Source of the DNA: Persephonella sp. KM09-Lau-8
Lineage (GTDB): Bacteria > Aquificota > Aquificia > Aquificales > Hydrogenothermaceae
Direction of reading: 5' to 3'
Assembly: GCF_000703085.1 (NCBI RefSeq)
Contig: NZ_JNLL01000001.1
Span: 1,674,001 to 1,738,000, forward strand
Length of the DNA stretch: 64,000 bases
Shown here: in pieces, positions 1 to 64,000 of the stretch
How the letters are laid out: each line of letters begins with the position of its first letter
Position numbering within the stretch: position 1 is the first letter of the stretch
Notes under the pieces: generated by a model
Database searches by the model: none
What the model was told of the DNA's origin: nothing
What the model saw: the letters and a program-made list of their open reading frames with translations, nothing else
Program-made: the position numbers and the translations under genes

Positions 1-29
1 AAAAATTACATAAGGAGGTTTTTACAGTA

Positions 30-383
30 ATGAAGAAATACTCAACGGCACTCTTAATGCTCTTTATGGTTGCAGGTGCACTGACTGCTGCTTTTGCAGG
101 AGAAGGTTCTGATGCATTGGCAAAAGCAGTATTCTACGGTGGTGTAGCTATCGGTGCTGGTGTAGCTATCGGTGCTGCAGCTGGTGGTGGTGCAGCTGGT
201 CTTGGTAATGCAGTAAGAGGAGTTCTTGAAGGAATGGCAAGAAACCCAAATATGGGTGGAAAACTTTTAACAACAATGTTCATTGGTATGGCTCTTATCG
301 AAACATTTGTTCTTTACGGACTGCTTATTGCGATTATCTTCATCTTCACAGGAATATTTGATGCTAAATTCTTAGGACACTAA
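30..383 (+). CDS. atpE: F0F1 ATP synthase subunit c with N-terminal signal peptide
   Basis: Ring-forming proteolipid of the membrane F0 motor. The 117-residue product is longer than the usual 75-90 because residues 1-23 form a classical signal peptide (two Lys, hydrophobic core, AFA cleavage site). The mature part has the two expected helices: a glycine-rich first helix (about 33-58), a polar loop with Arg71-Asn72-Pro73, and a second helix with the ion-binding Glu91. No Gln is seen in helix 1, so the Na+-type signature is absent and proton coupling is likely. A strong Shine-Dalgarno (positions 12-19) precedes the ATG. Signal-peptide-bearing c subunits are known in Aquificales, which fits the inferred host. 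Confidence 0.95.
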   Translation: MKKYSTALLMLFMVAGALTAAFAGEGSDALAKAVFYGGVAIGAGVAIGAAAGGGAAGLGNAVRGVLEGMARNPNMGGKLLTTMFIGMALIETFVLYGLLIAIIFIFTGIFDAKFLGH

Positions 384-411
384 CAGACTTTAAAATAAAG
401 AATTTGATTTT

Positions 412-452
412 TTAAGAGCGTGCATATATTTATGTGCGCTCTTTTATTTTTT
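412..452 (+). terminator. Rho-independent terminator after atpE
   Basis: An approximately 12-bp stem (414-425 paired with 432-443, including two G-U pairs) with a 6-base loop is followed by a T-rich tract. It lies between atpE and the ribosome binding site of rpmH, separating the ATP synthase transcript from the rpmH operon. Confidence 0.65.
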
Positions 453-468
453 ATAAGGAGGTAAAAAG

Positions 469-609
469 ATGTCAGGAAAGATACAGAACAGAATCTCAAA
501 TAAGAAAAGAAAAAGAACTTCTGGATTTTTAGCAAGGAAAAGGACAAAATCCGGGAGAAAAATATTAGCAAGGAGAAGAGCTAAAGGAAGAAAAAGACTG
601 GCTGCTTAA
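469..609 (+). CDS. rpmH: 50S ribosomal protein L34
   Basis: Component of the large ribosomal subunit. The 46-residue, strongly basic product carries the L34 hallmark [17 protein letters not shown] and ends in a typical [10 protein letters not shown] tail. A strong ribosome binding site (AAGGAGGT, about 456-463) precedes the ATG. Its TAA overlaps the ATG of rnpA (TAATG), the conserved bacterial rpmH-rnpA arrangement. Confidence 0.96.
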
Positions 610-941
610 TGCTTAAGACTCTAAAAAGTTCTGAAATTAAATCTATTCTAAAGCAAGGCCAGTCTTTTAAAACTCCTCATTTAATCGTAGTTTATCGGAA
701 AAACAATCTGGGGTTTCCCAGATTTGCTTTTATCATTTCACGGAGATTTTCCAAAAAAGCTGTAATTCGCAACAGGGTGAAAAGAATTATAAAAGAAGCC
801 ATAAGACTGAATAATGAACTTTTGAAAAATTTAAGCTATGATATTGTTTTGATTCCTAAAAAAGACATTTATACGAAAAAAATGACAGATTTAATCCAGG
901 ATATACAGGAAATAAAGAGAGCTTTGGAAAGCAATGCTTAA
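609..941 (+). CDS. rnpA: Ribonuclease P protein component
   Basis: Protein cofactor of RNase P, which removes 5' leaders from precursor tRNAs by assisting the catalytic RNA. The 110-residue product has the RNP signature [13 protein letters not shown] at about residues 57-69 and basic surfaces typical of RnpA. The start overlaps the rpmH stop and its end overlaps yidD by 8 bases, so rpmH-rnpA-yidD-yidC-mnmE is one translationally coupled run. Confidence 0.95.
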
Positions 942-1143
942 AAAATTTGTTATAAAATTTTTAAAGGGATATCAGAAATTTATTTCTCCTATTTATCCGC
1001 CTTCCTGTAGGTATTATCCTACCTGTTCTCAGTATAGTATTGAGGCTGTTGAAAAATACGGAGTTGCAAAAGGCCTTCTAAAAGCTATATGGCGAGTGCT
1101 TAGATGTAATCCTTTTGCAAAAGGTGGAATAGACAAACCATAA
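934..1143 (+). CDS. yidD: Membrane protein insertion efficiency factor YidD
   Basis: Small amphipathic inner-membrane protein that helps YidC insert membrane proteins. The 69 residues contain the family's conserved core, including the motif around [17 protein letters not shown] with Cys25 and Cys31 and the later RCNPF. It overlaps rnpA and precedes yidC by 13 bases, as in many bacteria. Confidence 0.93.
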
Positions 1144-1156
1144 AGAGAGGTTGTAA

Positions 1157-2791
1157 ATGGATAACAATCAACAGGATATGCAAAAAAGAATGTTTATTTT
1201 CTTTGCTATAGTTGCTGTGTTAATGATAGCTTATTCAATCTTTGCGTCATTTTTTATGTCTGACGATAAAAAGCAGGGAATCCAGCAAGCATCACAAAAA
1301 ACAGAAGTTGTTCAGAAAACGGAAACATCTCAAAATACGCAGACAACCCAGAAACCTCAGCAAAAACAGGAATCTTCGGTTATATACTCCACTGGAGGAA
1401 CATTTAATCTTTTATTGGATAGTAGAAGATTTAGAGCAGACGATTTGAAAAATTTAGTTACACTAAAAACTGAATTTGGGACAGTTAAATTTTCAAAAAT
1501 AGGTGGGAGAGTTGTATCAATTTATATAAACAGGTATAAAACAGATGTTATAGGTAATTTTTCAAAACAGAACAAAATTTTTCCTACAGAAATAATAACA
1601 ACCGATCCGCAAATAACTGCTCTGATTAACTTTTCTGAATATCAGGTCTCCCAGAACGGAAACAAACTGGTATTTATACTTGAAAAAAATGGAATAAAAG
1701 TAGTTAAAGAATTTATCCTTGAAAAAGCAGTATTTAAAATAAACATTAAGACAGAAGGACTTGATAAATATGGACTTGCAGTTATAAACGGTGTGGTTCC
1801 GGATAAAACAGAAAGAGATTTTGGTCATTATGGACCTGTCGTTAAAACAGAAGATAGGCTGCTACAACTTGATGAGAATATAGAAAAAGAACAGATAATA
1901 AGGGGTAAGATTCTATGGGCTGGAGAGGAAAATGAGTATTTTATACAGATGATAGCCAGTAAGGAAGGATTTCCAGCGACTCATATAATCCCCGTTGCAC
2001 AAAATAAAACAGTCGTATTATCTGAAATAGATACAGGTTTAGATGGCTTTTTCCTTGGAGGTCCAAAGTTATACTCTCTTTTAAAAGAACTTACAGAAAA
2101 ATATCAAAAGGAATGGGGTATTGACTTAGCCTTACAAGAAACTGTTGATTTTGGAATATTTGGTATTTTAGGAAAACCTCTTTTTATAGTCCTTCATTTC
2201 TTCTATGATTTTACCCACAACTGGGGTGTGGCTATTATTTTACTTACAATACTTATAAGAATTATTTTCTTCCCATTGAACCATAAGAGCTTAAAAGCAA
2301 TGAAAAAGATGTCTGACCTTGCCCCAGAGATTAAAAAATTGCAGCAGAAATACAAGGATGACCCTCAAAAACTCCAGCAAGAAATGATGAAACTGTATGC
2401 AGAGCACGGGGCAAATCCAATGTCAGGATGTTTGCCTATACTGGTTCAGATACCTGTATTTATAGCTCTTTATAATGTACTGATGGTAACAGTAGAGCTT
2501 AAAAATGCTCCATTTATCCTGTGGATTACAGACCTGTCTTCAAAAGACCCATATTATATACTCCCAATTCTAATGGGACTTTCTATGGTTGCCCAGCAGT
2601 GGATAACACCTTCCTCAGACAAAAACCAGAAAATGATTATGTATATAATGGCTGTTGTATTTACATTTATGTTTATGAATTTTCCATCAGGACTTGTTTT
2701 ATACTGGCTTACGAATAATATATTAGGGTTACTACAAAGTTACATAATCAACAAAAAATTAGGAAGATATGAAAAGAAACCAGCCAAATAA
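1157..2791 (+). CDS. yidC: Membrane protein insertase YidC
   Basis: Inserts and folds inner-membrane proteins alone or with SecYEG; F0 subunit c is a classic client in model bacteria, and atpE lies upstream here. The 544-residue protein is the Gram-negative form: an N-terminal anchor (about residues 11-34), a Gln/Thr-rich linker, a large periplasmic beta domain (about 65-325) and the conserved C-terminal 60KD_IMP bundle of about five helices from residue 345, with the conserved cytoplasmic coiled hairpin (KYKDDPQKLQQEMMKLY) and MSGCLPILVQIPVFIALY. Its TAA overlaps the mnmE ATG. Confidence 0.95.
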   Translation: MDNNQQDMQKRMFIFFAIVAVLMIAYSIFASFFMSDDKKQGIQQASQKTEVVQKTETSQNTQTTQKPQQKQESSVIYSTGGTFNLLLDSRRFRADDLKNLVTLKTEFGTVKFSKIGGRVVSIYINRYKTDVIGNFSKQNKIFPTEIITTDPQITALINFSEYQVSQNGNKLVFILEKNGIKVVKEFILEKAVFKINIKTEGLDKYGLAVINGVVPDKTERDFGHYGPVVKTEDRLLQLDENIEKEQIIRGKILWAGEENEYFIQMIASKEGFPATHIIPVAQNKTVVLSEIDTGLDGFFLGGPKLYSLLKELTEKYQKEWGIDLALQETVDFGIFGILGKPLFIVLHFFYDFTHNWGVAIILLTILIRIIFFPLNHKSLKAMKKMSDLAPEIKKLQQKYKDDPQKLQQEMMKLYAEHGANPMSGCLPILVQIPVFIALYNVLMVTVELKNAPFILWITDLSSKDPYYILPILMGLSMVAQQWITPSSDKNQKMIMYIMAVVFTFMFMNFPSGLVLYWLTNNILGLLQSYIINKKLGRYEKKPAK

Positions 2792-4140
2792 TGTATGAAA
2801 AAGATACTATTGTAGCCAATGCAACACCGCTTATCCCTTCTGCAGTTGGAATAATCAGGATAAGCGGTGAAAAAGCTTTTGATATAGGCAAAAAACTTTT
2901 TTCTTTAAAAAAAGAGCCCCAAGAGAGAAAAGTTTATTTTGGAAATATAGTTGATAGAAAAGGAAATGTAATAGATGAGGGGCTCATTGTGTTTTTCAAA
3001 GCCCCAAGAAGCTTTACAGGTGAAGATGTAGTAGAAATATATCCTCACGGCAGCGTTCCTGTAATTAGAAAAATAATATCTGAAGCTATAGCCCTTGGTG
3101 CCAGAATGGCACTGCCTGGAGAGTTTACAAAAAGGGCATTTTTCAATGGAAAAATTGATTTAACACAGGCTGAAGCAATCGCTGACCTGATTGAAGCAAA
3201 AACAGAAAAAGCATCACAGGCAGCTGTTAATCTTCTTGAGGGTAAACTATCAAAACAGGTTAAGCAGCTCAGGAATTCTTTGCTTGAAATAGTTTCTCTT
3301 ATTGAAGCTGAACTTAATTTCCCTGAAGATGTAGAAGAAATTGATTTTAATAGGGTTATACAAACCTTAAAAAATGTTATATCCCAGATAGAAAAATTAA
3401 TGGCCACCTACAAAAAGGGCGAGCTTATAAGAGAGGGTATAAAACTGGCAATAGTTGGAAGACCTAATGTTGGAAAATCATCACTTTTTAATGCACTGGT
3501 GGGATATGAAAGGGCAATAGTTTCAGAGTATCAGGGAACAACAAGGGATTTTATTGAAGAAAGCTTTTCTATTCAGGGTATTCCTGTAAAACTCCTTGAT
3601 ACTGCAGGTATCAGAGAAACTCAGGACAAAATAGAAAAAATAGGTATAGAAAAAGCCCTTGAAAAAATTCAGGAAGCGGATATAGTTTTATTTGTCTTTG
3701 ATGCTTCTGAAGGCATAACTGAAGAAGACCTCAAGATTTACCAGCTTGTAAAAGACAAAAATCCTATAATAGTTGGTAATAAATCAGATTTAATACTTGA
3801 TAAAAGTTCACAAAAGTATTATTTTAAGGATATAATCTTTGTAAGTAGTAAAACTCAGGAAAATCTAAATAAATTAGAGGAAAAAATCTTACAAACACTT
3901 AATTTAATTGAAGACAGCGATACAGATATTTATATTAATCTGAGACATTATGAAGCACTCAAAAAAGCAAAACAAATTCTCCAAGAGGTTCTAAACAATA
4001 TTGAAAATTACAGAGATCAGAAAGAAATTCTTATGCTTGAACTTACTGAAGCAGAAAAATATCTCGAAGAAATAACTGGAGAGATAACCACAGAAGATGT
4101 TCTTGGAAATATTTTCAGTAAATTCTGTATAGGAAAATAA
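2791..4140 (+). CDS. mnmE: tRNA uridine-5-carboxymethylaminomethyl modification GTPase MnmE
   Basis: With MnmG it modifies the wobble uridine (U34) of several tRNAs in the cytoplasm. The 449 residues show an N-terminal tetrahydrofolate-binding domain (about 1-118), a helical domain, an inserted G domain with Walker A GRPNVGKS (223-230), DTAG and NKSD motifs, and the C-terminal CIGK (446-449) holding the catalytic-site cysteine. Length and all motifs are normal. It is coupled to yidC by a TAATG overlap. Confidence 0.96.
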
Positions 4141-4168
4141 AGAAAACAAAAGGAGGTTTAGATATACC

Positions 4169-5437
4169 ATGGCAACTCAAGCATTGTCAGTTGAAGAACT
4201 GAAAAAGATGACTCTACAGGAACTTCAAAAACTTGGTAAAGAAGTAGGTCTTCAAAGAACAACAGGATTAAAAAAAGCTGAACTTATAGCAAGAATATTA
4301 GAAAAAAAAGCCCAGGAAGAAGGGCTTGATTTCATAAGGGGAGTCTTAGAAGTCTTACCTGAAGGATACGGTTTTATCAGGTCAATTGAGAATAATTATG
4401 CTCCCCACTCTACAGACATATACGTATCCCCATCCCAGATTAAAAAATTTGGCCTTAGAACAGGGGATTATATTATTGGAATAGCAAGACAGCCAAAGGA
4501 CAATGAAAAATACAGAGCCCTTATAAAAATAGAGGCTGTTAACACAATTGAACCTGAACTGGCAAAGAAAAGACCAAGATTTGACAATCTTACACCATAC
4601 CATCCAACAGAAAGATTTAATCTTGAGTATGACCCTTCAGACCTTTCCACAAGGGTGGTTAGCCTTATAACACCAATAGGTAAGGGACAAAGGGGGCTGA
4701 TTGTTGCACCACCAAAAGCTGGTAAAACTGTCTTAATCCAGAGACTTGCAAAGGCTTTAATAAAAAATCATCCGGAAACACATCTGATTATCCTGCTTAT
4801 AGACGAAAGACCAGAAGAAGTTACTGAGATGAGAAGAATTGTCGGAGAAGGCGCTGAAGTCGTAGCCTCAACATTTGATGAGCCACCTGAAAGACATATG
4901 CATGTCGCCGAGCTTATCATAGAAAGGGCAAAAAGACTTGTTGAACTTGGACAGGATGTTGTTATTCTGCTTGACTCAATGACAAGACTTGCAAGAGCTT
5001 CAAACGCTATTACTCCACCTTCAGGAAGGGTGTTATCCGGTGGTCTTGAAGCTACAGCACTCCAGAGACCTAAAAAATTCTTTGGTGCAGCAAGAAATAT
5101 AGAAGAAGGTGGAAGCTTGACTATACTGGCTACAGCTCTGGTAGAAACAGGCTCCAAAATGGATGATGTTATCTTTGAGGAATTTAAAGGAACAGGTAAT
5201 ATGGAACTTTATCTTGATAGAAGATTAATGGAGAGAAGAGTTTTCCCTGCCATAAATATTCCAAAATCTGGAACAAGAAAAGAGGAGCTTCTTCTGGAAG
5301 ACTGGGAACTCCAAAGACTATGGATACTCAGGAAGTTTCTGTCCACAATGGATGAAGTTGAGGCTATGGAATTCCTGCTCAGTAAACTATCTAAATTCAA
5401 GACAAATGAGGAATTCCTGAAATCTATGAATACTTGA
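4169..5437 (+). CDS. rho: Transcription termination factor Rho
   Basis: Hexameric RNA helicase that ends transcription at Rho-dependent sites. The 422-residue protein has the N-terminal Rho helical domain ([14 protein letters not shown]), the cold-shock-like RNA-binding fold (about 55-125) and the RecA-type motor with Walker A APPKAGKT (180-187). A strong AAGGAGGT site lies upstream of the ATG. rho-rpmE-prfA forms a conserved-looking unit; an 84-base gap without an obvious hairpin separates rho from rpmE. Confidence 0.97.
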
Positions 5438-5521
5438 TAAAGCCATAAATAAAAGCTAAAATATTAGTTTGCCTGAATTTTTCACAGGAATATATTTAAA
5501 GCAAAGAAAGGAGGTATTAAA

Positions 5522-5722
5522 TTGAAAAAAGATATTCATCCAGAACTTAAATTAACACATTTTGTTTGTGGTTGTGGAAATGAGTTTGATTTGCTTTCCA
5601 CAAAAGGTGGAACAGTTTATCTTGAAGTATGCAACCAGTGCCATCCATTTTATACTGGAAAGCTTAAAATAAAACCTTTTTTCCTTGAGATAAAAGGAGC
5701 AGCAGCACAAGAAAGTAAGTAA
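5522..5722 (+). CDS. rpmE: 50S ribosomal protein L31 (zinc-binding form)
   Basis: Large-subunit protein at the intersubunit bridge. The 66 residues start at TTG behind a strong AAAGGAGGT site and begin [12 protein letters not shown], as L31 does. Cys16, Cys18, Cys37 and Cys40 form the zinc site, so this is the C+ paralog. Its TAA overlaps the ATG of prfA. Confidence 0.95.
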
Positions 5723-6807
5723 TGCTGAATAAACATATATTAGATAAACTTGAGAAGATAGAAGATAAACTCAAAAAATTAGAAGCGGAGCTTTCTAACC
5801 CTGAGGTCTTAAAAGACCAGAAAAAGCTCCAGCAAGTAGCAAAAGAGCACAAAGAAACAGAACATCTTTACAAACTTTATAAAGAATACAAAAAAGTAGA
5901 GCAGGATATAAAAGAAGCAAAATCTTTACTTAACAGTCCAGATGAAGAGATGAGGGCTCTGGCAGAAGATGAACTCCAGAACCTTCAAAAGAGAAAAGAG
6001 GAACTGGAAAAGGAAATCCAGCTGGAGCTTTTACCTAAAGACCCTAATGATGAAAAAAATGTTATTCTTGAGATAAGACAGGGCGCAGGTGGTGAAGAAG
6101 CAGCTTTATTTGCTGCTGAGCTTTTCAGGATGTATCAGAGATATGCAGAAAGAAACGGCTGGAAAGTGGAAGTTTTATCAATTCACCCCACAGATAGAGG
6201 TGGAATAAAAGAAGTAATAGCCCTTATAAAAGGAAAAGGTGCATACTCAAGACTGAAATATGAAAGTGGAGTTCATAGAGTTCAAAGGGTTCCTGAGACA
6301 GAAAGCTCAGGAAGGATACATACCTCAACTGTGACAGTAGCAGTGCTTCCTGAAGCTGAAGAGGTTGATATTGAGATAAAACCTGAAGAACTTAAAATAG
6401 AAACAATGAGGGCTTCTGGAGCAGGTGGACAGCACGTTAACACAACAGACTCAGCCGTTAGAATAACACACCTGCCAACAGGTATTGTTGTTAGCTGCCA
6501 GGATGAAAGATCACAGCTCCAGAACAGAGCAAAAGCAATGCAAATTCTAAGAGCAAGGCTCAAAGACTACTATGACAGACTTGAAAGGGAAAAAATAGAA
6601 AAAGAAAGAAGATCACAGGTTGGAACAGGAGACAGGTCGGAAAAAATCAGAACATACAACTTCCCACAAAACAGGGTAACAGACCATAGAATTGGATATA
6701 CATCCCACAGGATACATGAGATACTTGACGGTGATCTTGACGAGATTATAGATAGATTAATAGCCAAGGAACAGGAAGAAAAACTCCTTGCAATTAAAGA
6801 CAATTAA
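5722..6807 (+). CDS. prfA: Peptide chain release factor 1
   Basis: Recognises UAA and UAG in the ribosomal A site and triggers peptide release. The 361 residues show the N-terminal coiled helices, the stop-codon recognition tripeptide PET (191-193, RF1 PxT type) and the catalytic GGQ (235-237), whose Gln is the substrate of PrmC (encoded at 39,273). The start is fixed by overlap with the rpmE stop. The tRNA-Arg begins at the base right after its stop codon. Confidence 0.96.
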
Positions 6808-6881
6808 GCGCCCGTAGCTCAATTGGATAGAGCACGTGACTACGGATCACGAGGTTGCAGGTTCGACTCCTGCCGGGCGCG
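6808..6881 (+). tRNA. tRNA-Arg (anticodon ACG)
   Basis: Full cloverleaf: 7-bp acceptor GCGCCCG/CGGGCGC, D arm GCTC...GAGC, anticodon stem CGTGA/TCACG with loop CTACGGA (ACG, presumably read as ICG after deamination), and T arm GCAGG-TTCGACT-CCTGC. CCA is not encoded. It starts directly after the prfA stop, so it is probably processed from the rho-rpmE-prfA transcript. Confidence 0.95.
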
Positions 6882-6887
6882 CTATCA

Positions 6888-8780
6888 TTAAAATTCCTTT
6901 TCGATACTGATTGTGTATCTTCTGTCAACACCTGAATATAATCCTTCTCCCCCGTAGTAAGCAAAAAAGACTTTTTCCCCTCTGTTTAAAAGATTTTCAC
7001 CTTTTATTTTAAATGTCCATCCTGATTTTAGATGATATGATACACCGGCACTCAGGTCATAAGAATCCGGAATTTTCGTTTTACGGACTTTAATATTTTT
7101 CTTATATAAGAATGTTATAAAATACTTCCAGTTATCTTTTTTACCTGTCCATATCAGATTAGCACCTGTCCGTGGAGAATAATAACCAAGCTTATCTTTG
7201 TTTAGAGTCCATAGATATCCTCTAAGTTTATTACTGGCAAATTTTTGTAGATACTCAATTACATAAATGTAACCCTTTTCTTTTACAGGAATATTAGCAT
7301 AGCCGTTAATATTTGGATTAAAAATTATTGGATTTTTAAGCTCTAATTTTCTTACATGGAGGGATAATCTTTTCTTTTCATCAGGTATGTAATCTGCAGA
7401 AAATACATAAGAAGTTATCTTATATGGCTTAAGCTTATGAAAGGGAGAATTTTCAACATTCAGCATTGAAGGGGGAATATAAATATTAAAGTTAAACAGT
7501 TTAAACAGCAGCTTTTCCCATTTATAGGAAAGTCCTACTTTCCAATTTTCATCTAAATGGTCATCATTTTTATTCCAGTTGTATTTTTCAAATTTCAGGC
7601 TTATATAACCTGAAAGATTTTCATTAAATCTGTATTGTTCTTCGGCAAATATAGAGTATATATGAATATATTTGATATGAAACGGCTTCACATTTTGCCT
7701 GAAAACAGTTCTATATTTTATATTTTCGCTGCTATCTTGAAAGTAGTTCCTTGAATCAAATCCGATGAATAACTCATTTTTTTTGGATTTAAATCTTTTC
7801 CGTGTAGAAAAAATTACTTTTTTAAAATCTCTTCTATCATAAATGTAAATAGGATATCCTAAAGACCTGTTATACGCATAAGATATATTTAGAAAGTTAT
7901 CATTCCTTTCTTCTGCCTTTCTACGCTGCTGGTCGTAAGAAAGAAAAAATTCCAGTGACTTATCTTCCAGTGTTTTAAATTTTGCAGATATAAACATATC
8001 TGTAGAGTTTATATATCCATATTCAGGAGAAAAATCAAATGAAAGACCACCCCATATACCCCTATGAACTTTTGAACCTGAAAACTGTAAACTAAAATCC
8101 TTATATTTCATCTTAAAATAGGCATGGATTCTTTCCTGATTTCTATCTAAATCATTTCCATTAAACTGGAATTTGCTGAATTTTTTCTCTCCTTTACTTA
8201 ACATCACAAAATAAGAAAAGTCAGCAGATATCTGTCTTGAGTCAGAAAATACAATGTTATAACTTCTTTTGCTATCATATAAGCCCTGAATAAAAGAGAT
8301 ATTTTCTTTATCAGGTTCTTTTGTATAAAGTTTTATTATTAAAGGCCCATTTTCTGATGACAATTTCGTGTTAAGTCCGGCGTAATATACTTTTACAAAA
8401 TCAACGTTTGCCAGCGGGTATTCATCATACGTCAGAAATGGGCTTAAGCTATATATAGAACTGACCTCATGGTCATCGATAAATAATCTTACGTAAGTAG
8501 GAATATTGATTTTTAAACCGGCCATATTTAGACTTTCCACTCCATATCTGTTAGGAAGGTAAGAAGTATGGGGCAGAAGCTTAAGAAGGTCTGCCAGAGT
8601 ATTGGCCTGTAGTGCCTCGATTTCATCCCGTGTGAAAATATACACTGGCCCTAATGTAGTATCTTCCGTCCTTTTTATTCTAAGACAGTTATACTTATTT
8701 AGAAGCTCTGTAAGTTTTTCCTGCGCCTGAGCTTCAAAAAATGTTAATGATATTAATATACTTATTAGATATTTTTTCAT
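6888..8780 (-). CDS. TonB-dependent receptor-like outer-membrane protein
   Basis: Probable outer-membrane beta-barrel receptor for an unknown ligand. From the chosen ATG it has 630 residues: a signal peptide (MKKYLISILISLTFF, cleavage near AQA), a plug-like domain (GPVYIFTRDEIEALQANTLA and a following Leu-rich stretch, about 45-165) and a long region of alternating aromatic/polar strands ending in Phe, as barrels do. An upstream in-frame ATG at 8813 would add 11 residues before the signal peptide and has no ribosome binding site. I see no clear TonB box, and the gene stands alone, so the ligand cannot be named. Confidence 0.8.
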   Translation of the reverse strand: MKKYLISILISLTFFEAQAQEKLTELLNKYNCLRIKRTEDTTLGPVYIFTRDEIEALQANTLADLLKLLPHTSYLPNRYGVESLNMAGLKINIPTYVRLFIDDHEVSSIYSLSPFLTYDEYPLANVDFVKVYYAGLNTKLSSENGPLIIKLYTKEPDKENISFIQGLYDSKRSYNIVFSDSRQISADFSYFVMLSKGEKKFSKFQFNGNDLDRNQERIHAYFKMKYKDFSLQFSGSKVHRGIWGGLSFDFSPEYGYINSTDMFISAKFKTLEDKSLEFFLSYDQQRRKAEERNDNFLNISYAYNRSLGYPIYIYDRRDFKKVIFSTRKRFKSKKNELFIGFDSRNYFQDSSENIKYRTVFRQNVKPFHIKYIHIYSIFAEEQYRFNENLSGYISLKFEKYNWNKNDDHLDENWKVGLSYKWEKLLFKLFNFNIYIPPSMLNVENSPFHKLKPYKITSYVFSADYIPDEKKRLSLHVRKLELKNPIIFNPNINGYANIPVKEKGYIYVIEYLQKFASNKLRGYLWTLNKDKLGYYSPRTGANLIWTGKKDNWKYFITFLYKKNIKVRKTKIPDSYDLSAGVSYHLKSGWTFKIKGENLLNRGEKVFFAYYGGEGLYSGVDRRYTISIEKEF

Positions 8781-8848
8781 TACCTGAAAAGCGAAAAAAT
8801 TTTTATTAACCATATTTTAAAATATTTTTCGGATAATACGAACTGGTG

Positions 8849-8854
8849 TATAAT
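8849..8854 (+). promoter_or_regulatory. -10 element of tRNA-Ala
   Basis: A perfect TATAAT lies 15 bases before the tRNA start. The -35 region is poor, so only the -10 is called. Confidence 0.5.
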
Positions 8855-8869
8855 AGATATATATAAAAC

Positions 8870-8945
8870 GGGGTCGTAGCTCAGCAGGGAGAGCGTCGCC
8901 TCGGCATGGCGAAGGTCGCGGGTTCGAATCCCGCCGACTCCACCA
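8870..8945 (+). tRNA. tRNA-Ala (anticodon GGC)
   Basis: Acceptor GGGGTCG pairs with CGACTCC and includes the G3-U70 wobble pair, the alanine identity element. The anticodon stem TCGCC/GGCGA carries loop TCGGCAT (anticodon GGC). The T arm is GCGGG-TTCGAAT-CCCGC, discriminator A at 8942, and CCA is encoded (8943-8945). Confidence 0.95.
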
Positions 8946-8949
8946 TTAC

Positions 8950-9492
8950 TTATTTCTGAATATATTTTTTCTCAAGTTTATCAATCAAAAATGCCAGTAA
9001 TATAAAAGTCATACCAAGAGCAATTGCAACAAGAAGCTTTGCAAGTCCCTCAAGTCCCATCAGGTCAATTATAGATGGATTTCCAAAAGTAGGTCCATGC
9101 AGGAAAGAGTAATGATAAACGGGATATATGACTGTGAATATAACACCGCCTATAATACCTGAGATGATACCAAGAAGAGCATCCATTCTACCTTCACCAA
9201 CAGCTTCAGGCATACTTCCTGGACAGTATCCAACTATTACCATTCCAACCCCAAATATTAGACCACCAAGGGCAACGCCAACAGGGTAAAGGGGTTTTAT
9301 ATGAAAATCTATAATCCCAAAGTAATTAAGCGTATATAAAGCAATGGCTCCAAAACCCATGGCAACAAGGAGAGCCTTTGGGATAGTTAAATCCTTTAAC
9401 AAAAATGCACCTATAACCTTAGACAATCTATCAAGAAATCCAAGCTGCATTATAGCTCCAAAAATCATTCCCAGTATAAAAACCTTAATCAT
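8950..9492 (-). CDS. YeeE/YedE family half-transporter (C-terminal half)
   Basis: Integral membrane protein of the YeeE/YedE sulfur-transport family (PF04143), members of which import thiosulfate or carry sulfur species through membrane cysteines. The 180 residues have about five hydrophobic segments and the family motif GYCPGS near residue 89, with the functional cysteine. It is paired with the adjacent upstream gene (overlap 8 bases), so each ORF supplies half of what is one fused protein elsewhere. Substrate is inferred from the family, not shown here. Confidence 0.85.
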   Translation of the reverse strand: MIKVFILGMIFGAIMQLGFLDRLSKVIGAFLLKDLTIPKALLVAMGFGAIALYTLNYFGIIDFHIKPLYPVGVALGGLIFGVGMVIVGYCPGSMPEAVGEGRMDALLGIISGIIGGVIFTVIYPVYHYSFLHGPTFGNPSIIDLMGLEGLAKLLVAIALGMTFILLAFLIDKLEKKYIQK

Positions 9493-9988
9493 CTGAATAC
9501 CTCCTTCTATAAATCAGATGTGCTGCAATTAAACCACCTGCAAAAGCAAAAACACCAAAAAGTAGTGAACTTGCTGCCAGCTGCATTCCACCGCTAAACA
9601 TATGTCCTGATGTGCAGCCACCGGCCATTCTTGCACCAAAAATCAGTAAAAATCCCCCTAAAAATGCAAAAGCTATTCTGGATTTAGTTCCCAGCTTTAA
9701 CCTTTTTTCCCAGTAAACAGGGGTAAATGTAAATCTGAAAGTCCTTGTGATTAATGAGGTTATTATTGCACCAAGCAGCCCACCTGCAAGAAACCATACT
9801 TCCCACTTTCCAGCTTTTTCTATCTCAGGAAGATATTCATTATTAATCACAGGGAAAATAAGATTTCCAATATAAGGAAATGCTGTAGAAGCACCTATAG
9901 GCCTGTGTTCAACAATAAAAACAATAATGTTTATTGTTGCAAGAGCCAGCCCTGCCCAGAACCAGTTAAGAATAGGTTTTTCTCTCAA
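9485..9988 (-). CDS. YeeE/YedE family half-transporter (N-terminal half)
   Basis: Partner of the following gene. The 167 residues hold about four membrane segments and the conserved GARMAGGCTSGHMFSGGMQL near residue 121, with the conserved cysteine of this family. The TTG start at 9988 is supported by a GGAGG site just upstream on this strand. The two genes overlap by 8 bases and are surely co-translated. Import of thiosulfate or another reduced sulfur species would suit a sulfur-oxidising thermophile; that is an inference. Confidence 0.85.
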   Translation of the reverse strand: MREKPILNWFWAGLALATINIIVFIVEHRPIGASTAFPYIGNLIFPVINNEYLPEIEKAGKWEVWFLAGGLLGAIITSLITRTFRFTFTPVYWEKRLKLGTKSRIAFAFLGGFLLIFGARMAGGCTSGHMFSGGMQLAASSLLFGVFAFAGGLIAAHLIYRRRYSDD

Positions 9989-10122
9989 TTTTAACCTCCG
10001 TGGTTAGTTTTCATTAACTACATTAACACACTGATAATCAAAAGATTTTTTAGTTTTTAAATAGGCTAATTTGCAAATTCAAATCTGATATAATCTAAGA
10101 AAAAACGGAGGTTTCCTTATAA

Positions 10123-11817
10123 ATGAGAGCATCCCAGTTTTTTATGCCTACACTAAAAGAAGCACCTTCAGAAGCAGAAGTTCCAAGTCATATATATCTT
10201 GTTAGGGCTGGGTTTATAAGACAGCTTGCTGCAGGACTTTATGAATATTTACCTCTGGGATTTAAGGTTCTTAAAAAGATAGAAGGCATAATCAGAAAAT
10301 ATATGGATGATGCAGGAGCCCTTGAGGTTTTGCTGCCAATACTAACCCCTGCAGAGTTGTGGCAGGAAACAGGTAGATGGGATGTTTACGGTAAAGAGCT
10401 TTTCAGGGTAGAAGACAGGAAAGGAAGAATGTTTGCTCTGGGACCAACCCATGAGGAAACCATAACAGACCTTGTCAGGAAGAATATCCGTTCTTATAAA
10501 GATTTACCTAAGAATTTCTACCAGATACAGACAAAATTCAGGGATGAAGCAAGACCAAGATACGGTCTTATTAGAGGTAGAGAGTTTATTATGAAGGATG
10601 CATACTCCTTTGATGTATCAGAGGAGATGGCTATTAAATCTTATGAAATTATGAAAGAAACCTATAAGAAAATATTTGATGAGCTGGGACTGGATTATCT
10701 GATGGTTGAGGCTGATACAGGGGCAATAGGTGGTAAATTTTCCCATGAGTTTGTTGTAAAGGTTCCAAATGGTGAGGCACACATCGTCTATTGTGAAAAA
10801 TGTGGATATGCTGCCAATGTGGAAGCTGCAAAGTATGAGTTTGAACTGGATAAACTTCCACCTGAGGATGAAAAACCTTTAGAGAAAGTTCATACTCCTA
10901 ATGTTTCTTCAGTTGAAGAGGTAGCCCAGTTTTTAGGGGTAAGTCCTAAAAAAATTGTAAAAACACTGGTATATATCCTTGATGATGGTTCTGCTGTTGC
11001 TGTTGTTATAAGGGGGGACAGGGAGCTTAATGAAACGAAACTTGCCAATTATTTCAATGTAATAGATGCGAGACTCGCTACATCTGAAGAACTGGAAAAA
11101 CTTGGAATAGTTGAAGGATTTGTCGGCCCAATAGGAATAGATATACCCGTTTATGCAGATGTATCTGTAAAAGACCTTCATAACTTTGTCGTGGGAGCAA
11201 ATGAGAAAGATTACCATTACATAAATGTTAATATCCCAAGGGATTTTAAGCCTGTTGAGTTTGTTGATTTTTCAACAGCAAGAGAAGGAGACCCTTGCCC
11301 TGTATGTAAAGCACCTCTTAAAGAAACAACAGGGCTTGAAGTTGGCCATATATTCCTCCTTGGAACAAAATACTCAGAGGCAATGAAAGCCTATTTTGTG
11401 GATAAAGATGGCAGAGAAAAACCGATAATAATGGGCTGCTACGGTATAGGTGTAAGCAGGCTTATGGCAGCTGCCGTTGAACAGAACCATGATGAAAATG
11501 GAATAATATGGCCGGAAAATATTGCACCTTTCAAACTCCAGATACTTGCCCTGAACATAAAAGATAGCCAGATTAAAGATATAGCAGAAAATATTTATCA
11601 AAAAGCAAAAGAAAAAGGAATAGAAGTTCTTTATGATGACAGGGATATGTCCCCGGGGGCCAAATTTAAAGATGCTGACCTGATAGGAATTCCTTACAGA
11701 ATAGTTGTAGGTAAAAAAGTAAAAGAAAATAAAGTTGAAATTCAAAAAAGAGCCACAGGTGAAAAACAGGAAATAGAGATAGACAAAATAGATGAATTTT
11801 TAGAAAATCTCAGGTGA
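10123..11817 (+). CDS. proS: Prolyl-tRNA synthetase
   Basis: Charges tRNA-Pro with proline. The 564 residues match the bacterial type: class II catalytic core with motif 2 (FRDEARPRYGLIRGREFIMKD split around residues 139-160), an inserted YbaK-like editing domain (about 225-400) and a C-terminal anticodon-binding domain (about 465-564). A TATAAT at 10,089-10,094 and a GGAGG site precede the ATG. The cognate tRNA-Pro is at 50,699. Confidence 0.96.
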   Translation: MRASQFFMPTLKEAPSEAEVPSHIYLVRAGFIRQLAAGLYEYLPLGFKVLKKIEGIIRKYMDDAGALEVLLPILTPAELWQETGRWDVYGKELFRVEDRKGRMFALGPTHEETITDLVRKNIRSYKDLPKNFYQIQTKFRDEARPRYGLIRGREFIMKDAYSFDVSEEMAIKSYEIMKETYKKIFDELGLDYLMVEADTGAIGGKFSHEFVVKVPNGEAHIVYCEKCGYAANVEAAKYEFELDKLPPEDEKPLEKVHTPNVSSVEEVAQFLGVSPKKIVKTLVYILDDGSAVAVVIRGDRELNETKLANYFNVIDARLATSEELEKLGIVEGFVGPIGIDIPVYADVSVKDLHNFVVGANEKDYHYINVNIPRDFKPVEFVDFSTAREGDPCPVCKAPLKETTGLEVGHIFLLGTKYSEAMKAYFVDKDGREKPIIMGCYGIGVSRLMAAAVEQNHDENGIIWPENIAPFKLQILALNIKDSQIKDIAENIYQKAKEKGIEVLYDDRDMSPGAKFKDADLIGIPYRIVVGKKVKENKVEIQKRATGEKQEIEIDKIDEFLENLR

Positions 11818-11820
11818 ATT

Positions 11821-12675
11821 ATGGAGGATTTTGTTTATCAGCTCTCCAAAGAGCTGCTTACCCATCTTAGCCTGAAGGATTTATTGATTAGTATTTCAGA
11901 TAAAATCAAAGATTACATAGGGGCCGAAAGGGCCTCTTTATTTATATATGACCCTGATGACAACACCTTAAATTCTGTAGTTTTACTGGCAGATAAAGGC
12001 ACTTACAAACAGGTAGAAATTCCAGTTTCCAAGGATAGCATAGCAGGATTTACAGCAATATCCCGTAAAATTCTTAATATAAAAGATGTCCATAACCTAA
12101 AGGAGCTACTTTCTATAGACAGAGAGCTCAGATACCATAGCCACTGGCTTTATATCCCTGGAATGAAAACAAAATCTATGCTTTCTGTGCCTATAACAAA
12201 AGATGGTAAACTGCTGGGGGTTTTTCAGGCTATTAATAAGGAGCCTTATTTTTCCAAAGAAGATGAGGAAATCCTAAAAAAACTATCACCACTGATTGCA
12301 CTGGCAATAGACAGGGCCATATCCCTTGGTAATTTAGAGATGATAAGAAGTATAGAAAAGACAATACTGGATAATGTCCTTGAAAGTATAGTTCTTATAA
12401 GTCCAGATATGAAGATAAAGGAAATAAATACTTCCTTTTTGGAAATGATAGGTTTTAGATTTTCTGAAGAAGAAATAAAAGACAAAAGTATATTTGAGGT
12501 TATACCTGCCCTTGAAAAATTCAAAAACAAAATAGATTTTGCCATGGAAAATATGATTTCAGAAGAAATAAATATGGAGCTATTGAAAGTAAAAATAGTT
12601 CCAATAAAATGGGAATGTATTTACAAAAAAAATGTTAACTATCTGGCATTGATTTTTAAATATCCAAACGGGTGA
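11821..12675 (+). CDS. GAF and PAS domain sensor-like protein
   Basis: Cytoplasmic small-ligand or signal sensing protein with no output domain of its own. The 284 residues contain a GAF domain (about 15-165; ERASLFIYD, SMLSVPI, LLGVFQAINK motifs) and a PAS-like domain (about 180-275; LDNVLESIVLISPDMKIKEIN). It follows proS by 3 bases and its stop overlaps the GTG start of the PilB-type ATPase, so it may modulate that motor. Function is inferred from context only. Confidence 0.7.
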   Translation: MEDFVYQLSKELLTHLSLKDLLISISDKIKDYIGAERASLFIYDPDDNTLNSVVLLADKGTYKQVEIPVSKDSIAGFTAISRKILNIKDVHNLKELLSIDRELRYHSHWLYIPGMKTKSMLSVPITKDGKLLGVFQAINKEPYFSKEDEEILKKLSPLIALAIDRAISLGNLEMIRSIEKTILDNVLESIVLISPDMKIKEINTSFLEMIGFRFSEEEIKDKSIFEVIPALEKFKNKIDFAMENMISEEINMELLKVKIVPIKWECIYKKNVNYLALIFKYPNG

Positions 12676-14408
12676 AGATGAAGGTAAAAATAAAAAGGGC
12701 AACTCCGGAAAAAAGTTTCATAGACCTTATAATCGAGAGATTAGGCCTTACCCCAGAAGAAATTAGAGAATATCAGTTAAAAGCAAAGGAAAACAGAAAA
12801 AGTTTACTTCAGATTCTTCTTGAGCAAGGGTATTCTGAAGAGGAAATCGCCAAAATAAAAGCGGAATATTTTGGATACAGGTTTGATAAGCTTACAAACT
12901 ATATTCCCCCTGAAGACATAATAGATATTTTTAGTAAAGATTTTCTAAAAGAAAGACTTGTTCTCCCTTTAAGCTACGAAGGTGGTGTTCTAAAAATAGC
13001 CATGGTAGAACCTACAGATGTAGTCAGTATCAATGAAGTTGTTGAAAGACTGAGAAAGCATGGTAAAGAAATTGTTGAGGTTGATATTGTAGTAACAACA
13101 AAAAAACAGATTCTTGAAAAAATAGACCTGATTTTTGAAGAAAAGAAAAAAGTAGAAGAACTTTTGAGTGTTTTGGAAATTGAAAAGGAAGAAATTCCTG
13201 AAGAGATATCAAGAGAGGAAACCATCACAGAAAAATCCTCACCAATAATAATGCTGGCAAACAAAATAATTGAGGATGCCTATAAAAAAAATGCCTCTGA
13301 TATTCATATCCAGCCTACAGAAAGAAATTCTGTTGTAAGACTAAGAATAGATGGAGATCTGACAGATTATCTGATTTTGCCTAAATATGCCCATGAACCT
13401 TTAATCACAAGATACAAAATAATGTCAAATATGAAAATTGATGAAAAAAGGGTTCCACAGGATGCCCGTATAAATTTTGAGAGGTATAATCCGGAGATCA
13501 AGCTTGATTTAAGGGTTTCAACTGTTCCAACCATATACGGAGAAGACCTTGTTATGAGGCTCCTTCTAAAGGAAGGAGCTATTTTAGACCTTGAAAAACT
13601 TGGTTTTTCTGAAGAGCATCTTTCCCTTTACAGAGAAACTATAAGAAAGCCTTACGGAATTATTCTCCATGTGGGTCCTACAGGTTCAGGTAAAACAACA
13701 ACCCTTTACTCAGCATTAAAAGAGATAGATACACCTGAGAAAAAAATTATAACAGTTGAAGACCCTGTTGAATATACCCTTGGAGGTTCCATTGTCCAGA
13801 CAAGCATTAATCCTGCTGCAGGTTATACATTTGCAAAAGCCATTAAAGCATTTTTAAGACACGACCCTGATGTTATGCTGGTTGGAGAAATTAGAGATAT
13901 AGAAACTGCAAGAATAGCTGTAGAAGCATCTCTGACAGGACATCTGGTTTTTTCTACATTACATACAAATGATGCCGTTTCAACAATAACAAGGCTTGAG
14001 GAAATGGGAATAGAAAGCTATCTGCTGGCAGATTCCTTGCTTCTTATATGTGCCCAGCGTCTTGTCAAAAAAATATGCTACAACTGCAAAACAGAATACA
14101 AACCATCTAAAAAAGAGGAAATAGTTATAAAAAATGCAGGATTTGATGTGACAGAAGAAACCAAAGTTTACAAAGGTATGGGCTGCAAGGTATGTAATTT
14201 CACAGGATACAAAGGAAGAACAGGAATACATGAACTATTAAAGGTTGATGAAGATATAAAACAGATGTTAATTGAAAAAAGGTCTACAGAAGAGATAAAA
14301 AGGGTTGCACTGGAAAAAGGAATGAAAACTCTCCGTCAGGATGCTGTAATGAAAGCCCTTAAAGGTATAACCACAATAGATGAAGTAATCAGAGTGACCT
14401 TAGAATAA
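12672..14408 (+). CDS. pilB: GspE/PilB family assembly ATPase (type IV pilus or type II secretion)
   Basis: Hexameric cytoplasmic ATPase that drives pilus or pseudopilus assembly. The 578 residues have an N-terminal MshEN-like domain (about 10-150), a linker, and the motor with Walker A GPTGSGKTT (near residue 337), Walker B region LVGEIRDIETA, and a tetracysteine zinc motif (CYNCKTEY ... CKVCNFTGYKGRTGIHELL). The start is GTG at 12,672 overlapping the previous stop, or ATG at 12,678. PilB and GspE cannot be told apart without the neighbouring system. Confidence 0.88.
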   Translation: MKMKVKIKRATPEKSFIDLIIERLGLTPEEIREYQLKAKENRKSLLQILLEQGYSEEEIAKIKAEYFGYRFDKLTNYIPPEDIIDIFSKDFLKERLVLPLSYEGGVLKIAMVEPTDVVSINEVVERLRKHGKEIVEVDIVVTTKKQILEKIDLIFEEKKKVEELLSVLEIEKEEIPEEISREETITEKSSPIIMLANKIIEDAYKKNASDIHIQPTERNSVVRLRIDGDLTDYLILPKYAHEPLITRYKIMSNMKIDEKRVPQDARINFERYNPEIKLDLRVSTVPTIYGEDLVMRLLLKEGAILDLEKLGFSEEHLSLYRETIRKPYGIILHVGPTGSGKTTTLYSALKEIDTPEKKIITVEDPVEYTLGGSIVQTSINPAAGYTFAKAIKAFLRHDPDVMLVGEIRDIETARIAVEASLTGHLVFSTLHTNDAVSTITRLEEMGIESYLLADSLLLICAQRLVKKICYNCKTEYKPSKKEEIVIKNAGFDVTEETKVYKGMGCKVCNFTGYKGRTGIHELLKVDEDIKQMLIEKRSTEEIKRVALEKGMKTLRQDAVMKALKGITTIDEVIRVTLE

Positions 14409-15117
14409 AATAGATTCCAAAAGCAGTTATACTCAAAGATACCAGTTCTTTAAATCTTTGTGTTGAAAGCTTTCCGGTTAGATAATCCCCCAGATAAGCA
14501 CCGATAACAACACCTGCAAGCCCGGGAATGACAATCTCCCAATTAAATAGACTCCTTAATTCTGGAAATATCAGATAAAACAGTATTCTCTCCACATTCA
14601 AAATAGCAAACACAAAGGAGATAATAAACTTAAAATCATTTTTATCGTGGATTGTCTGATTTAAATAAAGGGCATACAAAGGTCCAGCACCACCGATAAG
14701 CCCTGATATAATACCTCCAACTGTTCCTGTAAATACACCAAAAATAGTTTTATGCTTGCTGTGTATGAAAATTTTTTTCTTCTGGGAATAAAAATCATAA
14801 ATTCCTGTCAGTGTTATAACAATACCAAAAATTAGCTCTATATCTTTGGGATTTAGTTTTTCCAGTAAAAAACTTCCTATACCTGCACCAATAAAAGAAA
14901 AAATAGACAGAATTAAGATTTCCTTAAGAAAAAAATTCCCTCTGTAATTTTTCCAGCTCAGATAAATAGTGCCTGTAAGGGCAATAATAGAAAGGGATAC
15001 AACAACCTCTTTGGCATTAAAAAAGAAAAGTAAAATAGCGGTGGAAATAATTCCGGAGCCAAGTCCTATGAGCCCCTGAACTATCCACCCTACTAAAACA
15101 GATAAAAAGGCTATCAT
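14389..15117 (-). CDS. Sulfite exporter TauE/SafE family protein
   Basis: Integral membrane permease of PF01925, a family that exports sulfite or sulfoacetate and related anions. The 242 residues form about seven to eight hydrophobic segments, with the repeated glycine-rich motifs GWIVQGLIGLGSGII near the start and GTVGGIISGLIGGAGPLYALY in the second half. Its 3' end overlaps the 3' end of the convergent pilB by 20 bases, and its ATG directly follows the ychF stop, suggesting one transcript with ychF. Substrate unknown. Confidence 0.85.
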   Translation of the reverse strand: MIAFLSVLVGWIVQGLIGLGSGIISTAILLFFFNAKEVVVSLSIIALTGTIYLSWKNYRGNFFLKEILILSIFSFIGAGIGSFLLEKLNPKDIELIFGIVITLTGIYDFYSQKKKIFIHSKHKTIFGVFTGTVGGIISGLIGGAGPLYALYLNQTIHDKNDFKFIISFVFAILNVERILFYLIFPELRSLFNWEIVIPGLAGVVIGAYLGDYLTGKLSTQRFKELVSLSITAFGIYFILRSL

Positions 15118-16230
15118 TTACACATTAAATCTGAAATGTATTACATCCCCATCCTGAACAACATAATCTTTGCCTTCGATTCGGAGAAGACCTTGCTCTT
15201 TTGCTTTTTGTAATGAGCCTACTTTTATAAGGTCATCATAGTTTATAACTTCGGCAGCAATAAATCCCCTTTCAAAATCAGAATGTATCTCCCCTGCTGC
15301 TTGTGGTGCTTTTGTTCCCCTTTTTATAGTCCATGCCCTTGCTTCTTTTTCACCGGCTGTAAAATATGTGATTAAATCAAGCATGTTATATCCTGTTCTT
15401 ATCATTTTGTTCAATCCCGGTTCTTCAAGGCCGTAAGCCTCTAAGAGCTCTTTTCTTTCTTCCTTTGGAATTTCTATAAGCTCCTGTTCCACTTTTCCAC
15501 ACAGAACAACCACAGGAGCATTTTCCTCTTTTGCTTTTTCTTTTATTGCCTGAACATGTGGATTTCCTTCACCTTCAGGCAGGTCTTCCTCATTTATATT
15601 TGCAACATACATAATTGGTTTTATTGTAAGGGGGAATAATGTTTTTCTCAGATATTCAAGCTCTTCTTCCTCAAACTGGTCTAAATGGGTTCTTAGAGGT
15701 TTTAGCTCTTCAAGGATTTTTTTAGCTTTTTCCAGAACCTGAACTTCAAATTTGGCCTCTTTATTGCCAGACTTTGCAGGTTTTGAGACCTTTTCCAGCC
15801 TTTTTTCAACTGTTTGCAGGTCTGCCAGTATTAACTCTGTTTCAATAATTTCTGCGTCTCTTACAGGATTTACGGAGCCTTCAACATGAACAACATCGCT
15901 GTCCTCAAAACATCTGACAACATGGGCTATTGCAGATACATTTCTTATATTTGCAAGAAACTGGTTTCCAAGCCCTTCCCCTTTACTTGCACCTTTAACA
16001 AGTCCTGCGATATCAACAAACTCAATTGTTGCAGGGACTATTCTCTGGGAGTTTTCCAACTCTGCCAGTTTATACAATCTTTCATCAGGAACATCAACTA
16101 TTCCAACATTTGGGTCTATTGTGCAGAACGGGTAGTTTGCTACCCCTGCCTTTGCTGTTTCTGTTAATGCATTAAAAATAGTTGATTTCCCAACATTAGG
16201 AAGTCCAACAATACCTACATTAAGTTTCAT
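15118..16230 (-). CDS. ychF: Redox-regulated ATPase YchF (Obg-family)
   Basis: Universally conserved P-loop protein of the Obg group that prefers ATP and binds ribosomes. The 370 residues show Walker A GLPNVGKSTIFNAL (9-22), DIAGLVKGASKGEGLGNQFL, the unusual NxxE-type G4 (NINEE), and the C-terminal TGS-like domain (about 285-370). A good ribosome binding site precedes the ATG on this strand. Confidence 0.95.
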   Translation of the reverse strand: MKLNVGIVGLPNVGKSTIFNALTETAKAGVANYPFCTIDPNVGIVDVPDERLYKLAELENSQRIVPATIEFVDIAGLVKGASKGEGLGNQFLANIRNVSAIAHVVRCFEDSDVVHVEGSVNPVRDAEIIETELILADLQTVEKRLEKVSKPAKSGNKEAKFEVQVLEKAKKILEELKPLRTHLDQFEEEELEYLRKTLFPLTIKPIMYVANINEEDLPEGEGNPHVQAIKEKAKEENAPVVVLCGKVEQELIEIPKEERKELLEAYGLEEPGLNKMIRTGYNMLDLITYFTAGEKEARAWTIKRGTKAPQAAGEIHSDFERGFIAAEVINYDDLIKVGSLQKAKEQGLLRIEGKDYVVQDGDVIHFRFNV

Positions 16231-16282
16231 TTTACCTCCGGTAAATATTTTTTCAGGAAAGATAGGAATTTATTAAGATTTT

Positions 16283-16573
16283 TCAAACTGTTTCAACAGT
16301 CTGTTCTTCAGATTGCTGCTGCACTTCTTCTGCAAAAATCTTTTTTAATCTGTTATACGCATCATTTTTATTGTTAAATAGTGCTACTCTTCTTTCATCA
16401 GGTTTTTCATAAATAACCTTTACCTGATACTTTCTGATAGGTTTTACAACAAGATCAAACTTTACTCCTTCTTTATAGCCGCTTACCCATATTTCATTGG
16501 TTTTTTCATATATGAAAAAATCATATCCTTTTTCTTCTGATATTTTTTTTAAAAAATCATGTATCCTTTTCAT
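16283..16573 (-). CDS. Conserved small hypothetical protein (96 aa)
   Basis: I do not recognise this family. The product looks like a compact soluble alpha/beta protein: an N-terminal helix (MKRIHDFLKKISEEKG), alternating strands (FFIYEK, EIWVSG, FDLVVKP, QVKVIYE) and a C-terminal helix followed by a Gln/Glu-rich tail. A strong GGAGAAAAAGG site precedes the ATG and lies inside the coding sequence of the tiny upstream ORF, with which it overlaps by 17 bases. Confidence 0.6.
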   Translation of the reverse strand: MKRIHDFLKKISEEKGYDFFIYEKTNEIWVSGYKEGVKFDLVVKPIRKYQVKVIYEKPDERRVALFNNKNDAYNRLKKIFAEEVQQQSEEQTVETV

Positions 16574-16673
16574 CCTTTTTCTCCTGTTTTAATGCAGGTC
16601 TTAATCGGATATAAACAAGAAATACCATTGTTGCAAGATAAAGCACAAACATCAATATAATAATCCATTTCAT
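16557..16673 (-). CDS. Single-span membrane microprotein (38 aa)
   Basis: A short ORF beginning MKWIIILMFVLYLATMVFLV, i.e. one transmembrane helix, then a basic/acidic cytoplasmic tail (RLRPALKQEKKDEKDT). It contains the ribosome binding site of the 96-residue gene and overlaps it by 17 bases, so the two are probably coupled. The upstream Shine-Dalgarno is weak (CAGGGT). Function unknown. Confidence 0.45.
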   Translation of the reverse strand: MKWIIILMFVLYLATMVFLVYIRLRPALKQEKKDEKDT

Positions 16674-16736
16674 AATTCTAACCCTGCTTTTTGTCAGACA
16701 ATATATAATATTGCAAAAAAAGATAAGAGGCAAAAG

Positions 16737-17924
16737 ATGAAGAAAATATTATCCATAGAGAATTTAACAGTTCTGGGAATTATCTTAGGAGTAATTGCTG
16801 GTATATATATTCCAGATTTAATGCTAAATCTGAAAATTATAGGTGATGTATTTCTTAACCTTCTTAAAATGATTGTCATTCCTCTTATTTTTGTATCTAT
16901 CTTTATGAGTATTGCTTCTCTTTCTTCCTCAGATGATTTAAAAGACCTTGGGATAAAAGCGTTTTTGTATTATGTATCAACAACAGCCCTCGCTGTTTTA
17001 ACAGGAATTATCATAACAAATATTATCCAGTTTGATGTTTCTGATATTTCTAAGTCATCAGAAACTATAAAGGTTAATCATTTTACATGGGAAAGCTTTA
17101 TAAACAACCTGATACCTTCTAATATTTTCCAAAGTTTTGCAGAAGGAAAGGCAATTCATGTGATTATATTCTCTATTTTATTCGCTATTGCAGTTGTTGG
17201 GCTTGCCAATAGAAAAAAGGAAATCATCGTGGGGTTTTTTGATGGTGCAAATGATGCATTTTTAAAAATTGCTAAATGGATTATAGCCCTTTCTCCTGTC
17301 GGTGTGTTTGCTCTAATTGGATATGTGGTAGCTGACAAAGGAATAGGGGTAATTATCTCTCTGTGGCAGTATGTTGTTGTTGTTTTGATAGGTATTTTTA
17401 TACATGCAGTTATAAATCTTGGGCTGATTGCCTATATAGTTGGTAAAGTAAATCCATTTAAATACTTTAAACAGGTTAGGGAAGCTCTGCTTATTGCATT
17501 TTCTACCTGTTCATCATCTGCCACTTTGCCTGTTTCTCTGGAAGTTGCAACAGAAAAGGCAAAAGTTGACAAAAAGGTTGCAGGTTTTGTATTACCTCTT
17601 GGAGCAACGGTTAATATGGATGGAACAGCCCTGTATGAAGCTGTAGCGGCTGTTTTTATAGCATCTGTTTACGGGATTGAGCTTTCTTTATTTCAGCAGA
17701 TAATTGTATTCATAACAGCCACCCTTGCAGCAATAGGGGCTGCAAGTATTCCGTCTGCAGGCCTTGTCACTATGACACTTGTATTTTCTGCAGTTGGACT
17801 ACCACTTGAGGGAATAGCACTTATAATAGCTATTGACAGATTTCTGGATATGTTCAGAACTGCAACAAACGTATGGGGAGATTTGATAGGAGCAAAAGTG
17901 GTGGCGAGGTTTATGAATAAATGA
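16737..17924 (+). CDS. Dicarboxylate/amino acid:cation symporter (DAACS family)
   Basis: Inner-membrane secondary transporter importing acidic amino acids or C4-dicarboxylates with Na+ or H+ (GltP/DctA type). The 395 residues have the family's conserved C-terminal core: serine-rich STCSSSATLP (re-entrant loop HP1), GATVNMDGTALYEAVAAVF (TM7) and the IPSAGLVTM loop (HP2). The next gene, another carrier, starts 4 bases before its stop (ATGA overlap). Confidence 0.9.
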   Translation: MKKILSIENLTVLGIILGVIAGIYIPDLMLNLKIIGDVFLNLLKMIVIPLIFVSIFMSIASLSSSDDLKDLGIKAFLYYVSTTALAVLTGIIITNIIQFDVSDISKSSETIKVNHFTWESFINNLIPSNIFQSFAEGKAIHVIIFSILFAIAVVGLANRKKEIIVGFFDGANDAFLKIAKWIIALSPVGVFALIGYVVADKGIGVIISLWQYVVVVLIGIFIHAVINLGLIAYIVGKVNPFKYFKQVREALLIAFSTCSSSATLPVSLEVATEKAKVDKKVAGFVLPLGATVNMDGTALYEAVAAVFIASVYGIELSLFQQIIVFITATLAAIGAASIPSAGLVTMTLVFSAVGLPLEGIALIIAIDRFLDMFRTATNVWGDLIGAKVVARFMNK

Positions 17925-18826
17925 TAAAGGCTTTATTCCCCGTTTTACTTTATTTTTCTGCAGGCTATCTGTCCAGAAAGTTTAGGTTGTTTGATGAAAA
18001 TGCCTCGCAGATTTTAATCAAATTTATTATTTATATATCTTTCCCGGCTCTTGTTATTTACAATGTGTATTTCCTTAAATTCCAGTGGTCATTTTTATGG
18101 GTATTACTCTCTGGCTGGGGAGTAATCTTATTTTCAATTCTTGTTTCCTTTTTTATTGGTAAAGCACTTAAACTTAACAAACCTACCCTTGCTTCCTTTA
18201 TTATGATGGCAACCTTTGGAAATACATCTTTCTTAGGATTTCCGTATCAGATGGCTTTTTTAGGAGAAGAAGGCCTTAGATATGCTGTAGTTTTTGACCA
18301 GTTTTCCTCATTTCTGCCGGTATCTTTGATATCTCCTTTTATTCTAACCTATGGTCAGGACAAAGGGAATTTTTCTGTAGATATAAAGCGGATAATCACC
18401 TTCCCGCCTTTTGTGGCAATAATATTTGCATTTTTTATTAAAAATTTTTATATACCGGATTTTGTTCTTGATAGTCTAAAGATGATAGGAATGACGGTTA
18501 TTCCCCTTGCTCTATTTTCTGTAGGGATAAACCTTAAATTTTCAAGTGTAAAGGAAAGAATAAGAGATATATCAGCAGTTATTTTTATAAAAATGATTTT
18601 TGTCCCTGTTTTATTTGTGCTGCTTCTTCATATAATTGGAGTTGAGATAAATATCCAGTGGCAGTCTGCTGTTATAGAGATAGCAATGCCCCCTATGGTG
18701 CTTGCCTCAATTTTTGTGATTGGGGCAGGACTGGACAAAGACCTTGCCGTTTCTGCAGTTGGGGTGGGAATACTGGCAAGTTTTATAACAGTTCCTTTTG
18801 TTTTTTATTTGCTTAACACTTTATAA
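17921..18826 (+). CDS. AEC family transporter (auxin efflux carrier-like)
   Basis: Membrane permease of the AEC family (PF03547); bacterial members move malate, malonate or other organic anions. The 301 residues hold about ten hydrophobic segments in two five-helix halves, starting MIKALFPVLLYFSAGYLSRK and with SVGINLKF in the middle. It overlaps the DAACS gene by 4 bases, so two organic-acid carriers are co-expressed. Confidence 0.85.
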   Translation: MIKALFPVLLYFSAGYLSRKFRLFDENASQILIKFIIYISFPALVIYNVYFLKFQWSFLWVLLSGWGVILFSILVSFFIGKALKLNKPTLASFIMMATFGNTSFLGFPYQMAFLGEEGLRYAVVFDQFSSFLPVSLISPFILTYGQDKGNFSVDIKRIITFPPFVAIIFAFFIKNFYIPDFVLDSLKMIGMTVIPLALFSVGINLKFSSVKERIRDISAVIFIKMIFVPVLFVLLLHIIGVEINIQWQSAVIEIAMPPMVLASIFVIGAGLDKDLAVSAVGVGILASFITVPFVFYLLNTL

Positions 18827-18833
18827 TAAAGGC

Positions 18834-19969
18834 ATGGTTTATTTAGATAATGCAGCAACGACACCGGTTTTTGAGGATATTTTAAATAATTTAGGCAAAT
18901 GGCAGAGGGAATATTTTGCCAATCCAAACTCCCTTCATCCTGATGGTCAGAAAAGCAGAATAGCACTTGAAGAAGCAAGAAGGTATTTTGCCGGTTTAAT
19001 AGACTGCTTAGAGGAAGAAATTGTATTTACTTCCTGTGCTACAGAGAGTAATAACACTGTAATAAAAGGCCTTGCTGAAAGCTATCCGGAAAAAGACCAT
19101 ATTATTATTTCTCCTGTTGAGCATAAATCTGTTCTGATGCCTGTAAAATATCTAACTAAAAAAGGGTATAAAGTAGATTTCCTGAAAATTGATAATCAGG
19201 GAAAGATAGACTTAGACCATCTCAGAAGAATAATAACCCCGAAAACTCTTTTTGTGGGAGTAATACATGTTAACAATGAGACAGGAGTTATTCAGGATAT
19301 AACTGAGATAGGAAAAATATGCAGAGAAAAGGAAGTTCCATTTTTTTCTGATACTGTCCAGAGCTTTGGGAAAGTAGATATTCCCTTTGAGTATCTGGAT
19401 TTCTTTTCTATTTCAGGCCATAAAATAAATGCCCCTAAAGGTATTGGCTTACTGAAAATAAATAAAAATATTGATATAACCCCTTTGCTCCACGGGGGTG
19501 GTCAGGAAAATGGCTTTCGTTCAGGAACGGAAAATGTTGTTGGGGCTATAGCTTTAAAAGAGGCTACACAAAATTGGATAGAAAATGAAAAAATCTATGG
19601 GAAAAGTTTAAAAGGCTGGAAAAATTACTAATAAAAGGTCTCAGAGAAAATATCCCTGAAATAAAAGTGGTTTCTGAAAACAATAAAGTTCCATATATCA
19701 CCACTGTTTTATTTCCGGAAATTACAGGGCAAGAAATGGTCATGGCTTTAGGCAGAAAAGGTATAGACGTATCCTCTGGTTCAGCCTGTTCAACTGGCAG
19801 TCCGATGCCTTCTCATGTTTTACTTGCCTACGGTTTTTCTGAAAAGGATGCCCTGTCTGGAGTGAGATTTTCTTTTGGTTTTTACACAGAGGAAGAAGAT
19901 ATAAAAAAAACAGTTTCTACTGTTGTTGAAACATACAAAAAATTAAAACTTTTTAGCGATTTTTCTTAA
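18834..19969 (+). CDS. Cysteine desulfurase (NifS/IscS-like), interrupted by a -1 frameshift
   Basis: PLP enzyme that takes sulfur from cysteine for Fe-S clusters and thiolation. Frame 1 runs from ATG 18,834 to a stop at 19,629-19,631 and includes the PLP lysine motif SGHK. Frame 2 continues from about 19,613 and includes the catalytic-Cys loop SSGSACSTGS and the conserved C terminus. Reading one extra base at the A run (19,610-19,613) joins them as SLK-RLEKLL into about 378 residues, the normal family length. The site is T TTA AAA, also a -1 slippery heptamer. The upstream in-frame ATG at 18,798 is inside the previous gene and is not the start. Confidence 0.85.
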
Positions 19970-20168
19970 GGTATTCAAGTAGTTTTTCTGCTACTTTTTC
20001 TGGCGGGACATTATATTCCCCCCTTTCAATTAGCTCTTTGATTTTTTCTATTTTTTGCCTTCTCAAATTCTTCTCCTCCGTCAGATATTTTTCTATCTTC
20101 TGAAGTTCCTTTTCGCTAAGATTTCCTAACTTTTCTTCCAGCAGTTTTCTTAACTTTTTCTCGTCCAA
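19953..20168 (-). CDS. flgM: FlgM-like anti-sigma-28 factor
   Basis: Probable inhibitor of the flagellar sigma factor FliA. The 71-residue, Lys/Glu-rich helical protein has the FlgM C-terminal pattern: RRQKIEKIKELIERGEYNV, then PPEKVAEKLLEYL, matching the family's IKxAIExGxYxVDPEKIAEKLL core. It converges with the desulfurase gene, overlapping by 17 bases. No other flagellar gene is in the window, so the assignment rests on sequence pattern alone. Confidence 0.65.
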   Translation of the reverse strand: MDEKKLRKLLEEKLGNLSEKELQKIEKYLTEEKNLRRQKIEKIKELIERGEYNVPPEKVAEKLLEYLKKNR

Positions 20169-20251
20169 TTTCTTCTTCCTTCTGCCTACTCTTTTCGGTA
20201 TAATCTGTTAATTATTTAATAATATTCTTAATTCATAATCGGGTGTGTAAA

Positions 20252-20860
20252 ATGTTAATCTCAATAGATACTTATTCGGAGAATCTTGGGATATCTTTGA
20301 TAGATGGGCATAAGCTTGTTGTAAAGCAGGTTTACCATAAACTAAAGCCATTTTCCGAACTCCTTATGGAAAAAATAGATATGATATTTAATCAGCTTGG
20401 ATACTCCCCCTCCATTTTATATGCTGTATCTGTAAATAAAGGTCCCGGCAGTTATACAGGACTCAGGGTTGGTATAACAGTAGCCAAAACAATATCATAT
20501 TCCCTTAATATTCCAATATACGTTTTTAGCTCCCTTGAGGCAATGGCCTATAAATATAGAGCTCATGAAGGTAATATTACTGTTGCTATTAACGCCGGCA
20601 AAGGAGAGTGTTATGTTGCTGATTTCCAGTCAGATATTTCAGATATAACTCAGATATCAGAAATCAGATTAATGAAAATAAATGAATTTAAAAAAGAAAT
20701 TCCTGAAAATCTTGTGGTTGTGAAGAATTTAGATATACATGGGGATAACATTATCCATGATATTGAGGATTTATCCACTGAAGGAGCATTTTTAGCCTTG
20801 AAGCATCAACAAAAGGAAGACCCCATTAGACTGGAGCCTGTCTATATCAGACCTTTATAG
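20252..20860 (+). CDS. tsaB: tRNA threonylcarbamoyladenosine biosynthesis protein TsaB
   Basis: Partner of TsaD in making t6A at position 37 of ANN-reading tRNAs. The product has the ASKHA-fold opening (LISIDTYSENLGISL) and the signature GPGSYTGLRVGITVAKTI near residue 70. I choose ATG 20,252 (202 residues); a GTG at 20,243 would add three. A TATAAT at 20,199-20,204 may be its promoter. Confidence 0.9.
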   Translation: MLISIDTYSENLGISLIDGHKLVVKQVYHKLKPFSELLMEKIDMIFNQLGYSPSILYAVSVNKGPGSYTGLRVGITVAKTISYSLNIPIYVFSSLEAMAYKYRAHEGNITVAINAGKGECYVADFQSDISDITQISEIRLMKINEFKKEIPENLVVVKNLDIHGDNIIHDIEDLSTEGAFLALKHQQKEDPIRLEPVYIRPL

Positions 20861-21172
20861 TTTGAGAAAAACCTTTGTTGAGTTTCTTAAAACAAAAGGA
20901 AATGTAATTAACCCAAAAATAATCCCAATAGTCAAAAATCTAAAAGCAGTGTCTTTATGACTATACAAAAATGTATTGTAGATTATGGTTTTGCCAAGCA
21001 TTATCAGTGCTATCAAAAGGATAATAAGACTTAAAGCACCCAGCGAGATATAAAATAGATGATTCTGTCCACTATTTCTAAATCTATAATCCAGAAAATA
21101 TAAAAAACCCAGTGAAAATATAAAAACTGTTGTAAGGCTAAAACCAAGTCCTACGCTTAATATCTCAACCAT
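20855..21172 (-). CDS. Small membrane protein, three spans
   Basis: I do not recognise the family. The 105 residues have about three hydrophobic segments (about 3-28, 41-63, 80-98). It overlaps the ppx/gppA gene by 8 bases and ends 6 bases inside the convergent tsaB. Context gives no clear function. Confidence 0.6.
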   Translation of the reverse strand: MVEILSVGLGFSLTTVFIFSLGFLYFLDYRFRNSGQNHLFYISLGALSLIILLIALIMLGKTIIYNTFLYSHKDTAFRFLTIGIIFGLITFPFVLRNSTKVFLKL

Positions 21173-22118
21173 TAAATTTCTCCATTATTTTTTTTATTAC
21201 AGCCCCATGTCTGAGACCCCAATCACTAACAGTAATACTATCTTTTTCAAAAAAGTCAAGGGCAGTATCAAATATCACCAGTCCAGAGACTATGGCTTCT
21301 GCTCTTTTATCCTCAATTATAGGGATTGATTTTCTTTCTTCTACTGTCATTGAAGACAGTTTATCAAGCCATTTTTTTACGGCTTTTCGGGATAAAACTG
21401 TTTTATGAACTTTTGCAGAGTTATAAGGAAAAACATGTTTTTCTAGTGCTGCGACTGTTGTAATTGTTCCACCAAGACCTATAAACTGCTGTGCAGTGGA
21501 ATAATTTGCTATTTTCTGTAAATGCTGAAGTATAAACTGTCTCATATTATCTAATTCTTCTTTTTCAGGAGGGTCAGATTTTATAAATCTTTCTGTAAGG
21601 GAAACTATACCAAATGGGAAAGAAACAGAATCTTTTATCTGATATCCATTATTTTTTTGACCATATACAAACTCTGTGCTTCCGCCTCCCTGGTCTATAA
21701 CAACAAAATCTGATTGGGGGTTAACCCCGTAAGCGGTAGCCAGAAATGAAAGGTAAGCCTCTTCTTCTCCAGAGATTAACTGAACATCAATTCCCAGTTG
21801 TTTAATCTTCTCAAGTAATTCATTACCATTCTTTGCCTCTCTACAGGCCTGTGTAGCATATCCATAAATTTCCTTAACTCCATATTCTCTGGCAATAAGA
21901 ACATACTCTTTTAAAGTAGATAAGACCTCATTAATTGCTTCTTCCTGCAGGTATCCTGTTTCTTTAAGTTTTCTGCCTAAGGCTGTAATTCTGCCGACAG
22001 ATAGGATATCTTCTATGCTATCAAGTGTTTCTTCAAGGGTATCTTTTATATGGACTGCAGATATCAGGAGACGGGTAGAGTATGTCCCTATATCAACTAT
22101 TGCTATTTTTTCCACCAC
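21165..22118 (-). CDS. Ppx/GppA family phosphatase (exopolyphosphatase-type)
   Basis: Hydrolyses terminal phosphates of polyphosphate or (p)ppGpp. The 317 residues follow the ASKHA family: phosphate-1 motif AIVDIGTYSTRLLI, phosphate-2 motif VVIDQGGGSTEFVYG and the conserved GLGGTITTVAAL. Two GTG codons at 22,118 and 22,115 compete as start. It follows the NIL gene by 7 bases in the thrC cluster. Confidence 0.88.
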   Translation of the reverse strand: MVEKIAIVDIGTYSTRLLISAVHIKDTLEETLDSIEDILSVGRITALGRKLKETGYLQEEAINEVLSTLKEYVLIAREYGVKEIYGYATQACREAKNGNELLEKIKQLGIDVQLISGEEEAYLSFLATAYGVNPQSDFVVIDQGGGSTEFVYGQKNNGYQIKDSVSFPFGIVSLTERFIKSDPPEKEELDNMRQFILQHLQKIANYSTAQQFIGLGGTITTVAALEKHVFPYNSAKVHKTVLSRKAVKKWLDKLSSMTVEERKSIPIIEDKRAEAIVSGLVIFDTALDFFEKDSITVSDWGLRHGAVIKKIMEKFNG

Positions 22119-22125
22119 TTTTTAT

Positions 22126-22368
22126 TTACTCCATAAAAACCTGTCCTTCAAGTGGTGAAACCTCTATCCCCTGCGCCTCCATATATTTGATTGCTTCTTC
22201 AATCTGGTCTTCATCTCCTGTTAGCTCAAGCTCAAGCCAGCCAATAGTGTCTGTTACATTGGCTTTTCTTATATTAATCTCCACATCAAAATTTTTACAT
22301 ACACGGCTGAGAATAGGCTCTTTTATTTTGTCTTCAGGATAGATAAGTTTTAACTTAATGGATTCCAT
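22126..22368 (-). CDS. NIL domain protein
   Basis: An 80-residue free-standing NIL domain (PF09383; motifs NIRKANVTDTIGWLELELTG and EEAIKYMEAQGIEV). NIL domains occur on MetN and on ferredoxin-like proteins tied to methionine or homocysteine synthesis, where they bind ligand or partner proteins. It sits 3 bases after the sulfur-carrier gene and in the same run as thrC, which points to sulfur-amino-acid metabolism. Confidence 0.85.
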   Translation of the reverse strand: MESIKLKLIYPEDKIKEPILSRVCKNFDVEINIRKANVTDTIGWLELELTGDEDQIEEAIKYMEAQGIEVSPLEGQVFME

Positions 22369-22371
22369 CTT

Positions 22372-22656
22372 TTAGACCTCCAGTCCCCCTGCTATGGCTG
22401 GAATTATTGCAACAACATCACCATCTTTAAGTTCTGTATCTTTCCCTTTTAAAAATCTGATATCTTCGTCATTAACAAAAAAGTTTACAAACTTTCTGAT
22501 TTCACCATTTTCCTCAACAAGTCTTTCTTTTATTCCAGGAAATTCTTTTTCAAGGGCATCAATAAGTTCTGCGATTGTAGAAGCTTCAACCTGAACTTCA
22601 CCCTGTCCCTGTGTTACCCTTCTTAAAGCTGTTGGTATTCTAACTGTTACTGCCAT
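22372..22656 (-). CDS. MoaD/ThiS-family sulfur carrier with C-terminal extension after Gly-Gly
   Basis: A 94-residue ubiquitin-fold sulfur carrier (TVRIPTALRRVTQGQGEVQV, DGDVVAIIPAIAGG). Active carriers end in Gly-Gly, which is adenylated and thiocarboxylated. Here three residues (LEV) follow Gly90-Gly91, so a protease would have to expose it, as in carrier systems that use a JAMM-type metalloprotease. It lies between thrC and the NIL gene with 13- and 3-base gaps. Confidence 0.85.
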   Translation of the reverse strand: MAVTVRIPTALRRVTQGQGEVQVEASTIAELIDALEKEFPGIKERLVEENGEIRKFVNFFVNDEDIRFLKGKDTELKDGDVVAIIPAIAGGLEV

Positions 22657-22669
22657 TTATTTTCCTCCT

Positions 22670-23902
22670 TTAAACCTTTATTCCAATAACTTTTTCTTTG
22701 AACTCATGAAGAGAAGGTTTTATATGTATAGGCTGGTTTAAATGTCCTTCCAGCACTTCCATTGTTTTGTATCCGTTTCCTGTTATGTAAGCAACAACAA
22801 TCTCATCTGGGTCAAATACGCCTTTTTCAGCAAACTTTTTCAGAACAGCAATAGTTGTTCCGCCTGCTGTTTCTGTGAAAATACCTTCTGTTTCAGCAAG
22901 TAGTTTCATACCTTCTATGATTTCCTCATTTGTGGCTATTTCCATATCCCCATTACTTTCTCTGGCCACTTTTACAGCATAAGGACCATCGGCAGGGTTT
23001 CCGATAGCAATTGATTTTGCGATTGTGTCAGGTTTTTCCGGAATAATCCAATCTCTACCTTCTTTAAATGCTTTGTATATAGGGCTACATCCTGCAGCCT
23101 GTGCACCATACATTCTTGGTGGGTTGTCAGATATCAGACCTACTGTTCTTAGCTCATTAAAGCCTTTCCAGATTTTTGTATATAAAGAACCGGATGCCAG
23201 AGGAGCTACAACTGCACCTGGGGCTTTCCATCCAAGCTGCTCTGCAACTTCAAATGCCAGTGTTTTGGAGCCTTCTGAGTAAAACGGTCTAACATTTATA
23301 TTAACAAAAGCCCATCCAAATTCATTTGCTACCTCAGAGGATAATCTATTAACATCATCGTAGTTTCCTTCAACAGCAACAACTGTTGGATTAAATACCA
23401 GTGAACCTATTATTTTGTTTGTTTCCAGATTTGCAGGTATAAAAACATAACATTTCATTCCTGAAGCAGCTGCATTTGCAGCAACAGAGTTTGCAAGGTT
23501 TCCTGTGGAAGCACATGCAGCTGTATCAAATCCAAACTCTTTGGCCTTAGACAGTGCAACTGCAACAACCCTGTCTTTAAAAGAAAGTGTAGGATGATTT
23601 ACAGAATCATCTTTTATATAAAGATTATTTAATCCTAATTCTCTTCCTAATTTTTCAGCTTTAATAAGCGGTGTAAATCCGGCAGATAAGCCAACAGTTG
23701 GGTTATCTACAGGTAAAAGGTCTATATATCTCCACAGGCTTTTTGGCCCTTTTTCAATTTTTTCTCTGGAAATATTTTGTTTAATCTCATCATAATCATA
23801 TTCAATTTCCAGTGGCCCAAAACAGAACTCACATACATGAATAGGCTCTACTGGATACTCTTTACCACACTCTTTACATCTTAATGCTTTTACTTTTGCC
23901 AA
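22670..23902 (-). CDS. thrC: Threonine synthase
   Basis: PLP enzyme converting O-phosphohomoserine to threonine. The 410 residues open with a zinc-ribbon-like segment (CKECGKEYPVE ... CEFCFGPLE) and contain the PLP lysine motif HPTLSFKDRV and the glycine-rich phosphate loop CASTGNLANSVAA. A TTG start is supported by a GGAGG site. Being first in an operon with a sulfur carrier and a NIL protein, it could alternatively act on an activated homoserine in a sulfur-transfer reaction; plain ThrC is the safer call. Confidence 0.88.
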   Translation of the reverse strand: MAKVKALRCKECGKEYPVEPIHVCEFCFGPLEIEYDYDEIKQNISREKIEKGPKSLWRYIDLLPVDNPTVGLSAGFTPLIKAEKLGRELGLNNLYIKDDSVNHPTLSFKDRVVAVALSKAKEFGFDTAACASTGNLANSVAANAAASGMKCYVFIPANLETNKIIGSLVFNPTVVAVEGNYDDVNRLSSEVANEFGWAFVNINVRPFYSEGSKTLAFEVAEQLGWKAPGAVVAPLASGSLYTKIWKGFNELRTVGLISDNPPRMYGAQAAGCSPIYKAFKEGRDWIIPEKPDTIAKSIAIGNPADGPYAVKVARESNGDMEIATNEEIIEGMKLLAETEGIFTETAGGTTIAVLKKFAEKGVFDPDEIVVAYITGNGYKTMEVLEGHLNQPIHIKPSLHEFKEKVIGIKV

Positions 23903-24028
23903 TTTGTAGACCTCCGAGGAAATATAGAGTAATAATTATAATATAAAATACAGTTTCATAAAAAAGTATTGACCTTGCTCATGTTTGATTTCAAAATGTC
24001 TCAAAAGTTATTCAGATATACACAGCCA

Positions 24029-24056
24029 TTGAAAATAATGATAAAATAGATAAAAT
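24029..24056 (+). promoter_or_regulatory. Candidate promoter of guaB
   Basis: TTGAAA (24,029-24,034), 16-base spacer, TAAAAT (24,051-24,056), about 48 bases before the guaB start. Confidence 0.35.
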
Positions 24057-24067
24057 TTCATAAATAA

Positions 24068-25573
<1,506 letters not shown>

Positions 25574-25586
25574 GGAGGTGTGAAAA

Positions 25587-25700
25587 ATGCCTCAAGAACC
25601 TATTACAGCAGTAATATCTGCTATAGGGTTTGTTATATTTTTTGTTCTGGTGATTGGTTTTATTGTAAAAGATGCAATGAATCGCTTTAAAAATCAGTAA
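25587..25700 (+). CDS. Single-span membrane microprotein (37 aa)
   Basis: Begins MPQEPITAVISAIGFVIFFV and continues LVIGFIVKDAMNRFKNQ: a short acidic N terminus, one transmembrane helix and a basic tail. A very strong AGGAGGTG site precedes the ATG. It sits between guaB and the next hypothetical gene in the same direction. No family recognised. Confidence 0.65.
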   Translation: MPQEPITAVISAIGFVIFFVLVIGFIVKDAMNRFKNQ

Positions 25701-25721
25701 TAGTTTATGGAGTTTTAAAAT

Positions 25722-26084
25722 ATGAAAAAAGAGATTTCTTCTTTTGATATGCTCCTTACACAGGAGCTTACCAACTTAGAGAGATTTATAGTTAAAAGTC
25801 CTTTAGGGACAAATGAATTCTGGAGTGAATGGCAGGCAAAAACTGGGGAAATTGTAATAACAAAAGCTGCAATAAAAAGAGCTCTCAGAACACATAAAGG
25901 GCAGCTTTCAGAAGAGGAAATTACCAAACTATCCTCTATGTTAGAGGCTTTCAGGGAAATTGCAAGTTATCTTGAACTCCTTAGGCAGACAGCCCTTAAA
26001 ATAAGGGGCATTGATGCTGGAGATTGGGATATTTTAGGTGGAATTGAAGGTGAAAGTGAAGGAGAGGATGATTTACCATTTTAG
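25722..26084 (+). CDS. Hypothetical protein with SSB-like acidic C-terminal tip
   Basis: The 120 residues are mostly helical and not a family I recognise. The C terminus is an acidic linker ending DDLPF, which closely resembles the DDDIPF tip by which single-stranded DNA-binding protein recruits RecO, PriA, RecQ and other partners. There is no OB-fold sequence here, so it is not SSB itself. It sits just before pgk with a 9-base gap. Confidence 0.7.
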   Translation: MKKEISSFDMLLTQELTNLERFIVKSPLGTNEFWSEWQAKTGEIVITKAAIKRALRTHKGQLSEEEITKLSSMLEAFREIASYLELLRQTALKIRGIDAGDWDILGGIEGESEGEDDLPF

Positions 26085-26093
26085 GAGGGCAAA

Positions 26094-27299
26094 ATGTTCA
26101 ACGGATATATGACACTGGAAGATGTTGATGTTTCAGAAAAAAGGGTTTTTGTCCGTGTTGATTACAATGTTCCCCTTGATGAACATGGGAACATAGTTGA
26201 TGATGTCAGAATAAGAGAAACAATTCCAACAATAAACTATCTTATAGACAGGGGAGCTAAGATTATCTTAGGTTCCCACCTTGGAAGACCTAAAGGGGAA
26301 AGGAATCCTAAATATTCCCTTTATCCTGTGGCAAAAAGACTGGAAAGACTTCTTGAAAAGGAAGTTAAGTTTTTACCTGATTGTATAGGAAAAGATGTAG
26401 AGGAAACAGTAAATTCAATGAAAGAAGGGGATGTTGTTCTTCTTGAAAATCTAAGATTTCATCCCGGTGAAGAAAAAAATGACCCTGAATTTGCAAAAGC
26501 CCTTGCATCCCTTGCTGATATTTATGTAATAGATGCTTTTGGAACATGCCACAGAAAACATGCCTCAATGTATGGAATAAAGGATTATATCCAGCCTGTA
26601 GTTATGGGCTTTCTGCTTGAAAGGGAGCTTAAATATTTTGAAAAAGCACTTGTTAACCCACAAAGACCTGTTATTGCATTTTTAGGCGGTTCAAAGGTTT
26701 CCTCAAAACTTGGAGTGATAACCCATCTTTTAGATAAAGTAGATAAGATTTTTATCGGTGGAGCTATGGCATTTACCTTCCTAAAAGCTCAGGGCTACGA
26801 TGTCGGTAGCTCCCTTGTTGAAGAAGATATGTTTGATGAGGCTTTATCAGTTATAGAAAAAGCAAAGAAATTAGGAGTTAAATTTTATCTACCTGTTGAC
26901 TTTATCTGTGGACAAGCTGTTTCAGAGCAAACACCTGTTATTGAGGTTGCATGGCAGGAAATTCCAAAAGGCTGGATGGGACTTGATATTGGTCATGCCT
27001 CAACAACATTGATTAAAGAAATCCTGAAAGATGTCCAAACAATTATATGGAACGGTCCTATGGGTGTTTTTGAACTGGAAAAATTCAAATATGGAACATT
27101 TGCCCTTGCCCATGCAATAGCTGAGTCCCCTGCCCTATCCATAGCAGGAGGAGGGGATACAGATTATGCAATCCATAAAGCAGGTGTTGTTGATGACATA
27201 AGCTACATATCAACAGGTGGTGGTGCTTTTCTGGAACTGCTTGAAGGAAAGCAACTTCCATGCCTTGAAGCTATAACAAGAAAAACCGGAGAGCAGTAG
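26094..27299 (+). CDS. pgk: Phosphoglycerate kinase
   Basis: Interconverts 1,3-bisphosphoglycerate and 3-phosphoglycerate with ATP. The 401 residues show the N-domain signature RVFVRVDYNVPLDEHGN, substrate motif GSHLGRPKG, and C-domain nucleotide motifs GGAMAFTFLKAQG and WNGPMGVFE plus GGGDT. Normal length. Its TAG shares its last base with the GTG start of the suhB-like gene. Confidence 0.96.
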   Translation: MFNGYMTLEDVDVSEKRVFVRVDYNVPLDEHGNIVDDVRIRETIPTINYLIDRGAKIILGSHLGRPKGERNPKYSLYPVAKRLERLLEKEVKFLPDCIGKDVEETVNSMKEGDVVLLENLRFHPGEEKNDPEFAKALASLADIYVIDAFGTCHRKHASMYGIKDYIQPVVMGFLLERELKYFEKALVNPQRPVIAFLGGSKVSSKLGVITHLLDKVDKIFIGGAMAFTFLKAQGYDVGSSLVEEDMFDEALSVIEKAKKLGVKFYLPVDFICGQAVSEQTPVIEVAWQEIPKGWMGLDIGHASTTLIKEILKDVQTIIWNGPMGVFELEKFKYGTFALAHAIAESPALSIAGGGDTDYAIHKAGVVDDISYISTGGGAFLELLEGKQLPCLEAITRKTGEQ

Positions 27300-28083
27300 T
27301 GGATTTGAATAACTTTGTTCAGACAGCCAAGGAAGCTGCCGTTTTAGGGGCTATATCCTGAAGGAAAATTTTAAAAAAATCAAAAGAGAAGATGTTGAGT
27401 ATAAATCAAAGAAGGATTTTGTTACTTATGTGGATAAACTTTCAGAGGAAAGAATAAAAAATTTTATTCTGTCTGTTTATCCAGACCATAGTTTTTTAGG
27501 TGAGGAAGAAGGAAGTTCAGGTTCTCAAAGCAGTGAATACAGATGGATAGTAGACCCCCTTGATGGAACCAAAAATTATATAAATGGATTTGAGATATTT
27601 GCTGTTTCGGTTGCGCTGGAAAAAGATAATGAAATAATTGCCGGAGCAATATATATTCCTATGTTAGATAAGCTTTATTGGGCAGGAAAAGGAACAGGTG
27701 CTTATATGAACGGTACTAAAATCTCAGTATCAAATCGCCCAGTTGATATGGCTGTTATAGCAACAGGTTTTCCTTTCAGATATCAGGAAGAGATTGATAT
27801 TTATCTAAAAGCATTTAGAGAAGCTATGATAACCTTTTCTGCTGTTAGAAGACCCGGAGCTGCAGCTGTAGACCTTGCTATGACTGCAGAAGGCGTATTT
27901 GATGGATTTTTTGAGATGAAACTCTCTGTATGGGATATAGCAGCTGGCGTTTTACTGGTAGAAGAGGCTGGGGGTATATTTACCAATTTCAATGGCACCA
28001 GAGAATTAGATGGAAATGTTGTAGCCGGTGGTGAAGAAATTCATAAAATACTTTTTGATATTGTTCAGAGGAATTTAGTATAA
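27299..28083 (+). CDS. suhB: Inositol monophosphatase family protein, frameshifted near its N terminus
   Basis: Lithium-sensitive phosphatase family (SuhB/IMPase). A GTG at 27,299 opens a frame reading VDLNNFVQTAKEAAVLG, which stops at 27,359. Adding one G to the G4 run at 27,350-27,353 joins it as VLG-GYILKENFKKI to the long frame that carries E-E (GEEEGS), DPLDGTKNY and WDIAAG, the metal and catalytic motifs, giving about 262 residues, the usual size. Without the correction only an N-truncated ORF from 27,430 remains. Adjacent to pheA (next ATG follows the stop directly). Confidence 0.82.
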
Positions 28084-29169
28084 ATGGATTACAGAGAGCA
28101 GTTACAGCAGCTTAGAATTCAGATAGACCAGATAGATGAAGAAATCTTAAAACTTCTTAATAAAAGGGCAGAGCTTGCCAAAAAAGTAGGAGAAATAAAA
28201 AAAGAGCACAAGCTCCCTATATACGTTCCAAGCAGGGAGCAGGCTATATTCCAGAGATTAGAAGAACTCAACAAAAAATATGGGGAAATATTTCCCACAG
28301 ACTACATAAAACCTGTTTTCAGAGAAATTATATCTGCCTGCCGCTCAACAGAAGAAAGTTTGAAGGTAGCATATCTGGGACCCAGAGCCACATTTACCCA
28401 TCAGGCTGCTATTGAACATTTTGGTCAGGCTGTTGAATTTATTCCTGTTCAAACAATAAAGGATGTATTTGAAGAAATTACAAAAGAAAAAGCAGATTTT
28501 GGGGTTGTCCCTGTAGAAAACACAATAGAAGGAATTGTTAACTATACCCTTGACCTGCTTGTTGATTATCCTTTGAAAATCACAGGTGAGGTAATACTTG
28601 AGATATCCCTTCATCTAATGGGAATTAATCCAAATCTTAATGAAATCCAGAGAGTTTATTCCCACAGACATGCCCTTGCAGAATGTAGGGAATGGCTTAT
28701 GAAAAATCTATCTGATGCACAGCTTATTGAGGTGGAATCAACAGCAAAAGCTGCTGAAATGGCTAAAGATGACTATGAAGCAGCAGCTGTTGCCAGTGAA
28801 GCAGCAGCAGATATATACGGTCTTCATATAATAGAAAGAAAAATAGATAAACATACCCACAACTACACAAGATTCCTGATAATAGGTAAAGAAATTTCTC
28901 CACCTACAGGAAATGATAAAACCACCTTTGTTTTTTCCCTGAAAAATCAGGTTGGTGCACTTTACAAAACCCTTGAACCCCTTTATAAACATGGGATTAA
29001 TATGACAAAAATAGAATCCCGTCCATCCAAAAAAGAAGCCTGGGATTATATATTCTTCACAGACATAGAGGGGCATATAAACGACAAAAAAGTAAAAGCA
29101 GCCCTTGATGAGTTAAAGGAAAGCTCCCCTTTCTTCAAAATTTTAGGTTCATATCCTAAAGCTCACTGA
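28084..29169 (+). CDS. pheA: Bifunctional chorismate mutase/prephenate dehydratase
   Basis: P-protein of phenylalanine biosynthesis. The 361 residues have an AroQ chorismate mutase (about 5-85; LRIQIDQIDEEILKLLNKRAELA), a prephenate dehydratase domain (about 93-270; AYLGPRATFTHQAA and the HNYTRFLII motif) and a C-terminal ACT domain (about 280-358) with ESRPSKKEAWDYIFF, the expected Phe-sensing part. Confidence 0.95.
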   Translation: MDYREQLQQLRIQIDQIDEEILKLLNKRAELAKKVGEIKKEHKLPIYVPSREQAIFQRLEELNKKYGEIFPTDYIKPVFREIISACRSTEESLKVAYLGPRATFTHQAAIEHFGQAVEFIPVQTIKDVFEEITKEKADFGVVPVENTIEGIVNYTLDLLVDYPLKITGEVILEISLHLMGINPNLNEIQRVYSHRHALAECREWLMKNLSDAQLIEVESTAKAAEMAKDDYEAAAVASEAAADIYGLHIIERKIDKHTHNYTRFLIIGKEISPPTGNDKTTFVFSLKNQVGALYKTLEPLYKHGINMTKIESRPSKKEAWDYIFFTDIEGHINDKKVKAALDELKESSPFFKILGSYPKAH

Positions 29170-30217
29170 ATTTGAGCCTTCTAAACAGAAATAGTCCAGC
29201 CATAAGATAAACAAAATCGACTGAAAATATCACATAAAAAGGTATAACGTTAGTTGATGCTATAGATGTGAGGAATGCTGTAGCATACCAGTAGACCACA
29301 ATAAGACCTGCTATAACAGCAATTGTGTATTTTTTTCTATTCCAGAGTAAAGGATAAACAACAAATCCCAGTATAAATGGGGATATCACTGTGGCCAGTT
29401 TCGAATAAAATTTACTCCAGTATAATGAAGCTGGATATCCAAATTTCTCTGCTATAACGGCAGCTTTGTAAAACTGTCTTATTGAAACAGGCTTTTTTAT
29501 TTTTACCAGTTTCTTTAAACTATTCAAATCTATTTTCTGGTTGTAATCATATTCCCTAACCTTCTTAATAGAAAAATCAGTAAAGCTCTTAAGGTCAATT
29601 ATCTTGGCATTTTTTATCTTTATTTTATTTTCTACTGTAAATTTGGAACCCTCAATTCTAAAGACAGGATCAAAATTTTTATTGAATCTAATGATAACTA
29701 TATTTTTCCCTGCTCTTTTCCTAAGGTCTAAAAAACCAAAATACATAAAAGTCCTCTTATCTATGGTAACCCACGAGTTATAAGCAATAAGAGGCTCATT
29801 TTTAGGCCTATTTTTCAAAAATAGATACATCTCCTGAGCTTTCATTTTAGCCACAGGCATAATTATTTCCAGATTTGTTAGCTGGATAAAAGAGATAAAA
29901 ACCGGAAATATAAATATGGCCAGTCCTAACTTTTTTAAGGATATACCATTTAACAGAATAGGATATATTTCCCTTCTATTTATCAGATCTTTTGCCAGTA
30001 AGAAAAAGGCAATTACCACAGAAATAGGCAGTATATAGTAAACTTTTTCAGGAAGCTGGTAAATCACATAAAGAAGCACAGCAGAGAAATCCAGATTTTT
30101 CGCCTTTCTGAGCAGTTCAATAAGCTCAACCAGTATGGCAACAATAGAAAAGGAGGGAATAATTACCAATAGATAAATGGTCAACTTTTTATATAAATAT
30201 CTATACAGTATTTTCAA
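29156..30217 (-). CDS. LptF/LptG family permease
   Basis: Inner-membrane half of the lipopolysaccharide exporter LptB2FG. The 353 residues have the YjgP/YjgQ pattern: three helices at each end (about 10-110 and 270-350) around a periplasmic beta-jellyroll segment (about 135-250). It fits a diderm host. LptF and LptG cannot be separated confidently. It converges with pheA, overlapping by 14 bases. Confidence 0.85.
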   Translation of the reverse strand: MKILYRYLYKKLTIYLLVIIPSFSIVAILVELIELLRKAKNLDFSAVLLYVIYQLPEKVYYILPISVVIAFFLLAKDLINRREIYPILLNGISLKKLGLAIFIFPVFISFIQLTNLEIIMPVAKMKAQEMYLFLKNRPKNEPLIAYNSWVTIDKRTFMYFGFLDLRKRAGKNIVIIRFNKNFDPVFRIEGSKFTVENKIKIKNAKIIDLKSFTDFSIKKVREYDYNQKIDLNSLKKLVKIKKPVSIRQFYKAAVIAEKFGYPASLYWSKFYSKLATVISPFILGFVVYPLLWNRKKYTIAVIAGLIVVYWYATAFLTSIASTNVIPFYVIFSVDFVYLMAGLFLFRRLKFSEL

Positions 30218-30297
30218 TTTTTATCCTTAAACAGCTGGTATTTATTTGATAAATATGATATATTATTTAAGTTTTTAATCACAGTCAAATAAACACG

Positions 30298-30345
30298 CTT
30301 CCCGCTGCAAAAGGGTTGCCCTTTGTGGTTTTTGGGAGGCGGAAG
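30298..30345 (+). promoter_or_regulatory. Structured leader of rpsB-tsf
   Basis: The untranslated stretch before rpsB can fold into nested stems: an outer helix 298-305 with 339-345 (one bulged C) and an inner hairpin AAAGGG/CCCTTT (310-315 with 319-324) with a TTG loop. Ribosomal protein leaders of rpsB are often S2-binding autoregulatory elements; this structure is a candidate for such a role. Confidence 0.45.
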
Positions 30346-30369
30346 AATAAACCCTTAGGAGGTAGTATT

Positions 30370-31274
30370 ATGCCATTTGAAATCACAATGAGAGAACTCC
30401 TGGAAGCAGGGGTGCACTTTGGTCACCAGACCAGAAGATGGAATCCCAAAATGGCTCCTTACATCTTTACAAAAAGAAATGGGATTCATATCATTGACCT
30501 TGCAAAAACAATCCCACTGTTTAAAACAGCATGGGAATATGTAAGAGACGAAGTTGCAAACGGAGCCACAATCCTGTTTGTTGGAACAAAAAAACAGGCA
30601 CAGGAAATCATCAAAGAACAGGCTGAAAGATGTGGAGCTTTTTACATCAATGAAAGATGGCCTGGAGGACTCCTTACAAACTTCCAGACAGTTAGAAAAT
30701 CCATTGATAAGCTGAAAAAGCTTGAAAGAATGGAAGCAGAGGGAGCATTTGAAATACTTCCTAAAAAAGAAGTTGTAAAGCTCAAAAAGAAAAAAGAAAA
30801 ACTGGAAAAAATCCTTGGTGGAATCAAGGATATGGAAAGAATCCCTGATATTTTATATATCGTTGATACTGTCAGGGAAGAACTTGCTGTAAAAGAAGCT
30901 AAAAAATTAGGAATCCCTGTTGTTGCAATAGCAGATACAAACTGTGACCCAGACCTTATAGACTATCCAATTCCAGGAAACGATGATGCTATCAAGGCTA
31001 TCAATCTGATTACAACAAAGATAGCAGATGCAGTTCTTGAAGGTAAATCAATGAGAGAAGCAACTGTATCTGAAGCTGGAGAAATCGAAAGCGTAGAAGC
31101 GGAAATGCTCAGAAAAGCAGAAGAAGAAGGTGTTGCTGAAGTAAATGTTGTTGAGTCAGGAATACATGGAGCTAATGCTCCTGAAAAAGAAGAAGCTTTA
31201 GAAGAAGCTGTGGATAAAGAAATAAAAGAAGAACTTCCTGAAGAAATTGAAGAAGCAAAGGAGGAGCTTAAATA

Positions 31275-31275
<1 letters not shown>
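30370..31275 (+). CDS. rpsB: 30S ribosomal protein S2
   Basis: Small-subunit protein. The true start is ATG 30,370 ([20 protein letters not shown]) behind a GGAGGT site; an ORF opening at 30,316 is only the leader being read through. The 301 residues include the S2 core ([41 protein letters not shown]) and a long acidic C-terminal tail (about 235-301), somewhat extended. Its TAA overlaps the ATG of tsf. Confidence 0.94.
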
Positions 31276-32583
<1,308 letters not shown>

Positions 32584-32663
32584 ATTCTTCTCTCACAATC
32601 TCACTTATTCCCATTTTAAGTTATAATAAAGTATTAGTCTTTATTAGTTTTAAGGAGGTTGGG

Positions 32664-33218
32664 ATGATACAGGAATATCTAAAGGATGCAGAATCTAGAA
32701 TGAAAAAAGCAGTTGAAAAATTCAAAGAAGAGCTTGCAGGAATTAGAACATCAAGAGCATCAACAGCAATAGTTGAGAATATAAAAGTTGATTATTATGG
32801 CGTAGAAATGCCAATAAAACAGCTTGCAACAATAACAATACCTGAGCCTTCCCAGATTGTAATTCAAGCCTGGGATCAAAATGCAATTCCATTAATAGAA
32901 AAGGCATTAAAAGAGGCAAACATAGGAGCAAACCCTCAAACAGAAGGAAATATAATTAGACTCATCCTGCCTCCTATGACAGAAGAAAGAAGAAAAGAAA
33001 TTGTTAAATTTATAGGAAAACTTGCAGAAGAAGCCCGTATAGCTGTAAGAAATGTAAGAAGAGATGATAAAGAAAGACTTGAAGAACTCAAAAAAGAAGG
33101 ATTTTCAGAGGACGAAGTTAAAAAAGCCTTAGAACAACTCCAGAAAATAACAGATAAATACATACAACAGATTAATCAACTGGCCGAGCAAAAAGAAGAA
33201 GAGGTACTTTCCCTCTAA
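32664..33218 (+). CDS. frr: Ribosome recycling factor
   Basis: With EF-G it splits post-termination ribosomes. The 184 residues have the family motifs ELAGIRTSRAS, IPEPSQIVIQAWD and the C-terminal long helix bundle. A TATAAT at 32,622-32,627 and a strong AAGGAGGTTGGG ribosome binding site suggest an extra internal promoter in this operon. Confidence 0.95.
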   Translation: MIQEYLKDAESRMKKAVEKFKEELAGIRTSRASTAIVENIKVDYYGVEMPIKQLATITIPEPSQIVIQAWDQNAIPLIEKALKEANIGANPQTEGNIIRLILPPMTEERRKEIVKFIGKLAEEARIAVRNVRRDDKERLEELKKEGFSEDEVKKALEQLQKITDKYIQQINQLAEQKEEEVLSL

Positions 33219-33287
33219 TCCTTTGAAATTTCTACACAAAATTCCTATATTTAATCCTGAAAAAATTTAATTTGGGGTAGTGTAGAT

Positions 33288-33758
33288 TTGAAAGAACAGA
33301 TTATAGAAAGGGTTAAAGAGCTTTTACAGCCTCTTATTGAGGAAAGGGGCTTAAAGCTTGTTGATGTTGAATACATAACAGCAGGAAAACCTGTTTTACG
33401 TATATATGTATATAATCCTGAAGGAACAAGTATAGAGGATTGCGAATGGATTAGCCGTAGAATAGGGGCATTACTTGATATAGAAGACTTAATACCTGTT
33501 TCCTATATTCTGGAAGTTTCATCTCCGGGGCTTGATAGAAAGCTAAAGAATAAAGAAGAGTATGACATTTTCAAAGGAAGGGATGTAAAGATAGTTTTAT
33601 CTGAGCCGATAGAAGAGGGTAAGAATGTATATGAGGGGGTATTACAGGGGTTGGAGGATGATAATGTCCTCCTTGAAACTGATGGAAAAACAATAAAAAT
33701 ACCTCTGGAAAAAATATCAAAAACAAATTTAGAGTTTAAACCAAACGGAGAGAGATAA
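33288..33758 (+). CDS. rimP: Ribosome maturation factor RimP
   Basis: Needed for 30S subunit maturation. The 156-residue product (TTG start) shows ERGLKLVDVEYI, DCEWISRRIGALLD and YILEVSSPGLDRKL, the RimP core. It directly precedes nusA (1-base gap), as in most bacteria. Confidence 0.93.
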   Translation: MKEQIIERVKELLQPLIEERGLKLVDVEYITAGKPVLRIYVYNPEGTSIEDCEWISRRIGALLDIEDLIPVSYILEVSSPGLDRKLKNKEEYDIFKGRDVKIVLSEPIEEGKNVYEGVLQGLEDDNVLLETDGKTIKIPLEKISKTNLEFKPNGER

Positions 33759-33759
33759 G

Positions 33760-34881
33760 ATGTCAGTAAAACTTAAAAATGTAATAGAAGCAGTAGCAAA
33801 GGAAAAAAATGTGCCTGAGGAAATCATAGAAAAGGCACTTATAGACGGAATAAAAACTGCTGTTCAAAAAGAGTATGGATACAGGGATAACGTAAGGGTT
33901 GTTTTTGATAAGGAAAATGATGAACTAAAGGTATATCTCAGAAAAAGAGTTTCTCCATTTATAGAAAATCCCAAAAGGGATATTACCCTTGAAGAAGCAA
34001 AAAAATATGATCCAAACGCTGACATAGGTAAATATGTTGATGTTCCCCTCAGCCTTGAGGACTTAGGAAGAATTGCCCTGAATGCTGCAAAGGAAGTTAT
34101 CACCCATAAAGTTGCAAAAGTAGAAAAAAATATATTATTCAAAGAATTCAAGGATTTAGAAGGCAAAGTTGTTACCGGAACAGTAAGAAGATTTGAAAAT
34201 GGAGATATTATTGTAGACCTTGGTAGAGTAGAAGCTATACTTCCTGAAGAAGAACAGATAAAAAAGGAAAAATACAAAATTGGAGATAGAATAAGGGCGC
34301 TTATCCTTAAGGTTATAAAAGATGGCTCCTTCCCGGTATATGAAAAAGGCAGAGTAAAAAGATACATACATCCAATAGACAGGGACAAACCACTTGTTAT
34401 ACTTTCAAGAACACATCCAAACTTCCTTGGAAAACTACTTGAGATTGAAGTTCCGGAAATACAGGAAGGAGAAATTGAGATTAAAGCAATAGCCAGAGAA
34501 CCAGGAGAAAGGGCAAAGGTGGCTGTTTACTCTAAAGACAAAAATATAGACCCTGTTGGTGTGGTTGTTGGTTTAAAAGGAAGCAGAATTCAGAATGTAA
34601 CAAATGAGCTCTCAGGGGAAAAAATAGACGTTATTCAATGGGATCCAGACCCGGCAATATTTGTAATGAGGGCATTATCCCCGGCCAGACCTACAAAATA
34701 TAGACTGCTGGAAGATGAGAAAAGAATAGAAGTTGCTGTTCCCAAAAATGAGTTATCCCTTGCTATAGGAAAAGGAGGAATAAACGCAAAATTAGCCCAC
34801 AAACTAACAGGCTGGCATATAGATATACTAAGCGAGGAAGATTTTGAAAGGTTACAGCAACTACCAAGAGCAGGAGAATAA
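33760..34881 (+). CDS. nusA: Transcription termination/antitermination protein NusA
   Basis: RNA polymerase-associated elongation factor. The 373 residues hold the N-terminal RNAP-binding domain, an S1 domain (about 130-200; GKVVTGTVRRFENGDIIVDLG) and tandem KH domains (about 225-365; VGLKGSRIQNVTNEL and LAIGKGGINAKLAHKLTGW). No C-terminal acidic repeats, as usual outside proteobacteria. The ylxR-like start lies inside its 3' end. Confidence 0.95.
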   Translation: MSVKLKNVIEAVAKEKNVPEEIIEKALIDGIKTAVQKEYGYRDNVRVVFDKENDELKVYLRKRVSPFIENPKRDITLEEAKKYDPNADIGKYVDVPLSLEDLGRIALNAAKEVITHKVAKVEKNILFKEFKDLEGKVVTGTVRRFENGDIIVDLGRVEAILPEEEQIKKEKYKIGDRIRALILKVIKDGSFPVYEKGRVKRYIHPIDRDKPLVILSRTHPNFLGKLLEIEVPEIQEGEIEIKAIAREPGERAKVAVYSKDKNIDPVGVVVGLKGSRIQNVTNELSGEKIDVIQWDPDPAIFVMRALSPARPTKYRLLEDEKRIEVAVPKNELSLAIGKGGINAKLAHKLTGWHIDILSEEDFERLQQLPRAGE

Positions 34882-35388
34882 GCCAGTAAGAACCTGTATA
34901 ATCTGTAAAAAAAAAGACCTAAATATCAACTTATAAGATTTGTAAAGAAAACCAGAGAACCGGATATTCTTAACAAGAAAGGAGAAAGAGGGGTTTATGC
35001 CTGCCCCTCATGTATTTCAACAAAAAAATTCAAAAAGCTCATGGGAAAGGAAAAAGAAGAGATAAAGCAGGCTTTGCTTAAACAGATTATAAGTCTAATC
35101 CAGATAGGCTGGAGAGGAAGACTTATAAAAATAGGGTTTGAGGATACAGAAAAAGAACTAAAAAAAGGAAAGAAAGGATTTTTAATCATAGCTGAGGATA
35201 TAGCAGAAAGAACAAAAAGGAATATCTTAAGAGAAAGAAATACTGAGTTTTATCAGTTATTTACAAAGGAACAATTAGGTAAATTTATAGGAAAGAAAGA
35301 AGTGGGAATAATATTTGTCCCTCTTAATAAATTTGGTTTAAAATTAAAAGGTTTAATTGCTCAATACTTTGAGCTTGAAAGGAGGTAA
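34844..35388 (+). CDS. YlxR (DUF448)-L7Ae/YlxQ fusion protein, frameshifted
   Basis: RNA-binding protein pair commonly found between nusA and infB. Best start is TTG 34,844, behind GAGGAAG, overlapping the end of nusA. Frame 1 gives the YlxR opening NKPVRTCIICKKK and then hits a stop. Adding one A to the A9 run (34,907-34,915) restores KKKRPKYQLIRFV and then GERGVYACPSC, linking to the second frame with an L7Ae-like domain from about 35,041 (GFLIIAEDIAERTK, VGIIFVPLNKFGLKL). Corrected length about 181 residues. As printed, only the L7Ae half has a start codon. Confidence 0.8.
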
Positions 35389-35394
35389 TGTAAT

Positions 35395-38085
35395 TTGTCA
35401 AAGGTTAAGATATCCGACCTTGCTAAAGAGTTTGGAATGACATGGAAACAGCTTGCTGAAGAGATTCAGAACTTAACAGGAACAAAAATTAAATCTCCAT
35501 CTACAAAAATAGATGAAGAAGTTGTTACCCTATTAAGAGACGTTCTTGGAGAATCGCCGGTAGCTGTAGAAGAAGAAGTAGAAGAGAAAGAAGAAAAGAA
35601 GGAAGGCATAAAGGTATGGGATGTTGCACATGATTTAGGTATATCCTTTGAAGAAGCAAAGGAGGCTCTAAAAGCTATTGGTTTTGAAGGGGAAATCAGT
35701 AGCTTTACAGAGGTTACCCCGGAGCAAATAGAAAGAATAAAAGAATACCTTAAAGAAAAAGCAAAAAAAGAAGAAGAAAGGAAAAAAGAGTTAGAAAAAC
35801 AAAAACAGGAAGCTCTGAAAAAGGCAAAAAAAGAGAAAGAAGAAAAACCTCAAGAAAAGAAAACAGAAAAACCTGCAGAAGAAAAAGTAGAGAAAATAGA
35901 AAAACCAGTAGAAAAACCAAAAGTAGAAAAGAAACCACCTGTTGCTGAAGAAAAACCTCCTGTAAAAGAAGAAAGACCAACAACTGTAGAAGAAAAAACA
36001 GTTTCAAAACCAGCGGCTAAAAAGGAAGAAAAACCTAAGAAAAAATTTGAAAGAAAACCACCTGTTGAAAAAACAGAAAAACCAAAACCAAAGCCTGCTC
36101 CAAAACCTAAGAAAGAAGAAAAGCCTGAAGAAATAGAAGAAACAAAAGAACAGATATCAGAAAAAGAAAAGATAAGACTAAGCAAAGAAGAAAAAGCAGA
36201 GTTAGAAGCTCTCAAGAAACTTATGGGAGCTCAACCAAAGAAAAAGAAGAAGAAAAAGAAAAAGAAAGAAGAAGAAAAGAAACCAGAAACAGTCTCCAAA
36301 GAGGAAGAAGATTTAAAAATAGCAATTATTCCAGAAGTAATCACAGTAAGAGAGCTGGCAGAATTGCTGGATTTACCTGTTAATCAAATAATGGCAGACC
36401 TACTCAAAAAAGGAATTCTTGCATCAGTTAACCAGACTATAGACCCGGAAATAGCACTCCAAATAGCTGAAGAACATGGCTTTCTGGCAGAAATACAACA
36501 GGAAGGTGAGGAAGTATCTATAGTGGAAGAACTTCCTGAAGAAGAAAAAGCAAAAATACTTGGAGAAGAAGAGGAAGAAGGGGAGCTTGTAGAAAGACCT
36601 CCTGTTGTTACCGTAATGGGTCACGTTGACCATGGAAAAACAACACTTCTTGACACTATCAGAAAGACAGACGTTGCAGCAAGGGAAAAAGGCGGAATTA
36701 CACAGCATATAGGTGCCTACAAAATAAAGCTCCCTAACGGCAAAGAAATCACTTTCCTTGACACTCCTGGACACGAGGCATTTACAACCCTCAGAGCAAG
36801 AGGTTCTAAAGTTGCAGATATAGCAGTTCTTGTTGTTGCTGCAGACGACGGGGTAAAACCACAGACAGTAGAAGCCATAAACCATGCTAAAAACGCAGGA
36901 GTCCCAATAATAGTTGCAATAAACAAGATAGATAAACCCGGTGCTGACCCTGAAAGGGTAAAAAGGGAACTATCACAGTACGGCCTTATCCCTGAAGAAT
37001 GGGGCGGCGACACAATAATGGTTCCTGTTTCTGCAAAAACAGGGCAGAATGTTGAAGAACTACTTGAAAATATACTCCTTGTAGCAGAAATACTTGACCT
37101 GAAAGCAAATCCAAACAAACCGGCAATTGGAACAGTAATAGAATCAAAACTTGACCCTAAAAAAGGTCCTGTTGCAACAGTCCTTATAGAAAATGGAACA
37201 CTCCACCAGGGAGACTACTTTGTTGCAGGATATACATGGGGTAAAGTCCGTGCAATGTTTGATGAAAGGGGTAATCAGCTTAAGGAAGCAGGACCAGGAA
37301 CACCTGTGGAAATCCTTGGATTTAATGATGTTCCACAGGCAGGGGATAAATTCATAGTCAAACCTTCAGAAAGGGAAGCAAGACAGCTTGCAGAACAGAG
37401 ACTAAGAAAAAGGGAAGAAGAGCTTCAGGCCAAAAGAGCCAGAATGCATTTTGAAAGCCTCGCAGGAGAAAAAGAGGTTAATATCATTGTTAAAGCTGAC
37501 GTTCAAGGTTCACTTGAGGCAATCCTTAAATCCCTTGAGGAATTATCAGAAAAATTTGAGGACGTTAGCATAAATGTAATCCACAGCGGTATAGGAAGAA
37601 TTACAGAAAGTGATGTCATGCTGGCAGCTGCATCTAATGCAATCATACTTGGCTTTAACGTTAGACCAGATGCAGCAGCAAGAAAAGCCGCAGAAGAGGA
37701 AGGAGTAGATATCAGGGTTTACGGTATTATCTATGACCTTATTGAAGATATGGAAAAAGCCCTTAAAGGAATGCTTGAACCTGAAGAAAGGGAACAGTTC
37801 CTTGGAACATGCGAAGTCAAACAGATATTCAGAATTAAAGGTGTCGGAACTGTTGCAGGATGTATTGTTACAGAAGGGGTTATAAGAAGAAATGCAAAAG
37901 CCAGACTGGTCAGGGATGGTGTTGTTATATACGATGGAGAAATAGCATCCCTCAAAAGATTTAAAGAGGACGTAAAAGAGGTAGCCAAAGGATACGAATG
38001 TGGAGTGATGCTAAAAGACTTTAACGACGTCAAGCCTGGTGATATTATAGAATCTTACGAAATTGTAAAAGAGAAGAAAGAGTAA
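35395..38085 (+). CDS. infB: Translation initiation factor IF-2
   Basis: GTPase placing initiator fMet-tRNA on the ribosome. TTG start with strong AAAGGAGGT. The 896 residues contain two N-terminal IF2N-like domains (about 1-45 and 60-115), a very Lys/Glu/Pro-rich linker (about 120-300, with a run of lysines near 282-291), and the G domain with GHVDHGKTT (about 408), followed by domains II, III and IV. The initiator tRNA gene is at 50,942. Confidence 0.96.
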   Translation: MSKVKISDLAKEFGMTWKQLAEEIQNLTGTKIKSPSTKIDEEVVTLLRDVLGESPVAVEEEVEEKEEKKEGIKVWDVAHDLGISFEEAKEALKAIGFEGEISSFTEVTPEQIERIKEYLKEKAKKEEERKKELEKQKQEALKKAKKEKEEKPQEKKTEKPAEEKVEKIEKPVEKPKVEKKPPVAEEKPPVKEERPTTVEEKTVSKPAAKKEEKPKKKFERKPPVEKTEKPKPKPAPKPKKEEKPEEIEETKEQISEKEKIRLSKEEKAELEALKKLMGAQPKKKKKKKKKKEEEKKPETVSKEEEDLKIAIIPEVITVRELAELLDLPVNQIMADLLKKGILASVNQTIDPEIALQIAEEHGFLAEIQQEGEEVSIVEELPEEEKAKILGEEEEEGELVERPPVVTVMGHVDHGKTTLLDTIRKTDVAAREKGGITQHIGAYKIKLPNGKEITFLDTPGHEAFTTLRARGSKVADIAVLVVAADDGVKPQTVEAINHAKNAGVPIIVAINKIDKPGADPERVKRELSQYGLIPEEWGGDTIMVPVSAKTGQNVEELLENILLVAEILDLKANPNKPAIGTVIESKLDPKKGPVATVLIENGTLHQGDYFVAGYTWGKVRAMFDERGNQLKEAGPGTPVEILGFNDVPQAGDKFIVKPSEREARQLAEQRLRKREEELQAKRARMHFESLAGEKEVNIIVKADVQGSLEAILKSLEELSEKFEDVSINVIHSGIGRITESDVMLAAASNAIILGFNVRPDAAARKAAEEEGVDIRVYGIIYDLIEDMEKALKGMLEPEEREQFLGTCEVKQIFRIKGVGTVAGCIVTEGVIRRNAKARLVRDGVVIYDGEIASLKRFKEDVKEVAKGYECGVMLKDFNDVKPGDIIESYEIVKEKKE

Positions 38086-38090
38086 TAACA

Positions 38091-38110
38091 GGAAGGGGAT
38101 TTCCCCTTCC
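38091..38110 (+). terminator. GC-rich hairpin after infB
   Basis: A perfect 8-bp stem GGAAGGGG/CCCCTTCC with a 4-base loop directly follows the infB stop. No T tract follows, so it may be a weak or Rho-assisted terminator or an mRNA 3' stabiliser. The next gene starts 12 bases later without a visible Shine-Dalgarno. Confidence 0.45.
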
Positions 38111-38121
38111 GTATCTAAAAA

Positions 38122-39276
38122 ATGAAAAAAATAATCCTGAAAAAATCAGCTCTCCCAAAAATCAAACAAAAAAATCTATGGATATATAAAAACGAAATCA
38201 AAAAGCTACCGGATGTCAAAGCAGGCGAAATAGTTGATATCTATATAGGCAATGAATATCTTGCCACAGGATATATAAACCCAGACAGCAAAATAACAGT
38301 CAGAATTCTCTCCTTTGAAAAAACAGATATAAACAGCCTTATCCGCAACAGGATAAAAGAAGCCATTCAAAAAAGGGAAAACCTGAAATCCATAACCAAT
38401 GCCTACCGAATAATCCATTCTGAAGCAGATTTACTTCCTGGACTGATAGCAGACTTTTATAACGGCTATATTGCAATCCAGATAAATACAGCAGGAATGG
38501 AAAATCTCCGTCAGCTCATACTTGATACACTTATGGAAACCTTATCCCCTGAAGGAATAATAGACAAATCCGATGATAAAGTAAGAAAAAAAGAGGGGCT
38601 TACCACAGAGAATAAAGTTCTGTATGGCAGTATTCCAGATAAAATTTTAATAACAGAAAACAACATAAACTTTAGCGTATATCTTAAAGAAGGCCAGAAA
38701 ACAGGATTTTTCCTTGACCAGAGAAAAAACAGGAAACTGGTTTCTGAACATGTCCAGACAGGCTTTAAAGTCCTTGATTTATTCTCAAATGCAGGTGGTT
38801 TTGGAATTTATTGCGGCAAAAAAGGGGCAGACTTTATAAAGTTTGTTGATGTATCAGACCTTGCCTTAAATCAGGTTCAGGAAAACTGCCGGCTAAACGG
38901 AATAACTAATTTTCAGGCCATAAAAGAGGATGCATTTGATTTTCTCAAAAATGAAACAGACAGCTATGACCTGATTATAGTTGACCCTCCATCATTTGCA
39001 AAAAGCAGACATGAAAGGCAGGGGGCACTAAGAGGTTTTAAATATTTAATTGTAAACAGTCTAAAAATACTAAATCCCAAAGGTTATCTGTCTGTGTTTT
39101 CCTGTTCACATCATATCTCCATGCAGGATTTAATAGACCTTACAACTTCCAGTGCTGCAATAACAGGGGATATTCTTGAAATAAAGGAATTTATGTATCA
39201 GGACAAAGACCATCCGGCAGTAATAAATATGCCAAACACATTATATCTTAAGGGGTTATTAGTCCAGAAAAGATGA
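38122..39276 (+). CDS. Class I SAM-dependent rRNA methyltransferase (RlmI/RlmK-like)
   Basis: Probable 23S rRNA cytosine-C5 methyltransferase. The 384 residues show an N-terminal PUA domain (about 1-75), EEHGI-like beta region, and a Rossmann methyltransferase with VLDLFSNAGGFGIYC (SAM motif I), IIVDPPSFAKS (motif IV) and SVFSCSHHI, the conserved Cys motif of the RlmI family. It overlaps prmC by 4 bases. Confidence 0.88.
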   Translation: MKKIILKKSALPKIKQKNLWIYKNEIKKLPDVKAGEIVDIYIGNEYLATGYINPDSKITVRILSFEKTDINSLIRNRIKEAIQKRENLKSITNAYRIIHSEADLLPGLIADFYNGYIAIQINTAGMENLRQLILDTLMETLSPEGIIDKSDDKVRKKEGLTTENKVLYGSIPDKILITENNINFSVYLKEGQKTGFFLDQRKNRKLVSEHVQTGFKVLDLFSNAGGFGIYCGKKGADFIKFVDVSDLALNQVQENCRLNGITNFQAIKEDAFDFLKNETDSYDLIIVDPPSFAKSRHERQGALRGFKYLIVNSLKILNPKGYLSVFSCSHHISMQDLIDLTTSSAAITGDILEIKEFMYQDKDHPAVINMPNTLYLKGLLVQKR

Positions 39277-40109
39277 AAATTAAAGAGGCCATTGAGCAAG
39301 GGGTAAAAAGACTTAAAGAGGCTGGTATAAAAACGCCAATAACAGACACCCATCTAATTCTGTCAAAAGTTTTAAACATACCCCGCTGGAAATTAATCAC
39401 AGAAAAAGATAAATACCTATCAACTGAGGAAAAAAGGCAATTCTTTTCCCTTATAGAAAAAAGGGCAGAAAGATATCCCCTTGGATATATTTTAGGGGAA
39501 AAGGAATTTTTTAACATAAAGCTAAAAATAGAAGAAGGAGTTTTAATCCCGAGGCCAGAAACTGAACTCCTTGTTGAAGAAGTTCTAAAAAGAATTCCGG
39601 AAAATAAAAAAACAATAGGTCTTGAGATAGGAATAGGCTCAGGTGCAATATCAATAGCACTGCTAAAAAACAGACCCAACTTAATCATGTATGGTGTTGA
39701 TATATCAGAAAAAGCCCTGCAGCTTTCAGCCTTAAATGCTAAAATAAATAATGTTCTTGACAGGTTTATAATTATAAAAAGTAATCTGTTTGAGAGCATT
39801 CCGGATATAAAGTTTGACTTTATAGTTTCAAATCCACCTTATATAGCCCAGGAAGAATACGAAACCCTTGAAGAGGAAGTAAAAAAAGAGCCGATAGAAG
39901 CTCTGATTGCAGGTAAAGAAGGGACAGAATTTTACGAAAGAATTATAAATCAAGGTGTTGACTACCTGAAAGAAAAAGGCTTTTTCACCTTTGAGATTGG
40001 CTACAGACAGGGGGAATACGTTAAAAAACTCCTTGAGAAAAAGGGGTTTAAAGTATCCATAATAAAAGATTATCAGGGACATGATAGAGTAGTAATAGGA
40101 GAAAGATAA
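39273..40109 (+). CDS. prmC: Peptide chain release factor N5-glutamine methyltransferase
   Basis: Methylates the Gln of the GGQ motif of RF1 (prfA at 5,722) and RF2. The 278 residues have the helical N-terminal domain, PRPETELLVEEV, SAM motif GLEIGIGSGAISIALL and the catalytic NPPY (SNPPYIAQEEY). Its end overlaps the start of murA (TAATG). Confidence 0.93.
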   Translation: MKIKEAIEQGVKRLKEAGIKTPITDTHLILSKVLNIPRWKLITEKDKYLSTEEKRQFFSLIEKRAERYPLGYILGEKEFFNIKLKIEEGVLIPRPETELLVEEVLKRIPENKKTIGLEIGIGSGAISIALLKNRPNLIMYGVDISEKALQLSALNAKINNVLDRFIIIKSNLFESIPDIKFDFIVSNPPYIAQEEYETLEEEVKKEPIEALIAGKEGTEFYERIINQGVDYLKEKGFFTFEIGYRQGEYVKKLLEKKGFKVSIIKDYQGHDRVVIGER

Positions 40110-41401
40110 TGCTTAAATCACAGGAAGGGATAATTGAGTATTTAGAGATAGAAGGACAGAAAGACCTGAGGGGAGTTGTTGAAATATCAGGTGCAAAAAA
40201 TGCTGCTTTACCCTGCATGGCAGCAACTATTTTATCTGATGAACCTGTCATACTTGAAAATGTCCCTGACCTGCTAGATATCTCCACAATGAAAGAACTC
40301 CTTGAATATATAGGAATTCAGGTTGAAGAGATTCAACCACATAGATTTATATTCTCCCATGGCAGAATGCCTTCCTTTGAGGCACCCTATGAGCTTGTTA
40401 GCAAAATGAGAGCCTCAATTCTTGTTTTAGGGGCTATGCTTGCCAGATACAAAGCTGCAAAAGTAGCCCTTCCCGGAGGTTGTTCAATAGGCACAAGACC
40501 TGTAGACCTTCATCTGAAAGCCCTTGAAAAAATGGGTGCAAAAATTAAAGTAGAGCATGGATATATATACGCAGAAGCCCCATACGGTTTAAAAGGAGCA
40601 GAAATAAACTTTGAAAAAATCACAGTTACAGGAACAGAGAATATCCTGATGGCAGCTGCTCTGGCAGAAGGGGAAACAATTATAAAAAACGCAGCAAAAG
40701 AACCGGAAGTGGTTGACCTTGCTGTGATGCTGAAAAAAATGGGTGCAGATATAAAAGGAGAAGGGACAGACACTATTTATGTAAAAGGTGTCAGAAAACT
40801 TTCAGGAACTACACACAGCATAATTCCAGACAGAATTGAAGCAGGAACATTTGCAGTTCTATCTGCCTTATTTGATGGTCAAATTATAATTGATAAATAC
40901 CCTGAAGAATATCTAAAATTTGTTCACCAGATACTAAAACAGATAGGAATAACCCCTGTAAAAATTGGGGAAGCTCAGTTTATATTCAAACCAGACAATA
41001 GCCTTAGACCTGTAGATATAGAAACAAAAGAATACCCATACTTCCCAACAGACCTGCAGGCACAATTTATGACTCTTTTATCTGTTATAAAAGGAACTTC
41101 CACCGTAACAGAAAATATATTTGAAAACAGATTTATGCATGTGCCGGAGCTTAAAAGATTAGGGGCAGATATAGAAATCAAAGAAAAAACTGCCATCATA
41201 AACGGTGTTGAAAAACTATCAGGGGCAGAGGTAAAAGCAACAGACCTGAGGGCAAGTGCTGCAATGGTAATAGCCGGTCTGATAGCAGAAGGAACAACAA
41301 GGATATACGATATATACCATTTAGACAGAGGATATGAAAATATAGATTATAAACTCAGTAAATTAGGTGCCAGAGTTTCACGGGGAATTAAGGAATTATA
41401 A
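40109..41401 (+). CDS. murA: UDP-N-acetylglucosamine 1-carboxyvinyltransferase
   Basis: First committed step of peptidoglycan synthesis, using phosphoenolpyruvate. The 430 residues have the inverse alpha/beta EPSP-synthase fold motifs GAKNAALPCMAATIL and the catalytic-Cys loop LPGGCSIGTRPVDLH; the cysteine is the fosfomycin target in the family. A short N-terminal extension (about 10 residues) precedes the usual start. Confidence 0.95.
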   Translation: MLKSQEGIIEYLEIEGQKDLRGVVEISGAKNAALPCMAATILSDEPVILENVPDLLDISTMKELLEYIGIQVEEIQPHRFIFSHGRMPSFEAPYELVSKMRASILVLGAMLARYKAAKVALPGGCSIGTRPVDLHLKALEKMGAKIKVEHGYIYAEAPYGLKGAEINFEKITVTGTENILMAAALAEGETIIKNAAKEPEVVDLAVMLKKMGADIKGEGTDTIYVKGVRKLSGTTHSIIPDRIEAGTFAVLSALFDGQIIIDKYPEEYLKFVHQILKQIGITPVKIGEAQFIFKPDNSLRPVDIETKEYPYFPTDLQAQFMTLLSVIKGTSTVTENIFENRFMHVPELKRLGADIEIKEKTAIINGVEKLSGAEVKATDLRASAAMVIAGLIAEGTTRIYDIYHLDRGYENIDYKLSKLGARVSRGIKEL

Positions 41402-42436
41402 AAGATGTTTAACATCTTTATCTTCCTTTGCAAACTCTTTTAGAGATGAATCCAGTTCAAAGGCTTTTTTTAAATACTCTCTCGCCTTTTGATTTTCACC
41501 CTTTGAAGCAAAAAGACAGGCTTTGTTGTAAATCGCCGTTGCTTTAAGGGATTTGTCTATTTCAACTGCTTTATCATAAGCCTTTAATGCTTTTTCATAT
41601 TCTCCAAGTTCCTTATAAGCAATTCCTATATCCATATAACAATCACCGCAGTATTTATTTAGTTTTATCGCTTTCTTAAAAGCCTTAATAGCATTTTCAT
41701 AATCCCCTATATCCAGATATGTATTTGCCAGATTTTGCCAGCCAAGGAAGTATGAGGGATTTATCTCAACAGCTTTTTTATAAGCTTCTATAGCTTTCTG
41801 GTATTCTCCTGTATCATAATAAGCATTTCCCAGATTGTTCCAGTAATTCTCATTCTCAGGATTAAGTTTTATTGCTTTTTGATAGCTTGATACTGCTTTT
41901 TCAGGGTTTCCTGTTAGCCTGTAAACAATACCCAGATTGTGGTAGTAATCAGAGTCATCAGGATTAAGTGCTATTGCCCGGTTATAATCTTTTATGGCTT
42001 TTTCCAGATTACCTGATTTTCTGTATGCAAGTGCCCTATTGTAATAAAAAACAGGGTTATCAGGGTTTAACTCAATTGCTTTATTGTAATTTTTTATTGC
42101 ATTCTCGTAATCCCACAGACTAAAAAATGCAAATCCTAAATCATTAAAATACTCAGGCTTTTCCTTAATTTTTATAGCTTTTTTTAGATATATTACTGCC
42201 TTTTTAAAATTTCTTTCCTCAATAAAAATATTCCCCAGATAATAGTAAGCCTCAGAATTTTCCCCTCCTAAATCTATATACTTCTGAAGTAATTGCTTTG
42301 CCTTTTCTATATTTCCGGTATGGTAGTAAATAATTCCTTCAGCGAGTAGATTTTCAGGAAAATGCTTCTCTCTGGCTTCTTTTAAGGCAGTGCTTATATC
42401 CCCTTTTTCTAAAATTTTGATAATATCCTCAACCAT
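41396..42436 (-). CDS. Tetratricopeptide repeat protein
   Basis: The 346 residues are almost wholly TPR units, about nine, with the canonical pattern YYNRALAYRKSGNLEKAIKDY and A-x-x-LNPD linkers. No signal peptide or catalytic domain. Such proteins are scaffolds for protein complexes; partner unknown. It converges with murA (6-base overlap) and is divergent from argG. Confidence 0.88.
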   Translation of the reverse strand: MVEDIIKILEKGDISTALKEAREKHFPENLLAEGIIYYHTGNIEKAKQLLQKYIDLGGENSEAYYYLGNIFIEERNFKKAVIYLKKAIKIKEKPEYFNDLGFAFFSLWDYENAIKNYNKAIELNPDNPVFYYNRALAYRKSGNLEKAIKDYNRAIALNPDDSDYYHNLGIVYRLTGNPEKAVSSYQKAIKLNPENENYWNNLGNAYYDTGEYQKAIEAYKKAVEINPSYFLGWQNLANTYLDIGDYENAIKAFKKAIKLNKYCGDCYMDIGIAYKELGEYEKALKAYDKAVEIDKSLKATAIYNKACLFASKGENQKAREYLKKAFELDSSLKEFAKEDKDVKHLL

Positions 42437-42497
42437 ACCATTAATTATATGCCGTTTTTGATATAATTAAATTCTAACTAAATCTGGAGGTAAATCC

Positions 42498-43700
42498 TTG
42501 AAAAAGAGAGTAATTTTGGCTTATTCAGGAGGGCTTGATACTTCTGTTATTGTTAGATGGCTTACAGATAAAGGATTTGAGGTAATCACCTATACTGCAG
42601 ATGTTGGGCAGGGAGAAGAATTAGACGAAATTCCGGAAAAGGCAAAAGCCTCAGGAGCCGTTGAAGCAATAGTAGATGATATTAAGGAAGAGTTTGCAAG
42701 GGAATACTGCCTTCCTCTTATGAGAAGTGGGGCTTTATATGAAAATAGATACACATTGCTTTCAGCCTTATCAAGACCACTTATATCAAAAAAACTTGTT
42801 GAACTGGCACACAAATATGATGCCCATTATGTAGCCCATGGCTCTACAGGAAAAGGAAATGACCAGGTTAGATTTGAGACATCAGTATGGGCACTTGACC
42901 CTGATATAGAGGTTCTTGCACCTGTTAGAGACTGGGAATTTAAATCAAGGGATGAAGAGATAGAGTATGCAAAAAAACATGGAATTCCTGTAAGGGCAAC
43001 AAAGGAAAAACCTTACTCTTATGACAGAAACCTCTGGGGTGTTGCAATAGAAGCAGGTCCCCTTGAGGACATATGGCAGGAACCTCCCGAAGATGCATTT
43101 GAAATCACAGTAAATCCTCAAAATGCACCTGATACTCCAGAATATATAGAAATAGAATTTGAAAAAGGTGTGCCTGTTGCCATTAATGGCAAAAAATATG
43201 ACCAGCTGTGGCAGTTAATCTGGGATTTAAATGAGATAGCAGGTAAACACGGCGTTGGCAGAATAGATATGGTTGAAAACAGACTTGTTGGAATAAAATC
43301 AAGGGAGGTTTATGAAAGTCCAGCAGGGCTTATTCTGATAAAAGCCTATGATGAGATAGAAAGTCTTGTTTTAGATAGATTTACATATCACTACAAACTT
43401 ACCCATGTGGCACAACCTTATGCAGACCTTGTTTACAACGGTCTGTGGTTTTCAAAACTTAGAGAAGCATTAGACGCATTTACCTCAGAAATAGCCCAGC
43501 TTGTAAACGGCGTAGTCAGATTTAAATTGTATAAAGGAAATGCACAGATTGTTGGAAGAAAATCTCCAAACGGCCTTTACTTTGAAAAACTGGCTACATA
43601 CAGCCCTGAAGATGAGTTTGACCACAAAGCAGGTGAATACTTTACAAAGGTGTGGGGATTACCTCTAAAAGTATTTGCAAGAGCAAACAGGAGGAAATGA
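42498..43700 (+). CDS. argG: Argininosuccinate synthase
   Basis: Joins citrulline and aspartate with ATP in arginine synthesis. The 400 residues begin (TTG start, GGAGG upstream) with VILAYSGGLDTSVIVRWL, the PP-loop, and contain YVAHGSTGKGNDQVRFE and YSYDRNLWG. A TATAAT at 42,462-42,467 lies in the divergent gap. The following gene overlaps its TGA by ATGA. Confidence 0.95.
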   Translation: MKKRVILAYSGGLDTSVIVRWLTDKGFEVITYTADVGQGEELDEIPEKAKASGAVEAIVDDIKEEFAREYCLPLMRSGALYENRYTLLSALSRPLISKKLVELAHKYDAHYVAHGSTGKGNDQVRFETSVWALDPDIEVLAPVRDWEFKSRDEEIEYAKKHGIPVRATKEKPYSYDRNLWGVAIEAGPLEDIWQEPPEDAFEITVNPQNAPDTPEYIEIEFEKGVPVAINGKKYDQLWQLIWDLNEIAGKHGVGRIDMVENRLVGIKSREVYESPAGLILIKAYDEIESLVLDRFTYHYKLTHVAQPYADLVYNGLWFSKLREALDAFTSEIAQLVNGVVRFKLYKGNAQIVGRKSPNGLYFEKLATYSPEDEFDHKAGEYFTKVWGLPLKVFARANRRK

Positions 43701-44251
43701 AAGGGGAAGATTTACTTTCTAAAACATTCAGGGATGCTTTAAAAAAGGTATCCTCAGAAAAGAATATTGCCGTTGCTGATGAAATCTTAAACTACATATC
43801 CCAGGTTTTAGCCCTCTACTACAGAGGGCTTCCACTTTATCTTATAGATGTTGTAGAAAGCACTCCTTTTAGAGTTTATAAAACAAAAGGTGATGTTGCT
43901 TTACTACTGGTTGGACTGTTTACAGAATGGATTAATCGGGCAAATAGACCCCTCAAAGAGCAAGATTATATCAATGCAGGAAAACTCAATTATTACAACG
44001 CATATATGTATCTAAATCTAAATTTTGGTGATGTTCTCCAACAGGAGTTTGAAAAACTCAGTCCATATCAGGAACCTTCACAGGTTTTGATGGGGCATAT
44101 AGATATATTCAGGGACATCAGCAGTAATTTTGAGAAATATGCCTATCTGCTGAAGGAATACAGGGAAGAAAACAGACAGATTGCTCATCTATTTGATATG
44201 TTTAATGAACTTCGCCAGCAGTATTTACAGAGGTTTCTTGAGGATTTCTAA
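43697..44251 (+). CDS. Conserved hypothetical protein (184 aa)
   Basis: I do not recognise the family. Start ATG 43,697 is set by AGGAGG and an ATGA overlap with the argG stop; an ORF opening at 43,652 lies inside argG. The product is soluble and largely helical, with a Leu-rich segment (YISQVLALYYRGLPLYLIDVV) and many Tyr/Gln residues. Between argG and valS its role is unknown. Confidence 0.7.
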   Translation: MKGEDLLSKTFRDALKKVSSEKNIAVADEILNYISQVLALYYRGLPLYLIDVVESTPFRVYKTKGDVALLLVGLFTEWINRANRPLKEQDYINAGKLNYYNAYMYLNLNFGDVLQQEFEKLSPYQEPSQVLMGHIDIFRDISSNFEKYAYLLKEYREENRQIAHLFDMFNELRQQYLQRFLEDF

Positions 44252-44279
44252 CCTTTTCTGATTTTTCACACCTATAGGC

Positions 44280-44285
44280 TATAAT
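44280..44285 (+). promoter_or_regulatory. -10 element of valS
   Basis: A perfect TATAAT lies 32 bases before the valS ATG; the -35 region is weak. Confidence 0.4.
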
Positions 44286-44317
44286 AATTAGGTTTAAAAC
44301 AAAAATGGAGGAATCAT

Positions 44318-47300
44318 ATGTCACTTGGTGAGTATAATCCGACAGAAATAGAAGAAAAATGGTATGGAGAATGGCTCAAATCAGCTCTGTTCACACCTGA
44401 TATAGAAAGTGATAAAGAGCCCTTTGTAGTGGTGATGCCTCCTCCAAACGTTACAGGTTCGCTTCATATTGGACATGCATTAAATATGACCCTTCAGGAT
44501 ATATCAGTCCGATACAAAAGGATGAAAGGGTATAATACCCTCTGGCTTCCTGGATTTGACCATGCAGGAATAGCAACCCAGTGGGTAGTAACAAGACAAC
44601 TTGAAGAAAAAGGAATAAACAAATTTGATTTAGGAAGGGAAAAATTCATAGAAAAGGTATGGGAATGGGTTCCTGTTGCAAGGGACACCATAAAAAAACA
44701 GATAGAAAAAATCGGTGCCTCATGTGACTGGACAAGACAGAGATTTACCCTTGATGAAGGTTTTGCAAGGGCAGTTAGAGAAGCTTTTTCCAAATTATAC
44801 AGCGAAGGCCTTATATTCAAGGCACCTTACATAGTAAACTGGGATCCAAAGGACAGAACAGCAATCTCCGACCTTGAAGTTGAGTATAAAGAAGAAAAAG
44901 GAAATCTCTGGTATATAAAATATCCTGTTGTCGATGAAAATGGACAGGAAACCGGAGAGTATATCGTCGTTGCAACCACAAGACCTGAAACAATGCTTGG
45001 TGATACTGCAGTGGCAGTTCATCCTGAAGATGAGAGGTATAAACACCTGATAGGTAAAAAAGTTAAACTCCCCCTTGCACCTGAAAAAAGAACAACATGG
45101 GACGGCAACGAAGTTTCAAACCTGATTCCTATAATAGCAGATGATTACGTTGACCCGGAATATGGAACCGGTGCAGTAAAAATAACTCCAGCCCACGACC
45201 CTAACGACTTTGAAGTTGGCCAGAGACATAATCTACCTATGGTCATTGTTATGGACGAAGCTGCCGTAATGAATGAAAATGCAGGTAAATACAAAGGCCT
45301 TGATAGATATGAAGCAAGAAAGCAGATAGTTAAAGACCTTGAAAACTTAGGATTACTGGAAAAAATTGAGGATATTATCCATAATGTCGGGCATTCCCAG
45401 CGTTCAGGTGCAGTAGTTGAACCGTATCTTTCTGTCCAGTGGTTTGTAAATACAAGAGAACTTGCCAAAGCAGCCATAAAAGTTGTTGAGGAAGGAGATA
45501 TCAAATTTATCCCTGAAAACTGGACAAAAACATACCTTAACTGGATGTATGAGATTAGGGACTGGTGTATATCCAGACAGATATGGTGGGGACATAGAAT
45601 TCCTGTATGGTATTGTCAGGAGTGTGGAGAAGTAAATGTTTTCTCAGATGAAATATTTGATTCTATTCCAGAAAAAGTAATCTTTAATATGTATGGAGAT
45701 ACAAGAATAAGCCAGATATTCTCATTTGAAGAGGTTAAAAACTATCTATACGGCAAAAACTTCAATCAGCCTGACAAAACAAACTTAGAGTTTTATGAAA
45801 AATTTGTATTCAACACAGAAATACCTGAGCTTAAAACAGAGGAATCCCTTAAAGAATTCCTTGAAAAGACATACAAGAAAATTCCTGTTATGAATCCTGA
45901 AAATACTCCAGATAAAGAAAAAATAGGCTTTGTTCCCCATGCAGTCTTTTACTTATACGTAAATGGATATATTGGAAAAACCTTTGATGAGAATGATGTA
46001 TACAACGCTTATCAGGAACATAAAGATGAGATTAAATACATTTACAACATAGTTTTAAATGGAATTAGAAAAGAGGATATTCTGGAAGACAAAGAAAGAT
46101 TAAAAAGCTGGCTTTACGACCATGCTTACGGAAACTGTAAAAATGGAAGAATTTTCTTTACTGAAAATAACGGCAAATACAGCATAATAGAGGATTTCAT
46201 CCTTGAAAATAGATACTTCATTGACCTTTCCTGCCGCAAATGTGGAAGCAGAAATCTTAAACAGGAAGAGGACGTCCTTGATACATGGTTCTCATCTGCA
46301 TTATGGCCTTTCGGAACATTAGGCTGGCCTGAGGACACACCAGACCTTGAAAAATTCTATCCAACATCATTACTGGTAACCGGCTTTGATATTATCTTTT
46401 TCTGGGTTGCCAGAATGATAATGATGGGAATGCATTTTATGAAAGAAAAACCATTCTCCGATGTGTATATCCATGCCCTTGTTAGAGATGAAAAAGGGGA
46501 AAAAATGTCCAAAACCAAGGGCAATGTTATAGACCCACTGGATATGGTTGAAAAATACGGGGCAGATTCTCTGAGATTTACACTGGCAGCACTGGCAGCA
46601 CAGGGTAGAGATATAAGACTTTCAGAAAAAAGAATTGAAGGCTACAAACATTTTGCCAACAAGATATGGAATGCCTCTAAGTATGTCCTTACAAATATGG
46701 AAAATAACAAAAATCTCGTATATCAGGATGTAAAATCCCTCAAGCTCTCTTATGAAGACAAATGGATACTTTCTTTACTACAGGAAACAGTAGAAAAAGC
46801 CCAGAAATATATAAATGAATACAGATACAACGATTACGCAAATTTACTTTACGACTTTTTCTGGCATGAATACTGCGACTGGTATCTGGAGTTTTCTAAG
46901 GAAAGGGTTTATAAAGGTTCAGATGAAGAAAAATCAGCGGCATTATCAACGCTTGTTTATGTTTTAGATAAATCAATGAAAATGCTCCATCCAATAATGC
47001 CATTTATTACAGAAGAAATATGGCAACAACTGCCGTTTAAAGAAGCAGAATATCTGCCGGTGGCACCATATCCAGAAGTTGATGAAGAACTTAAGTTTGA
47101 AGAAGAAAAGCAACTTATTGAATCACTCAAAGAAATGATTGTTTCCATCAGGAATGTAAGGGCAGATTTTGGAATTGAGCCGTCCAGAAGACTTGATGTT
47201 TATATAAAACCAAAAACGGGAGAGTTTGAAAAATTAATCTCCTCAATGGAACCGGCATTAAAACTTCTTGCCAAAATAGAAAACCTTCAGGTATCAACGG

Positions 47301-47593
47301 ATATTCAGCGTCCGGCAAATACTGTAGTGGCTGTATCAAAAATAGGAGAAGCATATATAGATATTGCCGGCACAATAGATGTAGAAAAAGAGATAAAAAG
47401 ACAGGAAAAAATATTACAGGATATACAAAAATCTATAGCAATTTCAGAGAAAAAACTTTCCAACGAAAACTTTCTGAAAAAAGCACCACAACATGTTGTT
47501 GAGAAAGAAAAACAGCTTTATCAGGAACTCAAAGAAAAAGCAGAAAAAGTCCAGAAAATTATTGAAAGCCTAAAAGAGGTTAAAACCTCTTGA
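44318..47593 (+). CDS. valS: Valyl-tRNA synthetase with large insertion in its zinc ribbon
   Basis: Class I synthetase charging tRNA-Val. Motifs are intact: HIGH (50-53), editing CP1 domain, KMSKT (about 729-733) and the C-terminal coiled coil. At 1,091 residues it is about 150-200 longer than most bacterial ValRS. The excess lies between two CxxC halves of a zinc ribbon: CQEC at 433-436 and CRKC at 639-642, normally under 20 residues apart. The intervening ~185 residues (about 445-635) are charged, rich in Tyr/Phe and unlike any domain I know. The reading frame is open, so this is an in-frame insertion rather than an error. Confidence 0.95.
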   Translation: MSLGEYNPTEIEEKWYGEWLKSALFTPDIESDKEPFVVVMPPPNVTGSLHIGHALNMTLQDISVRYKRMKGYNTLWLPGFDHAGIATQWVVTRQLEEKGINKFDLGREKFIEKVWEWVPVARDTIKKQIEKIGASCDWTRQRFTLDEGFARAVREAFSKLYSEGLIFKAPYIVNWDPKDRTAISDLEVEYKEEKGNLWYIKYPVVDENGQETGEYIVVATTRPETMLGDTAVAVHPEDERYKHLIGKKVKLPLAPEKRTTWDGNEVSNLIPIIADDYVDPEYGTGAVKITPAHDPNDFEVGQRHNLPMVIVMDEAAVMNENAGKYKGLDRYEARKQIVKDLENLGLLEKIEDIIHNVGHSQRSGAVVEPYLSVQWFVNTRELAKAAIKVVEEGDIKFIPENWTKTYLNWMYEIRDWCISRQIWWGHRIPVWYCQECGEVNVFSDEIFDSIPEKVIFNMYGDTRISQIFSFEEVKNYLYGKNFNQPDKTNLEFYEKFVFNTEIPELKTEESLKEFLEKTYKKIPVMNPENTPDKEKIGFVPHAVFYLYVNGYIGKTFDENDVYNAYQEHKDEIKYIYNIVLNGIRKEDILEDKERLKSWLYDHAYGNCKNGRIFFTENNGKYSIIEDFILENRYFIDLSCRKCGSRNLKQEEDVLDTWFSSALWPFGTLGWPEDTPDLEKFYPTSLLVTGFDIIFFWVARMIMMGMHFMKEKPFSDVYIHALVRDEKGEKMSKTKGNVIDPLDMVEKYGADSLRFTLAALAAQGRDIRLSEKRIEGYKHFANKIWNASKYVLTNMENNKNLVYQDVKSLKLSYEDKWILSLLQETVEKAQKYINEYRYNDYANLLYDFFWHEYCDWYLEFSKERVYKGSDEEKSAALSTLVYVLDKSMKMLHPIMPFITEEIWQQLPFKEAEYLPVAPYPEVDEELKFEEEKQLIESLKEMIVSIRNVRADFGIEPSRRLDVYIKPKTGEFEKLISSMEPALKLLAKIENLQVSTDIQRPANTVVAVSKIGEAYIDIAGTIDVEKEIKRQEKILQDIQKSIAISEKKLSNENFLKKAPQHVVEKEKQLYQELKEKAEKVQKIIESLKEVKTS

Positions 47594-47618
47594 CATTAGG
47601 CACCTGTATTGATATATT
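47590..47618 (+). promoter_or_regulatory. Promoter of tRNA-Asn
   Basis: Consensus TTGACA (47,590-47,595), 17-base spacer, TATATT (47,613-47,618). It overlaps the valS stop codon region and gives a start site about 12 bases before the tRNA. Confidence 0.75.
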
Positions 47619-47636
47619 ATTTAATCCATCCAGCGT

Positions 47637-47712
47637 TCCCGAGTAGCTCAGCTGGCAGAGCAGGCGGCTGTTAACCGCCGGGTCGGGGGTTCGAATCCCT
47701 CCTCGGGAGCCA
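47637..47712 (+). tRNA. tRNA-Asn (anticodon GTT)
   Basis: Acceptor TCCCGAG/CTCGGGA, anticodon stem GGCGG/CCGCC with loop CTGTTAA (GTT), T loop TTCGAAT, discriminator G at 47,709 and encoded CCA (47,710-47,712). Confidence 0.95.
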
Positions 47713-47836
47713 TTTCTTTATCTATTCACAAATTCAATAATCCATTTATCTCAAAATATCCAATAATCTCGCCTATAAAAACCGCTTAAATTCTACTTTG
47801 TGTAAATACCCTCCTTTTTATCTTGCTTTTCTAATT

Positions 47837-47855
47837 AATAATAATTACTATTATT
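47837..47855 (+). promoter_or_regulatory. Candidate operator of katG (PerR/Fur-like inverted repeat)
   Basis: An inverted repeat AATAATA-ATTAC-TATTATT lies about 33 bases upstream of katG and overlaps a plausible -10 (TACTAT, 47,846-47,851) spaced 17 bases from TTGCTT (47,823-47,828). The AT-rich 7-bp arms resemble Fur/PerR-family boxes, which often control katG. The binding protein is not identified. Confidence 0.4.
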
Positions 47856-47887
47856 GATATAGACTGAAATTTTAGGAGGGTAGCAAA

Positions 47888-50020
47888 ATGAATAAGAAAA
47901 GATGGATTACAGATTGGTTTCCAGAAAGATTAAATCTGAAACCTTTAAGACAGAACTGTCCTAATTCGAATCCTTACGGAGAGAATTTTAACTATGTAAA
48001 GGAGTTTCAACAGATTGATTATTTCCAGCTAAAGAAAGATTTAGAAAAACTGATGACCACATCTCAGGAATGGTGGCCTGCAGATTTTGGACATTATGGA
48101 CCTCTTTTTATAAGACTGGCTTGGCATAGTGCAGGAAGCTACAGGGTTTTTGATGGTAGAGGTGGAGCAAGGTCAGGTTCAATAAGATTTCCTCTAAGAA
48201 TTGACTGGCCAGACAATATAAATCTGGATAAAGCATTAAGACTTTTATGGCCAATAAAGAAAAAATACGGTAAACAACTATCTTGGGCTGATCTTATTAT
48301 CCTCGCAGGGAATGTCGCCCTTGAGACTATGGGAGTTAAAACTGTTGGCTTTGCAGGAGGAAGAGAAGATATCTGGGAACCAGATGAGAGTGTAGACTGG
48401 GGCCCTGAACATGAAATGCTTTCAGGAAAAGAGAGATATAAAGACGGAAAACTTGAAAAACCATATGCAGCTACAGAGATGGGTCTTATTTATGTAAATC
48501 CTGAAGGGCCAGAAGGAAATCCAGACCCTGTTGCATCAGCAAAACAGATAAGAGAAGCTTTTGGTAGGATGGGGATGAATGATAAAGAAACTGTGGCATT
48601 AATTGCAGGAGGACATGCATTTGGAAAATGTCACGGTGCAGGTCCAGAGAAATATTTAGGCCCTCCTCCAGATGCTGCACCAGTCGAACAACAGGGATTA
48701 GGTTGGAAGTATAACTATAAGACAGGGAAAGGAGCTGATACATTTACCTCTGGATTTGAGCTTGTCTGGTCACTGACACCAACAAGGTTTGGCATTTATT
48801 TCCTGAAGTTTTTATTTGAGTATGAATGGGAGCTTACAAAAAGTCCTGCAGGAAAATATCAGTGGGTTGCAAAAGATGCTCCAGAAATGCTTCCAGATGC
48901 CCACGACCCTTACAAAAAGCATAAACCTATGATGTTGACTTCTGACCTTGCCCTAAGATTTGACCCTGAATATGAAAAAATATCAAGATATTTTCTTGAA
49001 CATCCAGATGAGTTTGAAAAAGCCTTTGCACTGGCATGGTATAAACTAACCCACAGAGATATGGGTCCCAAAAGCTGTTATTTTGGCCCAGAAGTTCCAG
49101 AAGAAACGTATATATGGCAAGACCCTTTGCCTGAAAGGGATTACGAACTGATAGACGAAAAAGATATAAAAGTCTTAAAAGAGAAAATTCTATCTTCAGG
49201 TTTAGATATCCCTGAACTTGTTTATACAGCGTGGACTTCAGCTTCTACATACAGAGATTCTGACAGAAGAGGTGGGGCAAACGGCGGAAGAATTCGTTTA
49301 TCTCCTTTCAAAAACTGGGAAGTAAACCGTTCAGAAAAGCTCAAAAAAGTGTTATCCGTTTATGAAAAGATAAAAAATGAGTTTGATACTGATAAGAAAA
49401 AGGTATCGATAGCTGACTTAATTGTTCTTGGTGGCTGTGCAGCCATAGAAAAAGCCGCTGAAGAAGCTGGATTTAAAATAACTGTTCCTTTTAATCCAGG
49501 AAGGGTAGACGCAAAACAGGAAGATATTGAAGAGAAGTTTTACAAAGCTATAGAACCATTTGCAGATGGATTTATAAACTATATAAAAGACCCTTCAAAA
49601 GCAAAAGCTGAGGAATTATTAGTGGATAAGGCTAATTTGTTAACTTTAACTGTGCCTGAGATGGTTGTTTTAATAGGAGGATTGAGAGTTTTAGGAGCTG
49701 TTTATAGATTTGACGGCACAGGTGTGTTAACAGAAAAGGCAGGCACTTTAACAAATGATTTCTTTGTTAACCTTCTTGATATGAATACAGAGTGGAAGTC
49801 TGTAGATAAAAACCATTATTTATTAGAAGGACATGACAGAAAAACAGGAAAACAGAAATGGAAAGCCACCAGAGTAGACCTGATAATAGGACACCACAAC
49901 GAACTTCGTGCTGTGGCTGAGGTTTACGCATCAGATATAGAAAAATTTGTATCTGATTTTATTAAAGCATGGAACAAAGTTATGAACCTTGATAGATTTG
50001 ATTTAAAGTTCCAAAATTAA
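47888..50020 (+). CDS. katG: Catalase-peroxidase KatG
   Basis: Bifunctional heme enzyme removing hydrogen peroxide. The 710 residues form two peroxidase-like domains. The distal triad Arg76-Trp79-His80 ([11 protein letters not shown]), proximal His243 (GGHAFGKCH) and the Trp79-Tyr202-Met228 cross-link residues needed for catalase activity are all present at the correct relative spacing. GGAGGG precedes the ATG. An inverted repeat upstream and a terminator downstream make it a single-gene unit. In a microaerophilic thermophile it would be the main peroxide defence. Confidence 0.96.
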
Positions 50021-50031
50021 CAGTTCTATAA

Positions 50032-50066
50032 AGAAATCCTCAGTTTGATGCTGAGGATTTCTCTTA
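50032..50066 (+). terminator. Terminator of katG
   Basis: A perfect 12-bp stem (50,032-50,043 with 50,051-50,062) and 7-base loop, followed by a T-rich stretch. Confidence 0.75.
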
Positions 50067-50131
50067 TTCAAATAGTATAGTTTAGAAAAAAATAAATCTG
50101 TTATAATTAAAGAAAAAAGCGAGGTTGGGAA

Positions 50132-50659
50132 ATGGATTTATCAAAAATACCTGCAGGAAAAAATCCTCCTGAAGATATCTATGTAGTTGTAGAAATCCCA
50201 CAGGGAAGCAGTATCAAATATGAAGTAGATAAAGAAAGCGGTGCTGTTTTTGTTGATAGGTTCCTCTATACTGCAATGTATTATCCATTTAACTATGGAT
50301 TTATCCCAAACACACTGGCAGAAGACGGAGACCCAACAGACGTTCTGGTAATCTCATCTCAACCAGTTGTTCCTGGAAGTGTTATCAGAAGTAGACCTAT
50401 AGGAATGCTTGAGATGGAAGATGAAGAAGGAATAGACACAAAAATAATAGCAGTTCCAGTTTCAAAATTAGATAAAACATTTGACAACATAAAAGAAGTT
50501 AATGATTTGCCACAGGCCACCCTTGATAAAATTAAACATTTCTTTGAACACTATAAAGAACTTGAACCAGGGAAATGGGTTAAAGTAAAGTCTTTTAAAG
50601 ATGCCAAAACGGCAATGGAAGACATCCAAAAATCTATAGAAAGGCTAAAAAAGTCTTGA
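50132..50659 (+). CDS. ppa: Inorganic pyrophosphatase (family I)
   Basis: Hydrolyses pyrophosphate. The 175 residues contain the family I signature around [10 protein letters not shown] with the metal-binding aspartates, plus [12 protein letters not shown] and the C-terminal [13 protein letters not shown]. Its TGA overlaps the -35 box of tRNA-Pro. Confidence 0.95.
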
Positions 50660-50684
50660 CAACCTCCTAAAGATTTATTATATT
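50656..50684 (+). promoter_or_regulatory. Promoter of the tRNA-Pro/Arg/fMet cluster
   Basis: TTGACA (50,656-50,661) overlapping the ppa stop codon, 17-base spacer, TATATT (50,679-50,684). Same box sequences and spacing as the tRNA-Asn promoter. Confidence 0.75.
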
Positions 50685-50698
50685 ATTCTTCTGTCTTT

Positions 50699-50771
50699 CG
50701 GAGTGTAGCTCAGGTGGCAGAGCACGTGCCTTGGGAGCACGGGGTCGCAGGTTCAAGTCCTGCCACTCCGA
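50699..50771 (+). tRNA. tRNA-Pro (anticodon TGG)
   Basis: Acceptor CGGAGTG/CACTCCG, anticodon stem CGTGC/GCACG with loop CTTGGGA (TGG), T arm GCAGG-TTCAAGT-CCTGC, discriminator A. CCA not encoded. Confidence 0.95.
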
Positions 50772-50816
50772 CTTGCCTTTTCCCTTTTGGAAAATGAATA
50801 GGTCTTTAGTGGCTAC

Positions 50817-50893
<77 letters not shown>

Positions 50894-50941
50894 TTTAGGT
50901 TGAATATTTTAAAAAATTGACTATAATATTTATCCCATTGA

Positions 50942-51018
50942 CGCGGGGTGGAGCAGCCTGGTAGCTCGCCGGGCTCATAACCCGGAGGTCGAGGGTTCAA
51001 ATCCCTCCCCCGCAACCA
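50942..51018 (+). tRNA. Initiator tRNA-Met (anticodon CAT)
   Basis: Initiator features are clear: the unpaired C1-A72 at the acceptor end (CGCGGGG/CCCCGCA), three G-C pairs in the anticodon stem (CCGGG CTCATAA CCCGG), T loop TTCAAAT, and encoded CCA (51,016-51,018). It is nearly identical in layout to the E. coli fMet tRNA. Its 3' end is the left border of the integrated element. Confidence 0.95.
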
Positions 51019-52498
51019 TATTGATTTTACGGTCGTAGGTTCTAAACGGGTTCTTAAAGCTATACTCAATCCAGTAAAAGCCTTCTATTTTATCTTTTTC
51101 TATTCTGACTTCTTCAAGCACATTTTTTATTATTTCTCTTGCCAGAGATACATCCATACTTAACAAATTATCTATTTGCTCAAGGAGTATATCTATTACC
51201 CCATCGTCAATTTCTACCCCTTCTATTTCCTCAAAAGATTTAAGTTCCATTTCCAAAAGTCTTATCTGTTCTTCGTATTCCTGTATCTTTTTGGCTATGG
51301 TTTTACTTGGGTTTTCCTCAAATATCTCCAGGAAACTCTGGAGTTTTTTGTTTAAGGTTTCTATTTCTTTCTCTATATCTGATTTTGTCTTTTGTCTGGA
51401 GTATAGGGCTCTTATCTGTTTTTCCAGTTCTTCTTTGAATAGCTGTCTGTTTTCCATTAAATGTTGTTTTATAGCGTGTATAACAAGGGTGTTTAGCATA
51501 TTTTCTCTGAAACTTGCTGTTATATCGCAGGCTCCTACTAAAGCCTGTCTGCATTTGAAGGAAACCTTAGAATGCTTTATGAGATTACTTCCACACTGGC
51601 ATTTGATAAATCCGCCTAAAAGGGTTGTATATCCTACTCTGTTTTTGCTGTTGTCCTGTTTTTGTCTTAATACTCTTTTTCTGTTAGCCTCTTCCCATAT
51701 TTCCACAGGAACTATCTGTAAATCTGGTCTTTTTATCCTTACCCACTGCTCTGGTGGATTAGGTATTTTTTTCCTTTTTGAAAATCCTGGTATTTTACGG
51801 TATTGATATTTATTCCATACTATAACCCCCTTGTATATCTCATTTGTAATTATCTCCCTTACAGCTGTTAAAGACCACTTAGCTCCTCTTGGAGATGGAA
51901 TACCTCTCTGGTTTAGTATTTTTGCTATTTCTTTAAAGCCTTTCCCTGATATGTATAATTCAAATATCTCTTTGACTATTTCTGCTTCATTTTCGTCTAT
52001 GTAGAGTTCCCCATCCTTCAGTTTATATCCAAACTTAGGGGCAAATACTGCCTTTCCCTGCTGCAGCCTGCCATATAAACCTCTCCATGTGTTTTTTCTG
52101 ATGCTTTCTACATATTGTTCATCAGCTATACCGTTTGCAGATAATAATAACTCTATATTTTCCTGTTCAGTAGATATTCCCTGTGAAACAAATACAATGT
52201 TTACCCCGTAGATATATTTAAGCTCTCTTACCCTTAACTTTATTTCTGCTGTATCCCTGGATATTCTGCTTGTGTGGTATGTGTATATTTTCTTTATCCT
52301 GTGCTTTTTTACATACTCAAGCATCTGCTGATAAGCTTCTCTATCATCTGAAAGACCGCTTTTAGCCTCGTCAAAGAAAACAACAACAACTTCATCATTC
52401 TGCTTTTCTGCTTCTATCTGACAGAGAATAACCTGGTCTTTGATAGATTTTTTGTCCTGATTTTTAGAACTGTATCTTGCGTATATAACTGCCCTCAT
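50975..52498 (-). CDS. Large serine recombinase (site-specific integrase)
   Basis: Integrates and excises the element. The 507 residues have a resolvase catalytic domain (1-140; nucleophile Ser10 in [18 protein letters not shown] arginine motif), a Recombinase domain (about 155-270), a zinc ribbon ([10 protein letters not shown] ... [10 protein letters not shown], about 305-330) and a long coiled coil (about 350-430), the layout of large serine integrases. Its last 14 residues ([14 protein letters not shown]) are encoded antisense to the initiator tRNA and the stop codon lies over the tRNA anticodon. Integrated genome copies and the free circle should therefore encode different C termini. A 44-residue ORF is translationally coupled upstream. 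Confidence 0.92.
50976..51018 (+). other. Probable left attachment site (attL) in the initiator tRNA 3' half
   Basis: The integrase gene abuts and runs antisense into this segment, and everything to the right is accessory DNA, so the crossover most likely lies in the tRNA 3' half. No second copy of the tRNA 3' end was noticed up to 64,000, so attR should lie beyond the window. The exact core cannot be set from one end. Confidence 0.5.
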
Positions 52499-52629
52499 GC
52501 TTTGACTATCCTTACAACTCCTTTTTCAATTTTGATTTTTATAATGCCTCTTTTCTCAAGTTCTTTCAAATACTTTAAAGAGATAACTGCTAATTTTTCT
52601 ACTACTTTGTCTTTTTCAACCGTTTTCAT
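52495..52629 (-). CDS. Small basic protein coupled to the integrase (44 aa)
   Basis: Begins MKTVEKDKVVEKLAVISLKY and ends GVVRIVKA; its TGA overlaps the integrase ATG (ATGA). It is short, charged and probably helical then beta. By position it could be a recombination directionality factor or an expression leader. Upstream lies copy A of the 19-base element motif and an AGAGGGG ribosome binding site. Confidence 0.55.
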   Translation of the reverse strand: MKTVEKDKVVEKLAVISLKYLKELEKRGIIKIKIEKGVVRIVKA

Positions 52630-52653
52630 ATTACCCCTCTAACAAGGCTTTTA

Positions 52654-52675
52654 TATATAAAACGGAATTTTTCAT
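52654..52675 (-). repeat. Element motif, copy A
   Basis: On the minus strand: ATGAAAAATTCCGTTTTATATA (one extra T relative to the other two copies). It overlaps the TGA of the upstream 51-residue gene and lies about 25 bases before the 44-residue ORF that precedes the integrase. Confidence 0.7.
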
Positions 52676-52827
52676 TTACCTGATTTTAGTTTGTATTTTT
52701 TGTTTTCCTCTTTTCTCTTTTTCCTGATTTCTGCAAGGGTTTTTAGCTCATCTATAACCTCTTTTGTTTTCCCATTTTCAAGCTTTCTAATCCATTTCTC
52801 ATAAAGTCTTACATCTGAGAACCTCAT
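52672..52827 (-). CDS. Small basic protein (51 aa)
   Basis: Begins MRFSDVRLYEKWIRKLENGK and ends in a Lys-rich helix (RKKRKEENKKYKLKSGK). GGAGGG ribosome binding site inside the end of the upstream small gene. Possibly nucleic-acid binding; no family recognised. Confidence 0.5.
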   Translation of the reverse strand: MRFSDVRLYEKWIRKLENGKTKEVIDELKTLAEIRKKRKEENKKYKLKSGK

Positions 52828-52828
52828 C

Positions 52829-53005
52829 CTAAACACCCTCCTTTTTGTATTTGATAAATAACAGCAAAGAATAAATCCAAAGGGTTCCTACAATTAGAGG
52901 CAAAACATACTGAACGAAGGCTATAAAAAGCTGTAAGACAGAATTTGTCTTAAGCAGAAAAGCTATTATTCCAAGTAGCATTAGAACAAATACTAAAACT
53001 TTCAT
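52829..53005 (-). CDS. Small two-span membrane protein (58 aa)
   Basis: Begins MKVLVFVLMLLGIIAFLLKT and has a second hydrophobic segment (FVQYVLPLIVGTLWIYSLLLF) and a short basic tail. Strong AGGAGGGTG site. Small membrane proteins are frequent in conjugative elements; the role is unknown. Copy B of the element motif lies just upstream. Confidence 0.55.
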   Translation of the reverse strand: MKVLVFVLMLLGIIAFLLKTNSVLQLFIAFVQYVLPLIVGTLWIYSLLLFIKYKKEGV

Positions 53006-53032
53006 ATCACCCTCCTAAAAAGTCCTTTCATA

Positions 53033-53053
53033 TATATAAACGGAATTTTTCAT
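53033..53053 (-). repeat. Element motif, copy B
   Basis: On the minus strand: ATGAAAAATTCCGTTTATATA, 28 bases before the start of the 58-residue membrane protein gene. Confidence 0.75.
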
Positions 53054-53118
53054 ATTGACCCTGGATGTATTCAAGGCTATGTTTTTAGATAAACAAAACC
53101 TTACAGGAAAAATTAAAT

Positions 53119-53352
53119 ATGGCTAAGAAGAAAAAGCTTATAAATATGGAAAAGAACTTGGCAAGAGAGCTTGAAAATGTATCTAAAATCTTAGGCATAC
53201 CTCAAAGTGAGTTAGTTGAAAAAGCTCTGGATTTTTATCTGGATTATATAGATGGGATTATTGCAGATAAAGTAAGCAGTGGAATAAAGGAAGGTAAGAT
53301 AAAAGTTAAAGATGCAGATGAAGTTTTCAAAAAGTTGGGAATAGATGTATAA
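53119..53352 (+). CDS. Ribbon-helix-helix (CopG/Arc-like) DNA-binding protein
   Basis: The 77 residues start with a basic strand (KKKKLINMEKNLARELENVSK), then ILGIPQSELVEKALDFYLDYI, the helix-turn-helix pair of RHH regulators. Such proteins are repressors or antitoxins and bind tandem short palindromes as arrays of dimers. Three such palindromes lie 49-92 bases downstream, over the promoter region of the ATPase gene, so it is the likely regulator of that gene. Confidence 0.75.
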   Translation: MAKKKKLINMEKNLARELENVSKILGIPQSELVEKALDFYLDYIDGIIADKVSSGIKEGKIKVKDADEVFKKLGIDV

Positions 53353-53400
53353 GCTGAACATAAGAAGGAATATTTACAAAGTCTTGACATGTAAATTTTT

Positions 53401-53444
53401 ATACATTAATGTATTATACATAAATGTATAATACAGGTTTGTAT
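53401..53444 (+). promoter_or_regulatory. Three tandem pseudo-palindromic operators before the ATPase gene
   Basis: ATACATTAATGTAT (53,401-53,414, perfect palindrome), ATACATAAATGTAT (53,416-53,429) and ATACAGGTTTGTAT (53,431-53,444) repeat with an exact 15-base period. A TATAAT (53,427-53,432) lies inside the second/third sites; TTGACA is at 53,384-53,389. The last operator ends one base before the ATG, leaving no room for a Shine-Dalgarno. Confidence 0.75.
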
Positions 53445-53445
53445 A

Positions 53446-54570
53446 ATGAAACATAAAGAAAGAAATCCTTTTTATTTTGGTGGGACTGTCAGCAACGAAG
53501 ATTTTTGTAATAGAGAAAAAGAACTATCAGAACTAAAAAGAGATGTTTTTTCTGGTATTAACATACTTCTGTATTCTCCACGGAGGTTTGGGAAATCATC
53601 TCTTTTATTGAGATTAAAGGAAGAACTGGAAAGTGAAAAAGTTAAAGTTATTTTCCTTGATTTATTTCCTATTATAGATGAGAAAGACTTTATAAACAGA
53701 TATTTTGATGAAATTGTAAAAACGCTCGTATCTAAAAAAGAAAAAGTCATTCAGTCTTTAAAAGAACTTGCAAATCTAAACTTTAGTATTAACTCTACCC
53801 TTAAACCTGACGGTAGTATAACATTTTCCGTTTCTTTTTCTCCAAAAGAGAAAAAAACAGTCTTAAAAGAGATACTGGAAATTCCTTTTTTATACGCTAC
53901 CAAAAATAATACGAATGTTGCAGTTATATTTGACGAATTTCAGGAAGTTGAGAATTTAGGTTTAGAAAAAGAAATCAGAACAGTTATCCAAAACCATGGT
54001 AGAAATGTTTCTTATCTGTTTTCAGGAAGCAAGAAAAGTATCCTTACACAGATTTTTTCTGATAAAAGCAGACCTTTTTATAAATCTGTTAAAAAGTTTC
54101 CTCTAAAAGAAATTCCACTTGAAGAATGGATACCATTTATCCAGAATAAATTTGAGAAAACAGGGAAAAGGATAGATAAAGAAATAATAAAAGAGGTTTT
54201 CTACATCTCAAGAGGTTTTCCTTACTACATTCAACATATCTGCTATATCCTTTGGGAAGTTTCTAAAAAAGAAGTAAAAAAAGAAGATTTAGATTATGCA
54301 GTAAATCTGGTTTTAGAAAGAGAAGAGGATACTTTCTGGGAAGAGTGGTCAAACTTACCACCAACACAAAAAAAAGCTTTGAAAATCATAACTTATACAA
54401 ATGGTAAAAATATTTACTCAAAAGATACTCTATTTGAGTTCGAAATTACAGCCTCACAACTGAAAAGAGCTGTAGAGCAACTTCTAAAAAAAGACATAAT
54501 AACGAAAGATAAGGATGTTTATCAGATTATAGACCCTATTATGGAATTGTGGATTAAAAGAAACTTTTAA
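53446..54570 (+). CDS. AAA+ ATPase of the archaeal-type/STAND-like group
   Basis: The 374 residues have a P-loop (SPRRFGKSSLL, about residues 44-54), Walker B VAVIFDEFQEV (about 162-172), a sensor segment SYLFSGSKKS, and a C-terminal winged helix (about 300-370). This matches the ATPase_2 (PF01637) group, common in archaea and thermophiles and often linked to mobile DNA. The tandem operators directly upstream and lack of a Shine-Dalgarno suggest tight repression and a nearly leaderless message. Its 3' end overlaps the convergent gene by 4 bases. Confidence 0.82.
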   Translation: MKHKERNPFYFGGTVSNEDFCNREKELSELKRDVFSGINILLYSPRRFGKSSLLLRLKEELESEKVKVIFLDLFPIIDEKDFINRYFDEIVKTLVSKKEKVIQSLKELANLNFSINSTLKPDGSITFSVSFSPKEKKTVLKEILEIPFLYATKNNTNVAVIFDEFQEVENLGLEKEIRTVIQNHGRNVSYLFSGSKKSILTQIFSDKSRPFYKSVKKFPLKEIPLEEWIPFIQNKFEKTGKRIDKEIIKEVFYISRGFPYYIQHICYILWEVSKKEVKKEDLDYAVNLVLEREEDTFWEEWSNLPPTQKKALKIITYTNGKNIYSKDTLFEFEITASQLKRAVEQLLKKDIITKDKDVYQIIDPIMELWIKRNF

Positions 54571-55610
54571 TGAACACTTATAGAAATTTTATTTTCTTTT
54601 AACAGAGCTTTAAACCTTTCAACACTACCAAACTTCTTTTTAATAAAAAAGAACAGTTCATTTCTTTTCTCATCACAAAATCTCCTTCTTGCATAAGCGT
54701 ATCCATGCTTAATTGCTAATCTTATAAACTCTTCAATACTACATATATCTTTTTTAATACGACTTTTTCTTTCTCTCTGGTTCCCTTTGAAGTAAGCATT
54801 GTTTATGCGTCTGTAAAGGTAGTCTTCAAATTTAAGTTTGAACTCTTCAAAAGTAGAGTTAACAATCATACTGTCTATTACAACTTTGGTTAGTCCCCTT
54901 GTTTTAGTTTTTAATCTATCTCTCAAAATACCTGTTGTATCTTGTCCTATAAACCTGTCAAGTCTTGCTAAAGGTTCCTGAGAATACAAAGCTTTTAAAA
55001 ATCCTTCATAATCAATAATACCTATACTGTCTTTACAGTAGTTCTCAACAATAATGGATTTAAGCTCTACTTTATCCTTTTCCAATACATCTTTTATAGT
55101 CAGTCCATATCTTTTTAGATGAAACTTAACAACCCTTGTGTGAACATACTGCCTGAGATAATAAAGTCCAGAAACATGTCCTTTTTCTTTAAGAGTATCA
55201 ATAATCATATCAAGGTTTATCTTTTTGGTCCTTATGCCTTTGAACTGATTTAAAATTTGATTTTCTAACTGTAATTTTTTACGCCTTTTTTCTGTTTGTC
55301 TTATAGACCAGATTATCTCATAGTAATCTTCTCCAAGATTATTTTTTATCCATACTTTGCTTTTTCCTTGATTTAGAAACAGCCTCACAAAATGAGCTTT
55401 TGTAAGCTTTGAATAGCTTCCTTGAAATATTTCTAAAAGGTTCAAGTCTTCTCTTATCCTACCGTACCTTTTAGCTTTCTGGATGTAGTAAGGTTTAATA
55501 AAAGGATATATTTTCTTTAAAGCTTTAAGTATCTGCGTCTGTGTAAATCCGTATTGGCTTACAGTTGCGATAATATCGTATATTGGCTGTTTTTCTTCCT
55601 TTGTTCTCAT
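54567..55610 (-). CDS. Hypothetical protein (347 aa), possibly DNA-binding
   Basis: No family recognised. The protein is soluble, strongly basic and helical. The N-terminal segment (SQYGFTQTQILKALKKIYPFIK) reads like a helix-turn-helix, and the rest is rich in Lys/Arg/Tyr. It starts by ATGA overlap with the exported protein gene upstream and is the last gene of the 57.3-54.6 kb minus-strand operon. Confidence 0.65.
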   Translation of the reverse strand: MRTKEEKQPIYDIIATVSQYGFTQTQILKALKKIYPFIKPYYIQKAKRYGRIREDLNLLEIFQGSYSKLTKAHFVRLFLNQGKSKVWIKNNLGEDYYEIIWSIRQTEKRRKKLQLENQILNQFKGIRTKKINLDMIIDTLKEKGHVSGLYYLRQYVHTRVVKFHLKRYGLTIKDVLEKDKVELKSIIVENYCKDSIGIIDYEGFLKALYSQEPLARLDRFIGQDTTGILRDRLKTKTRGLTKVVIDSMIVNSTFEEFKLKFEDYLYRRINNAYFKGNQRERKSRIKKDICSIEEFIRLAIKHGYAYARRRFCDEKRNELFFFIKKKFGSVERFKALLKENKISISVH

Positions 55611-56356
55611 CTGTTATTTGACCTAGTTAAGTAATCAGAAAACTGATTTAAAGCTTTCTTTTTTAGTTGTGAATTTCTTTGCATGTCTATCAGTGTTTTA
55701 TCTGTTTCATCTAAAGCTTTAACGATTGGGAAAATAATCCTCTCTATTATTAGTTTTTCTGGCATTCTTCTGTTGACATTTACACGGATTAAACATGCCA
55801 GTTTAAACTTATTTTCAAACAGCCATCTGACAAATAATCCTGCACTATCATAAGAAATTTTAATTCCTTTGTTTCTTAACATAGCCAAATCTTCCGAAGA
55901 TACTTTAAACAACGGAGAACCTTTGCTTCCAATTACTTTTCCATGTAAAAGGTCAAAAGAGATATGCGTCCCATACGGACTGTATATATCTGCAAGATAT
56001 GTATTGGGATTTACCTTTATAGATAATCCATTATCTCCAAGAAATCTTACTGTTAAAGGTAGATATAAGTTTGCAACTACCATATTACCGTCTATATTTA
56101 AACCTGGGTCTATGGGTGGTTGTATAAACTGTCTCGCTTTATTTCTTAATGCAAATTCTTTACTAACTTCATATAAACTTCCGCATAATACCTCATTTTT
56201 GAAAATTTCTCTGTGAAAGTTCCTAAACTCTTTTGGATTTATTTGCGGCTTTGGTCTTTCTGGATTTATATCCTTTTCTGGAAGACCTGAACTATCAAAA
56301 TCAAGGGCAAAGGAAAAAGCAAATATCAGTAAAAATACTCCTGTTATTTTTTTCAT
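55607..56356 (-). CDS. Exported protein of unknown function (249 aa)
   Basis: A signal peptide (MKKITGVFLLIFAFSFALDF) is followed by a mature protein with two cysteines and mixed alpha/beta character (PLTVRFLGDNGLSIKVNPNTYLADIY in two parts). I do not recognise it. It overlaps the upstream lipoprotein gene and the downstream gene by 4 bases each (ATGA), so the products are made together, suggesting an envelope complex, perhaps of a conjugation machine. Confidence 0.65.
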   Translation of the reverse strand: MKKITGVFLLIFAFSFALDFDSSGLPEKDINPERPKPQINPKEFRNFHREIFKNEVLCGSLYEVSKEFALRNKARQFIQPPIDPGLNIDGNMVVANLYLPLTVRFLGDNGLSIKVNPNTYLADIYSPYGTHISFDLLHGKVIGSKGSPLFKVSSEDLAMLRNKGIKISYDSAGLFVRWLFENKFKLACLIRVNVNRRMPEKLIIERIIFPIVKALDETDKTLIDMQRNSQLKKKALNQFSDYLTRSNNR

Positions 56357-57321
56357 CTTCTCATCTCACAAAACTTTTTTATGTTTTTGCAATGGGCAAG
56401 TTTATTATCTATTTCACAAATAACTCTTCCCCTTAAATGAACAGGATTATTATCTACTCCACAGTCCCAAAAACCATCTTTAGCAAGATAAGTATCATAA
56501 ATAGCCTTTACTCCTATACCAGAAATAACACCTGCTCCTGAGCATATGTTGTGAGGGCTATACATCTTATGAATACAATACTTTGTATATATGGGACAGC
56601 CATCTCTCAATATATCTGTGATTTTGTCACTTATAAATTTGCTAACACCCATTGGATTTAATGAATAATTTTCTATTTTCTTCAGGCAGCTTTTTGGATA
56701 ATCAGATGTAAATCTTTCTGTGGCATATCTACTTAACTTCCTTATTCTTCTCATAGGAAATACAACATATCTGGATAAAACCTCACTATTTCTAACACAG
56801 ACAAAAGTAGGATAAAGGGCAAAACTTTTACTATCTTTACGGATTAAGAACTTGTATTCATTTAAAAATGTTCTGTTATGTATTGGATTATCGCTATGAA
56901 CTATTTTTATTTGAACTTTTACAGTTCCACCTTGATTTTTACAGTTTGCAAAAACTTCTTTAAGATAATTTGGATACTCTATATCTATTTTAGTTTTGAT
57001 TGTTTCATTCCTAACTTTAAGTTTGACAGGCAAATTTTTAATTTTGTTATCACCTTCGGAGAGTGCAGCTATTACTTTTGGATGAAAAAGGTAATAATAG
57101 TAGTAGTAATATACTTTATTAGCAAGAAATTCTAATTTTTGGTTATATCCGAAAAATGATGTTTTTTCCGACAAGGTTTTAATAAAATCTTCTGAGACAA
57201 TAACAGGAATTACTCCGTAATAATATGTATTTTTAGGTTCGGTTCGTGGCTTTTTACCTACACATGATAAAAAGATAAAAGACACTATTAAGATTAAAAA
57301 TCCTACAAAGGCTCTTCTCAT
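56353..57321 (-). CDS. Cysteine-rich lipoprotein (322 aa)
   Basis: Signal peptide MRRAFVGFLILIVSFIFLSC with a lipobox-like end (FLSC, lipidated Cys20). The mature protein has about ten more cysteines, clustered in the last 90 residues, suggesting disulfides in the periplasm. A run of seven tyrosines occurs near residue 71. No family recognised; the place and neighbours fit an outer-membrane conjugation lipoprotein, an inference only. Confidence 0.65.
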   Translation of the reverse strand: MRRAFVGFLILIVSFIFLSCVGKKPRTEPKNTYYYGVIPVIVSEDFIKTLSEKTSFFGYNQKLEFLANKVYYYYYYYLFHPKVIAALSEGDNKIKNLPVKLKVRNETIKTKIDIEYPNYLKEVFANCKNQGGTVKVQIKIVHSDNPIHNRTFLNEYKFLIRKDSKSFALYPTFVCVRNSEVLSRYVVFPMRRIRKLSRYATERFTSDYPKSCLKKIENYSLNPMGVSKFISDKITDILRDGCPIYTKYCIHKMYSPHNICSGAGVISGIGVKAIYDTYLAKDGFWDCGVDNNPVHLRGRVICEIDNKLAHCKNIKKFCEMRR

Positions 57322-57322
57322 T

Positions 57323-57600
57323 TTATCTTCCCCCTCTGGATGGTAAAAATTCTTTTATTAGTAATCCGACAATTATTATAAAAGAGACCAGAGTAATCAC
57401 TAACAATGTAAAGGGCAAAGGAGTTTGCTGAGCTGCTAATAAAACAGCATCATAATAACTTTTTACCTGGCTTTCTATCTTGAAGAGTTTTTCTTTTTCT
57501 GATTGTATTTTTTCATATTCTTCTCTTGCTTTTGCCAGTTCTTTTTTAGCTTGCTTACAGTTATCACTTTCCTTTTGATTATCTTCGGAAATATTGTTAA
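57323..57600 (-). pseudogene. 5'-truncated gene for a membrane-anchored coiled-coil protein
   Basis: The minus strand is open from 57,640 to a stop at 57,323, one base before the lipoprotein ATG. It encodes a charged coiled coil (ESDNCKQAKKELAKAREEYE ... KLFKIESQVKSYYDA) and a C-terminal transmembrane helix (LPFTLLVITLVSFIIIVGLL). No start codon exists in frame, and homology-like sequence fades near 57,600, where the AT-rich block begins. The N-terminal part has evidently been lost to the insertion or rearrangement. Confidence 0.6.
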
Positions 57601-57655
57601 TGCAACGGAAGGTTTTGTTGAAGATAGATTGCGACTTTCTTTAGATGAGCTATTA

Positions 57656-58393
57656 ATGTCAGTTATTACTTTTAAAGACTTTATTGAAATAATGAGAGAT
57701 AGGGATGAATTTGATTCTTATTTTGATAAAATGTGGAAGGCATATTTCCCAATACCTCCTAAATTAGAAGACCAAATATCATATAGAACTGCTATTAATC
57801 CTTCAGATTATGCAGATGCAATTTTTCCTTTTTTGGAAAAAGCCGAGAGATATGATACAAAGAAAGAAATAAAATATGTTAATCCATGGAAGGTAATAGG
57901 TGGAAATTATCAAAGACATGAAATTGGAAGCAAAGAAATTATTGAAGAAAAAATCAGACAGTTAAATGAGAATGGAATACCTAATAATAGTGTAGATGAA
58001 ATATTTTATATAATTGCTGCACAATATGAAGAAATAAGACCTTTTGGAATATTTGTAGCTATAGAAGGAAAAAATAGAGTAAAGTTATATAGAATAGCTA
58101 ATAAAAAAATAAAAGCTCTTATTACTCCTGTTGAATATTTTAAACCAGAAGAACTTGAAATTCTTAATATTAAAAAAACAAATATTTATTATGCTGTGTT
58201 AAAAAATGACGAAAGTAAGAAAATGATTCCTTTTCCACATATTACGGTACCTATTTTAAGAAAATATGGTGTTGCTTTTAAAGTTATTGACAAAAGCAAA
58301 AGTTATTTAGAAGAGAAGATAGATGAATATCATAATTTAAGAATTCTAATAAAAAAAAGAATACAGATAACAATACAAAATATGATACCTTAA
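57656..58393 (+). CDS. Unknown protein with possible ParB-like segment (about 245 aa)
   Basis: Start uncertain: ATG 57,656 is the first ATG in the credible part; a TTG at 57,629 is possible. The frame opens to 57,503, but that stretch is antisense to the truncated coiled-coil gene and its hydrophobic translation should not be read as a signal peptide. The product has PWKVIGGNYQRHEIGSKEII and IFVAIEGKNRVKLYRIANKK, faintly like the sulfiredoxin/ParB fold (short motif G-K-N-R-V). AT-rich codon use differs from the flanks. Function unknown. Confidence 0.6.
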   Translation: MSVITFKDFIEIMRDRDEFDSYFDKMWKAYFPIPPKLEDQISYRTAINPSDYADAIFPFLEKAERYDTKKEIKYVNPWKVIGGNYQRHEIGSKEIIEEKIRQLNENGIPNNSVDEIFYIIAAQYEEIRPFGIFVAIEGKNRVKLYRIANKKIKALITPVEYFKPEELEILNIKKTNIYYAVLKNDESKKMIPFPHITVPILRKYGVAFKVIDKSKSYLEEKIDEYHNLRILIKKRIQITIQNMIP

Positions 58394-58419
58394 TCTCAAA
58401 TGGATAAATGAAGATGTAT

Positions 58420-58456
58420 TGCATAGTAATGCAAATTAATGCAAAAGTAATACAAA
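58420..58456 (+). repeat. Helically phased TAATGCAAA repeats
   Basis: TAATGCAAA at 58,427 and 58,437 and TAATACAAA at 58,448, with a partial TTGCAT before them: spacing 10 and 11 bases, one turn of DNA. They also create two overlapping TGCA-N6-TGCA sites (58,420-58,433 and 58,430-58,443). Confidence 0.6.
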
Positions 58457-58517
58457 ATCTATCAATTGATTGACAAAATACTACAAAAAGTTAGAGAAAT
58501 TAAAGGATTTTTCTTAT

Positions 58518-58541
58518 AAATTTGCAATTAATTGCAAATTT
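58518..58541 (+). repeat. 24-bp perfect palindrome with TGCA-N6-TGCA core
   Basis: Perfect inverted repeat of 12-base arms whose centre is TGCAATTAATTGCA (58,523-58,536). Confidence 0.7.
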
Positions 58542-58656
58542 TTGATTAAAAGATATAAAGAACTTGACATGAGAATTAAAAAGAACTAATATAAATGCAA
58601 AAGAATAAGAAGTATAGGTTAAAAATAAGTAAGAAAGATATAAAAATACGAAGATT

Positions 58657-58750
58657 GTCAAAGTGAAAAATTGTTATGTGGAAATAAAAAGATTTAAGTA
58701 ATCAATTATCAAAGATTAATCGTCAAAGTTCTCAGCGTCAAAGTTCTTTC
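58657..58750 (+). repeat. TCAAAG direct repeats
   Basis: Four related units: TGTCAAAGTG near 58,657, TATCAAAGAT near 58,708, and two identical CGTCAAAGTTCT at 58,721-58,732 and 58,736-58,747, the last two (and nearly the third) with a 15-base period. Iteron-like. Confidence 0.5.
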
Positions 58751-58772
58751 AATAATTAAAGCATAACAAAAT

Positions 58773-58788
58773 GTGCAATTAATTGCAC
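58773..58788 (+). repeat. 16-bp palindrome GTGCAATTAATTGCAC
   Basis: Second perfect copy of the TGCAATTAATTGCA core (58,774-58,787), 251 bases after the first. Confidence 0.7.
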
Positions 58789-58865
58789 GGTTCTGATTTT
58801 TTGCAGTTGAAAAATTTTTTTGATTTTAATATGTTTTAAAAACAAGTAACTGAATAAGAAAAAAC

Positions 58866-58978
58866 CCCAGCCCAAGGACGGGCTAGGTGGAAAACAGAAA
58901 ATAAAACAACGCGTGTACAAACAAAATAATACAATGTAATACATTTTTCAACCCACCTCCCGTCCACGTGTGGCTGGG
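58866..58978 (+). promoter_or_regulatory. Long hairpin in the leader of the 483-residue gene
   Basis: Three G/C-rich helices stack: 866-872 with 972-978 (7 bp), 876-882 with 959-965 (7 bp) and 885-890 with 953-958 (6 bp), possibly extended by AAAA/TTTT, closing a ~50-base AT-rich loop (offset 58,000). It is the only GC-rich patch in an AT-rich desert and ends 4 bases before the ribosome binding site GGAGG. A structured RNA switch, antisense target or nicking/origin hairpin are possible roles. Confidence 0.65.
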
Positions 58979-58992
58979 ACTGGAGGTGTACT

Positions 58993-60444
58993 ATGTTTTC
59001 ATACAAAGAATTTGCTAGGCGCGCATATGAATATCTACAACATGTTGAAATAACAAGCAAAAATGCAAAAAAAATAGCAGAAGTATTGTTCTATCTTGCT
59101 GCAGAACTTGAAGAAAACACTATTAATATTAAGACTGTAGTTGACGACTTACGTGTAAAAAGAAAAAGCGTTTTTGAAAGCAAAAACTTTAAGAACTTTT
59201 TTATTAAAAATGTTAACAGAGAAATATTAAAGTCGCATCATGAAAAAGATGAAAGTGTAAAAACAAGAATAATAAGTCGTGCTTACTTTTCAAAAAATGA
59301 TGTAATTTCGCAAAAAAAAGCCATGCTTCAAAACAAAAGCAAATATAGTGATCTTGACTTAATATTAGCTGCGATTGATATATCTTCTGATGAAGAAATA
59401 TCAAAAATGTATGTAACCGTTAGAGCGTTAAAAGACAAGCTTGATGAAGAAACATACTCACAACTACGTAAATTTGCACGCAAAAAATTTAAAAGCTGTA
59501 GAATCCATGCAAAATATTTTCTATATGTGTTATCCCAAATTGAAGAATTTGAAGAAGAAAAAGTAGAAGAACAGAAAAATGTAAAAACTGAAAAAGAAAA
59601 AGAAACAAAAGAGAAGAAAAAATACAACTCAAAAACTGAAAAGAAAATTGATAAAAGCATTAAAATACATACATCTGAAGCAGATTATAAAAGATATAAA
59701 AAATCTGAAATACTTGATAAAGAGACTCGTTATAAACTTTATCTCTATCGTAGAAAGTATGAAGATGAACTTAAAAATACAAAGTTAACAAGATTAACAA
59801 AAGATGATTTACTATTTTTCCTAATCAATACTGAAAGACTCATTGAAAATCAATCATTATCTTTGCAACAAGTTCTAAATATTGTGCTATATGCAGATAA
59901 AAACCACGAAATTGAAAATCCAATAGGCTGGCTAATTGCACGTTTTATGATTGGTAGAGGACGCTTTTATTTTCTTCTAAATAATAAAAAACTAAAATTT
60001 AAGCAATCTGGGAAAATGAAATCTTCTTATGAAAGTTCTCATGAAAAAGGTAATGATATAGAGCAAGAAAAAGAAAGTAATGTCAATGATATATATATAA
60101 ATTCAGATTTAGCTTACTTTATGAAAAAGTATAATATCTCATCTCCTGAGATTTCATCTTATCTAAGCAAATTTGAACACCTAAGCGGTGATGTGAGCTA
60201 TATAGTTGAACGTTATCTCATAAATAAAATCTACAAAAATTACTTATCACAAGAAGAAAAACTAAAACTCATAAAATATGCAAAACAAGAAATACGTAAA
60301 TTTGCTGTTCCTCCTGAAACAGAAGAAGAATTTAAAGAAGAAATAAAATCTATCATTGCTGCCAAAATAAAAGATGATTATTTAACCCTCAGCATCAAAC
60401 AGAGATTACAATTACAAATGTCTGGCCAATATGATACCTCATAG
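58993..60444 (+). CDS. Large AT-rich gene of unknown function, possible replication protein (483 aa)
   Basis: ATG behind GGAGG. The protein has two helical halves joined by a Lys/Glu-rich coiled linker (about 193-225). The second half includes NIVLYADKNHEIENPIGWLIARFMIG, where the NPIGWLIARF segment loosely resembles winged-helix replication initiators and replisome organisers. No catalytic motif is visible. It is bordered by repeat-rich non-coding regions on both sides, which is the main reason to suspect a replication or maintenance role. Not recognised with certainty. Confidence 0.7.
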   Translation: MFSYKEFARRAYEYLQHVEITSKNAKKIAEVLFYLAAELEENTINIKTVVDDLRVKRKSVFESKNFKNFFIKNVNREILKSHHEKDESVKTRIISRAYFSKNDVISQKKAMLQNKSKYSDLDLILAAIDISSDEEISKMYVTVRALKDKLDEETYSQLRKFARKKFKSCRIHAKYFLYVLSQIEEFEEEKVEEQKNVKTEKEKETKEKKKYNSKTEKKIDKSIKIHTSEADYKRYKKSEILDKETRYKLYLYRRKYEDELKNTKLTRLTKDDLLFFLINTERLIENQSLSLQQVLNIVLYADKNHEIENPIGWLIARFMIGRGRFYFLLNNKKLKFKQSGKMKSSYESSHEKGNDIEQEKESNVNDIYINSDLAYFMKKYNISSPEISSYLSKFEHLSGDVSYIVERYLINKIYKNYLSQEEKLKLIKYAKQEIRKFAVPPETEEEFKEEIKSIIAAKIKDDYLTLSIKQRLQLQMSGQYDTS

Positions 60445-61047
60445 ATAACTCAAAAAATTTGACGATATTTGATAATATAAGAAACTATAAGCTTTTTTAT
60501 AAAAAACCCAACCCAAACCAATCCAAATTTAAATCCAAATAAATAAATCCAGAACCCAAACCTAAAAACCCTTTAAACCCATAAACCAACCAAACCTCAC
60601 TGCCGAGACAACCTCACAGCCTTTAACCTATAAAACCTCACAACCTCACAACCTATTTTTATTTAATTAATTTTTTTTTATGGCGGCGGCGGCGAAAAAT
60701 AAAAATTTGTTATTTTTAATAAAATAGTTATTTTTGCTGTCAGGTTATTCAGGTTATTTAGGTTCCTTAGTTATTTAAAAAGAAAATGTTATTTACAGGT
60801 TGTAAGGTTATTTAGGTTGTGAGGTATAAAAAGTTATTGCTGTCAGGTTGTCAGGTTGTTTAGGCTGTTAGGCAAGATATCTTATGACCTTTTCAACTTT
60901 ATAGCTTCTAAATGATTTTTCTTTTGAGAAGTACTTGAACTATTAAAGTAATAAACTATTAAAATAATAAAATAATAAATTGTTAAATTATTAAAATATT
61001 AAACTATTAAATTGTTATTTTAATACTTTAATCCTTAATTAAAGCTC
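60445..61047 (+). other. Non-coding region with AACCT/AGGTT inverted repeats and ATTAAA repeats
   Basis: About 600 bases with no credible ORF. The left half of the plus strand is C/A-rich (AACCC, AACCT), the right half G/T-rich (AGGTT), with a GGC repeat between, followed by an ATTAAA-rich tract (60,941-61,040) that consists almost only of A and T. Confidence 0.6.
60510..60875 (+). repeat. Large imperfect inverted repeat of AACCT / AGGTT units
   Basis: Left arm: units such as CCTCACAACCTCACAACCT (60,636-60,654). Right arm: CAGGTTATTCAGGTTATTT (60,741 on), CAGGTTGTAAGGTTATTT (60,796 on), GGTTGTGAGGT (60,816-60,826) and CAGGTTGTCAGGTTGTTT (60,844 on), unit period about 9-10 bases. The reverse complement of ~60,605-60,655 aligns with ~60,814-60,862. 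The centre holds GGCGGCGGCGG (60,682-60,692). Each strand is sharply skewed, so single strands would fold into a long hairpin. Confidence 0.7.
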
Positions 61048-61602
61048 TTAAGTAATCACTGCTTTTTTCTTTTTAAACTTTCTGCTGGGCTTATTGTATG
61101 CTTTCCATAAATCATAATCCATTTGTAGACCCAGCCAGAATTCTGCACTGGTTCCAAATCTTTCTGCTAATCTTATAGCCATTTCAGGAGTTATTCTTCT
61201 TTTTTTGTTTACTATTTCGTTAACAGCCCTTACACTAACTCCAAGTTCTCTGGCAAGCTTAGACTGGGAAAGTCCTAAAGGTTTCATAAACTCTTCTTCA
61301 AGAATTTCTCCCGGATGTGTAGGCTCTCTTTTAAGTTCTGCAATAGGAACAGCCTTTATTTGTTGTTTATATTTTAAAGCTTCTTTGAATTCTTTTATAT
61401 TCATTGTAAAACCTCCTTCTAAATCTCCTTTTAGTGCTTCTAACCTGTCGGAAGGTGGAACTTTCAAATCTTCCAGAGTTTTAGCCCTTCTTAACATATC
61501 TAACTTCCTAACAGCTCTTTTCCAAATGTCAGGAGGGAATTTTTTACTCCTACCAGTTCTATATAATCTTTCTGTATCCTTATCAATAAAATTTTTTATC
61601 AT
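61048..61602 (-). CDS. HigA-type antitoxin fused to a truncated HigB toxin
   Basis: The frame encodes about 60 residues of a HigB/RelE-type toxin N terminus (IKNFIDKDTERLYRTGRSKKFPPD ... PPSDRLEALKGD, cited in parts), then runs straight into a complete HigA antitoxin. The toxin's C-terminal catalytic part (normally ...WSIRINDQWRICF... and EIVDYH) is missing. The antitoxin has its own ATG at 61,404 (MNIKEFKEALKYKQQ) with a perfect AAGGAGGT site, and holds an XRE helix-turn-helix (LSQSKLARELGVSVRAVNEI) and the family motif FGTSAEFWLGLQ. So the functional product is probably the 118-residue antitoxin; the toxin is dead. Confidence 0.85.
   Translation of the reverse strand: MIKNFIDKDTERLYRTGRSKKFPPDIWKRAVRKLDMLRRAKTLEDLKVPPSDRLEALKGDLEGGFTMNIKEFKEALKYKQQIKAVPIAELKREPTHPGEILEEEFMKPLGLSQSKLARELGVSVRAVNEIVNKKRRITPEMAIRLAERFGTSAEFWLGLQMDYDLWKAYNKPSRKFKKKKAVIT
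61396..61423 (-). promoter_or_regulatory. Internal ribosome binding site and start of the antitoxin
   Basis: On the minus strand GAAGGAGGTTTTACAATG: a full Shine-Dalgarno eight bases before ATG 61,404, inside the fused reading frame. Confidence 0.7.
61405..61602 (-). pseudogene. higB toxin remnant
   Basis: First ~60 codons of a HigB-like mRNA interferase, deleted just after LEALKGD and joined in frame to the ribosome binding site of higA. Catalytic residues of the family lie in the lost part. Confidence 0.75.
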
Positions 61603-61989
61603 TTTATACCTTTTACACTAATAGTAAATTTATATCAATAATACAAAAATGACAAACTTTTTGTTATTTCTAATTCTATTAGCAACCTCCAGTTATTCCC
61701 CAAATACATTAGAAATTCTTTTTATTAAAAGTGAAATTTTTAGATAAATGTTTCTTCTAATCCAATATGAGAGATATACTGCTACCTGTTCAAAGCTTTG
61801 GTTCTTATAAGTAATTATTTAAATCTCTTTTCTAAATTTATTAGAAATTCCAGTTATCCCTCAACTATTTCCAGCCTAAAAGGATAAGTATTTATAAACA
61901 TTTCCAATATTATTAGGCCATCTAACTTTTATCCGGTTTTCGCTGAAAAATTCCGTTTATATAGTAAAAGGGTAAAAAAAGGAGAACCT
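61603..61989 (+). other. Intergenic region with an imperfect direct repeat and promoter motif C
   Basis: About 390 bases without a gene. Two related ~25-base segments (61,678-61,704 and 61,840-61,864), each of the form ATTAG...TCCAGTTAT.CC.CAA, lie 162 bases apart; ATTAGAAATTC also occurs at 61,709. The right end holds element motif copy C and an AAGGAGAA ribosome binding site for the next gene. Confidence 0.5.
61945..61963 (+). repeat. Element motif, copy C
   Basis: Plus-strand GAAAAATTCCGTTTATATA, 26 bases before the start of the helix-turn-helix gene at 61,990. Same sequence and similar distance as copies A and B, which face the other way. Confidence 0.75.
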
Positions 61990-62388
61990 ATGAAAATAGC
62001 ACAGCAGATAAAACAGAAAGCAGAAGAACAAATAAAAAACATTGTTATTAGTTTATACAAAGAGGGTAAAACTCAAAAAGCCATAGCAGAGGAAGTAGGT
62101 ATTTCTGTAAAAAAGGTTAGAAAGATACTAAAAGAGGCAGGACTTAGTAAAAATGCACCTTCAGAAAGACAGGTGGAATATCTTATGGGACTTATAACAA
62201 AGTTTTATGAAGTTAATGATATTCCCCTGCTAAAAAGTAAACTCTTTTCTCTATCTGATAAACAGATAAAAGGAATGTTCCTGACACTTAAAACATACAA
62301 ACAGATAAAACCTTCACTTCATTACTATGAAAAACTCTTAAACATAAAACTCAAGGAGGACAAAGATGGCAAGGAAAAAGATTACTGA
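61990..62388 (+). CDS. Helix-turn-helix protein (132 aa)
   Basis: Near the N terminus NIVISLYKEGKTQKAIAEEV then GISVKKVRKILKEAG forms a Hin/resolvase-type helix-turn-helix. The C-terminal 70 residues are helical and unfamiliar. It overlaps the next gene by 23 bases; the two are distant paralogs with the same layout, so they may form a heterodimeric regulator of the element. Confidence 0.7.
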   Translation: MKIAQQIKQKAEEQIKNIVISLYKEGKTQKAIAEEVGISVKKVRKILKEAGLSKNAPSERQVEYLMGLITKFYEVNDIPLLKSKLFSLSDKQIKGMFLTLKTYKQIKPSLHYYEKLLNIKLKEDKDGKEKDY

Positions 62389-62701
62389 TGAACTAAAAGA
62401 AAAAATTATAGAACTGTATAAACAGGGACTATCTTCTGTTGAGATATCCCATCAGGTAAATGTTTCTGCGAATTCTGTCTGCAAAATCATAAAAGAAAAC
62501 AAAGTTGAAAGAAATGTGGCTACAAAGGGAGAAATAAGAGCTTTAAAAAGGTATGCTGTCCAGCTTCTTGGAGCTGATGAGAAGGTTCTTGATGAAATTA
62601 TAAAAAAGCTTGATAAGAGAAGAGTTATTCAATACAGACTATCTCTGATGAGACTAAAGCCTTTTATAGAGGAGCTTAAAAATGCTTCAGCTAAAAATTA
62701 A
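62366..62701 (+). CDS. Helix-turn-helix protein, paralog of the preceding gene (111 aa)
   Basis: ELKEKIIELYKQGLSSVEIS with HQVNVSANSVCKIIKENK gives a helix-turn-helix at about residues 9-45, aligned with that of the preceding gene, followed by a similar helical tail with SLMRLKPFIEEL. AAGGAGG precedes its ATG within the upstream gene. It overlaps the HD-domain gene by 20 bases. Confidence 0.7.
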   Translation: MARKKITDELKEKIIELYKQGLSSVEISHQVNVSANSVCKIIKENKVERNVATKGEIRALKRYAVQLLGADEKVLDEIIKKLDKRRVIQYRLSLMRLKPFIEELKNASAKN

Positions 62702-63710
62702 ACTTGGAAGGCTGTATGAGTATTTAGAACCTTTTATTAGGGAGCTTGAAAACATTTCTTACGGATACAAAGCAAGTAAAGACCATCACCATACTGGAGA
62801 AGATGGATTGTTTCAGCACTCCGTAGATGTAGCAAATAAAATGCTTGATATATTCTTGGAAAATGAAGATAAATACCTGCCCAGATTTGAAAACGAAAAA
62901 ACAGGAGCTTACCAGACACGAAAGGAAAAATTCATGTTCCATCTTGCTCTAACAGGTCTTTTACATGATATTGGAAAAATAGCCGTTTATCAGGTTGAAA
63001 CTGGCTATTATTATGTGCCTTTTATAACTTCTTCAAAGGATGTTCAGGACAGCTTCATTAGGGAAAAGGAAAACACCAGCATTAACTACATAAACTCTAC
63101 CCATCTATCTGGAATGGTATTTGGAATACTTCTGGAAAGAGCAGGAAGGAAATATTATGAGAGCTTTCTTTATGATTTTCAGTTTATTACCATGATGCTT
63201 GAAGCTATTCATTTGGAGCACTATAAGATCATGCTCAATAATCCTATTTTACACATCCTTAGAAAAGCAGATGGTATGAGTATAGCAGAAGAAAGGAATG
63301 AGCCGTTTATTGAAACTCAAGAAGCACAAGAAACAATAAATGTTGATTTAGCAGGTATGTATGTAGATTTTTTCAAGCAGTGGACAAGGGTATCCACAAA
63401 CTTCTGGTTTTATACAGGAGATTATTTTTTAGTTATTAATCCAGCACTGCATAAGGAAAAGCTTATACGACAAATATCAGAACATATTGGACAGCCAGTT
63501 CACGAGGATAAAGTAATAGATGAGCTCATAGAAAAAGGTTATACAGAGGAAAGAATTACTCAGGTTAATGTGAAGCTGCCAAACGGCAAGGTTCACCCTT
63601 TCTCCGTGATTAAGCTAAAGGCAGATAAAGTTATGTCCCAGCAAGAAATAGAAAGCAGAAAGCTATCAAAAGTTGAGTTGTTAACACAAAATATGGAGAT
63701 AGGGACATGA
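62682..63710 (+). CDS. TraI_2/HD-domain protein (MOBH relaxase-like)
   Basis: The 342 residues carry an HD-type metal site: HHHTGEDGLFQHSVDVANKML (positions about 38-58, cited as motif) and LALTGLLHDIGKIAVY (about 89-104). This H-x-x-G-L-x-x-HS plus LLHDIGK pattern is that of TraI_2, the nicking domain of MOBH relaxases of large conjugative plasmids and ICEs. A winged-helix-like segment (about 265-290) follows. It is shorter than classical TraI relaxases, so nicking activity is an inference. The next ORF overlaps by ATGA. Confidence 0.75.
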   Translation: MLQLKIKLGRLYEYLEPFIRELENISYGYKASKDHHHTGEDGLFQHSVDVANKMLDIFLENEDKYLPRFENEKTGAYQTRKEKFMFHLALTGLLHDIGKIAVYQVETGYYYVPFITSSKDVQDSFIREKENTSINYINSTHLSGMVFGILLERAGRKYYESFLYDFQFITMMLEAIHLEHYKIMLNNPILHILRKADGMSIAEERNEPFIETQEAQETINVDLAGMYVDFFKQWTRVSTNFWFYTGDYFLVINPALHKEKLIRQISEHIGQPVHEDKVIDELIEKGYTEERITQVNVKLPNGKVHPFSVIKLKADKVMSQQEIESRKLSKVELLTQNMEIGT

Positions 63711-64000
63711 TAAATAGACAATCTCTGGTTTTTTATATAACTTCAGCACTCTTTCTGCTGGATAAAAACCTTTTGGGACTTTTAGTGTTTTCTTTACTTG
63801 GGTTTGTAGCCGTTGTTATTCTGCATTATTCACAGAAAGATGAGTATGAGGAAATAGAGAAATCTTTATCTTATGAGGATATTCTTGTCTTTAAAAACAA
63901 AAATGAGCTTATAGATGCTGTTTTAGACAAATTACCACCTGAAATACAGAGCAAAACCAGAATAAAAATAGATATAAAGAAAACAGTTGTTTTAATACTT
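63707..64000 (+). CDS. Membrane-anchored protein, partial at window end
   Basis: Starts ATGA over the stop of the HD gene and is open to the last base (98 codons). Two hydrophobic N-terminal segments (SLVFYITSALFLLDKNLLGL and LLVFSLLGFVAVVIL) precede a charged cytoplasmic region. A two-span N terminus following a relaxase-like gene would fit a type IV coupling protein, but the motor is outside the window. Confidence 0.65.
   Translation, partial: MINRQSLVFYITSALFLLDKNLLGLLVFSLLGFVAVVILHYSQKDEYEEIEKSLSYEDILVFKNKNELIDAVLDKLPPEIQSKTRIKIDIKKTVVLIL

What the first reader, a model, noticed from the sequence alone, without database searches (positions are those of the whole stretch)
60510..60875. 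Strand-asymmetric AACCT/AGGTT mega-inverted repeat around a GGC repeat
Over 360 bases the plus strand switches from AACCT-type units to AGGTT-type units, with (GGC)4 in the middle. A single strand could fold into a very long imperfect hairpin, like a hairpin telomere, a phage or plasmid single-strand origin, or a large non-coding RNA. Units have a 9-10 base period and differ slightly, so this is not simple slippage. I know of no described bacterial element of this form.
Basis: seen in the sequence. Interest (0 to 1): 0.7.

Follow-up and report, generated by a model that had tools for sequence, protein, structure and literature searches.

The report
Opposed repeat array in conjugative elements
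Between the maintenance and transfer genes of an integrated conjugative element in a hot-vent bacterium lie two blocks of short DNA repeats pointing away from each other; they are conserved between related elements and look like a landing pad for proteins that copy, sort or transfer the element, but this is untested.

Summary
At 60505-60873 the + strand carries 15 AACC and no GGTT on the left, a (GGC)4 centre, then 8 GGTT and no AACC on the right; this polarity lies far outside shuffles. The spacing is 8-9 bp (17-18 bp for every second unit), not 9-10. It is not an assembly artefact: four other assemblies of Persephonella and relatives carry it, 81-98% identical over the full array, as conserved as the neighbouring relaxase genes although intergenic. 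It lies in an integrated conjugative element, between a replication-initiator-like gene and an HTH-HTH-MobH-coupling-protein operon. The right block alone occurs on a 54-kb conjugative plasmid and twice on a 13.5-kb contig from other genera. Its GTTATTT-N~11-GTTATTT-AGGTT core is nearly exclusive to these elements among 136 genomes of the phylum. The arms can anneal, but support for a selected hairpin is weak: modest folding scores, little compensatory change, one arm sufficing on plasmids. I favour a cis-acting protein-binding array of the origin/partition type, working like the stbDRs of plasmid R388; replication origin and single-strand origin are the rivals. No binding protein or function is shown. 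New variant of a known kind.

The parts
60505..60656 (-). Left block (C-arm): AACCT(CAC) units, i.e. AGGTT units on the - strand; the outer part is AACCC/AATCC-type
   Evidence: conserved in G011, S141 (L059) and G008; interrupted by a HEPN/MNT pair in G009
60682..60694 (.). GC-rich centre, (GGC)4G; GC-rich but different in G008 and G009
60709..60873 (+). Right block (G-arm): GTTATTT pairs 17-18 bp apart and AGGTT units 8-9 bp apart
   Evidence: core found almost only in such elements in 136 genomes; 96-99% (G011, S141) and 85% (G008, G009) identical
60938..61017 (.). AT-rich array of about 9 units of 8 bp (TATTAAAx), possible easily melted region
   Evidence: present in G000, G011, S141 and G009
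58993..60444 (+). Replication-initiator-like protein; ~56-residue segment shared with plasmid Rep_3 initiators and with the large protein of the G022 contig
61048..61602 (-). HigB-like toxin and HigA antitoxin in one reading frame; variable toxin-antitoxin cargo beside the array
61990..62388 (+). Small helix-turn-helix protein HTH1 (132 aa), first gene of the mobilisation operon
62366..62701 (+). Small helix-turn-helix protein HTH2 (111 aa), paralogue of HTH1; weak match to CRISPR-repeat-binding Cbp1
62682..63710 (+). MobH/TraI_2 HD-type relaxase; TraD-like coupling protein follows beyond the window
50975..52498 (-). Large serine recombinase at the left end of the element, its reading frame overlapping tRNA-Met

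Best explanation
A cis-acting, double-stranded protein-binding array in the maintenance/transfer hub of conjugative elements of Hydrogenothermaceae. Two blocks of units spaced 8-9 bp, oriented away from each other around a GC-rich centre and next to an AT-rich 8-bp array, would be coated cooperatively by a small DNA-binding protein. In the integrated elements the candidates are HTH1/HTH2, encoded directly downstream. The nucleoprotein complex would control the neighbouring operons and act in transfer initiation and/or segregation at or near oriT, in the way StbA acts on the stbDRs of R388. Shown: position, conservation, unit structure, polarity and restriction to mobile elements. Inferred: that a protein binds it, which protein, and the link to oriT or partition.
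For: Intergenic, yet as conserved as the mobilisation genes: array 98/96/81% in G011/S141/G008; HTH1 95/93.5/84.5% in G011/S141/G009; MobH 89.5/80% in G011/G009; the rep gene only 71-79%. In four of the five integrated elements it lies between the rep-like gene and the HTH operon; in G008 the segment carrying rep and array is inverted. Regular 8/9/17/18-bp spacing with invariant AGGTT cores. The GTTATTT/AGGTT core is nearly exclusive to these mobile elements in 136 genomes, while the reversed control pattern gives 2 hits. A second, smaller array of opposed units lies about 30 nt upstream of a small ORF in the same element and its relatives, as R388 carries extra copies in other promoters (PMC3098194). 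On the G015 plasmid the block sits upstream of an operon with an ArdC-like gene. Toxin-antitoxin modules turn over beside it (HigBA, VapBC, HEPN/MNT, none), while the array itself is mostly kept.
Against: No relaxase was recognised on the 13.5-kb G022 contig. The only protein segment shared by all three kinds of carrier is the Rep-like one, which points to replication. HTH1/HTH2 match no StbA/TraK model. No nic site can be identified from sequence.
Confidence: 0.45

Rival explanations
1. It is the vegetative replication origin (oriV) of the excised element: GTTATTT/AGGTT iterons beside an AT-rich melting region, read by the adjacent Rep-like protein.
For: Adjacent rep-like gene; its ~56-residue segment is the only one shared by all carriers of the array. 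GTTATTT pairs at 17-18 bp spacing resemble iterons. Adjacent 8-bp AT-rich array. Mini GC-skew switch at the centre.
Against: The Rep N-terminal half comes in two unrelated types that cross the array groups: S141 (winged-helix type) has a right block 96% identical to that of G000 (other type), and G009/G008 show the same mismatch. G015 Rep_3 has its own five 21-bp iterons upstream of rep, 5 kb from the array. The G000:C2 plasmid has a Rep_3 with the same tail, its own 22-bp iterons and no array.
Confidence: 0.22
2. It is a single-strand origin or single-strand promoter (sso, Frpo/ssi type) that folds as one long imperfect hairpin on the transferred strand.
For: The arms can pair: 42 of 43 consensus pairs in G000 and 41 of 43 in G008 on the - strand, with two compensated pairs. 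z -4.8 and -3.7 in G008, -3.55 in G009. Next to a relaxase operon; ICEs can carry sso (PMC4595007).
Against: With the structure taken from one sequence the retention is mostly not significant (P 0.015-0.58). Modest z in G000. Right block without left arm on G015 and G022, where the G022 copy does not fold above shuffles. No promoter-like hexamers inside the array. In G009 the inner left arm is lost.
Confidence: 0.15
3. It encodes structured RNA: leaders of neighbouring operons or a long - strand RNA ending at the conserved run of T before 60505.
For: AGGTT units read in the sense direction of downstream genes in several carriers. Invariant T6 on the - strand at the outer end of the left block in five copies. 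Minus-strand folding scores are a little better than plus.
Against: No Rfam match; no terminator-like site found; weak covariation; no expression data.
Confidence: 0.1
4. Assembly artefact or simple slippage product.
For: Inverted arrangement and low complexity invite suspicion.
Against: Same array in independent assemblies of several species, units individually distinct and conserved.
Confidence: 0.01

Closest known systems
stbDRs and StbA of plasmid R388 (PMC3098194)
   Same: Arrays of short (9-bp) direct repeats at a divergent promoter between mobilisation and maintenance operons beside oriT, extra copies in other promoters, small DNA-binding protein encoded next door
   Different: Here two blocks face away from each other around a GC-rich centre, units are 8-9 bp without a fixed 2-bp gap, GTTATTT pairs are interspersed; relaxase is MobH; no recognisable StbA homologue; binding untested
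parS heptad arrays of pSM19035 (PMC9499535)
   Same: Contiguous short non-palindromic repeats in direct and inverted orientation, several sites per replicon over promoters
   Different: 7-bp WATCACW repeats bound by a ribbon-helix-helix protein with a ParA partner; neither partner was identified here
Iteron origins of Rep_3 plasmids
   Same: Direct repeats near a Rep-like gene and an AT-rich region
   Different: The Rep_3 plasmids of this family have separate, classical 21-22-bp iterons at rep
Single-strand origin sso1 of ICEBs1 (PMC4595007) and Frpo promoters (PMC11541004)
   Same: Foldable intergenic region of a conjugative element near transfer genes
   Different: Those depend on defined stem-loops; here the units rather than the fold appear conserved

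Membership tests
R388 stbDR/StbA type site | Array of about 9-bp direct repeats between maintenance and mobilisation genes | tested here: met
R388 stbDR/StbA type site | Repeat also in other promoters of the same element | tested here: met
   second mini-array upstream of a small ORF, (promoter function inferred)
R388 stbDR/StbA type site | Neighbouring gene for a StbA-family binding protein | tested here: not met
   small HTH proteins present, but no StbA/TraK model or structure match, and absent from G015/G022
R388 stbDR/StbA type site | Protein binds the repeats and affects transfer/stability | not testable with these tools
   needs gel shift and deletion
Iteron-type oriV | Repeats read by the adjacent initiator's DNA-binding domain | tested here: not met
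   N-terminal domain type does not track the array, though binding itself was not tested
Iteron-type oriV | AT-rich region next to the repeats | tested here: met
   60938-61017
Iteron-type oriV | Autonomous replication | not testable with these tools
   needs a cloning test in a suitable host
Single-strand origin / ssDNA promoter | Conserved secondary structure supported by compensatory change | tested here: inconclusive
Single-strand origin / ssDNA promoter | Folded -35/-10 promoter elements | tested here: inconclusive
   no hexamer pair inside the array by linear scan; the promoter arrangement in the folded strand was not modelled
Hairpin telomere | Located at a replicon end | tested here: not met
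   G000:C1:1734500 of 1910985; internal in G009
Described RNA family | Match to an Rfam model | tested here: not met

The most novel reading that the evidence does not exclude
A previously undescribed class of conjugative-element origin in Aquificota: two outward-facing repeat blocks around a GC-rich centre, which act together as a bidirectional loading site (double-stranded array) and, once single-stranded, as a long hairpin, with the one-block versions on plasmids as half-sites.
Probability: 0.12. Interest if true: 0.6.

Novelty: new variant of a known kind. Interest (0 to 1): 0.38.

Why it matters
The mobile elements of Hydrogenothermaceae are little studied; two library searches found no paper describing their origins. 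A short, recognisable cis-site that links integrated elements and plasmids of several genera would let their mobilisation or maintenance modules be found by sequence and would give a concrete target for transfer, replication and binding tests in thermophiles. The outward-facing arrangement asks why polarity is so strictly kept.

Tried and rejected
Pseudomonas syringae/Erwinia plasmid matches are pure (AACCTCAC)n microsatellites, unrelated. Viral contigs sharing CTGTCAGGTTGTCAGGTTG carry other CTGACAAC arrays without the GTTATTT core or a relative of the neighbourhood; left as coincidence. The G055 match to the core is inside a coding gene. No duplicate of tRNA-Met was found as a right attachment site. 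The predicted structure of the Rep-like protein is too uncertain (pLDDT 64) and has no PDB match; the HTH1 model gives only generic weak HTH hits. Direct BLASTP between the Rep-like protein and G015 Rep_3 failed; profile comparison succeeded. A consensus-structure compensation test looked significant (P about 5e-4) but used a structure derived from the same alignment; the single-sequence version removed most of the signal.

Full report
What is there. At 60505-60873 the + strand carries a left block of AACC units (15, no GGTT), a (GGC)4 centre at 60682-60693 and a right block of GGTT units (8, no AACC). The polarity index is 23, against a maximum of 12 in 2000 dinucleotide shuffles. Spacing is mostly 8, 9, 17 or 18 bp. 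The right block also holds GTTATTT pairs 17-18 bp apart. Sixty-five bases further right lies an AT-rich array of about nine 8-bp units (60938-61017).

Where it is. The window is G000:C1:1674001-1738000; named relatives are Persephonella and other Hydrogenothermaceae. The array is in an integrated conjugative element that starts at a large serine recombinase overlapping tRNA-Met and carries HTH1, HTH2, a MobH/TraI_2 relaxase (62682-63710) and a TraD-like coupling protein. To the left is a replication-initiator-like gene (58993-60444): its relative in G009 has weak matches to phage replication-initiation proteins, and a ~56-residue segment matches the tail of plasmid Rep_3 initiators (hhalign probability 94%, E 1.3e-7 for this single comparison) and the large protein of the G022 contig.

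Conservation. The array is present in G011, G008, G009 and the S141 MAG (G048 and L059 are the same contig). Full-array identity to G000 is 98, 96 and 81% (G011, S141, G008); the right block alone is 85% in G009. MobH is 89.5 and 80% (G011, G009) and the rep gene 71-79%. An intergenic stretch as conserved as the relaxase is probably under constraint. In G009 a HEPN/MNT toxin-antitoxin pair has been inserted into the left block; G008 has VapBC and G000 HigBA beside the right block, G011 none.

Outside these elements. The right block alone occurs on the 53.7-kb G015 plasmid, which has Rep_3, a TraD-like coupling protein and an HD-domain protein similar to MobH, and twice on the 13.5-kb G022 contig. 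The pattern GTTATTT-N8-14-GTTATTT-N0-12-AGGTT, searched in 136 genomes of the phylum, finds these seven carriers and one match inside a coding gene; the reversed control pattern finds two. A second, smaller opposed array is conserved upstream of a small ORF in the same element and its relatives.

Is the hairpin the point? The arms can anneal, but in G000 the fold is only slightly better than shuffles (z -1.5 and -2.1). G008 and G009 fold better (-2.4 to -4.8). On a structure derived from the alignment, pair retention looks significant; on structures derived from one sequence, P ranges from 0.015 to 0.58. One-arm versions on other replicons argue that the units carry the function. Arm pairing as an additional function is not excluded.

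Is it a replication origin? The Rep-like segment is the only one shared by all three kinds of carrier, a point for this reading. Against it, the Rep N-terminal half exists in two unrelated types that cross the two array groups, and the Rep_3 plasmids have their own 21-22-bp iterons at rep, so the array is unlikely to be read by the initiator's N-terminal DNA-binding domain. A role of the shared C-terminal segment is open.

Most likely mechanism. Cooperative binding of a small protein along each block, forming a nucleoprotein complex between the maintenance and mobilisation genes that controls transfer and/or segregation. The closest described arrangement is R388: two sets of five 9-bp repeats around the stbABC promoter beside oriT, further copies in other promoters, bound by StbA (PMC3098194). 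HTH1/HTH2 are the natural candidates in the integrated elements, but they lack detectable StbA similarity and are absent from G015 and G022. It works like that system at most; membership is not claimed. Binding, reader and function are inference.

Verdict. A genuine, conserved cis-element of conjugative elements in one bacterial family; a new variant of a known kind (origin/partition repeat arrays). Interest moderate.

Noticed in passing
L022:18060-18190 (G000:C1 about 1742060-1742190); L105:3390-3530; L107:12860-13010; L104:1-80: Second, smaller opposed array (AACCTAAAAGCC / GGCAGTAAGGTT) about 30 nt upstream of a small ORF in the same family of elements.
   Followed up: partly
L106:16780-16880: Related element in G024 has a GGATTGGTTT-type array instead, 7 kb from its mobilisation genes, resembling the outer left part of the window's array.
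   Followed up: no
window 61048-61602: HigB-like toxin and HigA antitoxin run together in one reading frame, the toxin part short.
   Followed up: no
window 50942-52498: Large serine recombinase frame runs into tRNA-Met; no second tRNA copy found as right attachment site.
   Followed up: partly
L023:300-13655 (G000:C1 1744300-1757655): Cluster of TIR-like proteins with an Avs2-like defence gene (PADLOC E 6e-222) next to the element.
   Followed up: partly
L024:7107-10577 (G000:C2): Rep_3 initiator of the 164-kb plasmid split by an insertion of a recombinase-transposase pair; 22-bp iterons at rep.
   Followed up: partly
L017:3315-16970 (G008:C53): The segment from the ATPase gene to the array is inverted relative to the other elements, and the MobH reading frame is broken; real or a MAG error.
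   Followed up: no
L114:7290-7560, L112:755-1020: Two viral contigs carry other arrays of CTGACAAC/TTGTCAG units, in L112 in both orientations.
   Followed up: partly
L056:1490-1760 (pFKN): Pure (AACCTCAC)n microsatellite on Pseudomonas syringae plasmids.
   Followed up: yes
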